NCBI GenBank assembly: GCA_028290285.1
Contig: JAQGKD010000005.1
Coordinates: forward strand, 1-64,000
DNA from: Hyphomicrobiales bacterium
Lineage (GTDB): Bacteria; Pseudomonadota; Alphaproteobacteria; Rhizobiales; Beijerinckiaceae
Direction of reading: 5' to 3'
Length of the DNA: 64,000 nucleotides
Each line of letters opens with the position of its first letter. Position 1 is the first letter of the stretch. This document shows positions 1 to 64,000 of this stretch, piece after piece. Below the pieces are notes generated by a model that saw only the letters and a program-made list of their open reading frames with translations, was not told the DNA's origin and searched no databases. Position numbers and translations under genes: made by a program.

Positions 1-592
1 CGAGATCGTGCCGGTCGAGATCAACGGACGCAAGGGGCCGGAAGCGTTCGTTCGGGATGAACACAATCGTCCCGACAACAAGATCGAGAGCCGGTCGAAA
101 CTGAAGCCGGCGTTTCGGACGGACGGCACGATCACCCCCGGCAATGCGCCGGGGCTGAATACCGGGGCGGCGGCGATGATCCTCGACGACCGGGCCTTCG
201 CCGAGGCAAACGGACTCGCACCGATGGCCCGCCTGGCAGGCTACGGTCTAGGTGCCGTCGAGCCCCCATTGTTCGGCATTGCTCCCGTTCCCGCCGTCCA
301 CCAGGCGCTGCAGCGTGCGGGATGGTCGGTTGGCGATATCCAACGCATAGAGATCAACGAGGCCTTCGCGTCCATCGCGTTGGTCGTTACCCGCGAACTC
401 GGCCTTTCCGAAGAGATCGTCAACGTCGAGGGAGGCGCAATCGCCCATGGGCATCCCATCGGTGCCTCCGGCGCAATCCTGACCACGCGACTGCTCCATT
501 CCATGAAGCGAGACGGACTGAAGCGAGGTGTCGTAACGCTGTGCATTGGTGGCGGTCAGGGCATCGCGCTCGCACTGGAGTCCATGAACTGA
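1..592 (+). CDS. Acetyl-CoA acetyltransferase (thiolase), 3' part
   Basis: This is the C-terminal half of a thiolase; the reading frame is open to the left edge, so the start lies outside the window. Thiolases condense two acyl-CoAs or cleave 3-ketoacyl-CoA in fatty-acid, ketone-body or PHB metabolism. Visible signatures are GNAPGLNTGAAA (usually GNASGxNDGAA, so the Asp is replaced by Thr), NEAFA, the active-site loop GGAIAHGHPIGASGA with its catalytic His, and the C-terminal CIGGGQG with the second catalytic Cys. A strong stem-loop follows the stop. Degradative versus biosynthetic role cannot be told from this half. Confidence 0.9.
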   Translation, partial: EIVPVEINGRKGPEAFVRDEHNRPDNKIESRSKLKPAFRTDGTITPGNAPGLNTGAAAMILDDRAFAEANGLAPMARLAGYGLGAVEPPLFGIAPVPAVHQALQRAGWSVGDIQRIEINEAFASIALVVTRELGLSEEIVNVEGGAIAHGHPIGASGAILTTRLLHSMKRDGLKRGVVTLCIGGGQGIALALESMN

Positions 593-601
593 CTGCCGCG
601 C

Positions 602-627
602 CGCGGGCGCCCAAAAGGGCGCCCGCG
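602..627. terminator. Bidirectional stem-loop between convergent genes
   Basis: An 11-bp perfect inverted repeat (CGCGGGCGCCC) closes an AAAA loop between the thiolase stop and the sulfatase stop. It has no clear T-run on either side, but its place between two convergent genes fits a shared terminator. Confidence 0.65.
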
Positions 628-636
628 TTGCTCGGG

Positions 637-3177
637 TTATTGCGGCCCCGCCTGCACGTTTTTCAACGGCCTGCCATCCACAGCCTCGGCTTCCGCCTTC
701 TCGAGCTTCTGGATGTCCTGGGGCGACATCTGGGGACGATCGACCTTGATCGCCAGCTTGTTGAGCTTGGCGGTCAGTGCAAACGGCGGTTTGTAGTCCG
801 CGTCATTCACCCCGGTGAGCGTATCGGAGCCGACGTCGAAGCTCTCGTCCCATTGCAGGATCATGGGCAGCGTTCGCTCCATTTTCATGGACTGCACGTC
901 CTTGCCGTCCACCCTGAGCGTGCCGGTGCCCGAGCGACCGAGGCCGCTCAGATTGTTGAAGGCCAGCGTGCCCACGCCGAGGCCATCGTATTTGAAGTCG
1001 AACTCAACCGTGTGCCGGCCGGCTGTGAGCGCATCCGGGCCTTCCCACTTCACGCGCTTGAGGTCGACCAGGTTCCAAAGAAAAACAGGCTTGCCCTGGA
1101 GCAGATAGAAACCGTACCCGGCGAAGCGCCCGCCCGAGGTCAGTATCATCCCCTCGGCGCCACCCTCGGGCACATCGATATCGGCGGTGATCGTGTATGA
1201 GGCGTTCAGCAGGGAAGGGGAGTCGCCTTGCGGCAGGCCGACCATCGGCCGCGTGTAGACGAATTCCGTACGCCCAGCCGTAATGTTTGGCCGCGGTGCG
1301 ACGATGCGGGCCGCCACCGAGGCATCCATCGGGAAGACCTGGTACTTGCTAGCTTCCGCGACGAACTTCTTGCGCATGTCCGCGACCTTCGCCTGGTTCT
1401 TCGCGGCGATGTCGTCGGCCTGGGTGAAGTCGTTGCGCAGGTCGTAGAGCTGGAACACCTGATTGTTCAGCGGGTCGGTATTCGCCGCCCCGAAGGCTTC
1501 CCACGGCGCCCGGTTCACCTTGGTGCTAAGCAGCCAGCCCTCGTCATAGAGCGCCCACTGGCCCATCATTTCGAAGTACTGGGTCTTGTGGCGCGACGCG
1601 ACCTTCGCGTTCGCCGCATCGAACGTGTAGAGGAAGCTCGTGCCCTCGATCGGCGCCTGCTTGATGCCATCCACCATGTCGGGCGCGCGGATGCCGGCGG
1701 CCTCGAGAATGGTGGGCACGACGTCGATGACGTGAACGAACTGCTCGCGCAAAGCCCCCTTGTCCTTGATGCGCGCGGGCCACGACACCACCATGTTCTG
1801 GTTGATGCCGCCGAGCCGCGACGCGTTCTGCTTGAACCAGTCGAACGGCGTGTCGAAGGCCCACGACCAGGCAGCCGACATGTGATTATAGGTCTGCTCG
1901 GTGCCCCACACATCGTAGAACTTCATTTGCTCCGCGACGGGCATTTCGCTGATGCCATTGAACCACGCGACCTCGTTGGGGGTGCCGAGCGGCCCGCCTT
2001 CCGCACTCGTGCCGTTGTCGCCGTTGATGTAAATGATCAGCGTGTTGTCGAGCTTGCCGAGGTCCTTGAATGCCTGGACCACGCGTCCGGTCTCATAGTC
2101 ACTGTAGGCCGCATAGGCGGCGAACACTTCCACCTGACGGATGAAGAGCTTCTTTGCGTCGGCGTCGAGCTGATCCCACGGCTTCAGCATGTCATTGGGC
2201 CAGGGCGTCAGCTTCGAATCCTGCGCGATCACGCCGAGCCGTTTCTGGTTCTCGAAGATGCGCTCGCGCAGTTTCTCGTAGCCATCGTCGAACAGGTGCA
2301 TCGCGCTTATCTTGTCCACCCACTCCTTGGTCGGATGGTGCGGCGCATGCGTGGCGCCGGGCGCGTATTTGATGAAGATCGGCTTCGAGGGGTCGGTCTG
2401 GTATATTCGCGTCATGTAGTCGATGGCGTCGTCCGCCATGCCGGTGACGAGGTTCCAGGTGCCGGGAGGCTTGCCCTCGAAGGGATAGATCTGCGTCGTG
2501 TTGCGAAACAGGTTGGGCTGCCACTGATTGGCGTCGCCGCCGACGAAGCCGTAAAAATACTCGAAGCCCATCCCGATCGGCCACTGGTCGAAGGGCCCGA
2601 CCTGGCTTGCGGCGAACGCTGGCGTGTTGTGTTCCTTCCCGAACCACGACGTGGAATATCCGTTGTCCAGCAGCATGCGCCCGATGGTTGCCTTGTCCTT
2701 GCCGATGATGCTGTTGTAGCCGGGGAAGCCCGTAGATTGCTCCGAGACCACGCCGAAGCCTGCCGAGTGATGGTTGCGCCCGGTGATGAGCGCCGCGCGC
2801 GTCGGCGAACACAGCGCGGTCGAAAAAATCCGATTGTACCGCAGGCCCTCATTGGCGATGTCATCCATCGTAGGCGTCGGGATCACGCCGCCAAAGGTGC
2901 TGGGCACCCCGAAGCCGGCATCGTCCGTGATGATGAGCAGGACGTTCGGCGCGTCCTTCGGCGGCACGATGCGAGGCGCCCACCATGCCTTTGATTGCAG
3001 GGCATCGTCCTTGATGACACCCCCGAATTCCGGATCGGGGGAGGGGAGTTGTCGTCCGTCGATTGTTGTCGTGGCGCTGGGCGATCCCGGTGTGGCGGTG
3101 CCCTGTTGAGCCCCCGCGGACGACGACAGCAGAACGCTAAGCATCATTGTCGCGATGGACGATCCGCGATTGCTCAT
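637..3177 (-). CDS. Periplasmic arylsulfatase (846 aa)
   Basis: Sulfatase-family hydrolase that would remove sulfate from organic sulfate esters. The N-terminus is a signal peptide ending near residue 24 (AGA-QQ). The metal-binding start NVLLIITDDAGFG is at residues 78-90. The modification motif CSPTR is at 123-127, where Cys123 is the residue converted to formylglycine. A later metal site reads YINGDNG. The usual GKWH motif reads GKEH, with Trp changed to Glu. The C-terminal 200 residues form a beta-rich extension typical of the long (about 750-850 aa) bacterial arylsulfatases. No maturase gene (FGE or anSME) is visible in this window. It faces the thiolase and stands alone as a transcription unit. 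Confidence 0.87.
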   Translation of the reverse strand: MSNRGSSIATMMLSVLLSSSAGAQQGTATPGSPSATTTIDGRQLPSPDPEFGGVIKDDALQSKAWWAPRIVPPKDAPNVLLIITDDAGFGVPSTFGGVIPTPTMDDIANEGLRYNRIFSTALCSPTRAALITGRNHHSAGFGVVSEQSTGFPGYNSIIGKDKATIGRMLLDNGYSTSWFGKEHNTPAFAASQVGPFDQWPIGMGFEYFYGFVGGDANQWQPNLFRNTTQIYPFEGKPPGTWNLVTGMADDAIDYMTRIYQTDPSKPIFIKYAPGATHAPHHPTKEWVDKISAMHLFDDGYEKLRERIFENQKRLGVIAQDSKLTPWPNDMLKPWDQLDADAKKLFIRQVEVFAAYAAYSDYETGRVVQAFKDLGKLDNTLIIYINGDNGTSAEGGPLGTPNEVAWFNGISEMPVAEQMKFYDVWGTEQTYNHMSAAWSWAFDTPFDWFKQNASRLGGINQNMVVSWPARIKDKGALREQFVHVIDVVPTILEAAGIRAPDMVDGIKQAPIEGTSFLYTFDAANAKVASRHKTQYFEMMGQWALYDEGWLLSTKVNRAPWEAFGAANTDPLNNQVFQLYDLRNDFTQADDIAAKNQAKVADMRKKFVAEASKYQVFPMDASVAARIVAPRPNITAGRTEFVYTRPMVGLPQGDSPSLLNASYTITADIDVPEGGAEGMILTSGGRFAGYGFYLLQGKPVFLWNLVDLKRVKWEGPDALTAGRHTVEFDFKYDGLGVGTLAFNNLSGLGRSGTGTLRVDGKDVQSMKMERTLPMILQWDESFDVGSDTLTGVNDADYKPPFALTAKLNKLAIKVDRPQMSPQDIQKLEKAEAEAVDGRPLKNVQAGPQ

Positions 3178-3731
3178 GGCAAACTCCCCGCTTCGCCTAG
3201 GTCAACACCACACAACTTTAAACTTGGATGACGCTTGAGAAGAGAGCGTTGATTTGGATCAAGAGACCCAGCTATAGTGCGGAAATCCGCATCCTCGTTG
3301 TTGGTCAGTATCGTACAATGATGCACGTAATTTTTCTTTTGAATGATTACCTCTTAAATTTCACCTCACTCCCCCGCGAACTACTTAAACTGGCCATCGC
3401 AATAGAAAATTATATTTCAAGTTGCGGTCAACGATGCTAATGGCGTGGAGCGGTCTTCCCTCTTTGCGCCGCCTGAAGGTCAGCCGCCGAATTTGACGAC
3501 GCAGGGCATTGATTCTTTGGTCAAGCTCATCGCGCTCGGGCTTGTCTCAGCTCTTTCTGCGAAGCGGAGGTCTTTCGAAGGGTCCACTGCGTGGAGGGCG
3601 TTGCCAGAAAGACGGTCCAGATAGGAAATTGGACTCGCGAAGGCCCATACAAGTTCGTTTTGATGTGGTCCGTCGCCTTGGTCAGCACTGGGCCATAAGG
3701 GTGCCGACTGGTCTAGCCAATTCAGGGAATT
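3178..3731. other. 554-bp intergenic region, partly AT-rich
   Basis: No supported gene. Positions about 3230-3430 are distinctly AT-rich beside the flanking genes. The stretch contains the promoter side of the sulfatase and one clear FNR/FixK-like box (listed separately). A 70-codon open frame at 3228-3440 has no recognisable domain, no good ribosome site and unusual codons, so I do not call it. Confidence 0.6.
3249..3262. promoter_or_regulatory. FNR/FixK-type box (TTGAT-N4-ATCAA)
   Basis: TTGATTTGGATCAA is a perfect match to the palindromic site bound by FNR/FixK/Anr-type Crp-family regulators. Its centre lies about 78 bp upstream of the sulfatase start codon. A TATAGT at 3274-3279 is on the plus strand but too close to the box for a classical class II FNR promoter. 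Control of the sulfatase on the minus strand is the likelier reading. Confidence 0.5.
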
Positions 3732-3805
3732 TGGCTGGGGGACCTGGATTCGAACCAAGATTGACGGAGTCAGAGTCCGCAGTTCTACCGTTGAACTATC
3801 CCCCA
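3732..3805 (-). tRNA. tRNA-Gln (anticodon CTG)
   Basis: The minus strand folds as a complete cloverleaf. The 7-bp acceptor pairs TGGGGGA with TCCCCCA. The anticodon stem encloses the loop CTCTGAC, giving anticodon CTG (reads CAG), and the T-loop is GGTTCGAATCC. The discriminator base G is followed by an encoded CCA at 3734-3732. It lies downstream of the HD-GYP gene on the same strand. Confidence 0.95.
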
Positions 3806-3892
3806 AGAAGAGCCCTCGTCAGTACAAGGACATCTTGGCTCGATCTGAAAATCGAGGTGGAAAACGCCGGGGCGCGTTCCAGTGGCGCGTTC

Positions 3893-5350
3893 TTAGCCCG
3901 TTCGCCGCGCTTGTGTCAACGCCTGCCCGGGCTGTCTCACATGGCTTTTTCGAGCCCCGGAAGGGGGCCGCTGCGTGCCTCCCGCCGCCTTTTCCGGCTG
4001 GATCTTGGCGAGGGCCCTTTGAAGGGCATCGAAGCAGACGGGATCGAGCGCCGTCCCGAGGCTTTCGGCCATGATGGAGAGCGCTTTGGAGATCGGCATG
4101 GCCGCGCGATAGGGACGGTCGGCTGTCAGTGCGTCGAAGATGTCCGCCGTCGTGATGATGCGCGTTGCCATGCAGATCTGGTCTCCGCTGAGGCCGCGCG
4201 GGTACCCCTTGCCATCGAGTCGCTCGTGATGCGCGCCCGCGACTCGCGCCAGATCCCCGAAGGCGGCCACGCGTGAAAGAATGGTCTCCGAAAAGGCAGC
4301 GTGTTCTTTCATCGCCGCGAATTCGGCTTCGTCGAGCTTGCCGGGCTTGTCGAGAATCGAATTGCTGACGCCGAGCTTGCCGATGTCGTGGAGCAGGGCT
4401 GTTCGCTTGAGCCAGCGCCGCCGCGCGGGCGTCATGCCCAGCGCCTCCGCGATCATGTCAGTAAACAGCGCGACGCGCTCGCTGTGACCGGCGGTGAAGG
4501 GGCTCTTGGAATCGACCACCTGCGCGAAAGCCGTAGCGATATCGTCAAGATAATCGTCGTCGAGACGCATGCGCCTCCGGGCGGGATCGAGCGCGAGAAT
4601 GCGCGCCTGCAAATCCCCGGCCTGCAAGCCCGACCAGAAGCGGGGATCTTCCGCGACGGCCTCGAAGGTCGCGACCAGCGAGGGGTCGAACCACGAGCCC
4701 GAGCGGCGGCGGATTTCCTGCAGGGCGATTCCTGCACCCTCGGCCGTATGGAACACGTCTATGACCTGCGCCAGCAGGGCGATCCGCGCATAAAGGGGGA
4801 TCGCCATTGCGGCGGTGCCCTCGGGCTTGCCCGAACCGCCCCAATGTTCGTCGAGCGCCGCGATGGCCTGCGCCACATCTTCTGAAAAACGAAGCTGGCG
4901 GGCGATACTCGCGCCGCGCATGCAACGCGTCTCGATCAACTCGCGGGCAATCTCTCCGCCGTTCTGGATGATGTTGAGCATGGCGCGGAAACGTTCGGCC
5001 AGTCCCGCCTTCAGGCCCGTATGCGCGAGCACGAATCGCAGCACCTTCGGCAGGCTGCCGTCGATTTGTTTGAAGTCGCGTTTGAAATCCAGATCGTCGG
5101 CGAGATAGAGCTGGCAGATTCGCGCGGCATTGCTGCTGCAACCGAGGTCTTTCAGAAGCAGCGTGTAGTAGAGATCGCTCAGCTGCGCGTCCGAAAGGCC
5201 CATGGCCCGGCCTATGCTCGTGCCGATCCAGCAACACCGTACGCAATGACCCGCGGGTTGTCCCTCGGTCATGTCGAGTGCATGGCTGAGAGCGCCCAGC
5301 AATTCATTCAGCTGGATGTCGTACAGATCTTCCGGTTCGATATCGAACAT
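3893..5350 (-). CDS. HD-GYP domain protein with degenerate N-terminal HD domain
   Basis: 485-residue soluble protein. The C-terminal half carries the HD-GYP phosphodiesterase signatures LLHDIGKLG and HHERLDGKGYP, the family that cleaves cyclic di-GMP. The N-terminal half looks like a second HD domain but reads LLLKDLGCSSN, with Lys in place of the first His of the HD pair, so it is probably catalytically dead and regulatory. No receiver domain or membrane segment is seen. The start follows from the ATG of MFDIEPEDL. The gene stands alone with about 250 bp before divergent ppx. Confidence 0.88.
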   Translation of the reverse strand: MFDIEPEDLYDIQLNELLGALSHALDMTEGQPAGHCVRCCWIGTSIGRAMGLSDAQLSDLYYTLLLKDLGCSSNAARICQLYLADDLDFKRDFKQIDGSLPKVLRFVLAHTGLKAGLAERFRAMLNIIQNGGEIARELIETRCMRGASIARQLRFSEDVAQAIAALDEHWGGSGKPEGTAAMAIPLYARIALLAQVIDVFHTAEGAGIALQEIRRRSGSWFDPSLVATFEAVAEDPRFWSGLQAGDLQARILALDPARRRMRLDDDYLDDIATAFAQVVDSKSPFTAGHSERVALFTDMIAEALGMTPARRRWLKRTALLHDIGKLGVSNSILDKPGKLDEAEFAAMKEHAAFSETILSRVAAFGDLARVAGAHHERLDGKGYPRGLSGDQICMATRIITTADIFDALTADRPYRAAMPISKALSIMAESLGTALDPVCFDALQRALAKIQPEKAAGGTQRPPSGARKSHVRQPGQALTQARRTG

Positions 5351-5601
5351 TCTGTTCCCGGCATTGTATTGGGCCTGCTTGGACCGTCGCAGGGACAGGT
5401 TAGCAATTCGCTATCAAGTGCATAGCCTTAGTCATCATATGCCTGTTTTGCAGGGCGTTTCGCTCTACTGGTTGTCGTCGATGCAGCCGATCCGCCGTTG
5501 CATCCATCCTCTTCGCCGGAGCCCAGTGCCAGCCGAGCTCAAGCCGTCGAGGTCGGCTCAATTGACATGGCAAATCATGGCGGACACCGATACACTCGTA
5601 G

Positions 5602-6759
5602 ATGAACCGCCTCGACCGTAATCCCGGTCCTGTGCGACAGGAGAGACTTGCCGTGCCAGCCATGGACCTGAACGGGACAGGGCCCGACTTCGCCGATGCA
5701 GAGCGTCGCGCGAGTGCCGAACGGCCCACCGCGGAGGTTGATCGCCCGCGCGCCCAGCCGCACACCTATGCAGCCCTCGATCTCGGCACCAACAATTGCC
5801 GCCTTCTGATTGCCCGCCCGGCGCGGGAGGGCTTTCGAATCGTCGATGCCTTTTCGCGCATCGTGCGGTTGGGAGAAGGCGTCAGCACCTCGGGACGCCT
5901 CAGCGAGGCCGCAATTCGCCGCACGCTGGGTGCGCTGGAGATCTGCCGCGACAAGATGGACCAGCGCGGCGTCACGCGCGCGCGCCTCATCGCGACCGAG
6001 GCCTGCCGCATGGCTGACAATGGCCCGGAGTTCATTGCCCGAGTCAGCGAGCGCACGGGCCTCGACCTCGAAATCGTCGACCGCGAGACAGAGGCGCATC
6101 TCGCCGCTGCCGGTTGCGCGGCCTTGGCGGATGCGCAGGCGCACGGCGTCGTGCTCTTCGATATCGGCGGCGGCTCGTCGGAGATCGTCTGGCTTGCGCG
6201 CGGCGCGGCCGGGCGGGGCGCCGACATTCGCAGCCGCGTGCGCCATTGGGCCTCGCTCCAGCTGGGTGTCGTGACGCTGGCCGAGAAATTCGGCGGCTAC
6301 GACGTGACGCCCGAGACCTTCGAAGCCATGATCGACCATGTCTGGGCGGAGCTGGCGGATTTCCGCAACCGCGTCGCCCGCGAAAATCGCTGCGAGAATT
6401 TCCACCTTCTCGGCACGTCGGGGACGGTGACGACGCTGGCGGGCGTCCATCTCAACCTGCTCCGCTACGACCGGCGCCGGGTCGACGGCCTCTGGATGTC
6501 GGAGGAGGAGGTCGACGGCGCGCTGGATCGTTTGCGCGCAATGAGCTATGACGACCGTGTCGCCAATGGATGCATCGGAGCGGAGCGCGCGGATCTCGTG
6601 CTCGCCGGCTGCGCCATTCTGGAGGCAATCCGGCTGGCCTTTCCGGCGGACCGTGTCCGCATCGCGGATCGTGGCCTGCGCGAAGGCATTCTCGCCGAGT
6701 TGATGGGCGCCGACGGCGTCTGGCGGGATGGCGAAAGGGTACGAGAGCATCGTCGATGA
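5602..6759 (+). CDS. ppx: Exopolyphosphatase / GppA phosphatase family
   Basis: Hydrolyses terminal phosphates of inorganic polyphosphate and/or converts pppGpp to ppGpp. It is an ASKHA-fold enzyme with the first phosphate loop ALDLGTNNCRLLIA (about residues 58-71) and the second loop FDIGGGSSEIVWL (about 190). It lacks the extra C-terminal domain of E. coli Ppx, as usual for the short (about 385 aa) alphaproteobacterial forms. An internal ATG at residue 21 is an alternative start, because conservation begins near residue 54. Its stop overlaps the rlmE start (ATGA). Confidence 0.9.
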   Translation: MNRLDRNPGPVRQERLAVPAMDLNGTGPDFADAERRASAERPTAEVDRPRAQPHTYAALDLGTNNCRLLIARPAREGFRIVDAFSRIVRLGEGVSTSGRLSEAAIRRTLGALEICRDKMDQRGVTRARLIATEACRMADNGPEFIARVSERTGLDLEIVDRETEAHLAAAGCAALADAQAHGVVLFDIGGGSSEIVWLARGAAGRGADIRSRVRHWASLQLGVVTLAEKFGGYDVTPETFEAMIDHVWAELADFRNRVARENRCENFHLLGTSGTVTTLAGVHLNLLRYDRRRVDGLWMSEEEVDGALDRLRAMSYDDRVANGCIGAERADLVLAGCAILEAIRLAFPADRVRIADRGLREGILAELMGADGVWRDGERVREHRR

Positions 6760-7496
6760 CACAGAGTAAGAGCGCCGGGGGCCGCCAGGGCTCTCTCAAG
6801 GTGCGCGTGAAGACGGCCAAGAAGCGCACGATGTCCTCGACATTGTGGCTCCAGCGCCAGCTCAACGATCCCTATGTCGCGCAGGCGAAGAAGGAGGGCT
6901 GGCGCTCGCGCGCGGCCTTCAAGCTGATCGAGATGGACGATCGCTACAAGCTGCTTCGCCATGGCCAGCGCATCGTCGATCTGGGCGCGGCGCCCGGCGG
7001 CTGGGCGCAGGTCGCGGCCAAGAAGGTCGGCTCCGCCAACGGTCATGGCCGCGTGATCGGCATTGATCTGCTCGACATCGACTTCATTCCCGGCGTCGAA
7101 TTCACGGTCATGGACTTTTTGGACGAGGACGCACCCGATCGCCTGAAGGCGATGCTCGGCGGCGAAGCGGACGGCGTCATGTCGGACATGGCCGCCAACA
7201 CGACCGGCCACAAGAAGACCGACCACATCAAGATCGTCGGCCTGGCCGAACTCGCTATCGAATTTGCGACCGAAGTGCTGGCGCCCGGCGGCTTCTTCGT
7301 CGCCAAGGTTTTGCAGGGCGGCACCGAGCATGTGCTGCTCGCGCAACTGAAGCGCGATTTCAAGACCGTGCGCCATGTGAAGCCGGAGGCGAGCCGGGCA
7401 GGCTCGGCCGAGCTTTACGTGCTGGCCACAGGCTTCAGGGGACGGCGGACTGAGTCAGGCGAGCCGGTTCAGGGCGAGGGCGGCGGCGAGGCTTAG
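6756..7496 (+). CDS. rlmE: 23S rRNA (uridine-2'-O-)-methyltransferase RlmE/FtsJ
   Basis: 246-residue SAM-dependent enzyme that methylates 23S rRNA U2552 in the A-loop during large-subunit maturation. Motifs seen are YVAQAKKEGWRSRAAFKL, the SAM loop IVDLGAAPGGWAQVA, and MSDMAANTTGHKKTDH carrying the catalytic Asp. The K-D-K-E tetrad is completed by AKVLQGG and the late Glu (KPEASR). A frame open upstream is not used: the ATG at 6756 overlaps the ppx stop as ATGA, which supports this start and translational coupling. The basic N-terminal tail of about 30 residues is normal in alphaproteobacteria. Confidence 0.95.
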   Translation: MTQSKSAGGRQGSLKVRVKTAKKRTMSSTLWLQRQLNDPYVAQAKKEGWRSRAAFKLIEMDDRYKLLRHGQRIVDLGAAPGGWAQVAAKKVGSANGHGRVIGIDLLDIDFIPGVEFTVMDFLDEDAPDRLKAMLGGEADGVMSDMAANTTGHKKTDHIKIVGLAELAIEFATEVLAPGGFFVAKVLQGGTEHVLLAQLKRDFKTVRHVKPEASRAGSAELYVLATGFRGRRTESGEPVQGEGGGEA

Positions 7497-7799
7497 AAGT
7501 GGGTTGCTTTCCCGCCAGGAAAGGTATCCACGGCTCTCCCACAATTGTGCAGTCTCCAAATGCGCTCGTGCCGCGTCTTTCTCCGGCCGATTTCGCGCGC
7601 CCATCAACCATCGCTGCCCCTCTGGGAATGTGGGTGCGACGTCTGTCCTGTCGAGCGATCAGCCTCCGCACCGATGGCAGAGCTCATGCTTGTAGCCCGC
7701 CGCGCATTAGAGCAGGATTAATTCGGTGGGTGGACACGCACTTGGGCCCGCACCGTTCCGTTAAGTCGATGACAGCTCAAAGTTAAAAGTTAGGCTCGA
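7497..7799. other. Intergenic region without a supported gene
   Basis: 303 bp between rlmE and the sensor kinase. Open frames on both strands show no recognisable domain. Just before the kinase start a short direct repeat AAGTTAAAAGTTA is seen at about 7780-7792. No terminator or classical promoter stands out. Confidence 0.5.
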
Positions 7800-9125
7800 A
7801 TGTCCAGCGAACTCAATCCGGTGCCGGTTGTCCTAGTCGTTGAAGATGAAATGGTCCTCCGCATGCGGGCCGTGGACATTGTCGAGGATGCCGGCTTCAC
7901 CCCCGTTGAAGCCGTCAACGCAGACGAAGCAATGGCCATTCTTGAATCGCGCTCCGACATTGCGTTGCTGTTTACCGATATCCAGATGCCAGGCACCATG
8001 GACGGCCTCAGGCTGGCGCATGACGTTCACCGGCGCTGGCCCGATATCAAGATCATCCTGGTTTCGGGCCAGGTCATCGTCACCGAGGCGGACAAACCCC
8101 AGCACAGCCGCTTTTTCGGCAAGCCGCTTGAAATGAAGCAGATGATCCTGCAATTGCGGGAGATGATGGGATCGGGCGTGCTCAAGATCCTGCCCACCAC
8201 TCCGCCCATGGCAGCTCAGCTTACCCAGGTCGAACTTTCAGCCGAAAACGAGAACCTGCGCCATCTGCTCGATCAGGCGAGCAGGGAGGCTCAGGTTCTC
8301 TTTCTGAAAGCGTCCGTGGACGCGGAGCGCAACAACGCCCACGACAGGCGTCAGCAACTCATCATCCAGGAAATGCACCCGACGCAGGATGCGCTCACCG
8401 CCGAAAACGACTCCCTCCGCCTCGCTCTGGCGCAAGCGGGAATCGATGCCAAGGTATTGCTCGTCCAGTCGGGCATCGAGGCCGAAGAACGCGTGGCTGC
8501 CGACACGCTTCAGAAGCTCATTCATGATGAGCTGCATCATCGCATCAAGAACACGCTCGCCACCGTCAGTGCCATCGCCGCGCAAAGCCTTCGCACGGCA
8601 ACATCGATGGAGCACTGCCAGCAAGCGATCGAAGGACGGTTGATCGCGCTTGGCCGCGCACACGACATGCTCATGCACGTGAATTGGGCCAACGCCTCTC
8701 TCGATCAAACGGTGCGCGGCGCGACCAAACCCTATGACACCGATGGCAACGGCTGCTTCTCGATCACCGGGCCAGAGATCAAGATCACGTCCGGCGCGGT
8801 GATCGCCCTCGCGATGACGCTGAACGAACTTTGCACGAACACCACGAAGTTCGGCGCGCTCTCGGTTCCGTCCGGCCGGGTTGAAATCGAGTGGCGGACA
8901 GACGACACGGCGCAGCGCCTGCGCCTCACATGGATAGAGAAGGGCGGCCCCCTCGTCGCCCCCCCCACCCACCGGAGCTTCGGAACGCGCATGATGTGGT
9001 CCCTCGGGCAGCAGCTCAACGGCCACGTGGATCTCGCCTATGAGCCGAGCGGGTTTACCTACACCCTTGACGTCCCCCTTGCCACGCTGACGACGAAAGC
9101 CGTTTCGGCGACAGCCAGGGCTTGA
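7800..9125 (+). CDS. Receiver domain + HWE-type histidine kinase hybrid
   Basis: 441-residue cytoplasmic two-component protein. Residues 9-125 are a receiver domain with acidic pocket EDE, phospho-acceptor Asp60 (LLFTDIQMPG) and Lys108 (FGKPL). Residues about 146-253 contain an approximate tandem duplication of a helical linker ending in the H-box. The second copy carries the working motif ELHHRIKNTL (His247), while the first is decayed (EMHPTQDAL). The HWE features are ALGRAHDML, the N-box NELCTNTTKFGAL and WIEKGGP. The last 180 residues are the ATPase domain (SFGTRMM). No membrane segment. A bidirectional hairpin follows the gene. Confidence 0.9.
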   Translation: MSSELNPVPVVLVVEDEMVLRMRAVDIVEDAGFTPVEAVNADEAMAILESRSDIALLFTDIQMPGTMDGLRLAHDVHRRWPDIKIILVSGQVIVTEADKPQHSRFFGKPLEMKQMILQLREMMGSGVLKILPTTPPMAAQLTQVELSAENENLRHLLDQASREAQVLFLKASVDAERNNAHDRRQQLIIQEMHPTQDALTAENDSLRLALAQAGIDAKVLLVQSGIEAEERVAADTLQKLIHDELHHRIKNTLATVSAIAAQSLRTATSMEHCQQAIEGRLIALGRAHDMLMHVNWANASLDQTVRGATKPYDTDGNGCFSITGPEIKITSGAVIALAMTLNELCTNTTKFGALSVPSGRVEIEWRTDDTAQRLRLTWIEKGGPLVAPPTHRSFGTRMMWSLGQQLNGHVDLAYEPSGFTYTLDVPLATLTTKAVSATARA

Positions 9126-9227
9126 GGAGTAAGGCCGAGTTTCAAGGCAATGCGGGCGGGACGCGTCCGCTGCACAACCATGTGGAGGCTGCGCAGGCGC
9201 GTGTGCGCAACGCACCTTGAACGGAAA

Positions 9228-9259
9228 AGGCTCCGTCTTGCCTGAGCGAGACGGAGCCT
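9228..9259. terminator. Bidirectional intrinsic terminator
   Basis: AGGCTCCGTC and its complement GACGGAGCCT enclose a 12-nt loop. On the plus strand the stem is followed by TCTTT and on the minus strand by TTCCG. It separates the converging kinase and outer-membrane protein genes. Confidence 0.75.
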
Positions 9260-9278
9260 TCTTTATCATCGGTTGTTG

Positions 9279-9986
9279 TCAGAATTTGACTGCGAGGCCA
9301 GCAGAGACCGTCTGCATCCTGGCCTGGAATTCATGAGGGTACCAGAAATAGCTGCCCCCGCCCGCAGTCGTATTGCCGTACGTCTTGCCCGAGAAATCGT
9401 AGTAGCGATATTCTGCGCGCGCGATCAGATTGTCGGTGATGGCGTATTCCGCGCCTGCACCGGCGGTCCATCCAGACTGCGTGTCGTGGAACGAAATGAG
9501 TCCCGTGGTCGTCCCGGGTGTATCGTTGATCGTATGATCAACGCCAGCAAAGGCCACACCGCCCGTCGCGAAGACCAAAGCGCGCCCAATTGCATAACCG
9601 AGGCGTCCGCGAACCGACCCGAACCAGTTCATTTTGTTCGAATAAGCGATGCCGCTCGAATCCGTCGAACCGCCCGACACGTTCGCCCAGTTCACATCGC
9701 TTTCCAGACCAGCGACCACATTATTGGAGAACTGGTGATTATAGCCGGCAAAGGCTCCGAAAGTTCCGCCGTTGGTCCGCGTAGCTACTGCATCCGGACC
9801 CACGTCGGTTGTGCGCCCGCGGCCGAACCCGAAGGCTGCCTGCAAACCGCCGTAGGGACCAGTCCAGGCAAAGCCCGAAGCCGGCATGTAGGAAGCCGGG
9901 GCGCCGCGCATTGGCAGATCTGCGGCAACGGCGGAGCCCGCGGTCAAAATCAAAGCCGATGTGAGTAAGAGCTTAGAAAAAAGCAT
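9279..9986 (-). CDS. Outer-membrane beta-barrel protein (Omp25/31-like)
   Basis: 235 residues with a clear signal peptide cleaved at AVA-ADLP. The mature start ADLPMRGAP followed by WTGPYGG is typical of the Hyphomicrobiales Omp25/Omp31/heat-resistant-agglutinin-like family. Alternating strands and a C-terminal Phe (GLAVKF) mark an eight-stranded barrel inserted by the Bam machinery. The RAEYRYYDF segment is a family hallmark. Role is structural or surface; no enzymatic function is expected. Monocistronic, with a terminator downstream and an inverted repeat in the upstream region. Confidence 0.88.
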   Translation of the reverse strand: MLFSKLLLTSALILTAGSAVAADLPMRGAPASYMPASGFAWTGPYGGLQAAFGFGRGRTTDVGPDAVATRTNGGTFGAFAGYNHQFSNNVVAGLESDVNWANVSGGSTDSSGIAYSNKMNWFGSVRGRLGYAIGRALVFATGGVAFAGVDHTINDTPGTTTGLISFHDTQSGWTAGAGAEYAITDNLIARAEYRYYDFSGKTYGNTTAGGGSYFWYPHEFQARMQTVSAGLAVKF

Positions 9987-10046
9987 TTTGCACCCGTTGG
10001 TTTAAGCCAGGCTCTACAGCCGCTTATGCTGCATCTAACATGATTC

Positions 10047-11849
<1,803 letters not shown>

Positions 11850-11878
11850 GGCCGGGCCGTCCCGAACGAGGAAATTGC

Positions 11879-12298
11879 ATGACCATCCAGTCGGTTCTTC
11901 TGCCGGTCTTCGTTCTGGTCCTCCTGACCTTTGTGCTTCTGTTCTGGATGGGCAGGGAGCGGTTCGGGGCGCTTCGGCGCGGGGAGGTAAAAGCCGGCGA
12001 TGTCGGCCTCGGCCAGAATGCTTGGCCGGCACGTCCTGCGCAGTTGAGCCGGTCCTTCCAGAACCAGTTCGAGACGCCGCTGCTCTTTTACGTCCTGGTG
12101 GTGCTGGCGATTATCACCAAAAAGGACGATTTTCTCTTCGTCGTCATGGAATGGCTCTACGTCATCGCGCGCCTCGCGCATGCTGCCATTCACACGACTA
12201 ACAATCGCGTGACATTGCGCTTTCCGGCCTTCCTCGCCGGTGTGCTGATATTGATCGCAATGTGGGTCGTCTTCGCCGTGCGCATTTTTATCCACTGA
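11879..12298 (+). CDS. MAPEG family membrane protein
   Basis: 139 residues with four hydrophobic segments and the MAPEG pattern around NQFETPLLFYVLVVLA and ARLAHAAIHTTNNRVTLRF. The family name comes from eukaryotic membrane proteins of eicosanoid and glutathione metabolism; the bacterial substrates are mostly unknown. GAGGAAATTGC precedes the ATG. It begins 29 bp after guaB and may be cotranscribed. A strong hairpin follows the stop. Confidence 0.85.
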   Translation: MTIQSVLLPVFVLVLLTFVLLFWMGRERFGALRRGEVKAGDVGLGQNAWPARPAQLSRSFQNQFETPLLFYVLVVLAIITKKDDFLFVVMEWLYVIARLAHAAIHTTNNRVTLRFPAFLAGVLILIAMWVVFAVRIFIH

Positions 12299-12305
12299 GC
12301 ACAAT

Positions 12306-12330
12306 CCCGGCGCGCGGAAAGCGCGCCGGG
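12306..12330. terminator. Stem-loop between MAPEG gene and lipoprotein gene
   Basis: CCCGGCGCGC and GCGCGCCGGG form a perfect 10-bp stem with the loop GGAAA, lying between two convergent stop codons. No long T-run is present on either side. Confidence 0.65.
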
Positions 12331-12339
12331 TCATGCGCC

Positions 12340-12501
12340 TCAATAGCGCCGGCCGGTTTCCAGCTGCGTCTTCGCATCGAGCGGCTTGCGCGGCGGTGCA
12401 TCGGGATAGATCGCGGCCTGAGGCGGCGGCGGCGCGGTGGCGCAGCCGGCGATGGAGAGCGTGAGAAGGGCTGCCGCGAGAGCGGGGGCTAGGCTTTTCA
12501 T
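12340..12501 (-). CDS. Small lipoprotein (53 aa)
   Basis: A short lipoprotein, found inside a much longer spurious frame. The start is the ATG at 12501, preceded by GGGA. The signal sequence ends in a lipobox LSIAGC with the lipidated Cys at residue 20. The mature part is Pro-rich (ATAPPPPQAA, PDAPPRKP) and ends RRY. It would be anchored to the inner or outer membrane facing the periplasm. No known function; similar tiny lipoproteins are common near rsmB in related genomes, but this is a recollection rather than a search. Confidence 0.72.
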   Translation of the reverse strand: MKSLAPALAAALLTLSIAGCATAPPPPQAAIYPDAPPRKPLDAKTQLETGRRY

Positions 12502-12612
12502 TTTGTCATTCCCAAAGCATCTGTTGTAACCCGCCGTCATGTGTGGAACGACGCATGCAGAGAGTGTCGGCGCCTCGTGTCGCCGGTGTGTCCCCAATAT
12601 GGCTAAGCTTAG

Positions 12613-13905
12613 ATGACCCCTTCCGCCCGTATCAGTGCTGCGATTGAAATTATGGCCGACATCGCGGAGCGGCGCCGGCCGGCCGCCGATTCCCTGAAGG
12701 ATTGGGGCCTCGGCCACCGCTTCGCAGGGTCCAAGGACCGGGCCTCGATCGCCAGCCACGTCTATGACGCCCTGCGCGTTCGTTCGTCGGCCGCCTGGAT
12801 CATGGGCGTCGAGACGCCCCGAGCCATCGTGCTTGGCTCGCTGCGCCAGATCCGCGGCCTCGGCGTGGAGGAGATCGGCGCGCTCTGCACGGGCGAGACC
12901 CATGCCCCCTTCAAGCTGACCGAGGAAGAGGAAGCGCGACTGCGCGACGCCTCGCTCGACAATGCGCCCGATCATGTGCGCGGCGACTATCCGGAATGGC
13001 TGGCCGAGCATTTCGCCGCCGCCTTCGGCGATCACGCCGTGGCGGAGGGCAGGGCGCTCGCGGATCGCGCGCCGGTCGACCTTCGCGTCAACCGCCTCAA
13101 GGGCGACCGCGACAAGGCGATCAAGATGCTCGCCCACCTCGAGCCCGAGCCGACGCCCCTCTCGCCGCTCGGCCTGCGCCTCAAGACAAGCGCCGACGGT
13201 CGCGGCCCCTCGCTGTCCGCCGAATCTGCCTACACGCGCGGCTTCGTGGAGATCCAGGACGAAGGTTCGCAGCTTGCGAGCCTGATCGCTGGCGCCAAGC
13301 CGGGCATGCAGGTGCTCGATCTCTGCGCGGGCGGCGGCGGCAAGACGCTCGCACTGGCCGCCGAGATGGACAACAAGGGCCAGATCTACGCAACTGACAG
13401 CGACGGGCGGCGGTTGATGCCGATTTATGCGAGGCTGGATCGCGCCAACGTCCGCAACGTGCAGGTCCGGGCGCCCAAGGGGACGACGGACATCCTCGCC
13501 GATTGCGTGAAGCGCTGCGATCTCGTCCTCGTCGATGCGCCCTGCACGGGCACGGGCACCTGGCGCCGCAACCCCGACGCCAAATGGCGCACGCGGCCGG
13601 GCGCCTTGACTCAACGTCAGAGCGAACAGGACGAAGTTCTTGAAAGGGCAGAGAAATACGTCAAGCAGGGCGGTGTGCTGGCTTACGTGACGTGTTCACT
13701 GCTTCGCGTGGAGAATGAAGACCGGATCGACGCGTTCCTGAGCGCCCATGCCGATTTCCTGCCCCTCGACGCCGCCCATATCGCGCGTCGCGCCGGGCTG
13801 CCGGAGCTGGCGGAACATGCTTCGCCTCACGGGGCAGGCCTGCGCCTGTCACCCCGGACCAGCGGCACGGATGGCTTCTACATCGCGCTCTTGCTGCGGT
13901 CCTGA
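12613..13905 (+). CDS. rsmB: 16S rRNA m5C methyltransferase, RsmB/NOP family
   Basis: 430 residues. The RsmB family methylates C967 of 16S rRNA. The SAM site is VLDLCAGGGGKTLALAA. The acid/general-base loop is VDAPCTGTGTWRRNPDAKW, containing the first Cys, and the nucleophilic Cys is in VTCSLLRVEN (near residue 361). The N-terminal domain is a reduced NusB-like helical region. The role in this organism is assigned by family; a sister RsmF-like specificity is not excluded. Confidence 0.9.
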   Translation: MTPSARISAAIEIMADIAERRRPAADSLKDWGLGHRFAGSKDRASIASHVYDALRVRSSAAWIMGVETPRAIVLGSLRQIRGLGVEEIGALCTGETHAPFKLTEEEEARLRDASLDNAPDHVRGDYPEWLAEHFAAAFGDHAVAEGRALADRAPVDLRVNRLKGDRDKAIKMLAHLEPEPTPLSPLGLRLKTSADGRGPSLSAESAYTRGFVEIQDEGSQLASLIAGAKPGMQVLDLCAGGGGKTLALAAEMDNKGQIYATDSDGRRLMPIYARLDRANVRNVQVRAPKGTTDILADCVKRCDLVLVDAPCTGTGTWRRNPDAKWRTRPGALTQRQSEQDEVLERAEKYVKQGGVLAYVTCSLLRVENEDRIDAFLSAHADFLPLDAAHIARRAGLPELAEHASPHGAGLRLSPRTSGTDGFYIALLLRS

Positions 13906-14090
13906 GAGCGGACGGGGGCAGGAGACGGACGCGGCACATTGTCGATGAGGGTCATGGCCTCCTTGAGCAGGCGCATGACCCGCACCCGCGCCGGCCGAAC
14001 GAGGCCACGGCGCATAGGCTCCTGCGGCTGGTCGTCGATGCCCTCCGAAAAAAGCGTGCCGATCTGCGTGACGCGAATTTTGTGGATCAT
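13878..14090 (-). CDS. Hypothetical protein (70 aa)
   Basis: Small frame convergent with rsmB, overlapping its last 28 bases. The ATG follows AGAGGAAAGCTC, a good ribosome site, but that site is itself one arm of a large hairpin. The sequence is rich in Arg and Pro at the C-terminus, with a hydrophobic middle (VMRLLKEAMTLIDNV). No recognised domain. Codon choice looks like its neighbours. The plus-strand frames over the same bases look worse. Uncertain. Confidence 0.4.
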   Translation of the reverse strand: MIHKIRVTQIGTLFSEGIDDQPQEPMRRGLVRPARVRVMRLLKEAMTLIDNVPRPSPAPVRSQDRSKSAM

Positions 14091-14091
14091 G

Positions 14092-14135
14092 AGCTTTCCT
14101 CTCGCCGGGGGCTTTCGCCCGGCGAGAGGAAAGCT
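14092..14135. repeat. 18-bp perfect hairpin sequence
   Basis: AGCTTTCCTCTCGCCGGG at 14092-14109 is perfectly repeated in inverted form at 14118-14135 around an 8-nt loop. It lies between the 70-aa frame and guaA. It could be a terminator reading leftward, the leader of the small gene (its ribosome site is inside one arm), or a palindromic dispersed repeat. Confidence 0.8.
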
Positions 14136-14339
14136 AGCTTGCCGCCACTTGCGGGCGGTTCAATCCATTCATTCAAATGCGCGGTAAAACCGTCGATTTT
14201 CAACGTTGTGACGAGGTCATTCGGAGTGATGCCGCAGAGCGCAAAGATCGCCAGCGCGGCCACTACCTGCACCTCACGGGTTGCGCCGGGACGCCGCTTG
14301 GCCTAATCCGGCTTTTTACGCGCAGGACTCCAAAGCTCC

Positions 14340-15938
14340 ATGGCCGCACAAGATCTTCACAGCGAAATCGTCAGCCACCACGACAAGGTTCTCATTGTCG
14401 ATTTCGGCTCGCAGGTGACCCAGCTCATTGCCCGCCGCGTGCGCGAGGCGGGGGTCTATTGCGAAATCGCACCCTTCCAGTCGGCCGAAAAGGCCTTCGC
14501 TGAGCTTCAGCCCAAGGCTGTGATCCTGTCGGGCGGTCCCTGCTCGGTGACCGAGGAGGGTTCGCCCCGCGCGCCAAAGGCGATTTTCGACGCCGGCATT
14601 CCGGTGCTGGGCATCTGCTATGGCGAGCAGGTCATGGCCGAGCAACTCGGCGGCAAGGTCGAGGCGGGACATCATCGCGAATTCGGCCGTGCCGACATCG
14701 AGGTGATCGAGAAATCGGCGCTCTTCGATGGCGTCTGGGACACGGGCTGCCGCTATCCCGTCTGGATGAGCCACGGTGACCGCGTCACGCGCCTGCCGGA
14801 CGGTTTCAAGCGCATCGCCATGTCCGAGAACGCGCCGCTCGCCGCCATCGCCGACGAGTCGCGCCGCTATTTCGGCGTGCAATTCCACCTCGAAGTCGTG
14901 CACACGCCAGACGGCGCCCGGCTGATTTCAAATTTCGTGCACAAGGTCGCGGGCCTCAAGCGCGACTGGACGATGGCTGCCTTCCGTCAGGAGGCGGTTG
15001 CCTCCATCCGCGCACAGGTGGGCTCCGCCCGCGTGCTCTGCGGCCTCTCCGGCGGCGTCGATTCCGCTGTCGCGGCCGTGCTCATCCACGAGGCCATCGG
15101 CGATCAGCTGACCTGCGTTTTCGTCGACCACGGCCTGCTGCGCATGGGCGAGGCCCAGGAAGTCGTAAAACTGTTCCGCGACACCTACAACATCCCGCTC
15201 GTCCACGTGGACGCCGAGGAGCTGTTCCTGCGGGAACTCGACGGCGTCAGCGATCCCGAGCAGAAGCGCAAGACCATTGGCCGCCTCTTCATCGACGTCT
15301 TCGACGCCGAGGCCAAGAAGATCGCCTCGGACGGCAAGGGTGCGCCGGAATTCCTGGCGCAGGGCACGCTGTACCCCGATGTGATCGAGAGCGTCTCCTT
15401 CACGGGCGGCCCCTCGGTGACGATCAAGTCGCACCACAATGTCGGCGGTTTGCCCGCGCGCATGAACATGAAGCTGGTCGAGCCGCTGCGCGAACTCTTC
15501 AAGGACGAAGTGCGTGCGCTGGGCCGTGAACTCGGCCTCCCCGAAGCCTTCGTCGGCCGCCACCCCTTCCCGGGGCCGGGTCTCGCGATCCGCATTCCCG
15601 GCGCGATCACGCACGAGAAGCTGGAGATCCTGCGCAAGGCCGACGCCGTCTATCTCGACGAGATCCGCAAGGCAGGCCTCTACGACCAGATCTGGCAGGC
15701 TTTTGCCGTGCTGCTGCCGGTCCGCACAGTCGGCGTGATGGGCGACGGCCGCACCTACGACCACGTCTGCGCGCTGCGCGCCGTGACCTCGGTCGACGGC
15801 ATGACGGCGGATTTCTTCCCCTACGACATGAATTTCCTCGGCCGTGCAGCAACGCGCATCATCAACGAGGTGCGCGGTATTAATCGCGTGGTCTACGACG
15901 TGACCAGCAAGCCGCCGGGAACGATCGAGTGGGAGTAA
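14340..15938 (+). CDS. guaA: GMP synthase (glutamine-hydrolysing)
   Basis: Amidates XMP to GMP. 532 residues. The N-terminal class I glutaminase domain has nucleophile Cys in GICYGEQ (near residue 93) and the His/Glu pair in [11 protein letters not shown]. The ATP pyrophosphatase loop is [12 protein letters not shown] (near 237). The C-terminal dimerisation domain ends [10 protein letters not shown]. The last codons (GAGTGGGAGTAA) are the attachment site of the downstream island. The same core with TGA is found at the island's far end, so integration has kept the protein end intact but replaced the original stop and downstream region. Confidence 0.97.
15927..15936 (+). repeat. attL core (direct repeat copy 1)
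   Basis: GAGTGGGAGT forms the codons Glu-Trp-Glu plus the first base of the stop of guaA. Widened, ATCGAGTGGGAGTAA here matches ATTGAGTGGGAGTGA at the far end in 13 of 15 positions. Confidence 0.85.
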
Positions 15939-15948
15939 TAACGTTGCA

Positions 15949-15974
15949 AAAAGTCCTTATTTTTCAGGGCTTTT
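15949..15974 (+). terminator. guaA terminator supplied by the island
   Basis: AAAAGTCCT and AGGGCTTTT form a 9-bp stem with one G-T pair and an 8-base loop, followed by ATGTTT. It starts 11 bp after the guaA stop and lies inside the island, so the element appears to bring its own terminator for the host gene. Confidence 0.6.
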
Positions 15975-16086
15975 ATGTTTCTAACAACGTTACTAAGGCT
16001 GTTGTAGTTTTTTGAAATGGGCATAAGATCAAGGGCTTCTGCAAGGTGGCAATCACGCCACCTTCGAAGTTTGGTTTCGACTGGAA

Positions 16087-17322
16087 ATGAGTAAGCCCGA
16101 GAGCAAGAAAGACCCGTGGTTCTATGACGTTCATGAGTTCTTTCCGGGAGTAATGATCGGAAAGACAAGAAATTCTGGCGGAAATTGGTATTACCGGTAT
16201 TGGGTTACCGGCGAAGGAAAATATCAATCCAAGTCTCTGAAGACGAAGAACAGGGCGGTTGCGTTGGCGGCGGCAGAAGAAATCTATTTCGATACTCGGA
16301 ATAGACCGCGCAAAGGTGAGAAAATATTTTCGAATACTGTCGATGAGCTTTGTGACTGGTATTTGGAAGAGCGCCGACGTGATGTTGGTAAGAAGCTTAT
16401 AACGCCGGGCCGTTTGGTTACGATTAGAAGTCAACTTGTGGCGTTACGGAAATTTCTGGGGCCCAAGGTCAAGGTGTCGCAGATCACTGCGCAGAAATTC
16501 CTCGGATATACAGAATTCCGCCTAGCTAAAGCGTCGCTTCATACGATCAAAAACGAAAGATCGACCATTTCTAGTGTATTCAAATTGGCTCTGAAGCACG
16601 GGAAAATTTCGCATGAGCAGCTCCCGGAATGGGAAAAGCTCAAAAGGATGGAGGAACCCCGCCGTGACTCGTTCACCGTGCTAGAGTATCAGCAACTATA
16701 TCGTCAAATCCGTTATTGGGCGGTAGAAGGTGAAGGTGACGATGAGAAGTTCTTACGAGAGTTGATCCGGGATTTTGTGCTTATTTGTGCAAATACTGGG
16801 CTGAGATACGGCGAGGCACGAAGTTTGCGATGGAGGCATGTCCGTAACATACATATCGAAAAAGCTGCACCAAAGACGGTGGCGGTCGAGCTTTTTCTTA
16901 CGTCTGATATCACTAAGACTGACAAAAGCAGGACTGTTGTTGGATTGGGTGGGCAACATTTCCAGCGTCGGAAGAAAAGTGCGGTTTTTACGAAGCCAGA
17001 CGACTTTGTTTTCTGTGTGCGGGAAGGCATTGAGTTGTCTAAGAGGCAACTCTATTCGCAATGGAAGAGTATGATGGATTTTGTGGGACTTGGGGATAGA
17101 AAACGGCTTACTTACTACAGCCTCCGGCATACATATGCGACATTTCGTATCGTTAGGGGAAAAGTCCATCCGCAAGTGTTGGCTCAAAACATGGGATGTT
17201 CAGTCAATTTTCTCGAGAAGCATTACGCCCACGTCAAGACAGAAGAAATGATTCGAGAATTGACTAGAACGGATTCAAAAGACGAAGGATTATACGATTT
17301 CCTGCAAATAAATTTGGAGTAA
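16087..17322 (+). CDS. Tyrosine site-specific integrase
   Basis: 411-residue integrase that would insert and excise the island at guaA. An N-terminal arm-binding region (YYRYWVTGEGKYQSKSLKTK) is followed by a SAM-like core-binding domain (about 85-180) and the catalytic domain. Catalytic residues seen are Arg240 in TGLRYGEA, Arg347 in YYSLRHTYAT, and the nucleophile Tyr380 in EKHYAHV. The usual first His of box II is Tyr344, and the late His/Trp is Cys in NMGCS, variations seen in alphaproteobacterial phage-type integrases. Low GC matches the rest of the island. It is intact and probably functional. Confidence 0.92.
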   Translation: MSKPESKKDPWFYDVHEFFPGVMIGKTRNSGGNWYYRYWVTGEGKYQSKSLKTKNRAVALAAAEEIYFDTRNRPRKGEKIFSNTVDELCDWYLEERRRDVGKKLITPGRLVTIRSQLVALRKFLGPKVKVSQITAQKFLGYTEFRLAKASLHTIKNERSTISSVFKLALKHGKISHEQLPEWEKLKRMEEPRRDSFTVLEYQQLYRQIRYWAVEGEGDDEKFLRELIRDFVLICANTGLRYGEARSLRWRHVRNIHIEKAAPKTVAVELFLTSDITKTDKSRTVVGLGGQHFQRRKKSAVFTKPDDFVFCVREGIELSKRQLYSQWKSMMDFVGLGDRKRLTYYSLRHTYATFRIVRGKVHPQVLAQNMGCSVNFLEKHYAHVKTEEMIRELTRTDSKDEGLYDFLQINLE

Positions 17323-17365
17323 TTGGAGATAATAAAAAATAACCAGCACGATTCGAGGGTTTGTT

Positions 17366-18100
17366 ATGCAGATAATACAATCTAGATACACAAGAAAACG
17401 GCTAAGCGCTTTGAGTAAGCAAAAGCTCGTTAGCTATGTACTTGCTGGGCAACTTAGTAATGAGCTTGGGATGCTTTCCAACAACCTTCTTGCGTCACAG
17501 AACACACTGAAAAACAGCACATTTACTCCGGAAGAACACGCAGCAATCACCCAGATCGTATTTTACCTAAAGCTATTGGCTGGTAAATTACATGAAGGTG
17601 GCCGTTTCATAATAGGTCACGTTGCGCCACTGGTCATTGGAAAGCACAAATCAGCTCCAGAAAGTATTAGGCAAGAATATATAAAGCTTTGTAAAATAAA
17701 AAATGGAGCAGCGAGTAAATTTGCTAGGCTCAGGAAAGAATTCGCCTTCCACATCGACGGAAATCCCATAATTGAAAATGTTGAAAAGCTAGATGAAGAT
17801 GAGACATTATTTGATTATATAAGTCTTGAAAACTCATCTAACAACCTTTTCTTTTCGTCTGAAGTTATTTCATTCCATGCTTTGCTTGGGGTAACTCCGG
17901 AAGGCACTCAAGATGCGATTATAAAACTGATTGATGAAGTAATGTCTAATGTTGTTGCGTATAAGGCATTTTTATCTTCGCATCGTATTTGGATCGAAAC
18001 CGAGTTTCTCGGGGATAATTACGAACTTGAACCGTTTGAAAGGCAGAACGCACCTAAGCGGGTCGGTTCATTCATGCCGTTCTTCCATGAGGTTGATTAG
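17366..18100 (+). CDS. Unknown island protein with a HEPN-like RxxxxxH motif
   Basis: 244 residues, mostly alpha-helical by composition, no signal peptide or membrane segment. GAGGG upstream supports the ATG at 17366. I do not recognise a family. One local pattern, RKEFAFH (Arg123 to His129), resembles the R-x4-6-H active site of HEPN ribonucleases, which are common in defence and toxin systems, but one motif is weak evidence. The C-terminal part is acidic and ends PFFHEVD. It overlaps the convergent serine recombinase by 4 bp. It is the most likely cargo gene of the island. Confidence 0.6.
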   Translation: MQIIQSRYTRKRLSALSKQKLVSYVLAGQLSNELGMLSNNLLASQNTLKNSTFTPEEHAAITQIVFYLKLLAGKLHEGGRFIIGHVAPLVIGKHKSAPESIRQEYIKLCKIKNGAASKFARLRKEFAFHIDGNPIIENVEKLDEDETLFDYISLENSSNNLFFSSEVISFHALLGVTPEGTQDAIIKLIDEVMSNVVAYKAFLSSHRIWIETEFLGDNYELEPFERQNAPKRVGSFMPFFHEVD

Positions 18101-18648
18101 GCTTGCGCCAGCGCCCGATAGACGCTTGCCACCGATATCCCGATCTTTGAAGCGATATCCATCGGCTTCACACCCTTCGCCCGCAGGTCCAAGACTTCCC
18201 CGGCCCGCAGTCGTGCTGTCGGCTTGCGGCCCTTGTATCGGCCTTCTGCCTTGGCTTTCTTGATGCCTTCACGTTGTCTTTCCAGAAGCAATTCCCGTTC
18301 GAACTGCGCAACCGACGACAATACGTTCAGCATCAGGGTGCCGGTGGGTGTGGATGTGTCGAGGTTCATTGCCAACACCCGTAAGCCGACCCCCTTCTTG
18401 GCCAGCCGGTCGGATATGGCGATGAAATCGGCCACAGAACGGCACAGGCGGTCGAGTTTTGTTACGACCAGCACATCCCCATTCCGGACGAACTCTATGG
18501 CCTGTTGAAGCTCTGGACGGCTCCTGGCCACCGCTGAAACTTGTTCTTGATAGATAGGGTCACAGCCCGCCTTCTTCAGTTCAGCAAGTTGGGCTTCATA
18601 TCCGGCAATCTGGTCCGCAGTGCTTGTTCTGGCATAACCGATCATCAT
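18097..18648 (-). CDS. Serine recombinase (resolvase/invertase family)
   Basis: 183 residues. The N-terminal catalytic domain begins IGYARTSTADQ with nucleophile Ser9. YQEQVSAVARSRPEL, VTKLDRLCRS and SSVAQFERELLLERQREG are the usual resolvase blocks. A C-terminal helix-turn-helix (PMDIASKIGISVASVYRAL) binds DNA. The ATG at 18648 has an AGGAAG site 7 bases upstream; a TTG start 7 codons earlier is less likely. GC content is higher than in the neighbouring unknown genes, so it may have come separately. It could resolve or invert island DNA. Confidence 0.88.
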   Translation of the reverse strand: MMIGYARTSTADQIAGYEAQLAELKKAGCDPIYQEQVSAVARSRPELQQAIEFVRNGDVLVVTKLDRLCRSVADFIAISDRLAKKGVGLRVLAMNLDTSTPTGTLMLNVLSSVAQFERELLLERQREGIKKAKAEGRYKGRKPTARLRAGEVLDLRAKGVKPMDIASKIGISVASVYRALAQA

Positions 18649-18698
18649 GGCGTGCTTCCTGCTTATCAATAGAATCTAAGATGCTGTGACAAGATTCG

Positions 18699-18777
18699 CA
18701 AGAGGGAGCTTTTTTGACCCTCTTGAGAAGCATTCCGCCCGTCGCACTGGGGTAATCCCTAGTGCGAGGGGGGGCGG
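18699..18777. repeat. Two adjacent hairpins upstream of the serine recombinase
   Basis: CAAGAGGG (18699-18706) pairs with CCCTCTTG (18718-18725). Immediately next, CCGCCC-N-TCGCACT pairs with AGTGCGA-N4-GGGCGG across 18735-18777, with extra pairing inside. They lie between the recombinase start and its decayed relative. Paired symmetrical sites here could be recombinase binding sites (res-like) or terminators. Confidence 0.45.
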
Positions 18778-18780
18778 TCT

Positions 18781-19016
18781 GTGCCGAATTCGGAACCAAT
18801 TTGCGAAAAGAACGGCAGGCCGACGGAAAGGCTAAGGCTAAGGCTAAGGCTAAGGCTAAGGCAAGCGGCGTTTACAAGGGCCGCAAGCCGTCAATCAAGG
18901 TCGATGCCGTCAGAGACCTTCAATCAAAGGGCAAGGGTGCTACCGAAATCGCCATGGCGCTGGGAATTGGTCGTGCCAGCGTTTATCGGGTGCTTGGTCT
19001 CGAAAATCGGCCATGA
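18781..19016 (+). pseudogene. Serine recombinase remnant (C-terminal part only)
   Basis: The plus-strand frame keeps only the end of a resolvase: NLRKERQADGKAKAK, then SGVYKGRKPSIK, then the helix-turn-helix GATEIAMALGIGRASVYRVL. The whole catalytic domain is missing. In intact relatives the linker reads like ERQxEGIAKAKAxGVYKGR; here it is stretched by five GCTAAG hexamers (18831-18860) into an Ala-Lys run. A GTG at 18781 or ATG upstream could start a 70-85 aa DNA-binding peptide, but it looks like decay. It differs in sequence from the intact recombinase next door, so it is not a simple duplicate. Confidence 0.75.
18831..18860 (+). repeat. Tandem hexanucleotide (GCTAAG)5
   Basis: Five exact copies of GCTAAG coding for alternating Ala-Lys inside the recombinase remnant. 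It could have expanded by slippage of the normal AKAKA linker. Confidence 0.9.
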
Positions 19017-19150
19017 GCCCCAAAGGCAGCACACCCGCCAGAGAACGACTTGACCTTTGCTGTCAAACAACGCATTTTTTGAATTGAAGGTTACGGCTTT
19101 AGAAACTTTCAATTCGGACTTACGGACAGCTTTTATGCGGAGGCGTTGTG

Positions 19151-19534
19151 ATGATGGATTTTTATTTGGAGCTGGGATGCGGCGCATCTGGCGAGAAGTT
19201 CCTGCGGGTGCATGTTGCGCAGATCATGGCGTCCAGTCTCGACGACGCCATCTGGAAAGCGCAGAACGTCATCGCAAGCGTTTCAGAATTCATTTCGCCG
19301 ACGCTCGTTCTCTTGTTCAATGGTTCGGCGATGCTTGTCTGGTCGCAAGTTCGCTACAGGGCGGACACTGGCGACGGTCTAAATCGTCGACGAATTCCTG
19401 TAACACTCGGGGAATGCAAAATGTACAGGCAACGAGTTGCTGGCTCGCAAATCCTCATCCAACAGTTCAGGAAAATTCCCTTCTTTATCAAAGACAGTCC
19501 CTTGTCGCCCGATCCTAGAATATTATTGGAATAA
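19151..19534 (+). CDS. Hypothetical island protein (127 aa)
   Basis: The ATG at 19151 has GGAGG 7 bases upstream. The sequence starts MMDFYLELGCG and contains a hydrophobic stretch (ISPTLVLLFNGSAMLVW) that might be buried or membrane-associated. No recognised family. An overlapping frame at 19057-19518 looks worse (Arg/Cys-rich, no ribosome site). It lies between the recombinase remnant and the HUH protein. Confidence 0.5.
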   Translation: MMDFYLELGCGASGEKFLRVHVAQIMASSLDDAIWKAQNVIASVSEFISPTLVLLFNGSAMLVWSQVRYRADTGDGLNRRRIPVTLGECKMYRQRVAGSQILIQQFRKIPFFIKDSPLSPDPRILLE

Positions 19535-19558
19535 AAAAATATTTTATCGAAATTCAAA

Positions 19559-19567
19559 GGGGGGGGG
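19559..19567 (+). repeat. Nine-G homopolymer before the HUH gene
   Basis: A run of nine G ends in the G of the GTG start codon of the HUH gene, so the run provides or blocks its ribosome site. Such tracts are prone to slippage. Confidence 0.7.
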
Positions 19568-20085
19568 TGAAAGTAATACTAAATAGATATAGGAAAAATG
19601 ATTGGGGTTTAGTCTTGAATAAATTCGATATAGGATTGGCGTGGATTGCATTCTTGGAACTTCAGGACTGGACACATATGCTTACGCTCGGGTTTGATCA
19701 GTATGATCATTTGGGAAAGAGTCTATCTCTTTATCCTGAACAGGAAAGGCATATTTATATGCTTCGTCGGACGGAGATTTATCTGAAGAGATTGCATCCA
19801 AGACTGAACGGTAGAAGCAATAAGCCGTTGACTCATTTCGGGTCTGCCGAAGCTTTTACCAAAGGTTATTGCCCAACTCATTTCCATTTTCATGTTTTGC
19901 TTGCACTAGATGAAAGCCAAACCGGATACTTCGATAAGGTGGGCGAAAAATTATGGGCGCAGCTCAACAGGATTGGTCAATATAAATTCCATAATCGTCG
20001 GGTTGACTGTCGTTTTGCAGCGGCCAAATACGTGACGAAACAAATTCATAGCGATGGTATATTTCTTAGTTGCTTGCCTGAGTAG
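19567..20085 (+). CDS. HUH-endonuclease (rolling-circle Rep-like) protein
   Basis: 172 residues with the three ordered motifs of Y1 HUH nickases. Motif 1 is THMLTLGF (36-43). Motif 2 is HFHFHVLLAL, with the metal-binding pair His107/His109. Motif 3 is AAKYVTKQ, with candidate nucleophile Tyr155 and Lys158 (YxxK). Such proteins nick one strand to start rolling-circle replication or transfer. It is short and ends soon after motif 3, so there is no helicase. The GTG start at the end of a G run is the only start that includes the N-terminus. Strongly AT-rich. A terminator follows. It could be a replication initiator or a relaxase of the island; the exact family is unknown to me. Confidence 0.72.
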   Translation: MKVILNRYRKNDWGLVLNKFDIGLAWIAFLELQDWTHMLTLGFDQYDHLGKSLSLYPEQERHIYMLRRTEIYLKRLHPRLNGRSNKPLTHFGSAEAFTKGYCPTHFHFHVLLALDESQTGYFDKVGEKLWAQLNRIGQYKFHNRRVDCRFAAAKYVTKQIHSDGIFLSCLPE

Positions 20086-20116
20086 GGCATAACTTCCGCC
20101 AGAATCTCGACGAAGA

Positions 20117-20129
20117 TCGCATTATGCGA
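20117..20129. repeat. 13-bp palindrome TCGCAT-T-ATGCGA
   Basis: A perfect palindrome with a one-base centre in the gap after the HUH gene, next to an AT-rich tract (about 20137-20146). It could be an operator of the downstream ribbon-helix-helix protein or part of a nick/origin region. Confidence 0.4.
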
Positions 20130-20163
20130 CTCTAGCTAATATATATCGTGCCTAATTATCAGT

Positions 20164-20192
20164 AAAGACCGTGATTTACCATCACGGCCTTT
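20164..20192 (+). terminator. Intrinsic terminator after the HUH gene
   Basis: CCGTGAT/ATCACGG form a 7-bp stem with the loop TTACC, extended after one mismatch by AAAG/CTTT, followed by GTTCT. Confidence 0.75.
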
Positions 20193-20213
20193 GTTCTACT
20201 ATGGAAAAAACGA

Positions 20214-20393
20214 ATGAAAGAAAAAAGAACAGAAATAATGACATTCAGATTATTCACGGAGGAACGTGAAAGAATACAAAATCACGTCAAGATGACGGAT
20301 ACTACATTCTCAAAACTAGCCCGTGCGGCCATTCGAAAGGAAATTGAACAAAATGAACGCAATCAAGTCAAAACTAATCATGAAGCTGAATGA
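20214..20393 (+). CDS. Ribbon-helix-helix DNA-binding protein (59 aa)
   Basis: A short gene in the island. It begins MKEKRTEIMTFRLFTEERER and continues with FSKLARAAIRKEIEQ. The layout (basic beta strand, then two amphipathic helices with a conserved S-x-x-A-R-A-A-I end) matches ribbon-helix-helix proteins such as MobC-like relaxosome factors and antitoxins. No strong ribosome site is seen (AAAAAACGA upstream). Placed 128 bp after the HUH nickase and just past its terminator, it could bind the nick site or repress the island. Its 3' end overlaps the next gene by 41 bp in another frame. Confidence 0.65.
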   Translation: MKEKRTEIMTFRLFTEERERIQNHVKMTDTTFSKLARAAIRKEIEQNERNQVKTNHEAE

Positions 20394-20691
20394 AGCTGCC
20401 GAATTTTACCTGTCACGCTCCGACAACGACGATGATGCGGAATTCGATTTTCGATACATCCTCTTGGCAAAGGAATTTGATGCGGCATCAGCCGCAGCCC
20501 GAAGGGCCCAAAGCGACGATGAAATCCCCCACCGGCATCACATAATTGAATTGCTCGTCCTACTATCGACCGATTACGAGAAGCAAGGGTGGGTTTTCCA
20601 AGGCATGGACGTGGATGTGCTGGTTGATGAGCTATGTGGATACGGGGTCAGTGCGATCAAGACCGGCGACGTTGACACGCAGGCTCAGTGA
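20353..20691 (+). CDS. Hypothetical island protein (112 aa)
   Basis: Acidic helical protein starting MNAIKSKLIMKLNEAAEF, with a run of Asp (DNDDDAEFDF). No recognised domain. AAAGGAAA lies about 12 bases before the ATG at 20353; a GTG 10 codons upstream is possible. It overlaps the ribbon-helix-helix gene and so is likely translated with it. Its 3' end overlaps the convergent secreted-protein gene by 7 bp. Confidence 0.55.
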   Translation: MNAIKSKLIMKLNEAAEFYLSRSDNDDDAEFDFRYILLAKEFDAASAAARRAQSDDEIPHRHHIIELLVLLSTDYEKQGWVFQGMDVDVLVDELCGYGVSAIKTGDVDTQAQ

Positions 20692-21080
20692 CAGGAGCCA
20701 GTGTTTGTGTCGCCAAGGCGCACATCTGTGAGAAAAAACGGATATCCCTTGATCCATGTCTGAATGTTCAAGACATATCGCAGTGATTGGCGGTCGTCTG
20801 CGCCTGTCAATATCCATGAATTCTGATGATCGCCCTTCCGGCTTACGCTCCACACTATGCCATCGTAGCGAAATTCACCGATCACCTGTCCTGTTGATCT
20901 ATCGAACCTGAATTTCCAACTCCTTGCGTCCGGGTTTTGCCCGTTCAGGCCGCCCTTCAGATACTCGGCATTTTCCGTGAAGGTGTAGACGGTCTTGATA
21001 TCGCAGACCATGTAGTCCGCCGCCATCGCCCGGCACGGTGACAGGACTGTGGTGAGACCGATCAGCCATAGGTGGCGCAT
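20685..21080 (-). CDS. Secreted hypothetical protein (131 aa)
   Basis: From the ATG at 21080 the protein has a signal peptide (MRHLWLIGLTTVL..., cleavage near AMA-AD) and a mature beta-rich domain of about 110 residues, with Cys near both ends of the mature part (MVCDIK and GSCH). That suggests a periplasmic disulphide. No family recognised. An in-frame extension to 21197 adds a Ser/Thr/Ala-rich tail without signal character and is not favoured. Last gene of the island before the right attachment site. Confidence 0.55.
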   Translation of the reverse strand: MRHLWLIGLTTVLSPCRAMAADYMVCDIKTVYTFTENAEYLKGGLNGQNPDARSWKFRFDRSTGQVIGEFRYDGIVWSVSRKGDHQNSWILTGADDRQSLRYVLNIQTWIKGYPFFLTDVRLGDTNTGSCH

Positions 21081-21344
21081 TTCATGGCGTTTGCTTTCAG
21101 AATTGGTAGAACAAGGAGCAGAGGCGGCGGCAGAAGTGCTGTTCGGGGTGGTAGCTGAGTCGTAGCGGTACGCCATTAGGACATTACTGGCTTGCATCTG
21201 TAACCCGGCGTAGACCGTTACGCACTGAATTCATTCACGTTTTTGCCTGTGGTGTAGTCAGTGGCTGGGTATCCTTTGTTACTAAGAAATTACTAACAGA
21301 AAAAAAACGCAATAAATTCAGACACTTATGGGTTGGTGATTATT

Positions 21345-21354
21345 GAGTGGGAGT
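21345..21354 (+). repeat. attR core (direct repeat copy 2)
   Basis: GAGTGGGAGT followed by GA reproduces a guaA end with a TGA stop; GC-rich chromosomal sequence resumes immediately after. TTACTAA motifs at 21279-21285 and 21290-21296 lie about 50-66 bp inward and a third at 15990-15996 lies about 54 bp inward from attL, so they may be integrase arm sites. Confidence 0.85.
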
Positions 21355-21460
21355 GAGGACTCGTGGCCAGCCCTTGGGAGCGCTGATCAAAGTCGCGTTG
21401 TATTGAAAAACCTGACGCCCGATCCGCAGCGCCCCCCAGCGAAGCTGTCACGCCCCAGGT

Positions 21461-21786
21461 CCATTAACGGCGACCCATAATATCAGCGACTTCGATTGCG
21501 GCGAGCCGTTGCTGTACGACTGGCTGAAGCACTGCGCTCTGAAGAACGAGAGCAGGTTTTCTCGCACCTATGTGGTCTGCGATGTCTCGAATCCGATCTT
21601 CTTTCGGTCGCTCCGCGCCGCATCGCCGTCGCGTCTCAGGGGATTGGCATTGCTGCAGTGCTCGTGCAAGCAAAGGGTGAGAAAGCGAAGCATTTCTACA
21701 TGGCCTGCGCAGAATTCATCGAACATCCAGACGACAGCCGTACGCTGTTTCTTTCCATCAATACGGTCATAGAAGCTTTTAGTTGA
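21461..21786 (+). pseudogene. GNAT acetyltransferase (TacT-like toxin) remnant
   Basis: Two frames together recall a GNAT toxin of about 165-170 residues. The first (to about 21592) reads ISDFDCGEPLLYDWLKH, then ALKNESRFSRTYVVCD, the usual N-terminus. The second (from about 21598) reads GIGIAAVLVQAKGEKAKHFY, then ACAEFIEHPDDSRTLFLS, the usual C-terminus. The middle, including the acetyl-CoA loop, is gone and the frame shifts. No start codon or antitoxin gene is visible upstream, where the island ends at 21354. It lies outside the att repeats, so it is chromosomal debris rather than cargo. Confidence 0.7.
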
Positions 21787-21906
21787 CCTGAACTCGGCAC
21801 GTTCACCGCAGGCCGTCTCCCAGTCTGCGAATACACGCATGACGAGCAATTTCATTAACCCTCCACCCGTATTGTCCTCGCCATTGATTTGATCCTTTGG
21901 TGCCCG

Positions 21907-23373
21907 ATGGCAAATCTATTTCACTGGTTCAAGACCTCGAAGGCCGCCGCGCTCGATGGAAATTTCGGCCTCGAACTCGTCCGCCAGATGGTCATTCCCA
22001 CTTTCGTGCTGGGTCCCGATGGCAATGTCCTTGTCTGGAACGATGCCTGCGAGGCCCTGACGGGTTTGAAAGCCGCGGCTGTCGTCGGCACCAAGGAGCA
22101 TTGGCGCGGATTCTACGCGGCGCCGCGCCCTTGCCTCGCCGATCTCGTGTTTACGTCGGGAAATGGCGTCAGCGCGGCTTATGCCAATGTGCAGATCGAC
22201 GTTAAGACCGGGCGCGGGCGGGCGGAGAACTGGTGCGAGCTGCCAAGGGGCGGCCGCCGCTATCTCGCCATCGATGCCGGCATCGTCCGCAACGCGCAGG
22301 GGCAGCTTCTCGCGGTCGTGGAAACGCTGCGCGACATGACGGGGGAGCAGGAGGCGCTCGCTCGGGTGAGTGCGAGCCAGGCCGAGAGCAAGCGGCAGGC
22401 TGAAGACGAGCAGCGCAAGGCCGTGCGCGAACTGGCCGAGGGTCTCTACGCACTGGCCGAGGGAAATCTCGACGTCGAAATCAGCGCCGCCTTTCCCGAA
22501 AGCTATGGGCAGCTGCGAACCGATTTCAATCGCGCGATGCAGGAACTGAGCGCCGACATATCGCGCATTCGCGGCGCCAGCGGCAACGTCGCGAGGTCAG
22601 CCGACGAAATCGCAAACGGCTCGTCGGCTCTCGCCCAGCGGGCCGAACATCAGGCCGCCATGCTCGAAGAGACATCGGCCGCTCATCACCAGATCACGGC
22701 CACGGTCAACAAGACGCTCGTCGTGTCCCGTGAGGCCGTGACTGTAGTCACGAATGCGAAGGATAGCGCGACCAGATCGCGGGAGGTCGTGGATCAGACC
22801 GTCGTGGCGATCCAGTCGATAGAGGAATCGTCCCGGCAGATCACCCAGATCATTTCGGTCATCGACGAGATCGCCTTCCAGACCAATTTGCTGGCCCTGA
22901 ACGCCGGTGTCGAGGCCGCTCGCGCCGGGGATGCGGGCCGTGGCTTCGCGGTCGTCGCGCAGGAGGTGCGTGCGCTCGCCCAAAGATCCACCGAGGCCGC
23001 GCGGGAAATCAAGGGGCTGATCGGAGCATCCGCCACCGCCGTCGCGCACGGCGTCAAGCTGGTCAACCAGACCGGCGCGAGCCTGCACACCATCGTCGAT
23101 CAGGTCGCCGACGCCGCGAGCCGCTTTCAGGATATCGCGACCGCCGCGCAAGACCAGGCGACGGCGCTGGCGGAGGTCAATCAGGCGCTCGGCGAGTTGG
23201 ACAAGGTCACGCAACAGAATGCCGGCGTCGCGGAACGAAATGCCGGAGCCTGTTCCAAACTCACGGCGGAGGCCGTGCAACTGGCAAGTCTGGTCGACAA
23301 GTTCAATGTGAGGGCGGAGGACGAAAGGCGTTGGGAAGGGGCTGTGGGAAGCGGCCTGTCCCGCGTTGCGTGA
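21907..23373 (+). CDS. Soluble methyl-accepting chemotaxis protein with PAS domain
   Basis: 488 residues and no membrane segment. A PAS domain (about 25-135: [26 protein letters not shown]) is followed by a HAMP-like helix region ([18 protein letters not shown]) and a long coiled-coil signalling domain. The tip reads [26 protein letters not shown], then [15 protein letters not shown], which contacts CheA/CheW. It would sense an internal or diffusible signal such as redox or oxygen. The ATG at 21907 (MANLFHWF) is preferred over a TTG 6 codons upstream; neither has a strong ribosome site. Confidence 0.9.
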
Positions 23374-23516
23374 GCCCCTGACAATCTGCGTGAGGACGCT
23401 GCCAAAGCACCGCTTCGAAATGCCACTGTCCTCATGGCGGCGAATCCGCGCATGACCCCGGAACGCAAAGCTTGCCAATCTCGTTTCAGGGAGGGGGCCG
23501 AGGTGAGGGGTGCATC

Positions 23517-24932
23517 ATGCCGGACTGGATTGACGCCATTCTGCTGGCTCGGGCCCAATTTGCCTTCACCATGGCCTTCCACATCATATTCCCGGCCTTT
23601 TCCATCGGACTGGCGAGCTATCTCGCTGTACTCGAGGGGCTCTGGCTCTGGACCGGGCGCGACGTCTTCTTGCACCTCTTCCGGTACTGGCTGAAGATCT
23701 TCGCCATCGCCTTCGGCATGGGCGTCGTCTCGGGCATTGTCATGTCCTACCAGTTCGGCACGAACTGGTCCGTCTATGCCGATAAGGCCGGCCCGGTGAT
23801 CGGGCCGCTGATGGCCTATGAGGTGCTGACCGCCTTCTTCCTCGAGGCCGGCTTTCTGGGCGTCATGCTGTTTGGCATGGGCCGGGTCGGCAAGGGCCTG
23901 CACTTCACGGCGACACTGCTCGTGGCGGTCGGCACCTTCGTGTCAGCCTTCTGGATTCTCGCCGTCAATTCATGGATGCAGACGCCGCAGGGCCATGGGA
24001 TCAACGAGGCCGGCCAGTTCGTCCCCGTGGACTGGTGGGCAATCATCTTCAACCCGTCTTTTCCCTATCGCCTCGTGCACATGGTCATAGCGGCCTACCT
24101 GACCACCGCGCTCGTCGTCGGCGGCGCCGGGGCTTTCCACGCCCTGCGCGGGACGGCCAGGCAGGGCAGCCGCGTCATGTTCTCCATGGCCATGTGGATG
24201 GCCGCCCTCGTCGCCCCCGTCCAGGTGCTGGTCGGCGACGAGCACGGGTTGAACACGCTGGAGCATCAGCCGGCCAAGGTCATGGCGATGGAAGGCCATT
24301 TCCAGAGCCATCCGGACGGAGCACCCCTCATTCTGTTCGGTCTTCCGGACCAGCAGGCGGGCAGGGTGGATTACGCTTTTGAAATCCCGAAGGCTTCGTC
24401 GCTCATCCTCAACCATTCCCTGAACGCACCCCTGGCTGGGCTCGATACGATCAAGCGCGAAGATTGGCCTTATGTGCCGATCGTCTTCTGGTCTTTCCGC
24501 ATCATGGTGGGGCTTGGCTTCCTGATGGTGGGGCTGGGTCTGACGAGCCTCGTCCTGCGCTGGCGCGGCCAGTTGCACGATGCAGGCTGGTTCCACGGTT
24601 GGGCGCTCGCGATGGGACCGGCCGGTTTCGTCGCGGTGCTCGCGGGCTGGGTGACGACCGAGGTCGGTCGCCAGCCATTCACGGTCTACGGCCTGCTGCG
24701 CACGGCTGAATCGGTCTCGCCGCTGGCGAGCCCCGCTGTCGCGACCTCGCTGATCGCTTTCGTCATCGTCTATTTCATCGTCTTCGCGGCAGGCATGTTC
24801 TACCTCCTGAGCCTGATGGCTCGTCCGCCGCATCCCGGTGAGGAAGGCCCGCGCGAGGAGACGCCGTTTCGCGCGGCTGGCATTACACCGGGACCGGCAG
24901 CGCACGGCCGTCGTCCCGTCGCACAGGAGTGA
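23517..24932 (+). CDS. cioA: Cytochrome bd-type ubiquinol oxidase subunit I (CIO type)
   Basis: 471 residues, about nine membrane helices. It carries the haem ligands and quinol site and reduces oxygen to water without proton pumping. RAQFAFTMAFHIIFPAFSIG includes the first haem-ligand His; RLVHMVIAAY has the second. GWVTTEVGRQPFTVYGLLRT is the conserved quinol/haem region. The Q-loop is short, as in the cyanide-insensitive oxidases rather than E. coli CydA. AGGGG 6 bases before the ATG sets the start; the frame open 15 codons upstream is not needed. Followed directly by subunit II. Confidence 0.93.
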   Translation: MPDWIDAILLARAQFAFTMAFHIIFPAFSIGLASYLAVLEGLWLWTGRDVFLHLFRYWLKIFAIAFGMGVVSGIVMSYQFGTNWSVYADKAGPVIGPLMAYEVLTAFFLEAGFLGVMLFGMGRVGKGLHFTATLLVAVGTFVSAFWILAVNSWMQTPQGHGINEAGQFVPVDWWAIIFNPSFPYRLVHMVIAAYLTTALVVGGAGAFHALRGTARQGSRVMFSMAMWMAALVAPVQVLVGDEHGLNTLEHQPAKVMAMEGHFQSHPDGAPLILFGLPDQQAGRVDYAFEIPKASSLILNHSLNAPLAGLDTIKREDWPYVPIVFWSFRIMVGLGFLMVGLGLTSLVLRWRGQLHDAGWFHGWALAMGPAGFVAVLAGWVTTEVGRQPFTVYGLLRTAESVSPLASPAVATSLIAFVIVYFIVFAAGMFYLLSLMARPPHPGEEGPREETPFRAAGITPGPAAHGRRPVAQE

Positions 24933-24937
24933 GTGCC

Positions 24938-25948
24938 ATGGGCGTGTCCTTCGATCTGGCGACGGTGTTCGCCTTCATCATAGCCTTCGCGGTTTTCGCC
25001 TATGTGGTGATGGACGGCTTCGATCTGGGCGTCGCCCTGCTGTTCCCATTCTTTCCGGAGCGGCACGACCGTGACGTCATGATGAATTCGGTCGCGCCCG
25101 TTTGGGACGGCAACGAAACGTGGCTCGTGCTCGGCGGCGGCGCATTGTTCGCGGCATTCCCGCTCGCCTATGCAATCCTGATGCCCGCGATCTATATGCC
25201 CGTCATCGGCATGCTTCTGGGGCTCGTGTTTCGCGGTGTCGCATTCGAATTCCGCTGGCGCACGCAGCGTGGCAGGTTCGGATGGGACATCGCCTTCTTC
25301 GGCGGCTCGCTCGTGGCGGGGCTCTGCCAAGGCATAGCACTGGGGACAATCCTGCAGGGCGTCGTGGTGACTGGGCGCGGTTATGGCGGGGGCTGGTGGG
25401 ACTGGCTGACCCCATTCACACTGCTCACCGGCGTCGCCGTGCTCGCGGGCTATACCCTGCTCGGGGCGACATGGCTGGTGATGAAGACCTCGGACCAACT
25501 CCAGGATCGCGCCTTCGGCCTCGCACGCGCCTTCGCCATCGCGACGCTGGGCTTCATCCTGGCCGTCAGCCTCGCCACGCCTTTTCTCGGCGAGGCCTAC
25601 TGGCAGCGCTGGTTTGCATGGCCGGGCATCGTCATCACCGCGCCGGTGCCTCTCGCTGTGGCGGGCGTTTCATTCCTGCTCTTCAAGGCGCTCGTGAACA
25701 GGCGCGACTATCAGCCATTCCTGTTGTCGCTTGTGCTGTTCTTCCTGTGCTTCGCCGGGCTTGGCGTGAGCATCTGGCCTTACGTCGTGCCGGGCCGCGT
25801 GACGATCTGGCAGGCGGCGGCTCCGGCCTCAAGCCAGATGTTCATGCTGGTGGGCATCTCGATCCTCATCCCGATCATTCTGATCTACACCGCCTATGCC
25901 TACTGGGTCTTTCGCGGCAAGATAGATCCCGAGGCGGGGTATCATTGA
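24938..25948 (+). CDS. cioB: Cytochrome bd-type ubiquinol oxidase subunit II (CIO type)
   Basis: 336 residues, eight hydrophobic segments, beginning FAYVVMDGFDLGVALLFPF and including APVWDGNETWLVLGGGALFAAFPLAYA, both hallmarks of CydB/CioB. It forms the heterodimer with subunit I. The ATG at 24938 has AGGAG 8 bases upstream, ahead of a GTG (24929) that overlaps the cioA stop. No cydX-like small subunit or cydCD gene follows in this window. Confidence 0.93.
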   Translation: MGVSFDLATVFAFIIAFAVFAYVVMDGFDLGVALLFPFFPERHDRDVMMNSVAPVWDGNETWLVLGGGALFAAFPLAYAILMPAIYMPVIGMLLGLVFRGVAFEFRWRTQRGRFGWDIAFFGGSLVAGLCQGIALGTILQGVVVTGRGYGGGWWDWLTPFTLLTGVAVLAGYTLLGATWLVMKTSDQLQDRAFGLARAFAIATLGFILAVSLATPFLGEAYWQRWFAWPGIVITAPVPLAVAGVSFLLFKALVNRRDYQPFLLSLVLFFLCFAGLGVSIWPYVVPGRVTIWQAAAPASSQMFMLVGISILIPIILIYTAYAYWVFRGKIDPEAGYH

Positions 25949-25963
25949 GGCCCAGCTGGCGGG

Positions 25964-27082
25964 CTATCTCGCTCCCGCCAGATGTCCATTCACGGCCGGG
26001 GCCCGAACTGTCTTCGCTTCTTTACGCTTCATGTAATAGGCGGCCGCATGTCCGATCACGGTGCGCGCGCGGATGACGGATGCAAGGTTCAACTCGCGAT
26101 CGCACCATCTGAACTTGTACGCCTCATCACCGAGGCCGAAGTCGTAGACCTCGAAGCCCTGTTCGAAGCACCAGGCGAAGGCCTGCTCGAAACCCAGAAG
26201 GCCGGGTGAGAACCGCGCCCAGTCGCCGCCGGCGTAACTGGCGAGCAGGCTGGTATAATAGCCGCGCGTGCCAACGCTCCAGAGAGCGGCGACAATCTCG
26301 CCTCCGACGGTCAACGCATGGACGTACACGGCCTCCGGGCAGCTGCGGGTCATCTCGCGGTAGAATTCGACATGCTCCGGAACAGACAGGGTGTTGTGCT
26401 CCGCCAGCATGAGTTCGGATTTCATCTGGAACAGACGATTAAGAATTACGAGCGCCTCGTCGGTGGTCGCTGCGGTCTGGAAACGTACTTCACCCATCTG
26501 GGCCATGTTATGGAATTTGCGCCGCAGCTTCGAGCGCGTGCTTTTGCTGTGCGTGCGTTTGTAAAAGCTTTTCCAATCTCCCGTCAGCGTCGCGACGCGC
26601 GCCTGCATGGGGGAGGGTTCATGCCCCAGCGTTCGGCATGGATTTGTCGAAGCGCCCACGAAAGCCGGCACATGCCTGAGATAGACGAGGTCGAAGCCGG
26701 GCCCTTTCTTTAGCAAGCCATCCCAGAACGTCTCGCCGATCTCGGCGAAGTCATAGCCGGGAACGAGCAGGGGCGCGCCGTAATCCGTGATGGACTTGCC
26801 GATGAATTCCACCGATCGCACGCCGCACCGCCGGGCAACCTGAAGGGGAAAGAACGCCATGGGCATTCCCTCCAGGGTCTCGACGATTGCGAAGAAGGGG
26901 GTCGTCGTGGTTGTCGGCCCGATCGTCCGATTCCAGGCGTCAATCCATTCGCGGGTCTGGAATGGAAACCCGGAAATCCTCGGCCCGATGTCGCCCAGGC
27001 ACGGCCATTCGTCGCGAACCTCGCTCCAGTCGTACGAGATGCGAAGACGGCTGCGGAAATTGTTTTGGGTGCAATCGGCCAA
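25964..27082 (-). CDS. GNAT-family acyltransferase, CelD/BcsL-like
   Basis: 372 residues with the double-GNAT/FemAB-like layout of the CelD/BcsL family, often tied to exopolysaccharide or cellulose modification. Visible blocks are FQTREWIDAWNRTIG, SFYKRTHSKSTRSKLRRKF, ALTVGGEIVAALWSVGTRGYYTSLLASY and FEVYDFGLGDEAYKFRWC. The only start that covers the N-terminus is a TTG at 27082, so the true start is uncertain. No cellulose or capsule gene is adjacent. Converges with cioB with 15 bp between stops. Confidence 0.75.
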   Translation of the reverse strand: MADCTQNNFRSRLRISYDWSEVRDEWPCLGDIGPRISGFPFQTREWIDAWNRTIGPTTTTTPFFAIVETLEGMPMAFFPLQVARRCGVRSVEFIGKSITDYGAPLLVPGYDFAEIGETFWDGLLKKGPGFDLVYLRHVPAFVGASTNPCRTLGHEPSPMQARVATLTGDWKSFYKRTHSKSTRSKLRRKFHNMAQMGEVRFQTAATTDEALVILNRLFQMKSELMLAEHNTLSVPEHVEFYREMTRSCPEAVYVHALTVGGEIVAALWSVGTRGYYTSLLASYAGGDWARFSPGLLGFEQAFAWCFEQGFEVYDFGLGDEAYKFRWCDRELNLASVIRARTVIGHAAAYYMKRKEAKTVRAPAVNGHLAGAR

Positions 27083-27089
27083 AAGCGGG

Positions 27090-27125
27090 TCTCGTGATCA
27101 GCTATCAAGATAATTGATCACGAGA
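27090..27125. terminator. 11-bp inverted repeat, terminator or operator
   Basis: TCTCGTGATCA and TGATCACGAGA flank a 14-base spacer between the Sel1 gene stop and the acyltransferase start (both minus strand). Reading left it is followed by CCCGCTTTT, so it may end the upstream unit; it may equally be an operator for the acyltransferase. Confidence 0.5.
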
Positions 27126-27149
27126 AGATGAAGATCTGATTGCTGGGCC

Positions 27150-27863
27150 TCAGCCGCCTTGCGAGAGACGGCTGCGCGCCTCCTCGACACCTGAATCGAG
27201 GGCCCGCTGATAGAGATTGCGGGCAGTCTCCGGGTCGCCGGTCATACCCTGCACGCGCATCTTCACGAGCACGCGAGGATCGTAGGTTTCCGCGAGAGCG
27301 TAGAGGGCTGTGGCATCGCCCGCGCGTGCCGCATGTTCGAGCACCAGCCGCGCGCTGGCGATGTCCCCGCTGCGGATCGCTTCCGCGGCCTTGCCGGCAA
27401 GCCGCTGCATATCCTCGGGCGCGATGCTGGCGACCTGCATGGGCGCGGACGGCGGCTGCACGCTGAGTGCGACCTGCGCGCCACCCGTCTGCGTCGAGGC
27501 TGTCTCGGGTTCTGCCTTGGCGATGGATGCGGAGGCCGCGCTGCCCGTCGTGGTCGTGGCAACCTCCGGCTGTGCTGGTGCACCCTGCGCCTTGTCCGCA
27601 GTGGCCTGCTCCTCCCGCGCTTTCCGGCGCATGGCTTCGGCCAGCTGCTGGACCGCCGCCTGCCGGGCGGAGTCTTCAAGAGTAGCCTGATCGGCGGCGC
27701 TGGCGGGCGCTGGGTTGGAAATCGTGGAAAGCGACACTCTGCTGGTGCTTTCTGTACGCGCGGGGCCAGACCAGAAGGCCACGCCGCCGATGATCATGAC
27801 CGCGGCAGTGCATGCCGCGACTCCGGCGCCAGCCGGAATAAATCCGAGCGATCGGTTGTGCAT
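27150..27863 (-). CDS. Membrane-anchored Sel1-repeat protein
   Basis: 237 residues: one N-terminal membrane helix (about 9-33), a long Ala/Gln/Thr-rich linker, then two Sel1/TPR-like helical repeats near the end (DMQRLAGKAAEAIRSGDIASAR; DPETARNLYQRALDSGVEEAR). Such repeats bind partner proteins. The ATG at 27863 overlaps the stop of the upstream TAXI-type gene as TGATG, so the two are translationally coupled and probably act together in the periplasm. No specific function recognised. Confidence 0.7.
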   Translation of the reverse strand: MHNRSLGFIPAGAGVAACTAAVMIIGGVAFWSGPARTESTSRVSLSTISNPAPASAADQATLEDSARQAAVQQLAEAMRRKAREEQATADKAQGAPAQPEVATTTTGSAASASIAKAEPETASTQTGGAQVALSVQPPSAPMQVASIAPEDMQRLAGKAAEAIRSGDIASARLVLEHAARAGDATALYALAETYDPRVLVKMRVQGMTGDPETARNLYQRALDSGVEEARSRLSQGG

Positions 27864-29389
27864 CACTTTCCGTGCTCCTTGTTCCACTGAAGAAACTCCT
27901 TGAACATTTTCTCCTGATCCGGGCTCGACATTTTGCTCAGATCGGGGCGCGCTTCGACGAAGCTCTTGAAGTCGTCGAGGCGCTGCTGAGGTGGTGGATC
28001 GGCTTTCTTCACCGCGTCGGTCGTGCGCTGGTCGCGCAGAGCCGGTGCCCGGTCGAGCCATTTCTGAGCCGGCATGAACCGGCGCCATCCGGGAACGTCG
28101 GCGGCCAGATTGACCTCACGCCATTTCGGATGATGGGCGGCATCGCGCAGCCCGGCGAAGCCGTCGAAGAAGGCCTCGGTGAACTTGCTGAGGTTCTTGT
28201 AACGCTGCGATCCCGGACGGGCATCGAGCGCGACAAGGACCGTGCCGATGGCCACGGTATCGACATTGGCTCCCGGCGTGACGAGGCTGGGATAGTCGCT
28301 CGCCGTGATCTGCGCCGGATAGTAAAACTCCTGCAACGGCCCCTTGTAGGGGATAGAGACGAGATGCAATCCGCCAACGGTCAAGTCGGCTAGCGCCGGG
28401 ACAGGCTTGCCCCCGACGAATATGGCCGCCTCCACCTCGCCGCGACCGAGCTTGTCCAGCGCGGCCTTCTGGTCTGCAATCACCGTCTGCGGCTTCACAC
28501 CGGCGCGCTCGAAGAGCAGCACCGCCGTCCGTCCGCCGGGCGTGTCGGGCGCGCCGATGGCGACCTTCTTGCCGGCCAGATCCGTGAACGAGCCGATGGC
28601 GGCCCGCGCGACGACATGAATTTCCTGATTGTAGAGGCGGGCGACGAAGCTCAGCTTGCGTGCCAGTTCCGGTCCGGCGGCCCGGCGCGCATCGTCCAGC
28701 GCATCCGATTGCAGAATGGCGAGATCGGCTTCGCTCCCGCCGTCCGGACTGGTCAATTGATCGATCGAGATCTTTCCGAGTTCCGGACGCAGCGTGACGC
28801 CGGCGCCCTGGACCAGTCTCGCGATCTCGGCTGCGCTGCGCGCGTTCGTGGTCTGCTGCTCGCCGGCCAGCACGACGATTTCAGATGACGACGCGTCCGG
28901 CCGCGCGGCAGAAGCGGTGTCAGGCTTGTCTGCCTTGTCCGCTTTGGCCTGCGACTTCGCCTCGAGAGCGGCGGCCCTGGCTTCTATGGCTGCGGCCTTG
29001 GCCTCCGCCGCCTTCCCCGCCGCGGCGGCTCTCGCCTCCTGGCGCCTTTGACGGCGGCTGGTCGTCCGGCTCCGGCGCGTGGGGGCGGGCGTGGCCTTTT
29101 CCGGCGTCTCTTCAGCGGCGCTGGCCGAACTCTGGCCCCTGTGGCGGCGGCTGGCGCGGCGGGACGCGCCTGGCGTTCCCTCGGCCTGCGGGGCAGCATC
29201 GACGGTGACCGGCCCGGCTGGCGCGAAGGTCTGCCCAGCGGGCGGCGGGATGTATTGTGCACGCGCGGGACCGGCGCCGGGCGAAAGGACGGGCAGTGAC
29301 AAAATCAGCGCAGCCGACAGAATGAACGGCCTTGCGAGCCGAAACGCTGGACTGTGTTGTGCTTGGTGACCCATACAGACGATACCCAT
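27863..29389 (-). CDS. TAXI-family solute-binding-like periplasmic protein
   Basis: 508 residues. A signal peptide (RPFILSAALILSLPVLSPGAGPARA) is followed by a low-complexity basic/Ala-rich region of about 130 residues, then a TAXI/NMT1-type binding domain (about 165-420: AIGSFTDLAGKKVAIGAPDTPGGR and LTVGGLHLVSIPYKG). A tail (about 440-508) is rich in charged residues. TAXI proteins normally feed TRAP transporters with glutamate-like or other carboxylates, but no TRAP membrane subunit is here; the partner is instead the Sel1 protein. The second Met (29374) is an equally possible start. Confidence 0.75.
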   Translation of the reverse strand: MGIVCMGHQAQHSPAFRLARPFILSAALILSLPVLSPGAGPARAQYIPPPAGQTFAPAGPVTVDAAPQAEGTPGASRRASRRHRGQSSASAAEETPEKATPAPTRRSRTTSRRQRRQEARAAAAGKAAEAKAAAIEARAAALEAKSQAKADKADKPDTASAARPDASSSEIVVLAGEQQTTNARSAAEIARLVQGAGVTLRPELGKISIDQLTSPDGGSEADLAILQSDALDDARRAAGPELARKLSFVARLYNQEIHVVARAAIGSFTDLAGKKVAIGAPDTPGGRTAVLLFERAGVKPQTVIADQKAALDKLGRGEVEAAIFVGGKPVPALADLTVGGLHLVSIPYKGPLQEFYYPAQITASDYPSLVTPGANVDTVAIGTVLVALDARPGSQRYKNLSKFTEAFFDGFAGLRDAAHHPKWREVNLAADVPGWRRFMPAQKWLDRAPALRDQRTTDAVKKADPPPQQRLDDFKSFVEARPDLSKMSSPDQEKMFKEFLQWNKEHGK

Positions 29390-29666
29390 GACGCGAAGAG
29401 ATCCTTCGCCGATCCAATGACAGCTCAGCCGTTGCCCAAGTCAAAGGCTGCGACGACTTTTTCAGAGCTTGACGAGTCCCTATCAATAAGACGCCTTCAA
29501 GGCAGGGATTGGGCAGGCAATCGATTCGGTGCCGTTCGTCGCGATTCATTCGTTGAATCGGTCATGAAGCTCGCGTTTCCATCGGCGCCGTGCTAACCGC
29601 TGCGAGCTTGGCTCCCCGTGGGCCGCGATCAGGTCCGGTGGTGGACCAACTCCGTTCGAGCGAGAC

Positions 29667-30362
29667 ATGGCCGATATTTTTCGTGAAATCGATGAAGAGA
29701 TACGTCGCGACAAGGCCGCCAAGGTCTGGGCGCGCTATCAGACTCCGATCATCGCGCTCGCAATCCTGGTTGCTGCTGCTGCCGGCGGCTGGCGTGCCTA
29801 CGGTTTCTACCGCATCAAGCAGGCGGAAGAGGCCGGCGCCAAATACGAAGTCGCGCTGCAGCAAGTCCGTGACGGCAAGAGCACCGAGGCGGAAGCCACC
29901 CTGGGCGAGATCGCCCGCACGGGTCCGCCTGGTTATGCGCTCCTCGCCCGTTTCCGCGCAGCCGCCGAAAGCGCGCCGCGCGATCCCGATGGCGCCGCAA
30001 AGATCTATGACGTCATCGCAGCCGATTCCGCCGTCAACGCACCGCTCAGGGATCTCGCCAAGCTTCGCGCGGCCATCCTTCGGCTCGACAAGGCGGATGC
30101 TGGTGAAATCCAGCGCCGTCTGGAGCCGCTTGCCCAGTCAGGACAGCCCTACCGCAATTCAGCCCGTGAAATGCTCGCCATGGCGGCTTTCAAGCGGGAC
30201 GATCTGGACGCGGCCGGTCGCTGGCTCGATATGATCATCGTAGATGCACAGGCCCCCGCGGCCATTCGCCAACGCGCCGAGGCCCTTCTGGGTCTCGTCA
30301 CGGGAGGCAAGCAGGCAGGGCCCGCTGCCCCCGTAGCCCCCGCTGCGCCGGCTGCCCCATAA
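29667..30362 (+). CDS. YfgM-like tetratricopeptide membrane protein
   Basis: 231 residues: short cytoplasmic N-terminus MADIFREIDEEIRRDKAAKVW, one membrane helix (about 26-44), then periplasmic TPR-like helices and a Pro/Ala tail. This is the YfgM/ancillary SecYEG subunit type, thought to hand secreted proteins to periplasmic chaperones. It lies 33 bp upstream of der. In E. coli bamB sits between yfgM and der; no bamB is present here. Confidence 0.82.
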   Translation: MADIFREIDEEIRRDKAAKVWARYQTPIIALAILVAAAAGGWRAYGFYRIKQAEEAGAKYEVALQQVRDGKSTEAEATLGEIARTGPPGYALLARFRAAAESAPRDPDGAAKIYDVIAADSAVNAPLRDLAKLRAAILRLDKADAGEIQRRLEPLAQSGQPYRNSAREMLAMAAFKRDDLDAAGRWLDMIIVDAQAPAAIRQRAEALLGLVTGGKQAGPAAPVAPAAPAAP

Positions 30363-30395
30363 GGCGAGGGGCCAAGAGCCCTTCGACGGAAAACA

Positions 30396-31814
30396 ATGTC
30401 TGCTTTTACCATCGCTATCATCGGCCGGCCGAATGTCGGAAAATCGACCCTCTTCAACCGTCTCGTCGGGAAGAAGCTCGCACTCGTGGACGACCGCCCC
30501 GGCGTGACGCGCGACCGGCGCGAGGGCGATGCCAAGATCGCCGATCTGCGCTTCAAGATCATCGACACGGCCGGCCTCGAACAGGATGACGAGGGCGTGC
30601 TTTCGAGCCGCATGCGCGCGCAGACGGAAGCCGCAATCGAACTGGCCGACGCCATCTTCTTCGTGATTGACGCCCGCATCGGCGTGACGCCGTCCGACCG
30701 CCATTTCGCGCAGCTCGTGCGCCGCGCCGACAAGCCGATCATCCTTCTGGCCAACAAGGCCGAGGGACGACAGGGCGACCAGGGCACCTACGAGGCCTTC
30801 GGCCTGGGCTTCGGCACCCCGATTCCCTTCTCCGCCGAACATGGCGAAGGCATCAACGAACTCTACGAGGCGCTGATCGAAGCCCTTCCCGAGCTGACGC
30901 ATGAGGATTACGAGGACGAGGAAGATGTCGTCCACCGCACCTTCGGCGAGGAGGAAGACGGCACCGAGCTCGACGTCACCAAGCCCATGCGCATCGCAGT
31001 CGTGGGCCGGCCCAACGCAGGCAAGTCGACGCTCCTCAACCGCATTCTTGGCGAAGATCGCCTTCTGACCGGCCCTGAGCCGGGCATCACGCGCGACTCC
31101 ATTGGCATCGACTTCGAATGGACCTTGCAGGACGGCACGCATCGTCTCGTCAAGCTCTTCGATACCGCTGGTCTGCGCCGTCGGGCCAACGTGCAGGACA
31201 AACTCGAGAAGCTCGCCAATGCGGATGCGGTCCGCGCCGTGAAATTCGCCGAAGTGGTCGTCGTGCTGCTGGATGCAACGATCCCCTTCGAGAAGCAGGA
31301 CCTCACGATCGTCGACCTCGTGGCGCGCGAGGGCAGGGCGCTGGTGATCGGTCTCAACAAGTGGGATCTCGTCAACGACCAGGCGAAACTCCAGGAATTG
31401 CGCGAGGAGGCAGACCGCCTCCTGCCGCAGGTCCGGGGCATGCCCGTCGTGCCCGTGTCAGGCCTGACCGGCGTCGGCGTCGAGAAGCTCAAGGACGCGA
31501 TCATCAAGGTCCACGAGACCTGGAACCGCCGCATCTCGACGGGCCGCATCAACCGCTGGCTGACGACGACCATCGAGAAGACGCCGCCGCCCGCCGTCTC
31601 GGGCTGGCGCATCAAGATCCGCTACATGACGCAGGCGAAAGCACGCCCGCCGCACTTCGTGATCTTCGGCAACCAGCTCGACTCGCTGCCGACCAGCTAC
31701 GAGCGCTTCCTGATCAACGGCCTGCGCGAGACCTTCCAGTTGAAGGGCGTGCCGATCCGCATCACAAAGCGCATGAACCAGAACCCCTTCGACAAGGGCA
31801 AGCGGCGCTCCTGA
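30396..31814 (+). CDS. der: Ribosome-associated GTPase Der (EngA)
   Basis: 472 residues with two tandem GTPase domains and a C-terminal KH-like domain; essential for 50S subunit maturation. P-loops are [12 protein letters not shown] (domain 1) and [12 protein letters not shown] (about residue 205). G3 is DTAGL in both, with G4 ANKAEG and LNKWD. An acidic linker ([10 protein letters not shown]) joins the domains. The C-terminus is FDKGKRRS. Its TGA stop lies in the loop of the downstream terminator hairpin. Confidence 0.96.
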
Positions 31815-31826
31815 GGGAGCGCCGCT
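31801..31826 (+). terminator. Hairpin overlapping the der stop codon
   Basis: AGCGGCGCTCC and GGAGCGCCGCT form a perfect 11-bp stem with the loop TGAG. The loop contains the der stop codon itself. It lies between convergent der and mntP. Confidence 0.65.
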
Positions 31827-31836
31827 CGGATCCTCG

Positions 31837-32397
31837 TCAGGCCATGAGATGGCTGACGAGGATGTTGGCGCCTATGGCTGCGAGGCCGATGCCACCCGCG
31901 CATTCGGCCCAGCTACCCGCGCGACGTCCCACAATCCCGCCAATCCGCAGGCCGATGAAGGTCATGCCGAAAGTCACGACGCCAATCGCCACGATGGTCA
32001 GTGGGATATTGTCGCTGACGAGGGCCAGCGTGACGCCCACCACGGTGGCATCGATGCTGGTGCCCAGCGCCGTGACCGCGACAGCGCTCCAGCTCGGGAT
32101 CAGCGCCTCGCTCGCCTCGTCGGAGGAAGAAAAGCTCTTCCAGACCATGCGCATGCCGAGAAAGCCCAGCAGAACGAATGCGATCCAGTGATCGACATCG
32201 GCAATGACAGCTGAGAACTGCTGGCCGAGGCCATAGCCGAGCAAAGGCGCGAGCGCCTCCAGCACGCCGAAGCCAAGCGCGATGGCGATGGAGCGATTTA
32301 GGGCAAGGCCCGGGAAACGGGCGCCTTTGGCGAGCGAGGCCGCGAACGCATCGGTGGACAGGCTGAAGGCAATGACGAGCGTCTGCACGGACAGCAT
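31837..32397 (-). CDS. mntP: Manganese efflux pump MntP
   Basis: 186 residues, six membrane helices, DUF204/MntP family. Asp residues in [17 protein letters not shown] and [13 protein letters not shown] are the expected metal-path acidic residues. It exports Mn2+. The ATG at 32397 (GGAG 5 bases upstream) is chosen over a longer open frame because that frame runs through a well-formed yybP-ykoY riboswitch in the leader. Convergent with der. Confidence 0.92.
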
Positions 32398-32441
32398 GGG
32401 AGCTCCGGAGAGAGAGGGTGCGAAACGCTTTTCGAGCGCTC

Positions 32442-32548
32442 GCATCGGTCTCGCCAGGGCTTTCGCCCGCGTCGCCAGGGCGCCTCGCGGCCACCCAGGA
32501 TGTTGACGACGCTCCAACGCTTTGCGCGCGGTGCCTACTCCCCAATGC
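32442..32548 (-). ncRNA. yybP-ykoY manganese riboswitch in the mntP leader
   Basis: The minus strand shows the P1 helix GCATTGG (32548-32542) with CCGATGC (32448-32442), the L1 signature GGGGAGTAG (32543-32535) and the second Mn-loop signature GTCAACAT (32507-32500), about 107 nt in all, 45 nt upstream of the mntP start. A hairpin just after it (32444-32419) shares bases with the 3' strand of P1, so the two folds exclude each other. yybP-ykoY aptamers bind Mn2+ and switch on exporters such as mntP. Confidence 0.8.
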
Positions 32549-32601
32549 TGTTCATCAGGTAGCAGTTGCGCGCCAGCCGCTCAAGCCTGGCAGTCCGCCG
32601 C

Positions 32602-33351
32602 TCAGGCGGGCCCGCGGAAACTGCGCACGGAATCGCTCGGGAAATCGTAGATCTTGCCGGTTTCCGTCCAGTCCGGGCCGCACATGGCGACGAGGCGCGG
32701 CGCGAAATCCTCGGGCGTCTTCAGTGACAGCGGATCCTCGCCCGGCGCCACTGCGGCACGCATTTTCGTGCGTAACGGCCCCGGATTGGTGACCATCACC
32801 TTGACCCTGGACGTCGTCGCCGTCTCGGCGGCATAGGTTCGGGCCAGCGCGTCGAGCGCGGCCTTCGAGACGGCATAGGCCGCGCGATAGGGGCTGAGAT
32901 CGGCCTTGTTGCCGGCGCCAGACGACACGAAGACCGCACGTCCCGCGTCCGACTCGCGCAGTGGCATGTCGAGCGCGCGGATCAGGCGGTAATTGGATGT
33001 CACATTGACGGCCATCGACAGGTCCCATTGCGGCGGGTCGATATGGACGATGTGCGTGATCGGCCCAAGAACGCCGGAGTTTGCGACGAGAATGTCGAGC
33101 CGCTTCCAGCGTTCGAAAATGGCTGCCCCGAGCCGGTCCAGCGCATCGAAATCCCTGATGTCGCAGGGCACGAGAGTCGCTTCCTGGCCGAAGCCCCTGA
33201 TCTCGTCGTCGAGTTCCTCGAGAGCGCCCTGCGTCCGCGCCATGGCAACCACATGGGCGCCCTGCCGCGCAAGTTCGACGGCCACTGCGCGCCCGATTCC
33301 GCGCGACGCACCAGTCACCAGCGCAATGCGATTTTGAAGGGGCAGGGCCAT
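32602..33351 (-). CDS. Short-chain dehydrogenase/reductase (SDR)
   Basis: 249 residues: NAD(P) loop VTGASRGIGRAVA, adenine-binding CDIRD, NSG motif (ANSGVLGP, usually NAG), catalytic Ser in VFVSSGAG and YAVSK (Tyr-x-x-x-Lys). After the YxxxK site comes NPGPLRTKM. It reads like the FabG/YciK type, oxidising or reducing an alcohol/ketone of unknown identity. The ATG at 33351 (MALPLQNR) is preferred over an upstream start. Confidence 0.85.
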   Translation of the reverse strand: MALPLQNRIALVTGASRGIGRAVAVELARQGAHVVAMARTQGALEELDDEIRGFGQEATLVPCDIRDFDALDRLGAAIFERWKRLDILVANSGVLGPITHIVHIDPPQWDLSMAVNVTSNYRLIRALDMPLRESDAGRAVFVSSGAGNKADLSPYRAAYAVSKAALDALARTYAAETATTSRVKVMVTNPGPLRTKMRAAVAPGEDPLSLKTPEDFAPRLVAMCGPDWTETGKIYDFPSDSVRSFRGPA

Positions 33352-33520
33352 GCGGGAAACTCCGGGCTGACGCAATAAGACAACTATCGCGTAGCAATCG
33401 AAGCCGCCCGGGGCAAGGCCGACGTGGCACCGTCTTTTTGAGGAGCGAAGCGAGGAAGCAATTCGGAGTCGTAAGATCGGCCTGAATCGGAGCGTCCCGG
33501 TATCTCGCCGCTGGCAGTGC

Positions 33521-35026
33521 TCAGCCGGTTTCCGCCAGCAGAGAAAGCTGCTGCTTGCCGGTCTCGCCCATCACGTCCGTGAGGTGGGTCGGATAATCCC
33601 CGGTGAAGCAATGGTCGGTGAACTGCGGCCGGACCGGATCGCGCTTCTCGTAGCCCATGGCACGGTAGATGCCGTCCACCGAAATGAAGGCCAGGCTGTC
33701 GCAGCCCATGTACAGGCGCATTTCTTCGAGCGTATGCGTCGCCGCGAGCAGCTTCTCGCGCTCGGGCGTGTCGATGCCGTAATAATCGGGATGCGTGATC
33801 GGCGGGGACGAGATGCGGAAATGCACTTCTGCTGCGCCCGCCTCGCGCATCATGCGCACGATCTTGAGCGACGTCGTGCCGCGCACCACCGAATCGTCGA
33901 TGAGCACGACGCGCTTGCCCTCGATCACCGAGCGGTTGGCGCTGTGCTTCATGCGCACGCCGAGTTCACGTACCGATTGCGTCGGCTGGATGAAGGTGCG
34001 GCCCACGTAATGATTGCGGATGATCCCCAGTTCGAAGGGAATGCCCGACTCGCGCGCATAACCTATGGCGGCCGGTACACCGGAATCCGGGACGGGGACG
34101 ATCACATCCGCCTCCACGCCCGCTTCGCGAGCGAGTTCCGCGCCCATGCGCTTGCGCACGTCATAAACGTGGCGGCCGTGCACATAGGAATCCGGCCGCG
34201 CGAAATAAATATATTCGAAGATGCATGGACGCTGTTGCTGCGGCGGGAATGGCTTGTGGCTCTCGATGCCGGTGTCGGAGATCACGACGACCTCGCCATT
34301 CTCGATATCGCGCACGAAACGCGCGCCGATGATGTCGAGCGCGCAGGTTTCGGAGGCGAGGATGTAATGGCCGTCGAGTTCGCCGAGAACGAGCGGACGG
34401 ATGCCGAGCGGATCGCGCGCGCCGATGAGCTTCTTGTTCGACAAAGCGACGAGCGAATAGGCGCCTTCGAGATAGCGCAGGGCTTCGATGAAGCGGTCGA
34501 GAATGCGGGGCTTGCGGCTGCGGGCAACGAGATGCAGCACGACTTCCGTGTCGGACGTGGACTGATAGATTGAGCCTTCGCGGATCAGGTCGCGGCGGAG
34601 CGTCAGGCCGTTGGTGAGGTTGCCGTTATGGGCGACGGCGAAGCCGCCGGTGTCGAGCTCGGCGAAGAGCGGCTGCACGTTGCGCAGGATCGTCTCGCCA
34701 GTCGTGGAATAGCGCACATGGCCGATCGACGCGGAGCCGGGCAGGCGGTCGATTGTGCTCGCGGACGAGAAGTGGTCGCCGACGAGGCCGAGCCTGCGTT
34801 CCGAATTGAAGCGCTTGCCATCGAAGGCGACGATGCCCGCCGCCTCCTGGCCACGATGCTGAAGCGCATGCAGGCCCAGCGCCGTGATGGCGGCGGCTTC
34901 CGGATGTCCGAAAATGCCAAAGACACCGCATTCTTCGCGCAGACGATCGGACTCAAGATCGAGATCGTCGATCACAGGAAGGCCGGAGCCAGGATGGCCC
35001 GATTGGGCATCGTGAGCGCTCACCAT
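33521..35026 (-). CDS. purF: Amidophosphoribosyltransferase
   Basis: First step of purine synthesis: PRPP + Gln to phosphoribosylamine. 501 residues with a 32-residue propeptide before the catalytic Cys33 (ECGVFGIFG), an N-terminal class II glutaminase domain, and the PRPP loop VVLIDDSVVRGTTS. Cys-rich Fe-S positions of the B. subtilis type are partly represented (CDSLAF). GGGAG upstream of the ATG at 35026 defines the start. Downstream of cvpA, as usual in proteobacteria. Confidence 0.95.
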   Translation of the reverse strand: MVSAHDAQSGHPGSGLPVIDDLDLESDRLREECGVFGIFGHPEAAAITALGLHALQHRGQEAAGIVAFDGKRFNSERRLGLVGDHFSSASTIDRLPGSASIGHVRYSTTGETILRNVQPLFAELDTGGFAVAHNGNLTNGLTLRRDLIREGSIYQSTSDTEVVLHLVARSRKPRILDRFIEALRYLEGAYSLVALSNKKLIGARDPLGIRPLVLGELDGHYILASETCALDIIGARFVRDIENGEVVVISDTGIESHKPFPPQQQRPCIFEYIYFARPDSYVHGRHVYDVRKRMGAELAREAGVEADVIVPVPDSGVPAAIGYARESGIPFELGIIRNHYVGRTFIQPTQSVRELGVRMKHSANRSVIEGKRVVLIDDSVVRGTTSLKIVRMMREAGAAEVHFRISSPPITHPDYYGIDTPEREKLLAATHTLEEMRLYMGCDSLAFISVDGIYRAMGYEKRDPVRPQFTDHCFTGDYPTHLTDVMGETGKQQLSLLAETG

Positions 35027-35124
35027 GAATGTCTCCCTTCCGGCCGCGGCCTGGAAGCTGGATGTCGGCGAAAAGCTTTTCAGAGGCTTCCGGTTAGCCC
35101 GGAGCAACCTCTAGATAGGCACCC

Positions 35125-35149
35125 TTGGTCCACTTGTCACATGGACCAA
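35125..35149. repeat. Intercistronic hairpin between cvpA and purF
   Basis: TTGGTCCA and TGGACCAA enclose a 9-base loop, 13 bp after the cvpA stop. It may be a partial terminator or a processing site between two normally linked genes. Confidence 0.5.
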
Positions 35150-35162
35150 AGCGCGCGGGCCT

Positions 35163-35777
35163 TCACAAGCCGCGCGAAGCAGGAGCAGGCCGATTGGGCG
35201 CCGCGTCGGTCCGGCGCCCCGGGGCAGGAGCCGGTGTCACGTCTTCCGGTGCCGGTTCGTCGGACTTGGGCTTCTTGAAGCGGTTCAGGAACGTGCTTTC
35301 CGGATCGTCGGGGAGCATGGCCATGAGCTGGTCGCCAGTCGCCTGCAGCAGCGGCTTCGTCCGTGCTGTCTTCACCCATTCCGGCTGCGATTTATCGGGC
35401 ACAAGCCAGTTGAAGAAGACGAATGCCACCACGCAAAGCAGCAGGCCGCGCCCGGCGCCGAACAGGAAGCCGAGCGAACGGTCGAGCGCGCCGACCTTCG
35501 AGTCGAGGATCGCATCCGACAGCCGCACAGTCAGGATCGAGACGATGATCAGCGTGACGAAGAAGACGGCCCCGGCCGCGACCGCGAGCGCGATCTGGTC
35601 CTTCTGGATGTAGGTCTTCACGAAGGGCAGCAGGAGCGGGTGGAAATAATAGGCGGCGGCCGCCGCAGCGGCCCATGAGCCGATGGCGAGAACTTCGCGC
35701 GTGAAGCCGCGCAGCATGGACAGAAGCGCCGAGATGAGGACGACGACGATCAGACCAAGATCAAGATAGGACGGCAT
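35163..35777 (-). CDS. cvpA: CvpA family membrane protein
   Basis: 204 residues with four membrane helices in the first 125 residues and a Pro/Ala/Arg-rich cytoplasmic tail. GLIVVVLISALLSMLRGFTREVLAIGSW is the family signature. Family members are needed for colicin V production and envelope/bile tolerance; the molecular role is unclear. The gene precedes purF as in most proteobacteria. Confidence 0.88.
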   Translation of the reverse strand: MPSYLDLGLIVVVLISALLSMLRGFTREVLAIGSWAAAAAAAYYFHPLLLPFVKTYIQKDQIALAVAAGAVFFVTLIIVSILTVRLSDAILDSKVGALDRSLGFLFGAGRGLLLCVVAFVFFNWLVPDKSQPEWVKTARTKPLLQATGDQLMAMLPDDPESTFLNRFKKPKSDEPAPEDVTPAPAPGRRTDAAPNRPAPASRGL

Positions 35778-35897
35778 GTGTTCAGGGCCTCGCCGCGAGC
35801 AGAATCGATTCGGGTCAGCCCCATCCGCACCGCGCTGACCACTCTATATCGAAGGTGTTTCGCCCCGTCACCCCTTGAGCGCAGGCCTTCACAAGCT

Positions 35898-37334
35898 TCA
35901 CACCGGAACCGACGCCGCGCGCGAACGCGACGGGGCCGCTGCTTCGCGCGCAGCAGCGCGCGGTACGCCTCCCGCTGCGATGTCTGCGACCAGTGCCGAA
36001 ATATGCCCGCAAGCTTTGACGGGGATTGCCGGCGTTTCGCCTTCGCGGGAGCTGGCGGGCGCGACTGCGGATGCGAATCCCAGTTTGGCTGCTTCCTTCA
36101 GTCGCAACCCGGTGTGCACGACCGGACGCACTGCACCTGAAAGGCCGAGCTCGCCGAAAAATACGGTGTCCGGCGGCAGGCGCGCGCCCGTCAGGGAGGA
36201 AACGAGCGCCGCTGCGGCTGCGAGATCCGCCGCAGGCTCGCCGATTTTCAGCCCGCCCGCGACATTCAGATAGACGTCGTGCTGTCCAAGCCGCACCCCG
36301 GCATGGGCTTCGAGCACGGCGATGACCATCGACAGGCGCGCCGTGTCCCAGCCCACGACCGCACGGCGCGGCGTGCCGAGCGAGGTGGGTGCGACCAGCG
36401 CCTGAATCTCGACCAGCACCGGGCGTGTGCCCTCCATTCCCGCGAAAACAGCAGCTCCCGGCGCAGACGCATCGCGTCCCGAGAGAAACAGGGCCGAGGG
36501 ATTGGAGACCTCGCTGAGGCCCAGCCCCGTCATCTCGAACACGCCGATCTCGTCAGTCGGCCCGAAACGATTTTTAACCGCGCGCAGGATGCGGAAATGG
36601 TGGCCACCGTCGCCCTCGAAGGAAACGACAGCGTCGACCATATGCTCGACGACGCGCGGCCCCGCGATCTGGCCGTCCTTGGTGACATGTCCGACGAGGA
36701 TCACCGTCGAGCCGCTGGTCTTGGCATAGCGGATAAGCGCCTGCGCGGAGCCGCGCACCTGCGTGACGGTGCCCGGCGTCGCCTCGACCTTGTCGGTCCA
36801 CATGGTCTGTATGGAATCGATGATGACGAGAGCGGGCCGGGGGCCCTGCATCAGGGTCGCGGTGATGTCCTCGACACTGGTTTCCGCCGCGAGTTCCACC
36901 GGCGTCTGGGCGAGGCCGAGACGCTCCGCGCGAAGGCGAACCTGTGCGACTGCCTCTTCACCCGAAATATAGACGACGCGATGCCCCTTGGCTGCGAGCG
37001 TCGCGCAGGCCTGGATGAGCAGCGTGGATTTACCTATGCCGGGCTCGCCGCCGATCAGAAGAACGGAGCCCGGCACGAAGCCTCCGCCCGTCACGCGGTC
37101 CAGCTCGCCGATGCCGGACACGATGCGCGGCGCGGGCTTGCTCTCACCCGACAGTCCCTCGAGCGGAAACACACGGCCCTTGCGCGCGCCCATCGCGCCT
37201 TGGGCACCGATGCCGGAGGCAGAATTCTCCTCGATGATGGAATTCCATTCCGCGCAGGACTCGCAGCGGCCAACCCATCGCTGGGTTATGGCGCCGCAGT
37301 TCTGGCAGACGAATTGGGAACGTGCCTTGGCCAT
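35898..37334 (-). CDS. radA: DNA repair protein RadA
   Basis: 478 residues. N-terminal zinc finger with Cys10, Cys13, Cys24, Cys27, then a RecA-like ATPase with Walker A GGEPGIGKSTLL, the RadA-specific KNRFG motif (VKNRFGPTDE), and a C-terminal Lon-like domain (GGLKIGEPAADLAAAAALVSS). Works in branch migration of recombination intermediates. The ATG at 37334 is 5 bases after the stop of the small gene upstream. Confidence 0.94.
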   Translation of the reverse strand: MAKARSQFVCQNCGAITQRWVGRCESCAEWNSIIEENSASGIGAQGAMGARKGRVFPLEGLSGESKPAPRIVSGIGELDRVTGGGFVPGSVLLIGGEPGIGKSTLLIQACATLAAKGHRVVYISGEEAVAQVRLRAERLGLAQTPVELAAETSVEDITATLMQGPRPALVIIDSIQTMWTDKVEATPGTVTQVRGSAQALIRYAKTSGSTVILVGHVTKDGQIAGPRVVEHMVDAVVSFEGDGGHHFRILRAVKNRFGPTDEIGVFEMTGLGLSEVSNPSALFLSGRDASAPGAAVFAGMEGTRPVLVEIQALVAPTSLGTPRRAVVGWDTARLSMVIAVLEAHAGVRLGQHDVYLNVAGGLKIGEPAADLAAAAALVSSLTGARLPPDTVFFGELGLSGAVRPVVHTGLRLKEAAKLGFASAVAPASSREGETPAIPVKACGHISALVADIAAGGVPRAAAREAAAPSRSRAASVPV

Positions 37335-37339
37335 GCGCC

Positions 37340-37579
37340 TCAGATCCTGGCTGATATGAGACGCGGGCCGCACGCCCCCCTGATGCCGGCGTGTCCGATA
37401 TAGGCCCGCAATTCACCGAGCTGGCGCTCGAGCGCGTCCTCGGATTCGCGCAACTCGTCGAGGGCCGCGCGCACAAGTGCGGTGACATCGGCGCAATCGG
37501 CCCTGCCACGTGCCTTGCTGCGCCCCTGCACGCGATAGGAGTTCAGCGAAAGGGGGAGGGACGCCAGCGAATCGGACAT
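37340..37579 (-). CDS. Hypothetical protein upstream of radA (79 aa)
   Basis: Soluble, charged, helical: ALVRAALDELRESEDALERQLGELRAYI could be a short coiled coil. GAGGTG 6 bases before the ATG at 37579 is a good ribosome site, and the stop is 5 bases before radA, implying an operon. No recognised family; codon use matches neighbours. An alternative start lies at 37600. Confidence 0.55.
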   Translation of the reverse strand: MSDSLASLPLSLNSYRVQGRSKARGRADCADVTALVRAALDELRESEDALERQLGELRAYIGHAGIRGACGPRLISARI

Positions 37580-37642
37580 GTTCTGCACCTCAGAAATCAT
37601 GATGAGAACATTACAGGAACAAAGACAGCTCCGCCAGCCCCT

Positions 37643-38758
37643 TCATTCCCGAACGTAAATCCTGTGATACCGCTGGCCGAGCCGCGTCAGGATCTCGTAG
37701 CCGATCGTTCCTGCCTTGGCGCCGAGGTCGTCGATCGAGATTTCGGGGCCGAGCAGGCACGCCTGCGTCTCGGGCCCAATCTCGGCCTCGGGTACGTCCG
37801 TTATGTCGATGACGGTGAGGTCCATCGATATGCGCCCGGCGAATGAGCAGCGATGCCCTGCGACAATGGCCTCGCCGCCGTCCCTGGCGTCCGTCGCCAT
37901 GGCCTGGCGCGGCAATCCGTCGGCGTAGCCGATCCCGATCGTCGCAAGCCGCGTGCGGCGCTTGGCCGTCCATTGCGCATTATAGCCAACCTTTTGGCCC
38001 GCCTCGATGACGCGCATTTGCAGGATCGGGGCGTCGAGCCGCACGACGGGCCGCATGGGATTGTCGAAACCCGGTGTCGGGTTGCCGCCATAGAGCGCAT
38101 AACCGGGCCGCACGAGATCGCCAAAGGGCCGCTCGGGAAGGAATATGGCGGAGGAATTGCTGAGACTCGCACGCACCGCAGGCAGCATCGAACGCATGCG
38201 CTCGAAGCGCTCGATCTGAAGCGCGTTCAGCGGGTCGTCGGCATTTTCCGACGCGACGAAATGCGTCATGACGAGACTAGGGTGCAAGGGCAGGGCTGCG
38301 ATGGCCGGAATCTCTTCCGGGTCCGCGCCGAGCCGGTTCATGCCCGTGTCGAAATGCAGCGCGCAAGGTGCGCCTCTGCCACCCGCCGCCCAGAGCCGCG
38401 CGTCCGCGAGCGAGCCGAGAACCGGGCGCAGCTTCAGGTCGCGGCAGATCTCGACCGCGCCGGGCAGGAGACCGTTTAGAACGTAGATCTCGACCTGCGG
38501 GTCGAGTGCCCGCACGCGGCGGCCTTCGCTCACCTGCGCGACGAAGAACACCTTGCAGCCCGCCGAGATGAGCGCGGGGACTGCGGCCTCGATGCCGATG
38601 CCATAGGCGTCCGCCTTGACGACGGCGGCGCAGGTGGCGGGCGCCACGCGCATGGCGAGCTGGCGCCAATTATGCGCGAGCGCGCCGAGATCGATGGTGA
38701 GCACCGCCTGTGCGTCGCCCGCCTGCGGGCCGGAGGTCGGGGGAGGGGGGGCTGTCAC
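37643..38758 (-). CDS. alr: Alanine racemase
   Basis: Makes D-Ala for peptidoglycan. 371 residues; PLP Lys48 in VVKADAYGIG, second base Tyr in VGYNAQW (about 258), substrate/PLP contacts in SNSSAIF and IGIGYADGLPR. The start codon is GTG, overlapping the dnaB stop (GTGA), so the genes are coupled. Confidence 0.94.
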   Translation of the reverse strand: MTAPPPPTSGPQAGDAQAVLTIDLGALAHNWRQLAMRVAPATCAAVVKADAYGIGIEAAVPALISAGCKVFFVAQVSEGRRVRALDPQVEIYVLNGLLPGAVEICRDLKLRPVLGSLADARLWAAGGRGAPCALHFDTGMNRLGADPEEIPAIAALPLHPSLVMTHFVASENADDPLNALQIERFERMRSMLPAVRASLSNSSAIFLPERPFGDLVRPGYALYGGNPTPGFDNPMRPVVRLDAPILQMRVIEAGQKVGYNAQWTAKRRTRLATIGIGYADGLPRQAMATDARDGGEAIVAGHRCSFAGRISMDLTVIDITDVPEAEIGPETQACLLGPEISIDDLGAKAGTIGYEILTRLGQRYHRIYVRE

Positions 38759-40266
38759 TCCTGCTCGCGCTCCGGTGACCGATCCTCGGCGGCCAGATTG
38801 CCGAACCGGGTCATCTCGGCTTCGAACGACAGTTCCACTGTGCCCGTGGGTCCATGACGCTGCTTGCCGATGATCACTTCGGCTTTGCCGTGGGCGCGTT
38901 CCATCTCCGACATCCAGGTGATGTGCTCCTCCGAACCGGGCCGGGGCTCGCGGTTTTTCAGGTAATATTCCTCGCGATACACGAACATCACGACATCGGC
39001 GTCCTGTTCGATCGAGCCGGATTCACGCAGATCCGACAGCTGTGGTCGCTTGTCTTCGCGATTTTCAACCTGACGCGACAATTGTGACAAGGCCACGACC
39101 GGGACATTCAACTCCTTGGAGAGCGCCTTGAGGCCCGTCGTGATCTCGGTCAGTTCCTGCACGCGATTCTCGCCCTTGGACTTCGAGCCCGATAGCAGCT
39201 GCAGGTAGTCGACCACCAGCATGTCCAGGCCACGCTGGCGCTTGAGGCGGCGGGCGCGGGCGGCGAGCTGGGCTATGGAAATGCCGCCGGTCTGGTCGAT
39301 GTAGAAAGGAATGCTCTGCATTTGCCGCGCCGCTTCCGCGATCCGGTGGAACTCCTGATCCGTCATGTCGCCGCGGCGGATCTTGTAGGAAGGCACTCCG
39401 GATTGTTCGGCGATGATACGGGTGGCCAGCTGCTCCGCTGACATTTCCAGCGAGAAGAAGCCGACGACGCCGCCGTTGACGGCCTCGTTCGTGCCGTCCG
39501 GCTTGACCTCGAATTCATAGGCCTTGGCGATGTTGAAGGCGATATTGGTCGCCAGCGCGGTCTTGCCCATGCCGGGGCGTCCCGCGATGATCACGAGATC
39601 GGAGCGCTGCAGGCCGCCCATCTTGGTGTCGAGGTCGATGAGGCCCGATGAAATGCCCGACAATTTGCCGTCGCGCTCGTAGGCTTTGGCGGCGAGGTCG
39701 ATGGCGGTCGTGAGCGCATCCGAGAAGCGCTGGAATCCGCCGTCATATCGGCCCTGCTCGGCAATTTCGTAGAGCCGCCGTTCGGCCTCTTCGATCTGCT
39801 CGCGCGGAGCTGAATCGACGGGCGAATCGTAGGCGGCATTGACGATGTTCTCGCCGATGCCGATCAGGTTCCGGCGGATCGCCAGATCGTAGATCGTGCG
39901 CCCATAATCCTGGGCATTGATGACGGTCGTGGCCTCCGAGGCGAGGCGCGCGAGATATTGCGGCACGGTGATGCCGCCCAGATCGTGATCGCCGAGGAAG
40001 GTCTTCAACGTGACCGGCGTCGCGACTTTGCCTGCGCGGATGAGTTGCGAGCTGATCTCGAAAATGCGGCGATGCAATTCTTCCGAGAAATGGTCCGGTT
40101 TCAGGAAGTCCGACACGCGATCGTAAGCGTCGTTGTTGACGAGGATCGCGCCGATCAGCGCCTGCTCCGCCTCGATATTGTGCGGCGAGACGCGATAGGT
40201 CGGGGTGTTCGTATCATGAGCGGGCACAAGATTGAGCCGGCCCGCGAATTGTTCGACGGCTGCCAT
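38755..40266 (-). CDS. dnaB: Replicative DNA helicase DnaB
   Basis: 503 residues: N-terminal DnaG-interaction domain (SPHNIEAEQALIGAIL), linker, RecA-like helicase domain with Walker A GRPGMGKTALA, Walker B LDMLVVDYLQLLS, and the DnaB tail motif QKQRHGPTGTVEL. No intein. The ATG at 40266 (MAAVEQFAG) is the first supported start; the longer frame upstream enters the spacer after rplI. Confidence 0.96.
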   Translation of the reverse strand: MAAVEQFAGRLNLVPAHDTNTPTYRVSPHNIEAEQALIGAILVNNDAYDRVSDFLKPDHFSEELHRRIFEISSQLIRAGKVATPVTLKTFLGDHDLGGITVPQYLARLASEATTVINAQDYGRTIYDLAIRRNLIGIGENIVNAAYDSPVDSAPREQIEEAERRLYEIAEQGRYDGGFQRFSDALTTAIDLAAKAYERDGKLSGISSGLIDLDTKMGGLQRSDLVIIAGRPGMGKTALATNIAFNIAKAYEFEVKPDGTNEAVNGGVVGFFSLEMSAEQLATRIIAEQSGVPSYKIRRGDMTDQEFHRIAEAARQMQSIPFYIDQTGGISIAQLAARARRLKRQRGLDMLVVDYLQLLSGSKSKGENRVQELTEITTGLKALSKELNVPVVALSQLSRQVENREDKRPQLSDLRESGSIEQDADVVMFVYREEYYLKNREPRPGSEEHITWMSEMERAHGKAEVIIGKQRHGPTGTVELSFEAEMTRFGNLAAEDRSPEREQE

Positions 40267-40488
40267 GTGTCTCGACAAAAAAGAGGAGCGATGAAGCGAT
40301 TCGTTCGAGCGAACCGGGAGGCCGTAGATACGCCCGTGCCGTTCGTCCGCCAACCACAATGCACAAGCGCAGCGCGCCAAGGGAGTGCACGCGGGACACA
40401 GCAAGCCGAACCCCGACTCCCTCCCCGTTACGCACAGGGGGCGAATCCGGCGCCTTGACTCCGCGCTGGCGCAGGCGTCCCGAATCGA

Positions 40489-40516
40489 AACGCCCGCGAC
40501 CGAAGCCGCGGGCGTT
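40489..40516 (-). terminator. Terminator after rplI
   Basis: On the minus strand AACGCCCGCG pairs with CGCGGGCGTT (10 bp, 8-base loop), followed by TCGATTC; 21 bp past the rplI stop, upstream of dnaB. Confidence 0.75.
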
Positions 40517-40536
40517 CCAAATGGCTAAAGCCGGGA

Positions 40537-41106
40537 CTAGCGGTCGCCGAGGCTTCCGTTACCTTCGGCCAGCGCCGCGCCGACTTCGAGGCCGAGATCG
40601 GCCATCGAGGTCTCTTCGCGGTCGGTGACCTGCTCGCCCTTCGTCTGGCGCTCTGCTTCGTCGGCCGAGCGCGCGACGTTGATCGTCACGGTCGCGATGA
40701 CTTCCGCATGCAGCTGGATCGGAAGCAGGTGCAGGCCGAGCTTCTTGATCGGGGCGGAGAGAACCACCTGGTTGCGATGCACGGAGGTGCCGCCGGCGGT
40801 GACGGTTTCGGCGATGTCGCGCGTCGACACCGAACCGTAGAGCTGACCGGTCTCGCCGGCCTGGCGAATGATGACGAAAGCCTGTCCGTCGAGCGTCTCG
40901 GCGACCGTGGCGGCCTCGGCACGCAGCTCGAGGTTACGAGCTTCGAGCTGGGCGCGCTGACCCTCGAAATGCTTCTTGTTGGATTCGTTGGCGCGCAGCG
41001 CCTTGCCCTGCGGCAGCAGGAAGTTGCGGCCAAAACCGTCCTTGACGCGGACGACTTCGCCCATCTGGCCGAGCTTTGCGATGCGTTCGAGAAGGATGAC
41101 GTACAT
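40537..41106 (-). CDS. rplI: Ribosomal protein bL9
   Basis: 189 residues; N-terminal rRNA-binding domain [34 protein letters not shown], long central helix, and C-terminal domain, with a family-typical alphaproteobacterial extension of about 40 residues rich in Asp/Glu at the end. GGAG before the ATG. Last gene of the rpsF-rpsR-DUF2232-rplI cluster. Confidence 0.96.
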
Positions 41107-41142
41107 GTATTTTCTCCGTTTGTGCGATGTGCGTGGAATGGA

Positions 41143-42123
41143 TCAGGGCTTGGTGATCGGCGTGGCTGTTGCCGGGCGCCGTCGCAAGGGGATGAACGTG
41201 TCGAAGATGCCGACCGCGCTCGCCATGATGAGCGGCCAGGGCAGCAGCACGAACATCATGAAATAGATCGCGATCAGCATCGGCAGGCGGGCCGGTGTGC
41301 CGCGCAGGAAGGCATGAACGGCGGCGAGACCGTGCAGGGCATAGGCGGCGCCGAAGGCTGCGGCCACCGTGGAACCGACCAGACGTGGCAGTTCGCCGAG
41401 AAAGCAGGCAGCCAGCCCTGCGCCGAGAATCCACAGCGCATCGCGCGGCATCCGAAGGTTGAAGGGAATGTCGAGCGTGCGGCTCGCCGTCAGGCCGGAG
41501 ATCTGCGCAATGCGGGCCGCAAGCCAGAGGTTGACGGCGAGCGTGACGACCGTCCAGCCCGCCATGACGGCGGGCATCGCCAGTACGATCACGCGCGCAA
41601 ACTGTTGCGCCGTGAAGCCGCCGGGAATGGCGTCCTCCGAGCCGAAGATGCGCACGACGAGCGGCGCGAACTGGCTCGAGACATCGTCGATGGTGGCGCT
41701 GAGCGTGCCCTGGCGCGCGGCGAGCACGACGATGACGCTGAGTGCGGTCGCAGCCGAAATGGTCGCGATCCAGGCCAGCAGCCGGCCGAGCGGAAACCAG
41801 TCGAGCTTGACGGCGTCCGCTGCACCCTCGGCGGGGATGGTGCGGGCCTGCGAAGCCAGCCGCGACAGCCAGAAGGCGGGCAGCCCGAGCGTGCCGGCAA
41901 AGAAGAGTGCGAGGAGCGGATGCAGTGCGAGGCCGATCACGAGAGTGCCGGCGAAAGCCGCGCTCAATCCAACCACCGGGCCAAAGCCGAGGCCCGCGAT
42001 CATGATCGGCAGGGAGCCCAGGAAGGCAAGCGCAAAGGCCACCGGCGTTCCCTTCGCCGGAACGACGAAGAGCAGGGCGGATGCGAGACCCGCGCCGATT
42101 GCAATGGCAATGCGTTGAAACAT
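41143..42123 (-). CDS. DUF2232 multispanning membrane protein
   Basis: 326 residues, about eight hydrophobic helices, with small-residue packing throughout. DUF2232/YybS-like proteins lie between rpsR and rplI in many alphaproteobacteria; their function is unknown, though some fold similarity to ECF-type membrane components has been suggested. Starts MFQRIAIAIGAGLASALLFVV and ends PITKP. 36 bp from rplI, so likely cotranscribed. Confidence 0.85.
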   Translation of the reverse strand: MFQRIAIAIGAGLASALLFVVPAKGTPVAFALAFLGSLPIMIAGLGFGPVVGLSAAFAGTLVIGLALHPLLALFFAGTLGLPAFWLSRLASQARTIPAEGAADAVKLDWFPLGRLLAWIATISAATALSVIVVLAARQGTLSATIDDVSSQFAPLVVRIFGSEDAIPGGFTAQQFARVIVLAMPAVMAGWTVVTLAVNLWLAARIAQISGLTASRTLDIPFNLRMPRDALWILGAGLAACFLGELPRLVGSTVAAAFGAAYALHGLAAVHAFLRGTPARLPMLIAIYFMMFVLLPWPLIMASAVGIFDTFIPLRRRPATATPITKP

Positions 42124-42223
42124 CGTCGTGCTGTCCCGCTTGTGGGCGGTTAGGGCGGATCGGCGCTAAAGGCCGTCTCGTCCAGCCGAACCGCGCGGAC
42201 CATTCCGAACGGCAGATAAGAAA

Positions 42224-42249
42224 TCCCCTCCCCGCGAACGGGGAGAGGA
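42224..42249 (-). terminator. Stem-loop after rpsR with TTCG tetraloop
   Basis: Minus strand TCCTCTCCCCG-TTCG-CGGGGAGGGGA forms an 11-bp stem with one G-T pair, followed by TTTCTTATC. It could partly end transcription after the S6-S18 genes, lowering DUF2232 and L9 readthrough. Confidence 0.75.
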
Positions 42250-42257
42250 GAAGGATC

Positions 42258-42494
42258 TTACTTGATCACGTAGGGCAGCAGGCCGAGGAAGCGCGCGCGC
42301 TTGATGGCCTGGGCCAGCTCGCGCTGCTTCTTCGCGGAAACCGCGGTGATGCGCGAGGGAACGATCTTGCCGCGCTCGGAGATGTAGCGCGAGAGAAGAC
42401 GCGTGTCCTTGTAGTCGATCTTCGGCGCATTCGGGCCCGAGAAGGGGCAGGTCTTGCGGCGGCGGAAGAAGGGGCGACGGGGTGCGGTAGCCAT
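42258..42494 (-). CDS. rpsR: Ribosomal protein bS18
   Basis: 78 residues with [15 protein letters not shown] and the conserved [16 protein letters not shown] block. Binds S6 in the 30S platform. Its ATG overlaps the rpsF stop (TAATG), giving coupled, equal synthesis with S6. Confidence 0.97.
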
Positions 42495-42955
42495 TAGAAC
42501 TGGCCTCCTTCGTTGGCGAAATCTTCACGCGGGCGACGCGGGGCGCGATCGGGGCGATCACCGCCGCCGAAACGACCACCGCCACCACGGCTGCGATCAC
42601 CACGATCGCCGCGATCGTCGCGGTCGCCGTCTTCACGCTTGCGCATCATGGCCGAGGGGCCGTCCTCATGCGCTTCGACGCGGATCGTGAGTACGCGCAG
42701 CACGTCCTCGTTGATCGACATCTGGCGCTCCATTTCGGCCACGGCGGCCGGGGGGGCATCGATGTTGAGCAGCGAGAAGTGAGCCTTGCGGTTCTTCTTG
42801 ATGCGATAGGCGAGGGACTTCACGCCCCAATACTCGACCTTGGCGATCTTGCCGCCGTTGGCCTCGATAACGCCTTTGAATTGCTCGGTCAGCGCTTCCA
42901 CCTGCTGGGCGGTCACGTCCTGACGAGCCATGTAGATATGCTCGTAGAGAGCCAT
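42494..42955 (-). CDS. rpsF: Ribosomal protein bS6
   Basis: 153 residues: the standard S6 fold in the first 97 ([46 protein letters not shown]), then an Asp/Arg/Gly-rich disordered tail typical of alphaproteobacteria. The ATG at 42955 is inside a much longer open frame; homology defines it. Starts the ribosomal operon. Confidence 0.96.
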
Positions 42956-43135
42956 GTGGCTTGCCTTTCTCTGTTCACGCTGCCCGGCGCGGAGCCCTTC
43001 GAGCCCGGAGAAAGGCTCGACGGAAACGAAAATTCGAAGGCGGGAACACGGGAAGATGGGCGGATGCCCTGTCGCAGACCCCAGAGGGGCGCACAACCTT
43101 CCGTTCAGCCCCCGGCCGGGGCAGCGAAGTGCTGG

Positions 43136-43163
43136 CTTATAGAGGAAACTCGCGGGGATGCAA
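43136..43163 (-). promoter_or_regulatory. Candidate sigma-70 promoter of the rpsF operon
   Basis: On the minus strand TTGCAT (43163-43158) and TATAAG (43141-43136) are separated by 16 bases, about 180 bases before the rpsF start codon. Near-consensus elements, but distance and match are not proof. Confidence 0.45.
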
Positions 43164-43178
43164 GGGTGGGGCTGTTCC

Positions 43179-44924
43179 TCACCCCGGCAAAGGCGCCTCG
43201 CGCGCGTCGTCCACATCAAGCTGCGCCAGAATATGATCCGTGATCCCGCGTGCGATCTCGCGTTCGCCCATGATGACGAGGCTCGCACCGAATTTCTCCA
43301 GGTGCTCGACCTCGGCGTCCGAATGGGCGCGCGCCACGATGTCCAGCGAGGGATTGGCGAGCCGCGCCTGTTCGATGAGGTTGCCGTTCTCGAACGGATT
43401 CGGAATGGCGCTGATGAACCAGCGCGCGCCCGCGAGATTCGCACCCTTCAGGATACCCGGTTGCGCCGCATTGCCCGAGATGGTCTCGATGCCCTGCGCC
43501 CGGAGGCGGTCGACGATGTCCTGGCTCTCTTCGATGACGATGAGCGGCTGCCCGCGCGCCCTCAGCGCATCCGCGACGAGGGACCCGACGCGCCCATGGC
43601 CGACCAGCACCGCATGGCCCCGGAGGCTCGTGGGTTCCAGTACCGGCTCCGGCGGCTCGGGCTTGGCGCGGGGGCTCTCCGCCCGCGCTCGCTCGTCCCG
43701 CTCGCGCACCCTTTGCGCGAATCGGTCGAGCACCACGAACAGCACGGGATTGGCGCAGATCGACAGGATCGCGCCCGCCAAAATCAGGTCGCGCCCGTTT
43801 TCCGGTAGCAGCTTCAGCCCGACGCCGAGCCCGGCGAGAATGAACGAAAATTCGCCGATCTGCGACAGGGCCGCAGCGAGCGTCAGCGCCGTCAGCAGGG
43901 AATATCCGAAGGTCCGCACGATCGCGAAGGCCGCCAGCGCGTTTCCCACCACGATGATAAGGAAGGTCGCGATGATCGGCAGCGGCTCGCGCACGAGGAT
44001 CGAGGGGTCGAACAGCATGCCGACGGATACGAAGAACAGCACGGCGAAGGCGTCGCGCAGCGGTAGCGTCTCGCGCGCCGCCTGATGGCTTAGTTCCGAT
44101 TCGGCGAGCACCATGCCCGCGAAAAAGGCCCCGAGTGCGAAGGAGACGCCGAACAGTTCGGCCGACGCGAAGGCTACGCCCAGTGCGATGGCGAGGACGG
44201 CGAGGCGGAACAATTCCCGTGAGCCGGTATGCGCGACATAATGCAGGATCCAGGGGATCACCCGCCGGCCGACGATCATCATCAAAAGGATGAAGGCCGC
44301 CACTTTCGCGAGCGTCACTCCCAGCACCGCCCAGAGCGAGGTAATGCCGAGGAAGCCGAGCAGACTTCCCGCGCCCGCCGGAGTGACGGCGGTCCCTCCG
44401 AGCACGCCCGAGAGCGCCGGCAGCAGGACGAGCGCCAGCACCATCGCCAGATCCTCGACTATGAGCCACGCGACGGCGATTCGGCCGCGCTCCGTCTCGA
44501 TCAGTCGCTTTTCCTGCAAGGCGCGCAGCACGACGACCGTACTCGCGACCGACAGAGCGAGGCCGAAAACGACCCCCGCGCCCACGGGCCAGCCCATGAA
44601 GAGAGCGAGCCCGAGCCCGAGCAGGGTCACGATCGTCATCTGCCCGATGGCGCCGGGAATGGCGATCTTGCGGACGGCATTGAGGTCGGCAGGCGAGAAA
44701 TGCAGCCCCACGCCGAACATCAGCAGAATGACGCCGATTTCGGCGAGCTGCGGCGCGAGCGCCTGGTCGGCGACATATCCGGGGGTAAAGGGGCCGATCA
44801 GCACGCCCGCGAGGAGGTAACCCGCAAGAGGCGACAATTTCAGCCGGTGCGCGAGGGCGCCGAAGACAAAGGCGAGAGACAGGCCGGCAACGATCGTCGC
44901 GATCAGGGGCGTGTGGTGGTCCAT
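43179..44924 (-). CDS. CPA2 cation:proton antiporter with TrkA-N domain (YbaL-like)
   Basis: 581 residues: about 12 membrane helices of the Na/H exchanger fold (1-390), then a Rossmann NAD-binding TrkA-N/RCK domain ([19 protein letters not shown], about 420-540) that gates transport. It belongs with the KefB/KefC/YbaL group that moves K+ or Na+ against H+. The ATG at 44924 ([12 protein letters not shown]) is supported by homology; the upstream frame is spurious. The rpsF operon promoter region lies downstream. Confidence 0.87.
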
Positions 44925-45038
44925 AGGTCTCCTGACCGGGCATAGCGTGGCTGTGAGGCTGTCACAACAACATGGGTCATCCCGCCGCCCCATGCAATGA
45001 CCGGCAGGTGTTTGATCACGCTAGCGGACTCGGAGCGT

Positions 45039-45452
45039 TCAGGCCCACGGACCCCATTCGCCGGTGTCGTAGATGCGCCACGCCTTCAGGCCTGCCTTGG
45101 CGACGACAGTGCGGCCTTCCTTCGCCATGGAAACGAGGTGCTTGAAGACCAGCGGATGGCGCCATGCCAGCGGCTTGGACGGATCGCAGACGGCGCGATA
45201 CTCGTCCGAGTCGGGATCTTCCATCAGGATCGTGCCGACCCTGTCGGGCCGCAGCGTCGTGGACAGCGAACGCTGCATCATCCACTCGCACTCGTAATCC
45301 CGGCAGACTTCCGGGCGCTTCGCATAGATCGAGCATCCCTCGGTCTTGTGGCAATGCGTGCACAAGACGCCGGGGGGCTTCTCGAAGTGCTCGATTTCGA
45401 GAACCTGGCAGCACATCGTGCAGGTTCCGCACGATTTTCCCGGGATGGACAT
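45039..45452 (-). CDS. YkgJ-family cysteine-cluster protein
   Basis: 137 residues with a Zn or Fe-S type Cys cluster: CGTCTMCC (8-15), CTHC (31-34), Cys40 and CRDYEC (50-55). The family function is unknown, but the pattern suggests metal binding. The rest has a hydrophobic core and ends GEWGPWA. The ATG at 45452 is the first Met before the cluster; no strong ribosome site is seen. Divergent from fabD. Confidence 0.8.
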   Translation of the reverse strand: MSIPGKSCGTCTMCCQVLEIEHFEKPPGVLCTHCHKTEGCSIYAKRPEVCRDYECEWMMQRSLSTTLRPDRVGTILMEDPDSDEYRAVCDPSKPLAWRHPLVFKHLVSMAKEGRTVVAKAGLKAWRIYDTGEWGPWA

Positions 45453-45627
45453 GACTTTTCGCGCCTGCGATTCGAGACGGCGGAGTGTCGGAGTCTGCGC
45501 CTGCGCACGCAAGAAGAAAGCGCGTATCCAGGCTCGAAACCCCGGCCGCACTTGACTCACGGGAAAGCACTGTGTCACTCGCGGGCCACTTACGGCGCGC
45601 AGGACCCGTGACAAAAAGGCGGCCTCT

Positions 45628-46572
45628 ATGTCTCTCGCATTCGTCTTCCCCGGACAGGGCTCCCAGTCGGTCGGCATGGGCCGTGCTCTGGCCGAAAGCT
45701 TCCCCCAGGCCCAGCGGGTCTTCGCGGAAGTCGACGATGCGCTTGGCCAGAAGCTGTCGGCGATCATGTTCGATGGTCCTGAGGGCGAATTGACCCTCAC
45801 CGCCAACGCGCAGCCGGCCTTGATGGCGGTCAGCATCGCGGTTCTCCGGGTTCTGGAGGCTGAAGCCGGTCTCGATCTCGCACGCGACGCGGCTTTCATC
45901 GCGGGCCATTCGCTCGGCGAATATTCGGCGCTTGCCGCCGCCGGCACGTTTACGCTGGCCGACACGGCGCGCCTCCTGCGCTTGCGCGGCGATGCCATGC
46001 AGAAGGCCGTCGCCGTCGGGGAGGGCGCCATGGCGGCGCTCCTGGGCCTCGATTACGAGACGGGCGTCGCAGTCGCGGCTGAGGCCGCGCAGGGTCAGGT
46101 CTGCCAGATCGCCAACGATAATGGCGGCGGGCAGGTTGTGGCCTCCGGCAACAAGGCGGCGGTCGAGCGCGCCATGGAAATTGCCAAGGCGCACGGTGCC
46201 AAGCGCGCGATCCTGCTGCCGGTGTCTGCGCCTTTTCATTGCGCATTGATGCAGCCCGCCGCCGACGCGATGGCTCGGGCCCTCGCAGGCGTCGTGATGC
46301 GCGCGCCCTGCGTGCCGGTTGTAGCCAATGTGCTGGCGGCCCCCATCACGGACCCGGAAGATATCCGCCGCCGCCTCGTCGAGCAGGTCACCGGCACGGT
46401 GCGCTGGCGCGAAAGCATTGCTTACATGGCACATGAGGGTGTTGATTCATTTTATGAGCTTGGCGCCGGCAAGGTGCTGTCGGGACTCGTCAAGCGGATT
46501 GCCGCGACGGCAACCGGAACGGCGGTCAATTCGCCGGCCGACATTGAGGCCTACCGCTCGCGCCAATCGTAA
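45628..46572 (+). CDS. fabD: Malonyl-CoA:ACP transacylase
   Basis: Loads malonyl groups on ACP for fatty-acid elongation. 314 residues: FPGQGSQ (8-14), nucleophile Ser95 in GHSLGEYSA, catalytic His in SAPFHCALM, and QVTGTVRWRESI near the C-terminus. Begins the fabD-fabG-acpP-fabF cluster. Confidence 0.96.
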   Translation: MSLAFVFPGQGSQSVGMGRALAESFPQAQRVFAEVDDALGQKLSAIMFDGPEGELTLTANAQPALMAVSIAVLRVLEAEAGLDLARDAAFIAGHSLGEYSALAAAGTFTLADTARLLRLRGDAMQKAVAVGEGAMAALLGLDYETGVAVAAEAAQGQVCQIANDNGGGQVVASGNKAAVERAMEIAKAHGAKRAILLPVSAPFHCALMQPAADAMARALAGVVMRAPCVPVVANVLAAPITDPEDIRRRLVEQVTGTVRWRESIAYMAHEGVDSFYELGAGKVLSGLVKRIAATATGTAVNSPADIEAYRSRQS

Positions 46573-46599
46573 CGCGGCCATTCCAACGAGGAGCCTGAC

Positions 46600-47337
46600 A
46601 TGTTCGAACTCAATGGCCTGAACGCGCTCGTCACCGGCGCGACCGGAGGCCTCGGCGGGCAGATCGCTCGCGCCCTTCACGCCCAGGGCGCAACCGTGTC
46701 GCTGTCCGGCACGCGCGCCTCGGTGCTTGAAACCCTGGCCGCCGAACTGGGTGACCGCACCCACGTGCTGCCGTGCGACCTCGGCGACAAGGCTGCGGTC
46801 GAAGCTCTGATCCCGGCCGCCGAAGCGGCCATGGGCCAGGTGGATATCCTCATCAACAATGCCGGCATTACGCGCGATGGCCTTTTCATGCGCATGAAGG
46901 ACGATGACTGGGAGCAGGTTATCAACGTCAACCTTACCTCAGCCTTTCGTCTGTCCCGAGCCGTGTTGCGGGGCATGATGAAACGCCGATTCGGCCGAAT
47001 CATCGGCATCACCTCGGTGGTGGGCGTCACCGGCAATGCGGGGCAGGGAAACTACGCTGCCTCCAAGGCCGGCATGATCGGCATGTCGAAATCGCTTGCG
47101 GCGGAAGTGGCTAGCCGCAACATCACCGTCAACTGCATCGCGCCTGGCTTCATCGAAAGCCCGATGACGGATGCCCTGAACGAGAAGCAGAAGACGGCCA
47201 TTCTCGGCACGATCCCGGCCGGCCGCCTCGGCGCTCCCGCCGATATCGCATCCGCAGCGGTCTATCTGGCCAGCCGGGAGGCGGCTTACGTCACCGGGGT
47301 CACCCTCCACGTTAACGGCGGAATGGCAATGATTTGA
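46600..47337 (+). CDS. fabG: 3-oxoacyl-ACP reductase
   Basis: NADPH-dependent SDR reducing beta-ketoacyl-ACP. 245 residues: NADP loop VTGATGGLGGQIA, NNAGIT, catalytic Ser in ITSVVGVTGNAGQ, YAASKAG. GAGGAG before the ATG. 27 bp after fabD. Confidence 0.95.
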   Translation: MFELNGLNALVTGATGGLGGQIARALHAQGATVSLSGTRASVLETLAAELGDRTHVLPCDLGDKAAVEALIPAAEAAMGQVDILINNAGITRDGLFMRMKDDDWEQVINVNLTSAFRLSRAVLRGMMKRRFGRIIGITSVVGVTGNAGQGNYAASKAGMIGMSKSLAAEVASRNITVNCIAPGFIESPMTDALNEKQKTAILGTIPAGRLGAPADIASAAVYLASREAAYVTGVTLHVNGGMAMI

Positions 47338-47611
47338 AGGGCTTGTAGTAATCTACAGGCAATCTTCCAAGCATAACCGGGGGGTCTCGCAATCCCATGA
47401 CGGATGTGTTACCTAGCCCACGGATGGTGCCTGAAAGTATCGCCGGGTGTGCCCAATGTGGGCAATTCGTCGAAGGATAGAGCATACCAAACAAAGATCC
47501 CGCGGATGGGGCCGTGTGGGCCGGTGTCGCTGCCATTTTCCGGTGCGGCGGCCGGTCAGAATGGACCCTTCCGGTTCAATGCTGAAATGCTACGAAAATG
47601 AGGAAGTTACG

Positions 47612-47851
47612 ATGAGCGATGTCGCCGAGCGCGTGAAGAAGATCGTTGTGGAACATCTCGGCGTCGATGCCGACAAGGTTGTCGATAATGCCAATTTCAT
47701 CGACGATCTCGGCGCCGACTCGCTCGATACAGTCGAGCTGGTGATGGCGTTCGAAGAGGAATTCGGTGTCGAAATCCCCGACGACGCGGCCGAGACGATC
47801 GTGACTGTCGGCGATGCCGTCAAGTTCCTGGAAAAGGCTGCGACGGCTTAA
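47612..47851 (+). CDS. acpP: Acyl carrier protein
   Basis: 79 acidic residues; phosphopantetheine attachment at Ser37 in [16 protein letters not shown] 6 bases before the ATG. The longer frame upstream is spurious. The 274-bp gap before it probably carries its own promoter; I see only a small TGTAG-TAAT-CTACA hairpin just after fabG. Confidence 0.97.
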
Positions 47852-47894
47852 GGGCTTGTTGCATCGTTGTCATCGCGGGCGGTAACGCCGGCGC

Positions 47895-47919
47895 TGAGGG
47901 CCGGTCTTGCCGGCCCTCA
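47895..47919 (+). terminator. Hairpin between acpP and fabF
   Basis: TGAGGGCCGG and CCGGCCCTCA form a perfect 10-bp stem with the loop TCTTG, 44 bp after the acpP stop. It has no T-run, so it may act as an attenuator or mRNA stabiliser that makes acpP more abundant than fabF. Confidence 0.6.
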
Positions 47920-47980
47920 TCCATGTTCCGATCCTGTCGCGCGGCGTGAACGCGAACCAGCATCAATTGGGAAGAGCGAT

Positions 47981-49243
47981 ATGAGAAGGGTGGTTGTCAC
48001 CGGTCTCGGGCTCGTTACGCCGCTTGCCTGCGGCGTTGAAGCGAGTTGGTCGAGGTTGATCGAAGGGAAGAATGGCGCGGGTCGCGTCGAGAACTTCGAT
48101 GTCTCCGACATCGCCTGCCAGATTGCCTGCCAGATTCCGCGCGGCGACGGCGCGAACGGTACCTTCAATCCCGACGAGTGGATGGAGCCCAAGGAACAGC
48201 GCAAGGTCGATGACTTCATCATCTTCGCGATGTCCGCTGCCACGCAGGCCCTGGCCGACGCGGGTTGGGCTCCGAAATCCTATGAGGACCAGATCAGCAC
48301 GGGCGTGCTGATCGGCTCCGGCATCGGCGGGCTCGGCGGCATCTACGAAGCCTCCATCACGCTGAAGGAAAAAGGTCCGCGCCGGATCTCGCCTTTCTTT
48401 ATTCCGGGACGCCTGATCAATCTCGCGTCCGGCTACGTGTCGATCCAGCACGGTCTCAAAGGCCCCAATCACGCGGTCGTCACCGCCTGCTCCACGGGAG
48501 CCCATGCGATTGGCGATGCCGCGCGTCTGGTCGCCTTCGGCGATGCCGACGTGATGGTCGCTGGCGGTGCCGAATCGGCCGTGAACCGGCTCTCCCTCGC
48601 GGGCTTCTCGGCTTGCCGCGCGCTCTCGACCAATTTCAACAACGATCCCCAGCGGGCTTCGCGTCCCTATGATAGAGATCGTGACGGCTTCGTCATGGGC
48701 GAAGGCGCGGGCTGCGTCGTGCTCGAGGAATACGAGCATGCCAAGGCGCGCGGTGCGCACATCTATGGCGAAGTGATCGGCTACGGCATGTCCGGCGACG
48801 CCTATCATATCACCGCTCCGAAAGAGGACGGCGACGGCGCCTTCCGCTGCATGACGGCCGCGATGAAGCGGGCTGGCGTTTCGGCCTCCGACCTCGACTA
48901 CATCAACGCCCATGGCACCTCGACGCCGCTGGGCGACGAGATTGAACTCGGCGCCGTGCAGCGTCTCGTGGGCGATGCGGCATCGAGCCTGTCGATGTCC
49001 TCCACGAAGTCCTCGATCGGGCATCTGCTCGGTGCGGCAGGTGCTGTCGAGGCCGTTTTCTCGATCCTTGCGATTCGCGACCAGATCGCTCCGGCCACGC
49101 TGAATCTCGAAAACCCGACCGTGGACACCGCGATCGACCTCGTGCCGCTCGTGCCGCGCAAACGGAAGATCGACACAGTCCTGTCGAATTCCTTCGGTTT
49201 TGGAGGCACTAACGCCTCGTTGATCTTCCGCAGGGTTGCGTGA
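47981..49243 (+). CDS. fabF: 3-oxoacyl-ACP synthase II
   Basis: Condensing enzyme that extends fatty acids and is needed for cis-vaccenate. 420 residues: catalytic Cys in VTACSTGAHAIGDA, His in INAHGTSTPLGD, His in KSSIGHLLGAAGA. The block IACQIACQIPRGDG is normal for rhizobial-type FabF. Start at ATG 47981 by homology; GGGAAGAGCGAT precedes it. Confidence 0.96.
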   Translation: MRRVVVTGLGLVTPLACGVEASWSRLIEGKNGAGRVENFDVSDIACQIACQIPRGDGANGTFNPDEWMEPKEQRKVDDFIIFAMSAATQALADAGWAPKSYEDQISTGVLIGSGIGGLGGIYEASITLKEKGPRRISPFFIPGRLINLASGYVSIQHGLKGPNHAVVTACSTGAHAIGDAARLVAFGDADVMVAGGAESAVNRLSLAGFSACRALSTNFNNDPQRASRPYDRDRDGFVMGEGAGCVVLEEYEHAKARGAHIYGEVIGYGMSGDAYHITAPKEDGDGAFRCMTAAMKRAGVSASDLDYINAHGTSTPLGDEIELGAVQRLVGDAASSLSMSSTKSSIGHLLGAAGAVEAVFSILAIRDQIAPATLNLENPTVDTAIDLVPLVPRKRKIDTVLSNSFGFGGTNASLIFRRVA

Positions 49244-49342
49244 GGCTTGCGGCCAATCCCGTGATTGGTCGCGCACCCATGTTTCGCCACATTGCGGAAT
49301 AGGCTAGCCTCGCTGCGAAGGGCTGGCATCAAGTGATTTGAA

Positions 49343-51223
49343 ATGGTGGTTGAGCGTATGGTCGAGCCGACGGATATTCCGAAGGAAACCGAGACACAGC
49401 GCTCCGGCGCCCGCTTCTTCCAGAGCGGCCGTTCCTTGCACAGCCCGAGCGAGGCGCTTCATCCCGAAGCGCCGCCGGCACCGCCCGCGCCCCCGCCGCC
49501 GAGCAAGCGCCGTCCGACGCTGTCCGCCCTGAGTGGCTTTCTGTCGTTCCTGCTCGTCGCCGCGATCGCGGCTGCGATCGGCGTCGGCTTCGGCCAGCAG
49601 AAGATTCGCGAGCCGGGTCCGCTGCGGGAAGACAAGGTTCTATTCATCGCGCCTCGCACCGAGGTGCCCGAAATTCTCGGTCAGCTTGAACGGGAAGGCG
49701 TGATCGACATGCCGATCCTCCTCAATCTCGCATTGTGGATCGAAGGCAATCGCAGCAACGTCAAGGCGGGCGAATATCTCTTCAGGCGTGAAGCGAGCCT
49801 GCGGGATGTGATCGACACGCTCGTGTCGGGCAAGCAGGTGCTGCATTCCATAACCATCCCCGAAGGCCTTACCAGCGAGCAGATCGTCCAGCGCCTGCGA
49901 GACAGCGACGTCCTCATCGGCGATATCCGGGATATCCCCAAGGAAGGCCTGCTCCTGCCCGAGACGTACCGTGTCGCGCGCGGCATGGCGCGTGGAGATT
50001 TGCTGCGCAAGATGCAGGACGAACAGCGCAAGCTGCTCGAACAGATCTGGTCGCGCCGCTCGCCAGACCTCTCCCTGCGCACGCCCTATGAGCTGGTGAC
50101 GCTGGCGTCCATCGTCGAGAAAGAGACCGGCCGGGCCGACGAGCGCACGCGCGTCGCCGGGGTTTTCCTCAATCGGCTCACCAAGCGCATGAAGCTGCAG
50201 TCTGATCCCACGATCGTCTATGGACTGGTCGGCGGCAAGGGCACGTTGGGCCGTGGCATCACGCGCGCCGAAATCACCCAGCCTTCCGCCTACAACACCT
50301 ATGTAATCGACGGCCTGCCGCCGGGGCCCATCGCCAATCCGGGCCGAGCAGCGCTCGAAGCCGTCGCCAACCCTTCGCGCACCAAGGACCTCTACTTCGT
50401 CGCGGACGGCACAGGCGGGCACGCCTTCGCCGAAACGCTCGATCAACACGGGCGGAACGTGAGCCGCTGGCGCCAGATCGAGAAAGACGCCAAGGACAGC
50501 AGGACCGACGCCGCCCCTGGGGATGTCGATCGTGCGCCGGCGATCGTACCCGGCGACGCCGGTGCTCCGGCCAGCGCGCCGACGACGCCCGCGCCTGCTC
50601 CAAAGAAAGGCCAGCGCGGCGCGCTCGAGACGCCGCCGGATAGCGGTGCACATCCCATGTTCGGCGCCTTGCCTCAGATGGGCCCTAGTGGGGTTGCGGG
50701 ATACTTTGGCTTCGCAGGGCCCGCAAATCCTCAGGTTGTGGAAAAGTCTGTCGCGGGCAAACCGGGAGCGAAGACCGCCGACGCGCGCAAGCCTGATCCG
50801 AAGGACAAGGCGGCCAAGGGCGCTCCCTCGCGCGGTCTCGCCAATTTCGCGATGGGCCCCGGCATCGAGGAATTGGGTATCAACATAAAGGGTGTGACGG
50901 ATCGCCCGGTCCTCGACGGTCCGGTTGAAAGCGCCTCCGACGAGGCGCCGACAGATCCGACCCTCTATCCCGTCAGTCCGCAGAGGCTTGCCGAGCAGAA
51001 GGCGCGGGCAGCCAGGCTCGGCCTGAAAAGCTTCGACACGGATCTGAGCGAACCGGCTGCGGATCCGGATCTCCAGACGCGTGCATTGGCCATGCAGGCT
51101 CAGCCGAGTGCAACCCAGGGCAAGCGGCGCATTCTCGATGCCTCGGAAGGCACCGCGCTCGATCCGCTGCTGAACAAGAGCTGGGACCTGAACTCGGCGA
51201 AGACGGTCCCGAGCTTCCGCTAA
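49343..51223 (+). CDS. mltG: Endolytic murein transglycosylase MltG
   Basis: 626 residues: cytoplasmic Pro-rich N-terminus, one membrane helix (about 63-83), and a periplasmic YceG domain with the catalytic Glu in LASIVEKETG, plus PTIVYGL and ITRAEITQPSAYNTYVIDGLPPGPIANPG. Ends nascent glycan strands. The last 230 residues are a Pro/Ala/Lys-rich, probably disordered tail, much longer than in E. coli. Lies after fabF as usual. Confidence 0.93.
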   Translation: MVVERMVEPTDIPKETETQRSGARFFQSGRSLHSPSEALHPEAPPAPPAPPPPSKRRPTLSALSGFLSFLLVAAIAAAIGVGFGQQKIREPGPLREDKVLFIAPRTEVPEILGQLEREGVIDMPILLNLALWIEGNRSNVKAGEYLFRREASLRDVIDTLVSGKQVLHSITIPEGLTSEQIVQRLRDSDVLIGDIRDIPKEGLLLPETYRVARGMARGDLLRKMQDEQRKLLEQIWSRRSPDLSLRTPYELVTLASIVEKETGRADERTRVAGVFLNRLTKRMKLQSDPTIVYGLVGGKGTLGRGITRAEITQPSAYNTYVIDGLPPGPIANPGRAALEAVANPSRTKDLYFVADGTGGHAFAETLDQHGRNVSRWRQIEKDAKDSRTDAAPGDVDRAPAIVPGDAGAPASAPTTPAPAPKKGQRGALETPPDSGAHPMFGALPQMGPSGVAGYFGFAGPANPQVVEKSVAGKPGAKTADARKPDPKDKAAKGAPSRGLANFAMGPGIEELGINIKGVTDRPVLDGPVESASDEAPTDPTLYPVSPQRLAEQKARAARLGLKSFDTDLSEPAADPDLQTRALAMQAQPSATQGKRRILDASEGTALDPLLNKSWDLNSAKTVPSFR

Positions 51224-51312
51224 GACCTCTGCGGCTTGAGGCCGAGGGTTCGCCGCTCTATGGTGCGACCTTCTCGATAGGCCCGAATCTGTGGCCCGGA
51301 CCCGATGACGCC

Positions 51313-52200
51313 ATGACCCTCAAGAGCATGACCGGTTTCGCCCGCACGACGGGCAGCCTTTCCCCCTACCGCTGGGCGTGGGAGGTCAAAGCCGTGAATG
51401 CAAAGGGTCTAGACCTGCGCCTGCGCTTGCCCACCGGCTTCGACATGATCGAGACGGATGCCCGTGCCCGGCTTGCGAGGCGGCTCGGACGCGGCACGTG
51501 TTACGCGACCCTGACCCTGCATCGCGAAACTTCGACGACGCAGGTACGTATCAATGAGACCTTGCTGCGCACGCTCGTCGCCTCTCTCGCGGCAGTGCCC
51601 GTCGAAGGCAATATCGGGCCGGCCTCGCTGGACGGTCTGCTCGCCGTGCGCGGCGTCGTTGAAGTCACTGACACGGCCGATGACGAAGCCACTCTCGCGG
51701 CGGTCGGCGCTGCCGCTCTGGCCAGTCTCGAGCAGGCGCTGGACGAGCTGGTGGCCACCCGCATCACGGAAGGCGCAGCTCTGGGCGAAGTGCTCGACGC
51801 GCGCCTCGGTGCGATGCAACGCCTGACCGACGCGGCCGAAGCGACGCCGGGCCGCAAGGTCGATGCAGTGCGTGCACGCCTGCAGCAGTCGATCGATGCA
51901 CTGATCGGGGCAAGCCAGGCGCTCGATCCCGCCCGCCTTCATCAGGAAGCTCTTTTGATCGCGGCAAAGGCCGATATTCGTGAAGAGCTCGACCGTCTGA
52001 AGACGCATATCGTTTCCGGGCGCGACCTCGTTTTGGCCCAGCAGCCCGTCGGGCGGCGGCTGGATTTTCTGGCCCAGGAACTCGGCCGCGAAGCGAATAC
52101 GCTATGCGCCAAATCCAACGACCCCGTCCTCACTGGCATCGGCATGGAATTGCGTGTCGAGATCGAGCAATTCCGCGAGCAGGTTCAGAATATCGAATGA
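51313..52200 (+). CDS. YicC family endoribonuclease-like protein
   Basis: 295 residues beginning MTLKSMTGFAR, the family hallmark, and ending [21 protein letters not shown]. YicC proteins are linked to RNA turnover and stationary-phase survival. The stop overlaps the gmk start (ATGA). Confidence 0.92.
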   Translation: MTLKSMTGFARTTGSLSPYRWAWEVKAVNAKGLDLRLRLPTGFDMIETDARARLARRLGRGTCYATLTLHRETSTTQVRINETLLRTLVASLAAVPVEGNIGPASLDGLLAVRGVVEVTDTADDEATLAAVGAAALASLEQALDELVATRITEGAALGEVLDARLGAMQRLTDAAEATPGRKVDAVRARLQQSIDALIGASQALDPARLHQEALLIAAKADIREELDRLKTHIVSGRDLVLAQQPVGRRLDFLAQELGREANTLCAKSNDPVLTGIGMELRVEIEQFREQVQNIE

Positions 52201-52862
52201 GCACCATGGCAGATCCCAAGAACACGGCCGCGATCCAACGCCGGGGCCTCATGCTGATCCTCTCCTCGCCCTCGGGCGCGGGCAAGACGACGCTGACGCG
52301 CGACCTGCTGCAGGACAATTCCCTCGATCTCACCCTGTCGATTTCGGTCACGACGCGGCAACGGCGCACCAGTGAGGTCGACGGCATCCACTATCATTTC
52401 AAGGCAAAGGGCGATTTCGAGCGGATGCGTGCACAGGACGACCTGCTCGAATTCGCCGAAGTGCACGGCAATTTCTATGGCACGCCGCGCTCGCCGGTGG
52501 AGGCCGTGCTGTCGCAGGGGCGCGACATGTTGTTCGACATCGACTACCAGGGCACGCAGCAGGTTCTGAAGCGCGCGCCCAAGGATGTCGTCACCATCTT
52601 CATCCTGCCGCCGTCCATGCGCGAACTGCGCGCCAGGCTCGAACGCCGCGCCGAGGATGCCTCCGACGTGATCGCCAAGCGGCTTGATAACGCGCGCAAC
52701 GAGATAACCCGCTGGACCATGTACGATTACGTCATCGTCAACGAGGACATCCAGACTGCGCTGAACGAGGTGAAGTCCATCCTCGTCGCCGAACGCCTGA
52801 AGCGCTCACGGTCGGACGAGGGCATCGCCAGCTTCGTGGAGAAGCTACTCTCCGAGGCCTGA
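52197..52862 (+). CDS. gmk: Guanylate kinase
   Basis: Converts GMP to GDP, downstream of guaA in the same pathway. 221 residues: P-loop [32 protein letters not shown] for GMP binding, [10 protein letters not shown]. The ATG at 52197 overlaps the yicC stop. The last 18 bp overlap the convergent rsmA gene. Confidence 0.96.
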
Positions 52863-53732
52863 GCGGGCCATTTCCCCGGCTGCGCGCGCCAGCGCGACGA
52901 ACCCGGCGACGTCGATCTCTTCGGCGCGCCGCGTTTCCTCGATGCCGGCCCGCTGCAGAAGCGCCAGCGCATCGAGGGAGACGCCTGCGATCGACAGCCC
53001 CTTGAGGGATTGCCGTAGCATCTTGCGCCGTTGGTTGAAGGCCGCGGCCGTCAGGGCGGTGAGGATCTTCGGATCGCAGGGCAGGGGCTCGCGCCGCGGC
53101 ACGAGTTCGACGACCGAGGACGTGACCTTGGGCGGCGGTGTAAAAGCCGACGCCGGCACATCGAACAGAATGCGCGCGCTGGCCCGCCAGCCCGTGAGAA
53201 CGCCGAGCCGCCCGTAATCGACCCGCTGGGCGGGTGTCGCGACAATGCGCTCCGCAACTTCGCGCTGGAACATCAGCACCATGCGATCGAACCACGGTGG
53301 CCAAGGCTCGGTTTCAAGCCAGCCGACAAGCAGTGCTGTGCCGATATTATAGGGAAGGTTCGCGCAGATACGCACCGGTCCCGGCGCATCCGCGACCAGC
53401 TTTCCGAGATCGACGGTCAACGCATCGCCGGGCACGACGTCAAGTCGTCCGGGATAGGCAGCTGCGATCTCGGCGAGGGCGGAGAGGCAGCGTTCGTCGC
53501 GTTCGATGGCGATCACGCGCAGCGCGCCTTCCATCAGGAGCGCTCGGGTCAACCCGCCCGGACCGGGGCCGATTTCGATGATCGTGACACCTGCGAGCGG
53601 GCCAGCGGCGCGTGCGATGCGTCCGGTCAGGTTGAGATCGAAAAGGAAGTTTTGCCCAAGCGATTTCCGGGCGGCGAGTTCATGCTTGCGCACCACGTCG
53701 CGCAGAGGCGGCAGGCCATCGAAGTCTGTCAC
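52845..53732 (-). CDS. rsmA: 16S rRNA (A1518/A1519) dimethyltransferase
   Basis: 295 residues: [13 protein letters not shown] site [18 protein letters not shown], catalytic [12 protein letters not shown]-terminal VPRREPLP. Dimethylates two adenines in helix 45. GTG start at 53732 overlapping the pdxA stop (GTGA). Confidence 0.95.
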
Positions 53733-54749
53733 GAGCCCGCATCCGCCCGTGCGCGCTCGGCCAGAACGCCCGCAAGAGCCAGCGCAGCGCGAAGGCTCGC
53801 AGGATCGGCGCATCCCTTGCCGGCGATATCGAAGGCGGTGCCGTGGTCGGGAGATGTACGAATGAAGGGCAGGCCGAGCGTCAGATTGACCGCGCTGTCG
53901 AAGGAAAGGGTCTTGATCGGAATCAGCGCCTGATCGTGATACATGCACAGCGCAGCGTCATAGCGCGCGCGCGGCTGCATGGAACATTGTATCCGCAGGA
54001 AGCGGCCCGCGTGCGTCGATCCCTTCGCCGCGCAGAATGTCTACCGCCGGGCTTACGACGTCGATGTCTTCGCGACCCATCGCGCCACCCTCGCCGGCAT
54101 GCGGGTTCAGGCCGGCAATCGCCAGTCGCGGCGCCGAGATCCGGAACTTGTCGTGCAGGTCGCGCGCGACGATCCGGGCCGTCTCGACGATGAGTTCCGT
54201 CGTCAACGCCTTTACTGCATTGAGCAGCGACAGATGAATTGTTACGGGCACGACTGCAAGGGCTGGCGACCAGAGCATCATGACCGGCAGCACTGTGCTG
54301 CCGTAGTGCTGCTCTGCGAGTTCGCCGAGGAATTCTGTGTGGCCGGGGTGCCGGAAGCCGACGCCATAGAGAACCTCTTTGGCGATCGGATTGGTGACAA
54401 GCGCTGAGGCGACGCCTGCGTGAACAAGTGCCACGGCACGCTCGATGGCCTCGATCGTCATCGGCGCATCGGCAGGATCGGGCTGCCCTGGCACGCCCCG
54501 CACGGATTGTGAAAGAGGCACGACGGGAAGGGCGCGTTCGAACACCGAGGCGGCGGTCGCCGGCGTGACGATCTCGATCGGCACCGCCAGCCCGAGGTCG
54601 GCCGCCTGACGGGCAAGATGCGCCGGATCTGCCAGCAGGAAAAAGGCCGGCGTGCCCAGGTCGCGCGCAAGCCATGCTTTCAGCGCGATCTCGGGTCCGA
54701 TCCCGGAGGGATCACCCTGCGTGAGAGCCAGTGGCGCGACGGCATGCAT
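53729..54749 (-). pseudogene. pdxA: 4-hydroxythreonine-4-phosphate dehydrogenase, frameshifted
   Basis: PdxA makes the pyridoxal-phosphate precursor. From the ATG at 54749 the frame runs 263 residues (LTQGDPSGIGPEIALKA; NPHAGEGGAMGRED) to [13 protein letters not shown] and stops. The missing C-terminus ([19 protein letters not shown] to ARADAGS) continues in another frame. The shift lies in an alternating GC run at 53963-53972. A 2-bp deletion (or 1-bp insertion) explains it, and restoring it gives about 340 residues, the normal length. Either a real mutation or a base-calling error in a GC dinucleotide run. Translationally linked to surA and rsmA on both sides. Confidence 0.8.
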
Positions 54750-54750
54750 G

Positions 54751-55680
54751 TCAGCGCTTCACGACGACGGCCCGCGACCTGAGCTCTGCATAGAGCTTGG
54801 CGGAGGCGATATCGAGACGCTTCGAGAGAAGTTCCTGCCGGATATCCTCACCGGCAACGACGTCGTCACGCACATCGCGCTTGGCGCAAACGGCCACCAT
54901 CTCGATCCCTGAAGGGCCACGCTGCGGAGGTGTCAGATGGCCGACGGGTGTTTTTTCCAGGATGTCGCGGAGGTCTGCGCCCAGCGAATTGCCGCTGCGA
55001 CTGAACTGCTCCTTGACTGCGACGTCGGTCAGACCGCGCGCCAGAGCCAATCCACTCTGGCAATCCGTAAAGCGCATGCGCAATTGTTCGGCCTCGCGCG
55101 TCCGGGTCTGCAGCGCGGCGGGGGCAGCGCTGGCGGGCACGATGAAAACGACCTCACGCATCGTGAATTCATTCGGCACGGCGGCCTTGCCGCCCTTCTT
55201 CTTCAACTCGGCGCGAACCTCCTGCTCGCTGACCTCGAGCGTCTTGTTCATGGCGCGGACATAGATCGCCCACCCGGCCTCGGCCTTGAAATAGTCGGTC
55301 CAATTGCTTTCCTGAATGCCGGCGCCCTGCACCTGCGAGGCGAGGGTCTGGGCCGGAACCTTGATCTCGGAAGCAACCCTCGCAATGGCGCCGCCCATTT
55401 CGGAATTGCCGGGCACGATTCCGTATTTCTTCACTTCGCTCAGCCGCAGCTTGTCGGAGGTCAGCGACTCCAGCGCCGCGTCGCGGGTGGCGGGCTTCTT
55501 GAGCACGCGCAGCAGCTTCATTCGCTGCTCGAGATCGTAGCTGGTGATGGGATTGTCGTTGATTGTGGCAACCAGCACCTGAGCGAGAGCGGGCGCGATC
55601 ACGCCGCCCATCAGCAAGGACAGTGCAATCGTTCCCACTGGCAGGAACGAACGGCGCAGCTGTGCACGGGAAATCTGCAT
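54751..55680 (-). CDS. surA: SurA-type periplasmic chaperone/isomerase
   Basis: 309 residues with a signal peptide (cleavage near ALA-QV), the SurA N-terminal chaperone domain (VLVATINDNPITSYDLEQRMK) and one degraded parvulin-like domain. Shorter than E. coli SurA, as in other alphaproteobacteria. Assists outer-membrane protein folding, including LptD encoded directly upstream. Its stop is one base before the pdxA start. Confidence 0.88.
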   Translation of the reverse strand: MQISRAQLRRSFLPVGTIALSLLMGGVIAPALAQVLVATINDNPITSYDLEQRMKLLRVLKKPATRDAALESLTSDKLRLSEVKKYGIVPGNSEMGGAIARVASEIKVPAQTLASQVQGAGIQESNWTDYFKAEAGWAIYVRAMNKTLEVSEQEVRAELKKKGGKAAVPNEFTMREVVFIVPASAAPAALQTRTREAEQLRMRFTDCQSGLALARGLTDVAVKEQFSRSGNSLGADLRDILEKTPVGHLTPPQRGPSGIEMVAVCAKRDVRDDVVAGEDIRQELLSKRLDIASAKLYAELRSRAVVVKR

Positions 55681-55715
55681 GTGGTCTTTCTGTCGGCGAT
55701 CGGCCCCTCGGGGCG

Positions 55716-58349
55716 TCAGTAGGTGCGGCCCAATCCGTCCTGAACCCGGACGTTTGCGAGGCTGGATGCGATCCGGGTGTCACCCAGGGTACGCAGCTGC
55801 AACTGCAGCAGCACCGTCTGGTTGCGCGTTGGCGAATTGCCGCCGACGCCATTCTGGTAGATCGACGTGTAGTTCACACTGAGTGTGGCGCACTCATCGG
55901 TGTAGCCGGCGCCCATTCCGAGACCCGCGAGGGAAAACAGGGGTGCCCCGTTGGTCTGCGTCGTATTGTACAGATGGCGCGACATATCGAAGATGACATT
56001 GCCCGTCACGTACCAGTTCTGGTCGAACTTGTACTTCGACGAGGCCGAAAGGCCTTCGCGCCGCTCGGCGAAGCCGAGCAGCGGCTGCGCTTCATAGCGC
56101 GCATATTGAAGCGAGGTTTCCAGCCCACCGAATCGCGCATTTGCCATCAGGTCGAGGCGGCGCAAATGGTAGTCCTGCGAGTCGAAACGCCCCTTGGCGA
56201 TGAAGCTATAGTTGGTGTTCGGCGCGAACGCCGCGCGCGTGACGAAGTCCGACGCCCTCGTGTCCAGACCCGAGCTCAGGCCGACGTTGGCAGCGTCCGG
56301 CGAGGCGAACGAATTGCGGCCGCCCAACTGGTACGACTGGCCGACGAGAGCGTTGAAATAGCCGCCCCCGTCGAAGCTCGCCGTATATTGAGCGCCGTAG
56401 TTGGTGCGCGTACCGCCCTCAAAGCGGTCGTAGCCGGAAAACTTGTTCCACTCGAACAGGTTGGTGTCGTCGAACACCAGGCTCTGCGCGTCCTCGTTGA
56501 CCAGGGAGCGATTGGTGGCCTCGTCCGGACGCACGATCACTTGTGCGATCGGCTCGATCACGTGAGTGACGGACCCGGTCCGGGCCATGAGCGGGTAGCG
56601 ATATTCGAGACCCGTCCCGACGTTCGCCGTGCCGCGGAACGTGTCGGTCTGGGATCCGAGGAAGGCGACCTGGTCGGCATTGGTGATGATCGCGCCACCC
56701 ACGTTGTAGGTGTTCGACTTGTTCAGCGAGAGCCAGGATCCGTTGATATGCGCGAAGGTGAACGGGGTCCACACCTGGCCTATCGGGTCGATGAACTGGC
56801 GCTTCCAGGATGCGTTGATCGTGGCGCGCGTGTAATCGCCGCCGATGCCGCGCAGCAGGCAATCGTGCCGCGTGTAGGTCGCGCAGATATCGAACAGGTG
56901 GTAGGTGGGATCGTAGAGCGCGTTCGGGATCGACTGATAGGCTGCCGCCATACGCGACAGGCTCGTCAGGTTGAAGTCGAGCTCGAACTGCCCGCCGATT
57001 CCCCAGCTTGATTCCGGCCTGAGGTCGAAGGTCTTGTTGTAGTCCCACACCGGCGCGACGAGAGGCTGCTGATCCTGCCGGTCGAAGGCCGAGAGGCCCT
57101 GGAAGTGGTATCCGCGCAGGTCGAAGAAGCCGCGATCGCCCTGTCCGCGCAAATAGACCTGCGAGGTCCGCTCGCGGAAATAATTGCTCGATAGGCTCTG
57201 CTGCGGCTGCTTGTAGTCCGTGCTGAACCACTTGTCGGTCATGGCTGACACATCCCAGCCGAATTTCCATTTCTGGTTCAGGTAGAATTCGCCGTTGCTG
57301 TCAACCGAGCCACGGAAGCTGCGGCTGCCCGGCCCGTAGGGCGCGGCCGCGAACGCACCGGGGTCGGCCTGGAAAATGCCGGCCGCGCGGATCGTGTAGG
57401 AGCCGTTCACGAGGCGATGCCGGAATTCGGCTTCGCTCAAGAGACCCTGTCGACTAAGAAGAGTCGGGGTCATCGTCAGGTCCATGTTGGGAGCAATCGC
57501 CCAGAACAGCGGCACCGCGATACCGACGCCCAGGGAGTCCTTGATGACGTAGTGCGGCGCGAGCATGCCACTCTTGCGCTTCACGCTCGGGTCCGGCGAC
57601 GAGAAATAGGGCAGGTAGGCAATAGGCAGGCCAAAGAGCTCGAACGTCGCGTCTTCGTAATAAATGGTCTGCTCGGAATTCTGGTGGATGATGCGCTTGG
57701 CGCGCACCTGCCAGAGCGGCGGGCGGGTCGCATCGCTCTTGCAGGCCTCGCAGGCCGTGTAGGTGCCCTTCTCGAGAACCGTCGCTTCGCCGCCGATTCG
57801 CTCGGCGCGCGCGGCCGTCATATGCGTCTGTTCGGCGGTATCGGCCTTCAGGCTGTCGATAAACCCGGTCTTGAAATCGTCGGTGAGTTCGAACTTGTCC
57901 GCATAAGCGACCGTGCCATCCTGCTCGGTCAGCCGCGCATGGCCCTCGGCATAGACGCGGCTGTTGTTGCGATCGTAGGTGACCCTGTCTGCTTCGAGGA
58001 CGCGCCCCTGATAATAGAGCTGCACATTGCCCTGTGCGCCGACGGAATTGGCCTTGCTGTTGTAGACCAGCTCCTTCGCCTGGACGAGAAGGCGGTCCTT
58101 GCCGTTCTGGGGTGCACGCTGCGAGAGGCGCTCGGCCATGGTCTGCGCGCTAGCGGGTGCTGACATGAGCAAGCTGCCGCCGGCGACGCTGCCTGCGCAA
58201 AGGACAGCGACGAGGGTGGCTGCGGATGCAGCGCGCAAATGCATGACGGCACGACGGATGCGGATCATCGCACCGCGCACATGCGCCTTGTCATTCACGG
58301 GCTCCGAAATGAGCATCGGGCTCACCACGGGGCTAAAACGCCGCCCCAT
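55716..58349 (-). CDS. lptD: LPS-assembly protein LptD
   Basis: 877 residues: signal peptide, N-terminal LptA-like domain (LLVQAKELVYNSKANSVGAQGNVQLYY), then a large beta-barrel (LPTD domain: YLPYFSSPDPSVKRKSGMLAPHY). Cys pairs CEAC (N-terminal) and CATYTRHDC (barrel) are candidates for the structural disulphides. Inserts LPS in the outer leaflet with LptE. The ATG at 58349 overlaps the lptG stop (TGATG), so the start 22 codons downstream of the longest frame is preferred. Confidence 0.93.
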   Translation of the reverse strand: MGRRFSPVVSPMLISEPVNDKAHVRGAMIRIRRAVMHLRAASAATLVAVLCAGSVAGGSLLMSAPASAQTMAERLSQRAPQNGKDRLLVQAKELVYNSKANSVGAQGNVQLYYQGRVLEADRVTYDRNNSRVYAEGHARLTEQDGTVAYADKFELTDDFKTGFIDSLKADTAEQTHMTAARAERIGGEATVLEKGTYTACEACKSDATRPPLWQVRAKRIIHQNSEQTIYYEDATFELFGLPIAYLPYFSSPDPSVKRKSGMLAPHYVIKDSLGVGIAVPLFWAIAPNMDLTMTPTLLSRQGLLSEAEFRHRLVNGSYTIRAAGIFQADPGAFAAAPYGPGSRSFRGSVDSNGEFYLNQKWKFGWDVSAMTDKWFSTDYKQPQQSLSSNYFRERTSQVYLRGQGDRGFFDLRGYHFQGLSAFDRQDQQPLVAPVWDYNKTFDLRPESSWGIGGQFELDFNLTSLSRMAAAYQSIPNALYDPTYHLFDICATYTRHDCLLRGIGGDYTRATINASWKRQFIDPIGQVWTPFTFAHINGSWLSLNKSNTYNVGGAIITNADQVAFLGSQTDTFRGTANVGTGLEYRYPLMARTGSVTHVIEPIAQVIVRPDEATNRSLVNEDAQSLVFDDTNLFEWNKFSGYDRFEGGTRTNYGAQYTASFDGGGYFNALVGQSYQLGGRNSFASPDAANVGLSSGLDTRASDFVTRAAFAPNTNYSFIAKGRFDSQDYHLRRLDLMANARFGGLETSLQYARYEAQPLLGFAERREGLSASSKYKFDQNWYVTGNVIFDMSRHLYNTTQTNGAPLFSLAGLGMGAGYTDECATLSVNYTSIYQNGVGGNSPTRNQTVLLQLQLRTLGDTRIASSLANVRVQDGLGRTY

Positions 58350-59434
58350 CAACCGTCCTCCTGATGCAAAAGAACCAACGCACCGAGCATGCTTCCCACG
58401 AGAGCTGGCGACCACGCCGCGACCGGGGCGCTCAGGAGGCCCGCTCCGCCCAAATCTGACACGACCTTCGTGGCAACATAAAGCACGAAGCCCGCGCCCA
58501 CGCCACCCGAAACCATTTTCGAGATTCCACCAAACCTGAAAAATCTTAAGGAAAAAGCCGCCGCAATGAGAACCATTGCCACCAATAGCAAGGGTCTAGC
58601 TAGAAGTGCTTGAAATCGCAGGCGGTACGCCGTTGCGTCGAGGCCGGCTGCTTCCGTTCTGCGGCTGAGATCCAGCAGGCTCCAGAAGGGAACGGCGTCG
58701 GGCGAGACGAAGGACTGCGTGACCTGTTCAGGCGTCAAATTTGTGGACAACAAATAGTGTGGGTTCGGGCGCGGTTCGTGGTCTGCCGTGAAGATGCGCG
58801 CGTCGTCCAGCGTCCAGAAACCGGGCGCGAGAGTGGCCGTGGCGGCCTCGATTCGCTCCTTGAAGCGTCCATCTAGATCGTAGACGAAGGCTGTCACGCT
58901 CCCCAGTTGCGTGCCCTTGGCGCTCGATTGCTCGGCGCGGATGATGGCCTGCCCATCGACGCTGCGCTGTCTGATCCAGAGGCCGGGGTCTGAACCCGAC
59001 CGGCCCGCCTGTCCAAACCACTTGGTCTCGATGAGATCCGCCCGCTGCTTCAGATGGGCCGAGACCGGATTGTAGACAGTGATCGAGAAGATCCCCAGCA
59101 GCAGGACGATCATCACCGGAGGGGCAAGGAACTGCCAGACGGACACGCCGGCGGCGCGGGCCACGACCAGTTCGAGCTTCCGGGTCAGTCCCAGAAACGC
59201 GACCATCGCGCCGCCGAGCGTAGCGAAGGGCAGGACCTGCTCGGATACGGAGGGAACGCGCATCAGCGTGAGGAGGGCGACATAGGCCGTTGTCACGCCG
59301 GGGATGTCGCCCGAGCGTCGCAGCATTTCGACGAAATCGATCAGGTAGATGAGCAGGAAGATGGTGCCGAAGACAGCAAGGATCGTCTTGGTGAAGCGTA
59401 GCGACAGATAGCGGCCGAGCGTGGGTCCGATCAT
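58349..59434 (-). CDS. lptG: LPS export permease LptG
   Basis: 361 residues, six membrane helices with a periplasmic jellyroll between helices 3 and 4. RSGDIPGVTTAYVALLTLMRVPSVSEQVLPFATLGGAMVAFLGL matches YjgP/YjgQ. Partner of LptF and LptB. ATG 59434 overlaps the lptF stop (ATGA). Starts MIGPTLGRYLSLRF. Confidence 0.92.
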   Translation of the reverse strand: MIGPTLGRYLSLRFTKTILAVFGTIFLLIYLIDFVEMLRRSGDIPGVTTAYVALLTLMRVPSVSEQVLPFATLGGAMVAFLGLTRKLELVVARAAGVSVWQFLAPPVMIVLLLGIFSITVYNPVSAHLKQRADLIETKWFGQAGRSGSDPGLWIRQRSVDGQAIIRAEQSSAKGTQLGSVTAFVYDLDGRFKERIEAATATLAPGFWTLDDARIFTADHEPRPNPHYLLSTNLTPEQVTQSFVSPDAVPFWSLLDLSRRTEAAGLDATAYRLRFQALLARPLLLVAMVLIAAAFSLRFFRFGGISKMVSGGVGAGFVLYVATKVVSDLGGAGLLSAPVAAWSPALVGSMLGALVLLHQEDG

Positions 59435-60582
59435 GCGCGCCGCCCTCCCGCGGTCGCGAGCGCTGGGATGAGCGCCTGGAGCCGGAGCAGCAGCGCGCGC
59501 CTGTCGGGACCGAAGGCGTAAAAACAAGCCAGCAGCAATCCGGCCAGGGGCGCGCCATAGGCGAGAAACAGGGCGGCTTGAAACTTTACCAGAAGCGCAG
59601 AAGCGCCAAAGCCCGCGACGCGAAGCACAAGCACGATGAGGATTGCGACGGCAACCGACGCGCCGCGACCCTGGCGGGTGGTCTTCGGTTGGGCGAGCGC
59701 GGCGAAAGCCACCATGCCGAAGACAATCGCATAGAGCGGATTGACGAAGCGGTCGTGCAACTCCTGCCGGAAGCGGCCCTCGTTGTTCTTCACATATTCG
59801 TCCGCCGGGTCGCGGTTGATGAGATCCCAGGTCGAACGCTCGCGCGGGCGCAGGGGTGCGCCGTCGGCATCGTGCGCAAATTGTGCGAGATCGATGGCAT
59901 AGCGCTCGAAGACAACGATGGCCGGATCGCGGCTGTCGCTGGACTGGCGTTGGACGCTGCCCTTCTCGAGGACGAGGTAATTCTGCGCTCCCGATTCGAT
60001 TGTTCGCCCCGCCTCCGCGATGTAGGTCGAGATATGAGCGGGGTCGCGGCGATCCTGGATGAACAGGCCGAAGAGGCCGCCATTGGCGCCTTTCTCGCGA
60101 TAGTGAAAGATGAAGCCCTTATCGAGCGTCACGAATTGGCCCTCGCGCACGACGCGAGTGAGCATGTCCGCGCGGATTTTCGTGAACAGGCTGGTGATTT
60201 CGAGGAAGCTCGCCGGCATCGCCCAGAGCGACGTGCCTGCGACCAGGAGGGTCGCCAGGACTGTCAGCACCGCGAATGGCCGCAGAAGCTTGGAAGGCGA
60301 CATCCCTGACGCGCTCATCACGATGAGTTCACTGTCGCTGTTGAGCTTGTTGAGTGTGTAGATCACGGCAATGAACAGGGCTATCGGCGCGATCACCATG
60401 ACGAGCGAGGGAATCGTCAGGCCGGTGACAGCCAGGAAGATGAGCAGCGTCTGACCCTTGGTTGCCAGAAGATCGACCTGCCGCAGCGCCTGGGTCAGCC
60501 AGACAATCCCCGTCAACAGGCCAAGCGCAGCCAGAAAAGCCACCAGCGACGTCCGGAATATGTAGCCTTCGACGATGGACAT
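59431..60582 (-). CDS. lptF: LPS export permease LptF
   Basis: 383 residues, six membrane helices and a periplasmic beta-jellyroll domain. Contains IVEGYIFRTSLVAFLAALGLL and SELIVMSASGMSPSKLLRPF. First gene of the lptF-lptG-lptD-surA-pdxA-rsmA operon, so its promoter lies in the gap before divergent pepA. The ATG at 60582 (MSIVEGYIF) is chosen over an upstream frame that covers a 15-bp tandem repeat. Confidence 0.92.
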   Translation of the reverse strand: MSIVEGYIFRTSLVAFLAALGLLTGIVWLTQALRQVDLLATKGQTLLIFLAVTGLTIPSLVMVIAPIALFIAVIYTLNKLNSDSELIVMSASGMSPSKLLRPFAVLTVLATLLVAGTSLWAMPASFLEITSLFTKIRADMLTRVVREGQFVTLDKGFIFHYREKGANGGLFGLFIQDRRDPAHISTYIAEAGRTIESGAQNYLVLEKGSVQRQSSDSRDPAIVVFERYAIDLAQFAHDADGAPLRPRERSTWDLINRDPADEYVKNNEGRFRQELHDRFVNPLYAIVFGMVAFAALAQPKTTRQGRGASVAVAILIVLVLRVAGFGASALLVKFQAALFLAYGAPLAGLLLACFYAFGPDRRALLLRLQALIPALATAGGRRA

Positions 60583-60995
60583 CACGTGAGCCGGTTTGCA
60601 GACTTCAGAAAAATTAACCGGAACGCTTGCGACCGGAACGCTTGCAATCGACACTCTGGACGAAGCACGCGGAGCCGTGAACACCGACTCGCACCCGCAA
60701 TCCTCATGGTCGTGACCCCGATGGCTAAACATTCCGCCCGGACCTAGCAAGCGCCGGTCGCGGCTTCCGTTGCGGCCTCGTCATGAAGCTGCGCGACCGT
60801 GGCTCAAGCGACACTCTCGCGGCGGCTCGCGGCGTTTTGAGGGCGGGAGAGAGACGGAAAATTCACGGGGATTGTTCGGGAGGGCGGATGGCGCTTGCAA
60901 AGGGCGTCTTGCGCATGGCACTTCGGGTCCACATGATGCGGACGCGGAAGGCCTGAGGCAGGGACCCGCGGAAGCCGATCCAGCGTGAGGACCTT
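60583..60995. other. Divergent promoter region lptF/pepA
   Basis: 413 bp with no supported gene; frames in it are Arg-rich shadows. A 15-bp tandem duplication ACCGGAACGCTTGCG/A lies at 60617-60646, about 35 bp before the lptF start. I see no other clear element. Confidence 0.5.
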
Positions 60996-62537
60996 ATGGC
61001 CGAACCCGTGCAAATCGAATTCGTCGCTCTGAAGGATGCCGCTCCGACGTCGAAGGGCAAGTCCGGCAAGGGCGGCGGGACGCTGGTCGTGCTCGCGGGC
61101 GCCGATCTCGCCATGTCCGAGGTGACGCGCAGCATTCTTGGCGACGCGGTGGAACTCGTCACGCGCGCGGCCGGGACGGCGAAGTTCAAGGGACGCAGCG
61201 GATCGGTGCTCGACCTGATCGCCCCGACGGGATTGCCGGTGGACCGGCTGCTCGTCCTGGGCACGGCGAAGAAGCCGGGCAAGGACGCTCCCGCCGCGCC
61301 CGATTACGTTTCGCTCGGCGGAGCCATCATGGGCAAGCTGGACGGAGTCGCGCGTGCGACTGTCGTTTTCGACCTGCCGGAAACGCCGGAGGCTCCCGAA
61401 CAGGCGGCGGCTGACGCCTCGCTGGGCATGCGCCTTCGCGCCTACAAGTTCGATCTCTACAAGACAAAGAAGAAGGACGACGACGAGAAGAGCGATGTCG
61501 CGTCGCGCGTGGCCATCGCGGTCCAGGATCCGTCTGCCGCCAAGCGCGAGGCGCGCAGCCGTGAGGCTGTGGCCGATGGCGTGAATTTCGCCCGCACGCT
61601 TGTCAACGAACCGCCGAATGTTCTTTATCCAGCCGCTTTCGCCGACCGCGTCAAGGAACTCGAAAAGCTTGGCGTCGAGGTCGAGATTCTCGACGAGAAG
61701 GCCCTGCACAAACTCGGCATGCGCGCTTTGCTGGGCGTGGGGCAGGGCTCCGAATTCGAGAGCCGCGTGGCGATCATGCGCTGGAACGGCGCCAAGAATG
61801 CCAAGACGAAGCCGATTGCCTTCGTCGGCAAGGGTGTGTGCTTCGACACCGGCGGCATCTCGATCAAGCCCGCTGCCGGCATGGAAGACATGAAGGGAGA
61901 CATGGCAGGCGCGGCCTGCGTCGTCGGCCTGATGCATGCGTTGGCCGCCCGCAAGGCGAAGGTGAACGCGATAGGCGCGATCGGCATTGTCGAGAACATG
62001 CCTGACGGCAAGGCGCAGCGGCCCGGCGACATCGTCAAGGCGATGTCCGGGCAGACCATCGAGATCATCAACACCGACGCGGAAGGCCGCCTCGTCCTCG
62101 CCGACGTGCTCTGGTACGTGCAGGACAAGTACAAGCCGCAGTTCATGATCGATCTGGCGACACTCACCGGCGCAATCCTGGTCGCGCTGGGCTCCGAATA
62201 CGCTGGACTATTCTCCAACGACGACGAGTTGAGCACGCGCCTGACGGATGTCGGCGCGGCGACCGGCGAGAAGGTCTGGCGCATGCCCCTGGGCGCCGCC
62301 TACGACAAGCTGCTGGACTCGAAATTTGCCGACATGAAACATGTCGGCGGGCGCCATGCGGGGTCCATCACGGCGGCACAGTTCCTGCAGCGCTTCGTCA
62401 ACGATGTGCCGTGGGCGCATCTCGATATCGCGGGCACCGGGATGGCCTCCCCGACAACCGACATCAACCAGAGCTGGGGATCGGGCTGGGGCGTTCGTCT
62501 GCTCGACCGCCTTGTCTCCGATCATTACGAAGGCTGA
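60996..62537 (+). CDS. pepA: Leucyl aminopeptidase
   Basis: 513 residues, M17 family, hexameric two-metal enzyme that removes N-terminal residues. Metal and substrate motifs: [31 protein letters not shown], and GYAGLFSN-like flanks ([11 protein letters not shown]). GAGGA 8 bases before the ATG. Divergent from the lpt operon. Confidence 0.94.
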
Positions 62538-62548
62538 CGGAGAGGCTC

Positions 62549-63100
62549 GTGACACGTCTGCTCGCACCGCGACGCTGCCGGATCGGCATCGCGCTTTTGG
62601 CCGGTCTTCTCGCAGTCGCGGGAAACGGTTCCGCACGCGCGGCGTCCGGCTGCAGCGCATTTCAGACGAATTTCGTCAAGGAAGTACCTGATGTCGGCGC
62701 CAGCTTCGTGCGTCCGCTCGTCGTTTCGCGCTCCGGCCAGTCCGGCGAGTTCTTCGATCTCGTCACGAACTCCCGGATCGACGGCTTGCTCCAGTGCAAC
62801 GGCGAGAAGTTGCTGCGCTTCGAGGTGAAGATCGCCATGCCTGCCGATGCGCCGGCGCTCGCCCGCTTCGACAGCGTGCTGCACGCAGCCTTGCGCGCAG
62901 CGCTCGGCTGGCCCGCCACGCGCGCGGCCGCCGCCGTCCGCACCATGAGCCACGAGGCCGCCGATTATCTGCGCGCCTCCGACCAGCGCGGGGATGTCGT
63001 CGTGGCCGGCAAGACCGAGTATCACGAGGGCGGTTCGGATCTGGGCATGATCTGGACCAGCAGCGAGCGCACGCTCGTCATCGTCGGCAGCGGCGGCTGA
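62549..63100 (+). CDS. Secreted hypothetical protein (183 aa)
   Basis: GTG start at 62549 with GGAGAGG just upstream, 11 bp after pepA. A signal peptide (RIGIALLAGLLAVAGNGSARA) precedes a mature domain of about 150 residues with two Cys (SGCSAF, LQCNG) that may pair. Family not recognised with certainty. Lies in line with pepA and holC, probably one transcript. Confidence 0.7.
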   Translation: MTRLLAPRRCRIGIALLAGLLAVAGNGSARAASGCSAFQTNFVKEVPDVGASFVRPLVVSRSGQSGEFFDLVTNSRIDGLLQCNGEKLLRFEVKIAMPADAPALARFDSVLHAALRAALGWPATRAAAAVRTMSHEAADYLRASDQRGDVVVAGKTEYHEGGSDLGMIWTSSERTLVIVGSGG

Positions 63101-63104
63101 CGAT

Positions 63105-63584
63105 ATGAGCGAAACTCCTCCTGTCGAGATTTCCTTCTATCATCTGCAGATGCAGCCGCTCGAGCGCGTGCTGCCCGTGCTTCTCGAGCGCTCGGTGGCA
63201 CGCGGCTGGAATGTCGTGCTCCAGACCGTGACGGAAGAACGCTGCGTCGCGCTCAACGAAGCCTTGTGGACCTTCTCGGACGAAAGCTTCCTGCCGCACG
63301 GCATGGCGCGCGACGGGGATCCGGAATTTCAGCCGATCTACCTCACGAACGGGCTCGAAAACCCCAACGGTGCGCAGATCCGCTTCTTCGTCGAAGGCGC
63401 GGAGATCGCACCCGTCCTCGCGGATGCCGCGGGCGTCTACGAGCGCCTCGTCCTCATGTTCGACGGCAATAACGAGGCCGAACTCACGCTGGCCCGCGCG
63501 CAATGGAAAGCCCTGAAGGGGCAGGGCGCGGCGCTGTCTTACTTCCAGCAGACCGACGAGGGCCGTTGGGAAAAGAAGGCGTGA
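63105..63584 (+). CDS. holC: DNA polymerase III subunit chi
   Basis: 159 residues: EISFYHLQMQPLERVLPVLLERSVARGWNVVL and LWTFSDESFLPHG are standard chi blocks. Links the clamp loader to single-strand-binding protein. Its TGA overlaps the GTG of the next gene. Confidence 0.92.
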   Translation: MSETPPVEISFYHLQMQPLERVLPVLLERSVARGWNVVLQTVTEERCVALNEALWTFSDESFLPHGMARDGDPEFQPIYLTNGLENPNGAQIRFFVEGAEIAPVLADAAGVYERLVLMFDGNNEAELTLARAQWKALKGQGAALSYFQQTDEGRWEKKA

Positions 63585-64000
63585 CATCCAACTCCGATGA
63601 AGTGGCGCGTGCCGCCGGCTTCATCGACGCTCGGGGACGCCGGGAGTTCATCCGGTTTGGAATCGCCGGGCTTCTCGCATCCCTTCTCAACGCGCATATG
63701 GCGCTGCTCTCCATTGTCTTCGCGCGCGCCGGTCATAGCCTGCATACAATCGGCCTGCTGCTGTCGCTGTTCGCAGTGCCCGTCCTCGTCATGACGGTGG
63801 TGGCCGGGCCGGTGTCGTCGCGCCTCGGTGCGCTCTGGACGGCGCGCCTGGCCATCGTGCTCATGATCCTCGGTTTCGGAAGCCTCGCGCTCACGAGCGA
63901 CAGTTTCGGGCTCGCCCTCCTGTCGCGCCTCGTGCACGGCCTCGGCTTCGGGCTCTATCTCCCGGCACTCATGACCTATGGTCAGAGTCGCCTCAATCAG
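63581..64000 (+). CDS. MFS transporter, 5' part
   Basis: Begins with GTG at 63581, overlapping the holC stop (GTGA), and runs off the right edge after 140 codons. Four hydrophobic helices are seen in this part, with the first about 28-48. The loop VAGPVSSRLGALWTARLA resembles the MFS A-motif region between helices 2 and 3. Substrate cannot be predicted from this fragment. Confidence 0.82.
   Translation, partial: MTSNSDEVARAAGFIDARGRREFIRFGIAGLLASLLNAHMALLSIVFARAGHSLHTIGLLLSLFAVPVLVMTVVAGPVSSRLGALWTARLAIVLMILGFGSLALTSDSFGLALLSRLVHGLGFGLYLPALMTYGQSRLNQ

Follow-up and report, generated by a model that had tools for sequence, protein, structure and literature searches.

A candidate Y1 HUH Rep-type nickase on a very small integrative element at the 3′ end of guaA

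What is a protein of 172 residues with the motifs of a HUH endonuclease doing on a small, low-GC island inserted at the end of guaA? An earlier note on the 64-kb stretch of DNA analyzed here (the window) read it as a Y1 HUH nickase and proposed that it serves replication after excision or mobilization of an integrative element. The island is a ~5.4-kb low-GC element (15927–21354) that adjoins the guaA 3′ end, encodes an integrase and has two copies of a core, GAGTGGGAGT. The relevant features of the window are the following.

14340..15938, + strand: guaA (GMP synthase), host gene of the insertion site; GATase and GMP_synt_C Pfam domains; ends IEWE-stop
15927..15936, + strand: att core GAGTGGGAGT, left copy, within the guaA end
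16087..17322, + strand: tyrosine integrase, 411 aa; PF00589 E 1.1e-9, phrog_1 E 2e-44
17366..18100, + strand: ORF of 244 aa; no Pfam, PHROG, NCBIfam or PADLOC match
18097..18669, − strand: serine resolvase/invertase, 190 aa; PF00239 E 1.1e-42
19148..19534, + strand: ORF of 128 aa; no Pfam, PHROG, NCBIfam or PADLOC match
19567..20085, + strand: candidate Y1 HUH Rep-type nickase, 172 aa; motifs, sub-cut-off PF23343 match, weak microvirus Rep matches
20164..20192: hairpin between the HUH and RHH genes; candidate terminator or nick-site hairpin
20214..20393, + strand: ribbon-helix-helix (RHH) protein, 59 aa; PF21983 NikA-like, 27.1 bits (cut-off 27)
20323..20691, + strand: ORF of at most 122 aa, overlapping the RHH gene; no Pfam, PHROG, NCBIfam or PADLOC match
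20685..21197, − strand: ORF of 170 aa; no Pfam or NCBIfam match, weak single matches in PHROGs (E 0.25) and PADLOC (E 0.023)
21345..21354, + strand: att core GAGTGGGAGT, right copy; ATTGAGTGGGAGTGA against the guaA end, 13 of 15 bases

The integrase adjoining guaA, the att duplication and the low GC content support the reading of the island as an integrative element, in agreement with the earlier note. The core occurs twice in the whole 64-kb window, at 15927 and 21345, which are the two ends of the element, and the GC content drops from 0.641 outside the copies to 0.469 between them. At the right border, ATTGAGTGGGAGTGA is identical to the guaA end at 13 of 15 bases, the runner-up 15-mer between 16100 and 30000 reaching 11. 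The stop codon following the core is TAA or TAG in 8 of the 9 guaA loci that bear a related integrase (the exception is L031), whereas TGA closes 23 of 28 congener guaA ends without one (L085, cut after TA, being scored as not TGA) and also the window's right copy; this contrast is expected if the element carries its own guaA end and displaces that of the host rightward. Two congeners, L076 and L078, have a relative of the window gene at 21889 (58% and 60% identity) at ~1.7 and 3.6 kb past guaA, respectively; a match to the first 0.6 kb rightward of attR was absent from all 31 fetched congener stretches. Its own integrase and att sites are features that the element has in common with integrative and mobilizable elements (IMEs); a search for iterons or an origin within it found none. 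Near the intact resolvase (18097–18669), on the opposite strand, 18762–19016 holds the truncated C-terminus of a second resolvase with 5.8 copies of AAGGCT.

The HUH-motif ORF (19567–20085) begins with GTG and encodes THMLTLGF at residues 36–43, HFHFH at 105–109 and AAKYVTK at 152–158, with the tyrosine at 155, as the earlier note had described. Motif I is followed by HxH and then YxxK, the arrangement of Y1 HUH Reps, and the HxH pair falls on H105/H107 in some alignments and on H107/H109 in others. In canonical conjugative relaxases (MOB families), the tyrosine precedes the HUH motif, whereas Reps have HxH before the tyrosine; the 172-aa protein has the latter order and does not qualify as a canonical relaxase. 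Its reading frame runs through 188 codons without a stop at a GC content of 41%; a given frame would do so by chance with a probability of ~7e-6. A strict three-motif pattern, drawn up after the sequence had been seen, recurred in none of 20,000 shuffled versions of the protein and a loose one in 270; when 1,413 six-frame ORFs of 120–300 aa were screened, the strict pattern retrieved 4 rows, 3 of them copies of a protein from another guaA island (L017), and the loose pattern 6.

The start of the ORF is uncertain. A run of nine G (19559–19567) overlaps the GTG, and a start at the TTG at 19615, preceded by GGGG, would shorten the protein to 156 aa, as long as the HUH-motif ORF of a congener (L084); we lean toward the TTG. 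A frameshift at the G run was rejected because the upstream ORF ends at 19534, ahead of it. The possible TTG start is flanked by two copies of GATATAGGA (19581–19594 and 19622–19635, 41 bp apart), which may be an operator; short two-copy repeats often arise by chance.

The sole Pfam match of the protein at E ≤ 1 is to PF23343 (REP_ORF2-G2P), a family of replication proteins of single-stranded DNA (ssDNA) phages, with E 0.011 and 16.5 bits, below the cut-off of 27.8; PHROGs, NCBIfam and PADLOC yielded no match, and a PF23343 search over the whole source genome gave nothing at E ≤ 1. The earlier note had looked to Rep or relaxase profiles for support: the Rep side received it in this sub-cut-off form, and no relaxase family in Pfam, PHROGs or NCBIfam was matched. 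A tblastn search of phages at E ≤ 10 returned six records, of which four are microvirus replication initiators (E 0.2–3), H1 and H3 among them being apparent near copies of each other, and two are from Stenotrophomonas phages (E 4–5). The alignment with microvirus L113 spans all three motifs and that with L114 spans HFH and YVTK. In hhalign, the protein scored 89% against a profile of six microvirus Reps, over residues 70–141 only and with three of the six picked as its own weak matches; against the other three alone it scored 3%, yet in register around W, IG and Y. Two other window proteins scored 2% and 0.1% against the six-Rep profile. Structure prediction, among the checks suggested by the earlier note, was run twice with AlphaFold, with the protein alone or with three microvirus rows added as input; the mean pLDDT values of 33 and 38 were both too poor for use. 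An IS200/IS605 or RAYT Y1 transposase was rejected, with no Y1 transposase Pfam match at E ≤ 1. On the strength of its sequence, the protein is very probably a HUH enzyme; the motifs, the weak similarity to PF23343 and microvirus Reps, and the HUH-type ORFs of two other guaA islands (below) support its reading as a Y1 HUH nickase, as the earlier note had proposed, and as one of the Rep type.

All searches left the 172-aa protein an orphan. The order search retrieved the window's own genome only (1 of 397), plasmids gave no match at E 0.01 and a single one at E 10, within a ribosomal protein gene, and neither phages (E 0.01), viral contigs nor PDB sequences contained a match. A close-relative scan of 84,980 genome species produced 16 pattern matches, none of which was confirmed. 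In the genus, 6 of 51 genomes matched at E ≤ 1, the five besides the window's own at E 0.11–0.65. The class search matched 5 of 385 genomes at E ≤ 0.02; apart from the window's own, the matches had E values of 9e-4 to 0.0185, and three of these four contain internal stops. Of the weak matches L002–L010, the alignments of L002, L004, L006 and L008 were inspected and judged to be chance. Four loci came out of viral contigs searched with a degenerate motif, none recognizable as a HUH protein in the sequence seen.

A related integrase directly follows guaA in nine islands, namely that of the window and L017, L030, L031, L032, L084, L086, L103 and L119. These derive from integrase searches (2 of 199 and 5 of 317 genomes in the order and 5 of 289 in the class, each count including the window's own; 4 loci in genome contigs) and from a guaA search of the genus, which matched 40 of 51 genomes, own included, and from which downstream DNA of 31 congeners was taken. 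The sequence of L030, L086 and L119 stops within ~0.3 kb past the integrase, leaving six readable islands, window included. Three of the six (window, L017 and L084) contain a HUH-motif ORF; the motif pattern found none in the fetched stretches of L031 and L032 or in ~1.8 kb of L103. The HUH ORF of L084, from the same genus as the window, scores 29.0 bits against PF23343, above the cut-off, and that of L017 is recognized by its motifs alone, with no Pfam match and 5% against the microvirus profile. Neither has relatives in plasmids, phages or viral contigs, and that of L017 has none in its family either (3 genomes). L017 holds an integrase, the HUH-motif ORF, an RHH gene and two small ORFs within 2.95 kb between its att copies. 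RHH genes were seen in the window, in L017 (RHH_1 at 17.5 bits, short of the cut-off) and, by eye, in L031, with ORFs of L032, L084 and L103 scanned partly or not at all, so that absence there is not firm. Of the other guaA islands, for which the earlier note had suggested a search, L017 has both genes; the pair is not general, being present in two of the six; BLAST gave no alignment between the RHH proteins of the window and L017.

Integrase relatives L033, L120 and L121 were excluded from the guaA count, with no guaA in the stretch. Integrase queries A1 and A2 found 0 and 5 loci in viral contigs, plasmids gave none at 1e-20, and query A3 found four loci in genome contigs, with no guaA in the available stretches.

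A profile built from the window and L084 proteins matched 4 of 51 genomes in the genus at E ≤ 0.05, including the window's and L084's own; G438 matched at E 0.02, and G443 contributed two further proteins, L110 and L111. L110 scores 24.9 bits against PF23343, below the cut-off, and lies beside a DUF6641 gene, as in L084; L111 has no Pfam match. Both lie on short contigs without guaA or integrase matches and were excluded as guaA islands. Profiles built from L084, L110 and L111 but not from the window protein failed to retrieve the latter among 5,571 frames at E ≤ 20, and hhalign of the window protein against L084/L110 gave 0.1%. These proteins thus have motifs and setting in common without evident close ancestry; the module has either been swapped or diverged fast. 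On the 3′ side of its HUH gene, at a distance of ~0.3 kb, L084 carries iteron-like 10-bp direct repeats (L084:152–213; unit near TTTGGTGAGG, approximately five copies), a candidate origin. DUF6641 (L084, L110) and DUF6626 (L032; below cut-off in L084) recur on these islands.

The RHH gene lies 128 bp downstream of the HUH ORF, as the earlier note had stated, whereas the intrinsic terminator that the note placed between them was not confirmed: the T tract of the hairpin is poor, and the region has 7 terminator-like sites compared with 5.8 ± 2.3 in shuffles. The 128-bp gap folds, as DNA, with z = −2.15, and 6 of 200 shuffles fold equally well; as a terminator, the hairpin is not above chance. 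The RHH protein passes the PF21983 NikA-like cut-off by 0.1 bit, which favors mobilization, and scores 25.2 bits against DUF6290, below its cut-off. The repressor family phrog_876 is matched by the RHH proteins of the window (E 0.21), L017 (E 0.0021) and L031 (E 9e-4); together with the CopG-RepB precedent, these matches favor repression, and by a weak preference the protein is most likely a CopG/Arc-like repressor. A toxin–antitoxin role was rejected (RelB 19.4 vs 50 bits, DUF6290 below cut-off, no adjoining toxin family).

Circle replication is the main use that we favor for the HUH protein, with somewhat better than even confidence. We propose, about as firmly, a minimal integrative element in which a Y1 Rep-type nickase drives rolling-circle copying of the excised circle. 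The tyrosine integrase would recombine the GAGTGGGAGT cores, inserting the element and excising it as a circle, as the att duplication and GIsul2 suggest. A metal ion would be bound by two of the HFHFH histidines, and Y155 would nick a single circle strand and remain attached to the 5′ end thus formed, after which host polymerase and helicase could copy the nicked circle. Such copying would prevent loss of the excised form and amplify it ahead of reintegration or passive transfer, and the RHH protein may act as the CopG/Arc-like repressor of the system.

Of the two functions named by the earlier note, replication agrees with the best reading of the protein as a Rep-type nickase, and transfer is less supported, given the Rep order of the motifs and the lack of a relaxase match. 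A role as transfer relaxase is possible, and less likely than that of a circle-replicating Rep. The protein would then be a non-canonical relaxase of an IME, nicking an oriT on the excised circle and traveling with the strand through a helper's conjugation machinery, with the RHH protein as a MobC/NikA-like accessory. The NikA-like match fits this reading, as do the streptococcal IMEs, of which 118 of 144 are reported to encode (PMC5704250) putative relaxases resembling rolling-circle replication (RCR) initiators, 21 of them PHA00330. However, no relaxase or coupling protein was matched among the scanned island ORFs, an RHH gene accompanies two of the three HUH-bearing guaA islands as far as seen, and the RHH protein also weakly matches repressor models.

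That the motifs are coincidental and the protein is no HUH enzyme appears quite unlikely: the profile scores are sub-threshold, the AlphaFold models are poor and the congener profile fails to retrieve the protein, yet the motifs, their order, PF23343 as the sole Pfam match, the in-register microvirus Rep matches and the island context concur. Slightly less likely still, in our estimation, is a satellite-type Rep, with the element copied by rolling circle and packaged by an ssDNA phage. The best similarities are to microvirus and G2P-type initiators and L017 fits its integrase, HUH-motif ORF, RHH gene and two small ORFs into 2.95 kb, but no phage structural or packaging gene was matched in the window element, phages and viral contigs gave no match at the usual thresholds, and no helper phage was seen. 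A broader generalization is that guaA hosts minimal integrative elements (2.95 and 5.4 kb where both att copies were seen) combining one integrase lineage with differing small HUH initiators, some of ssDNA-phage type; such elements would rank with the smallest integrative elements capable of self-replication, or else be satellites packaged by ssDNA phages. We regard this as speculative and rather improbable.

The preferred reading, a circle-replicating Rep, can be set against several known systems. The window protein shares with PF23343 and microvirus initiators motif I (TLTF-like), HxH and YxxK in the same order, as well as weak profile and tblastn similarity, but it falls below the family cut-off, resides on an integrase-bearing element rather than a phage and, at 172 aa, is half the size of the microvirus Reps compared (303–345 aa). 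Non-canonical streptococcal IMEs (PHA00330, Rep_trans and Rep_2) are likewise small and combine an integrase with an RCR-initiator-like HUH protein, and guaA is the target of some streptococcal IMEs, the passages concerned not stating whether the PHA00330 elements are the guaA-targeting ones (PMC5704250, PMC5357655). In view of these IMEs with RCR-initiator-like relaxases, and of the streptococcal IMEs that target guaA, the window element is of a kind already known; it differs from them in lacking a coupling-protein match and in belonging to another bacterial group. GIsul2 has GAGTGGGA at the 3′ end of guaA as its reported integration site, but is ~15 kb long and carries RepA/RepC, transfer and resistance genes, with no small HUH Rep mentioned in the part of the source that describes it (PMC9376610). 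CopG-RepB of pMV158 likewise combines an RHH protein and an RCR initiator, both of them small, and CopG represses the copG-repB operon (PMC5703833). However, the window protein has no Rep_2 match and the pair falls outside that module; copG precedes the initiator gene in pMV158, the RHH gene follows the HUH gene in the window, and in L017 the RHH gene comes first, with both genes on one strand.

Rep-type nickases have been described on integrative elements before; the element of the window is very small and has almost no recognizable relatives, and small guaA elements of this kind were not found described in the titles and abstract openings of the open-access papers retrieved. If the preferred reading is right, very small elements integrated at guaA also use rolling-circle initiators of the ssDNA-phage type, and a unit of 3–5 kb comprising integrase, Rep and repressor would offer a simple system for how an integrated element keeps its excised circle.

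Two further observations concern the guaA locus in the genus. Contigs break less than 200 bp past the guaA stop in 7 of 33 congener genomes (loci L074–L104; 7 of the 40 guaA matches having been set aside for a truncated guaA or an incomplete match), compared with 0.42 expected from contig counts and with 0 of 31 on the upstream side (Fisher p 0.011); the breaks may stem from mixed occupied and empty sites or from repeated islands. Second guaA 3′ ends with their own att core lie downstream of guaA in L091 (~1594–1686) and L097 (~625–822; guaA-forward coordinates) and are perhaps traces of other insertions.
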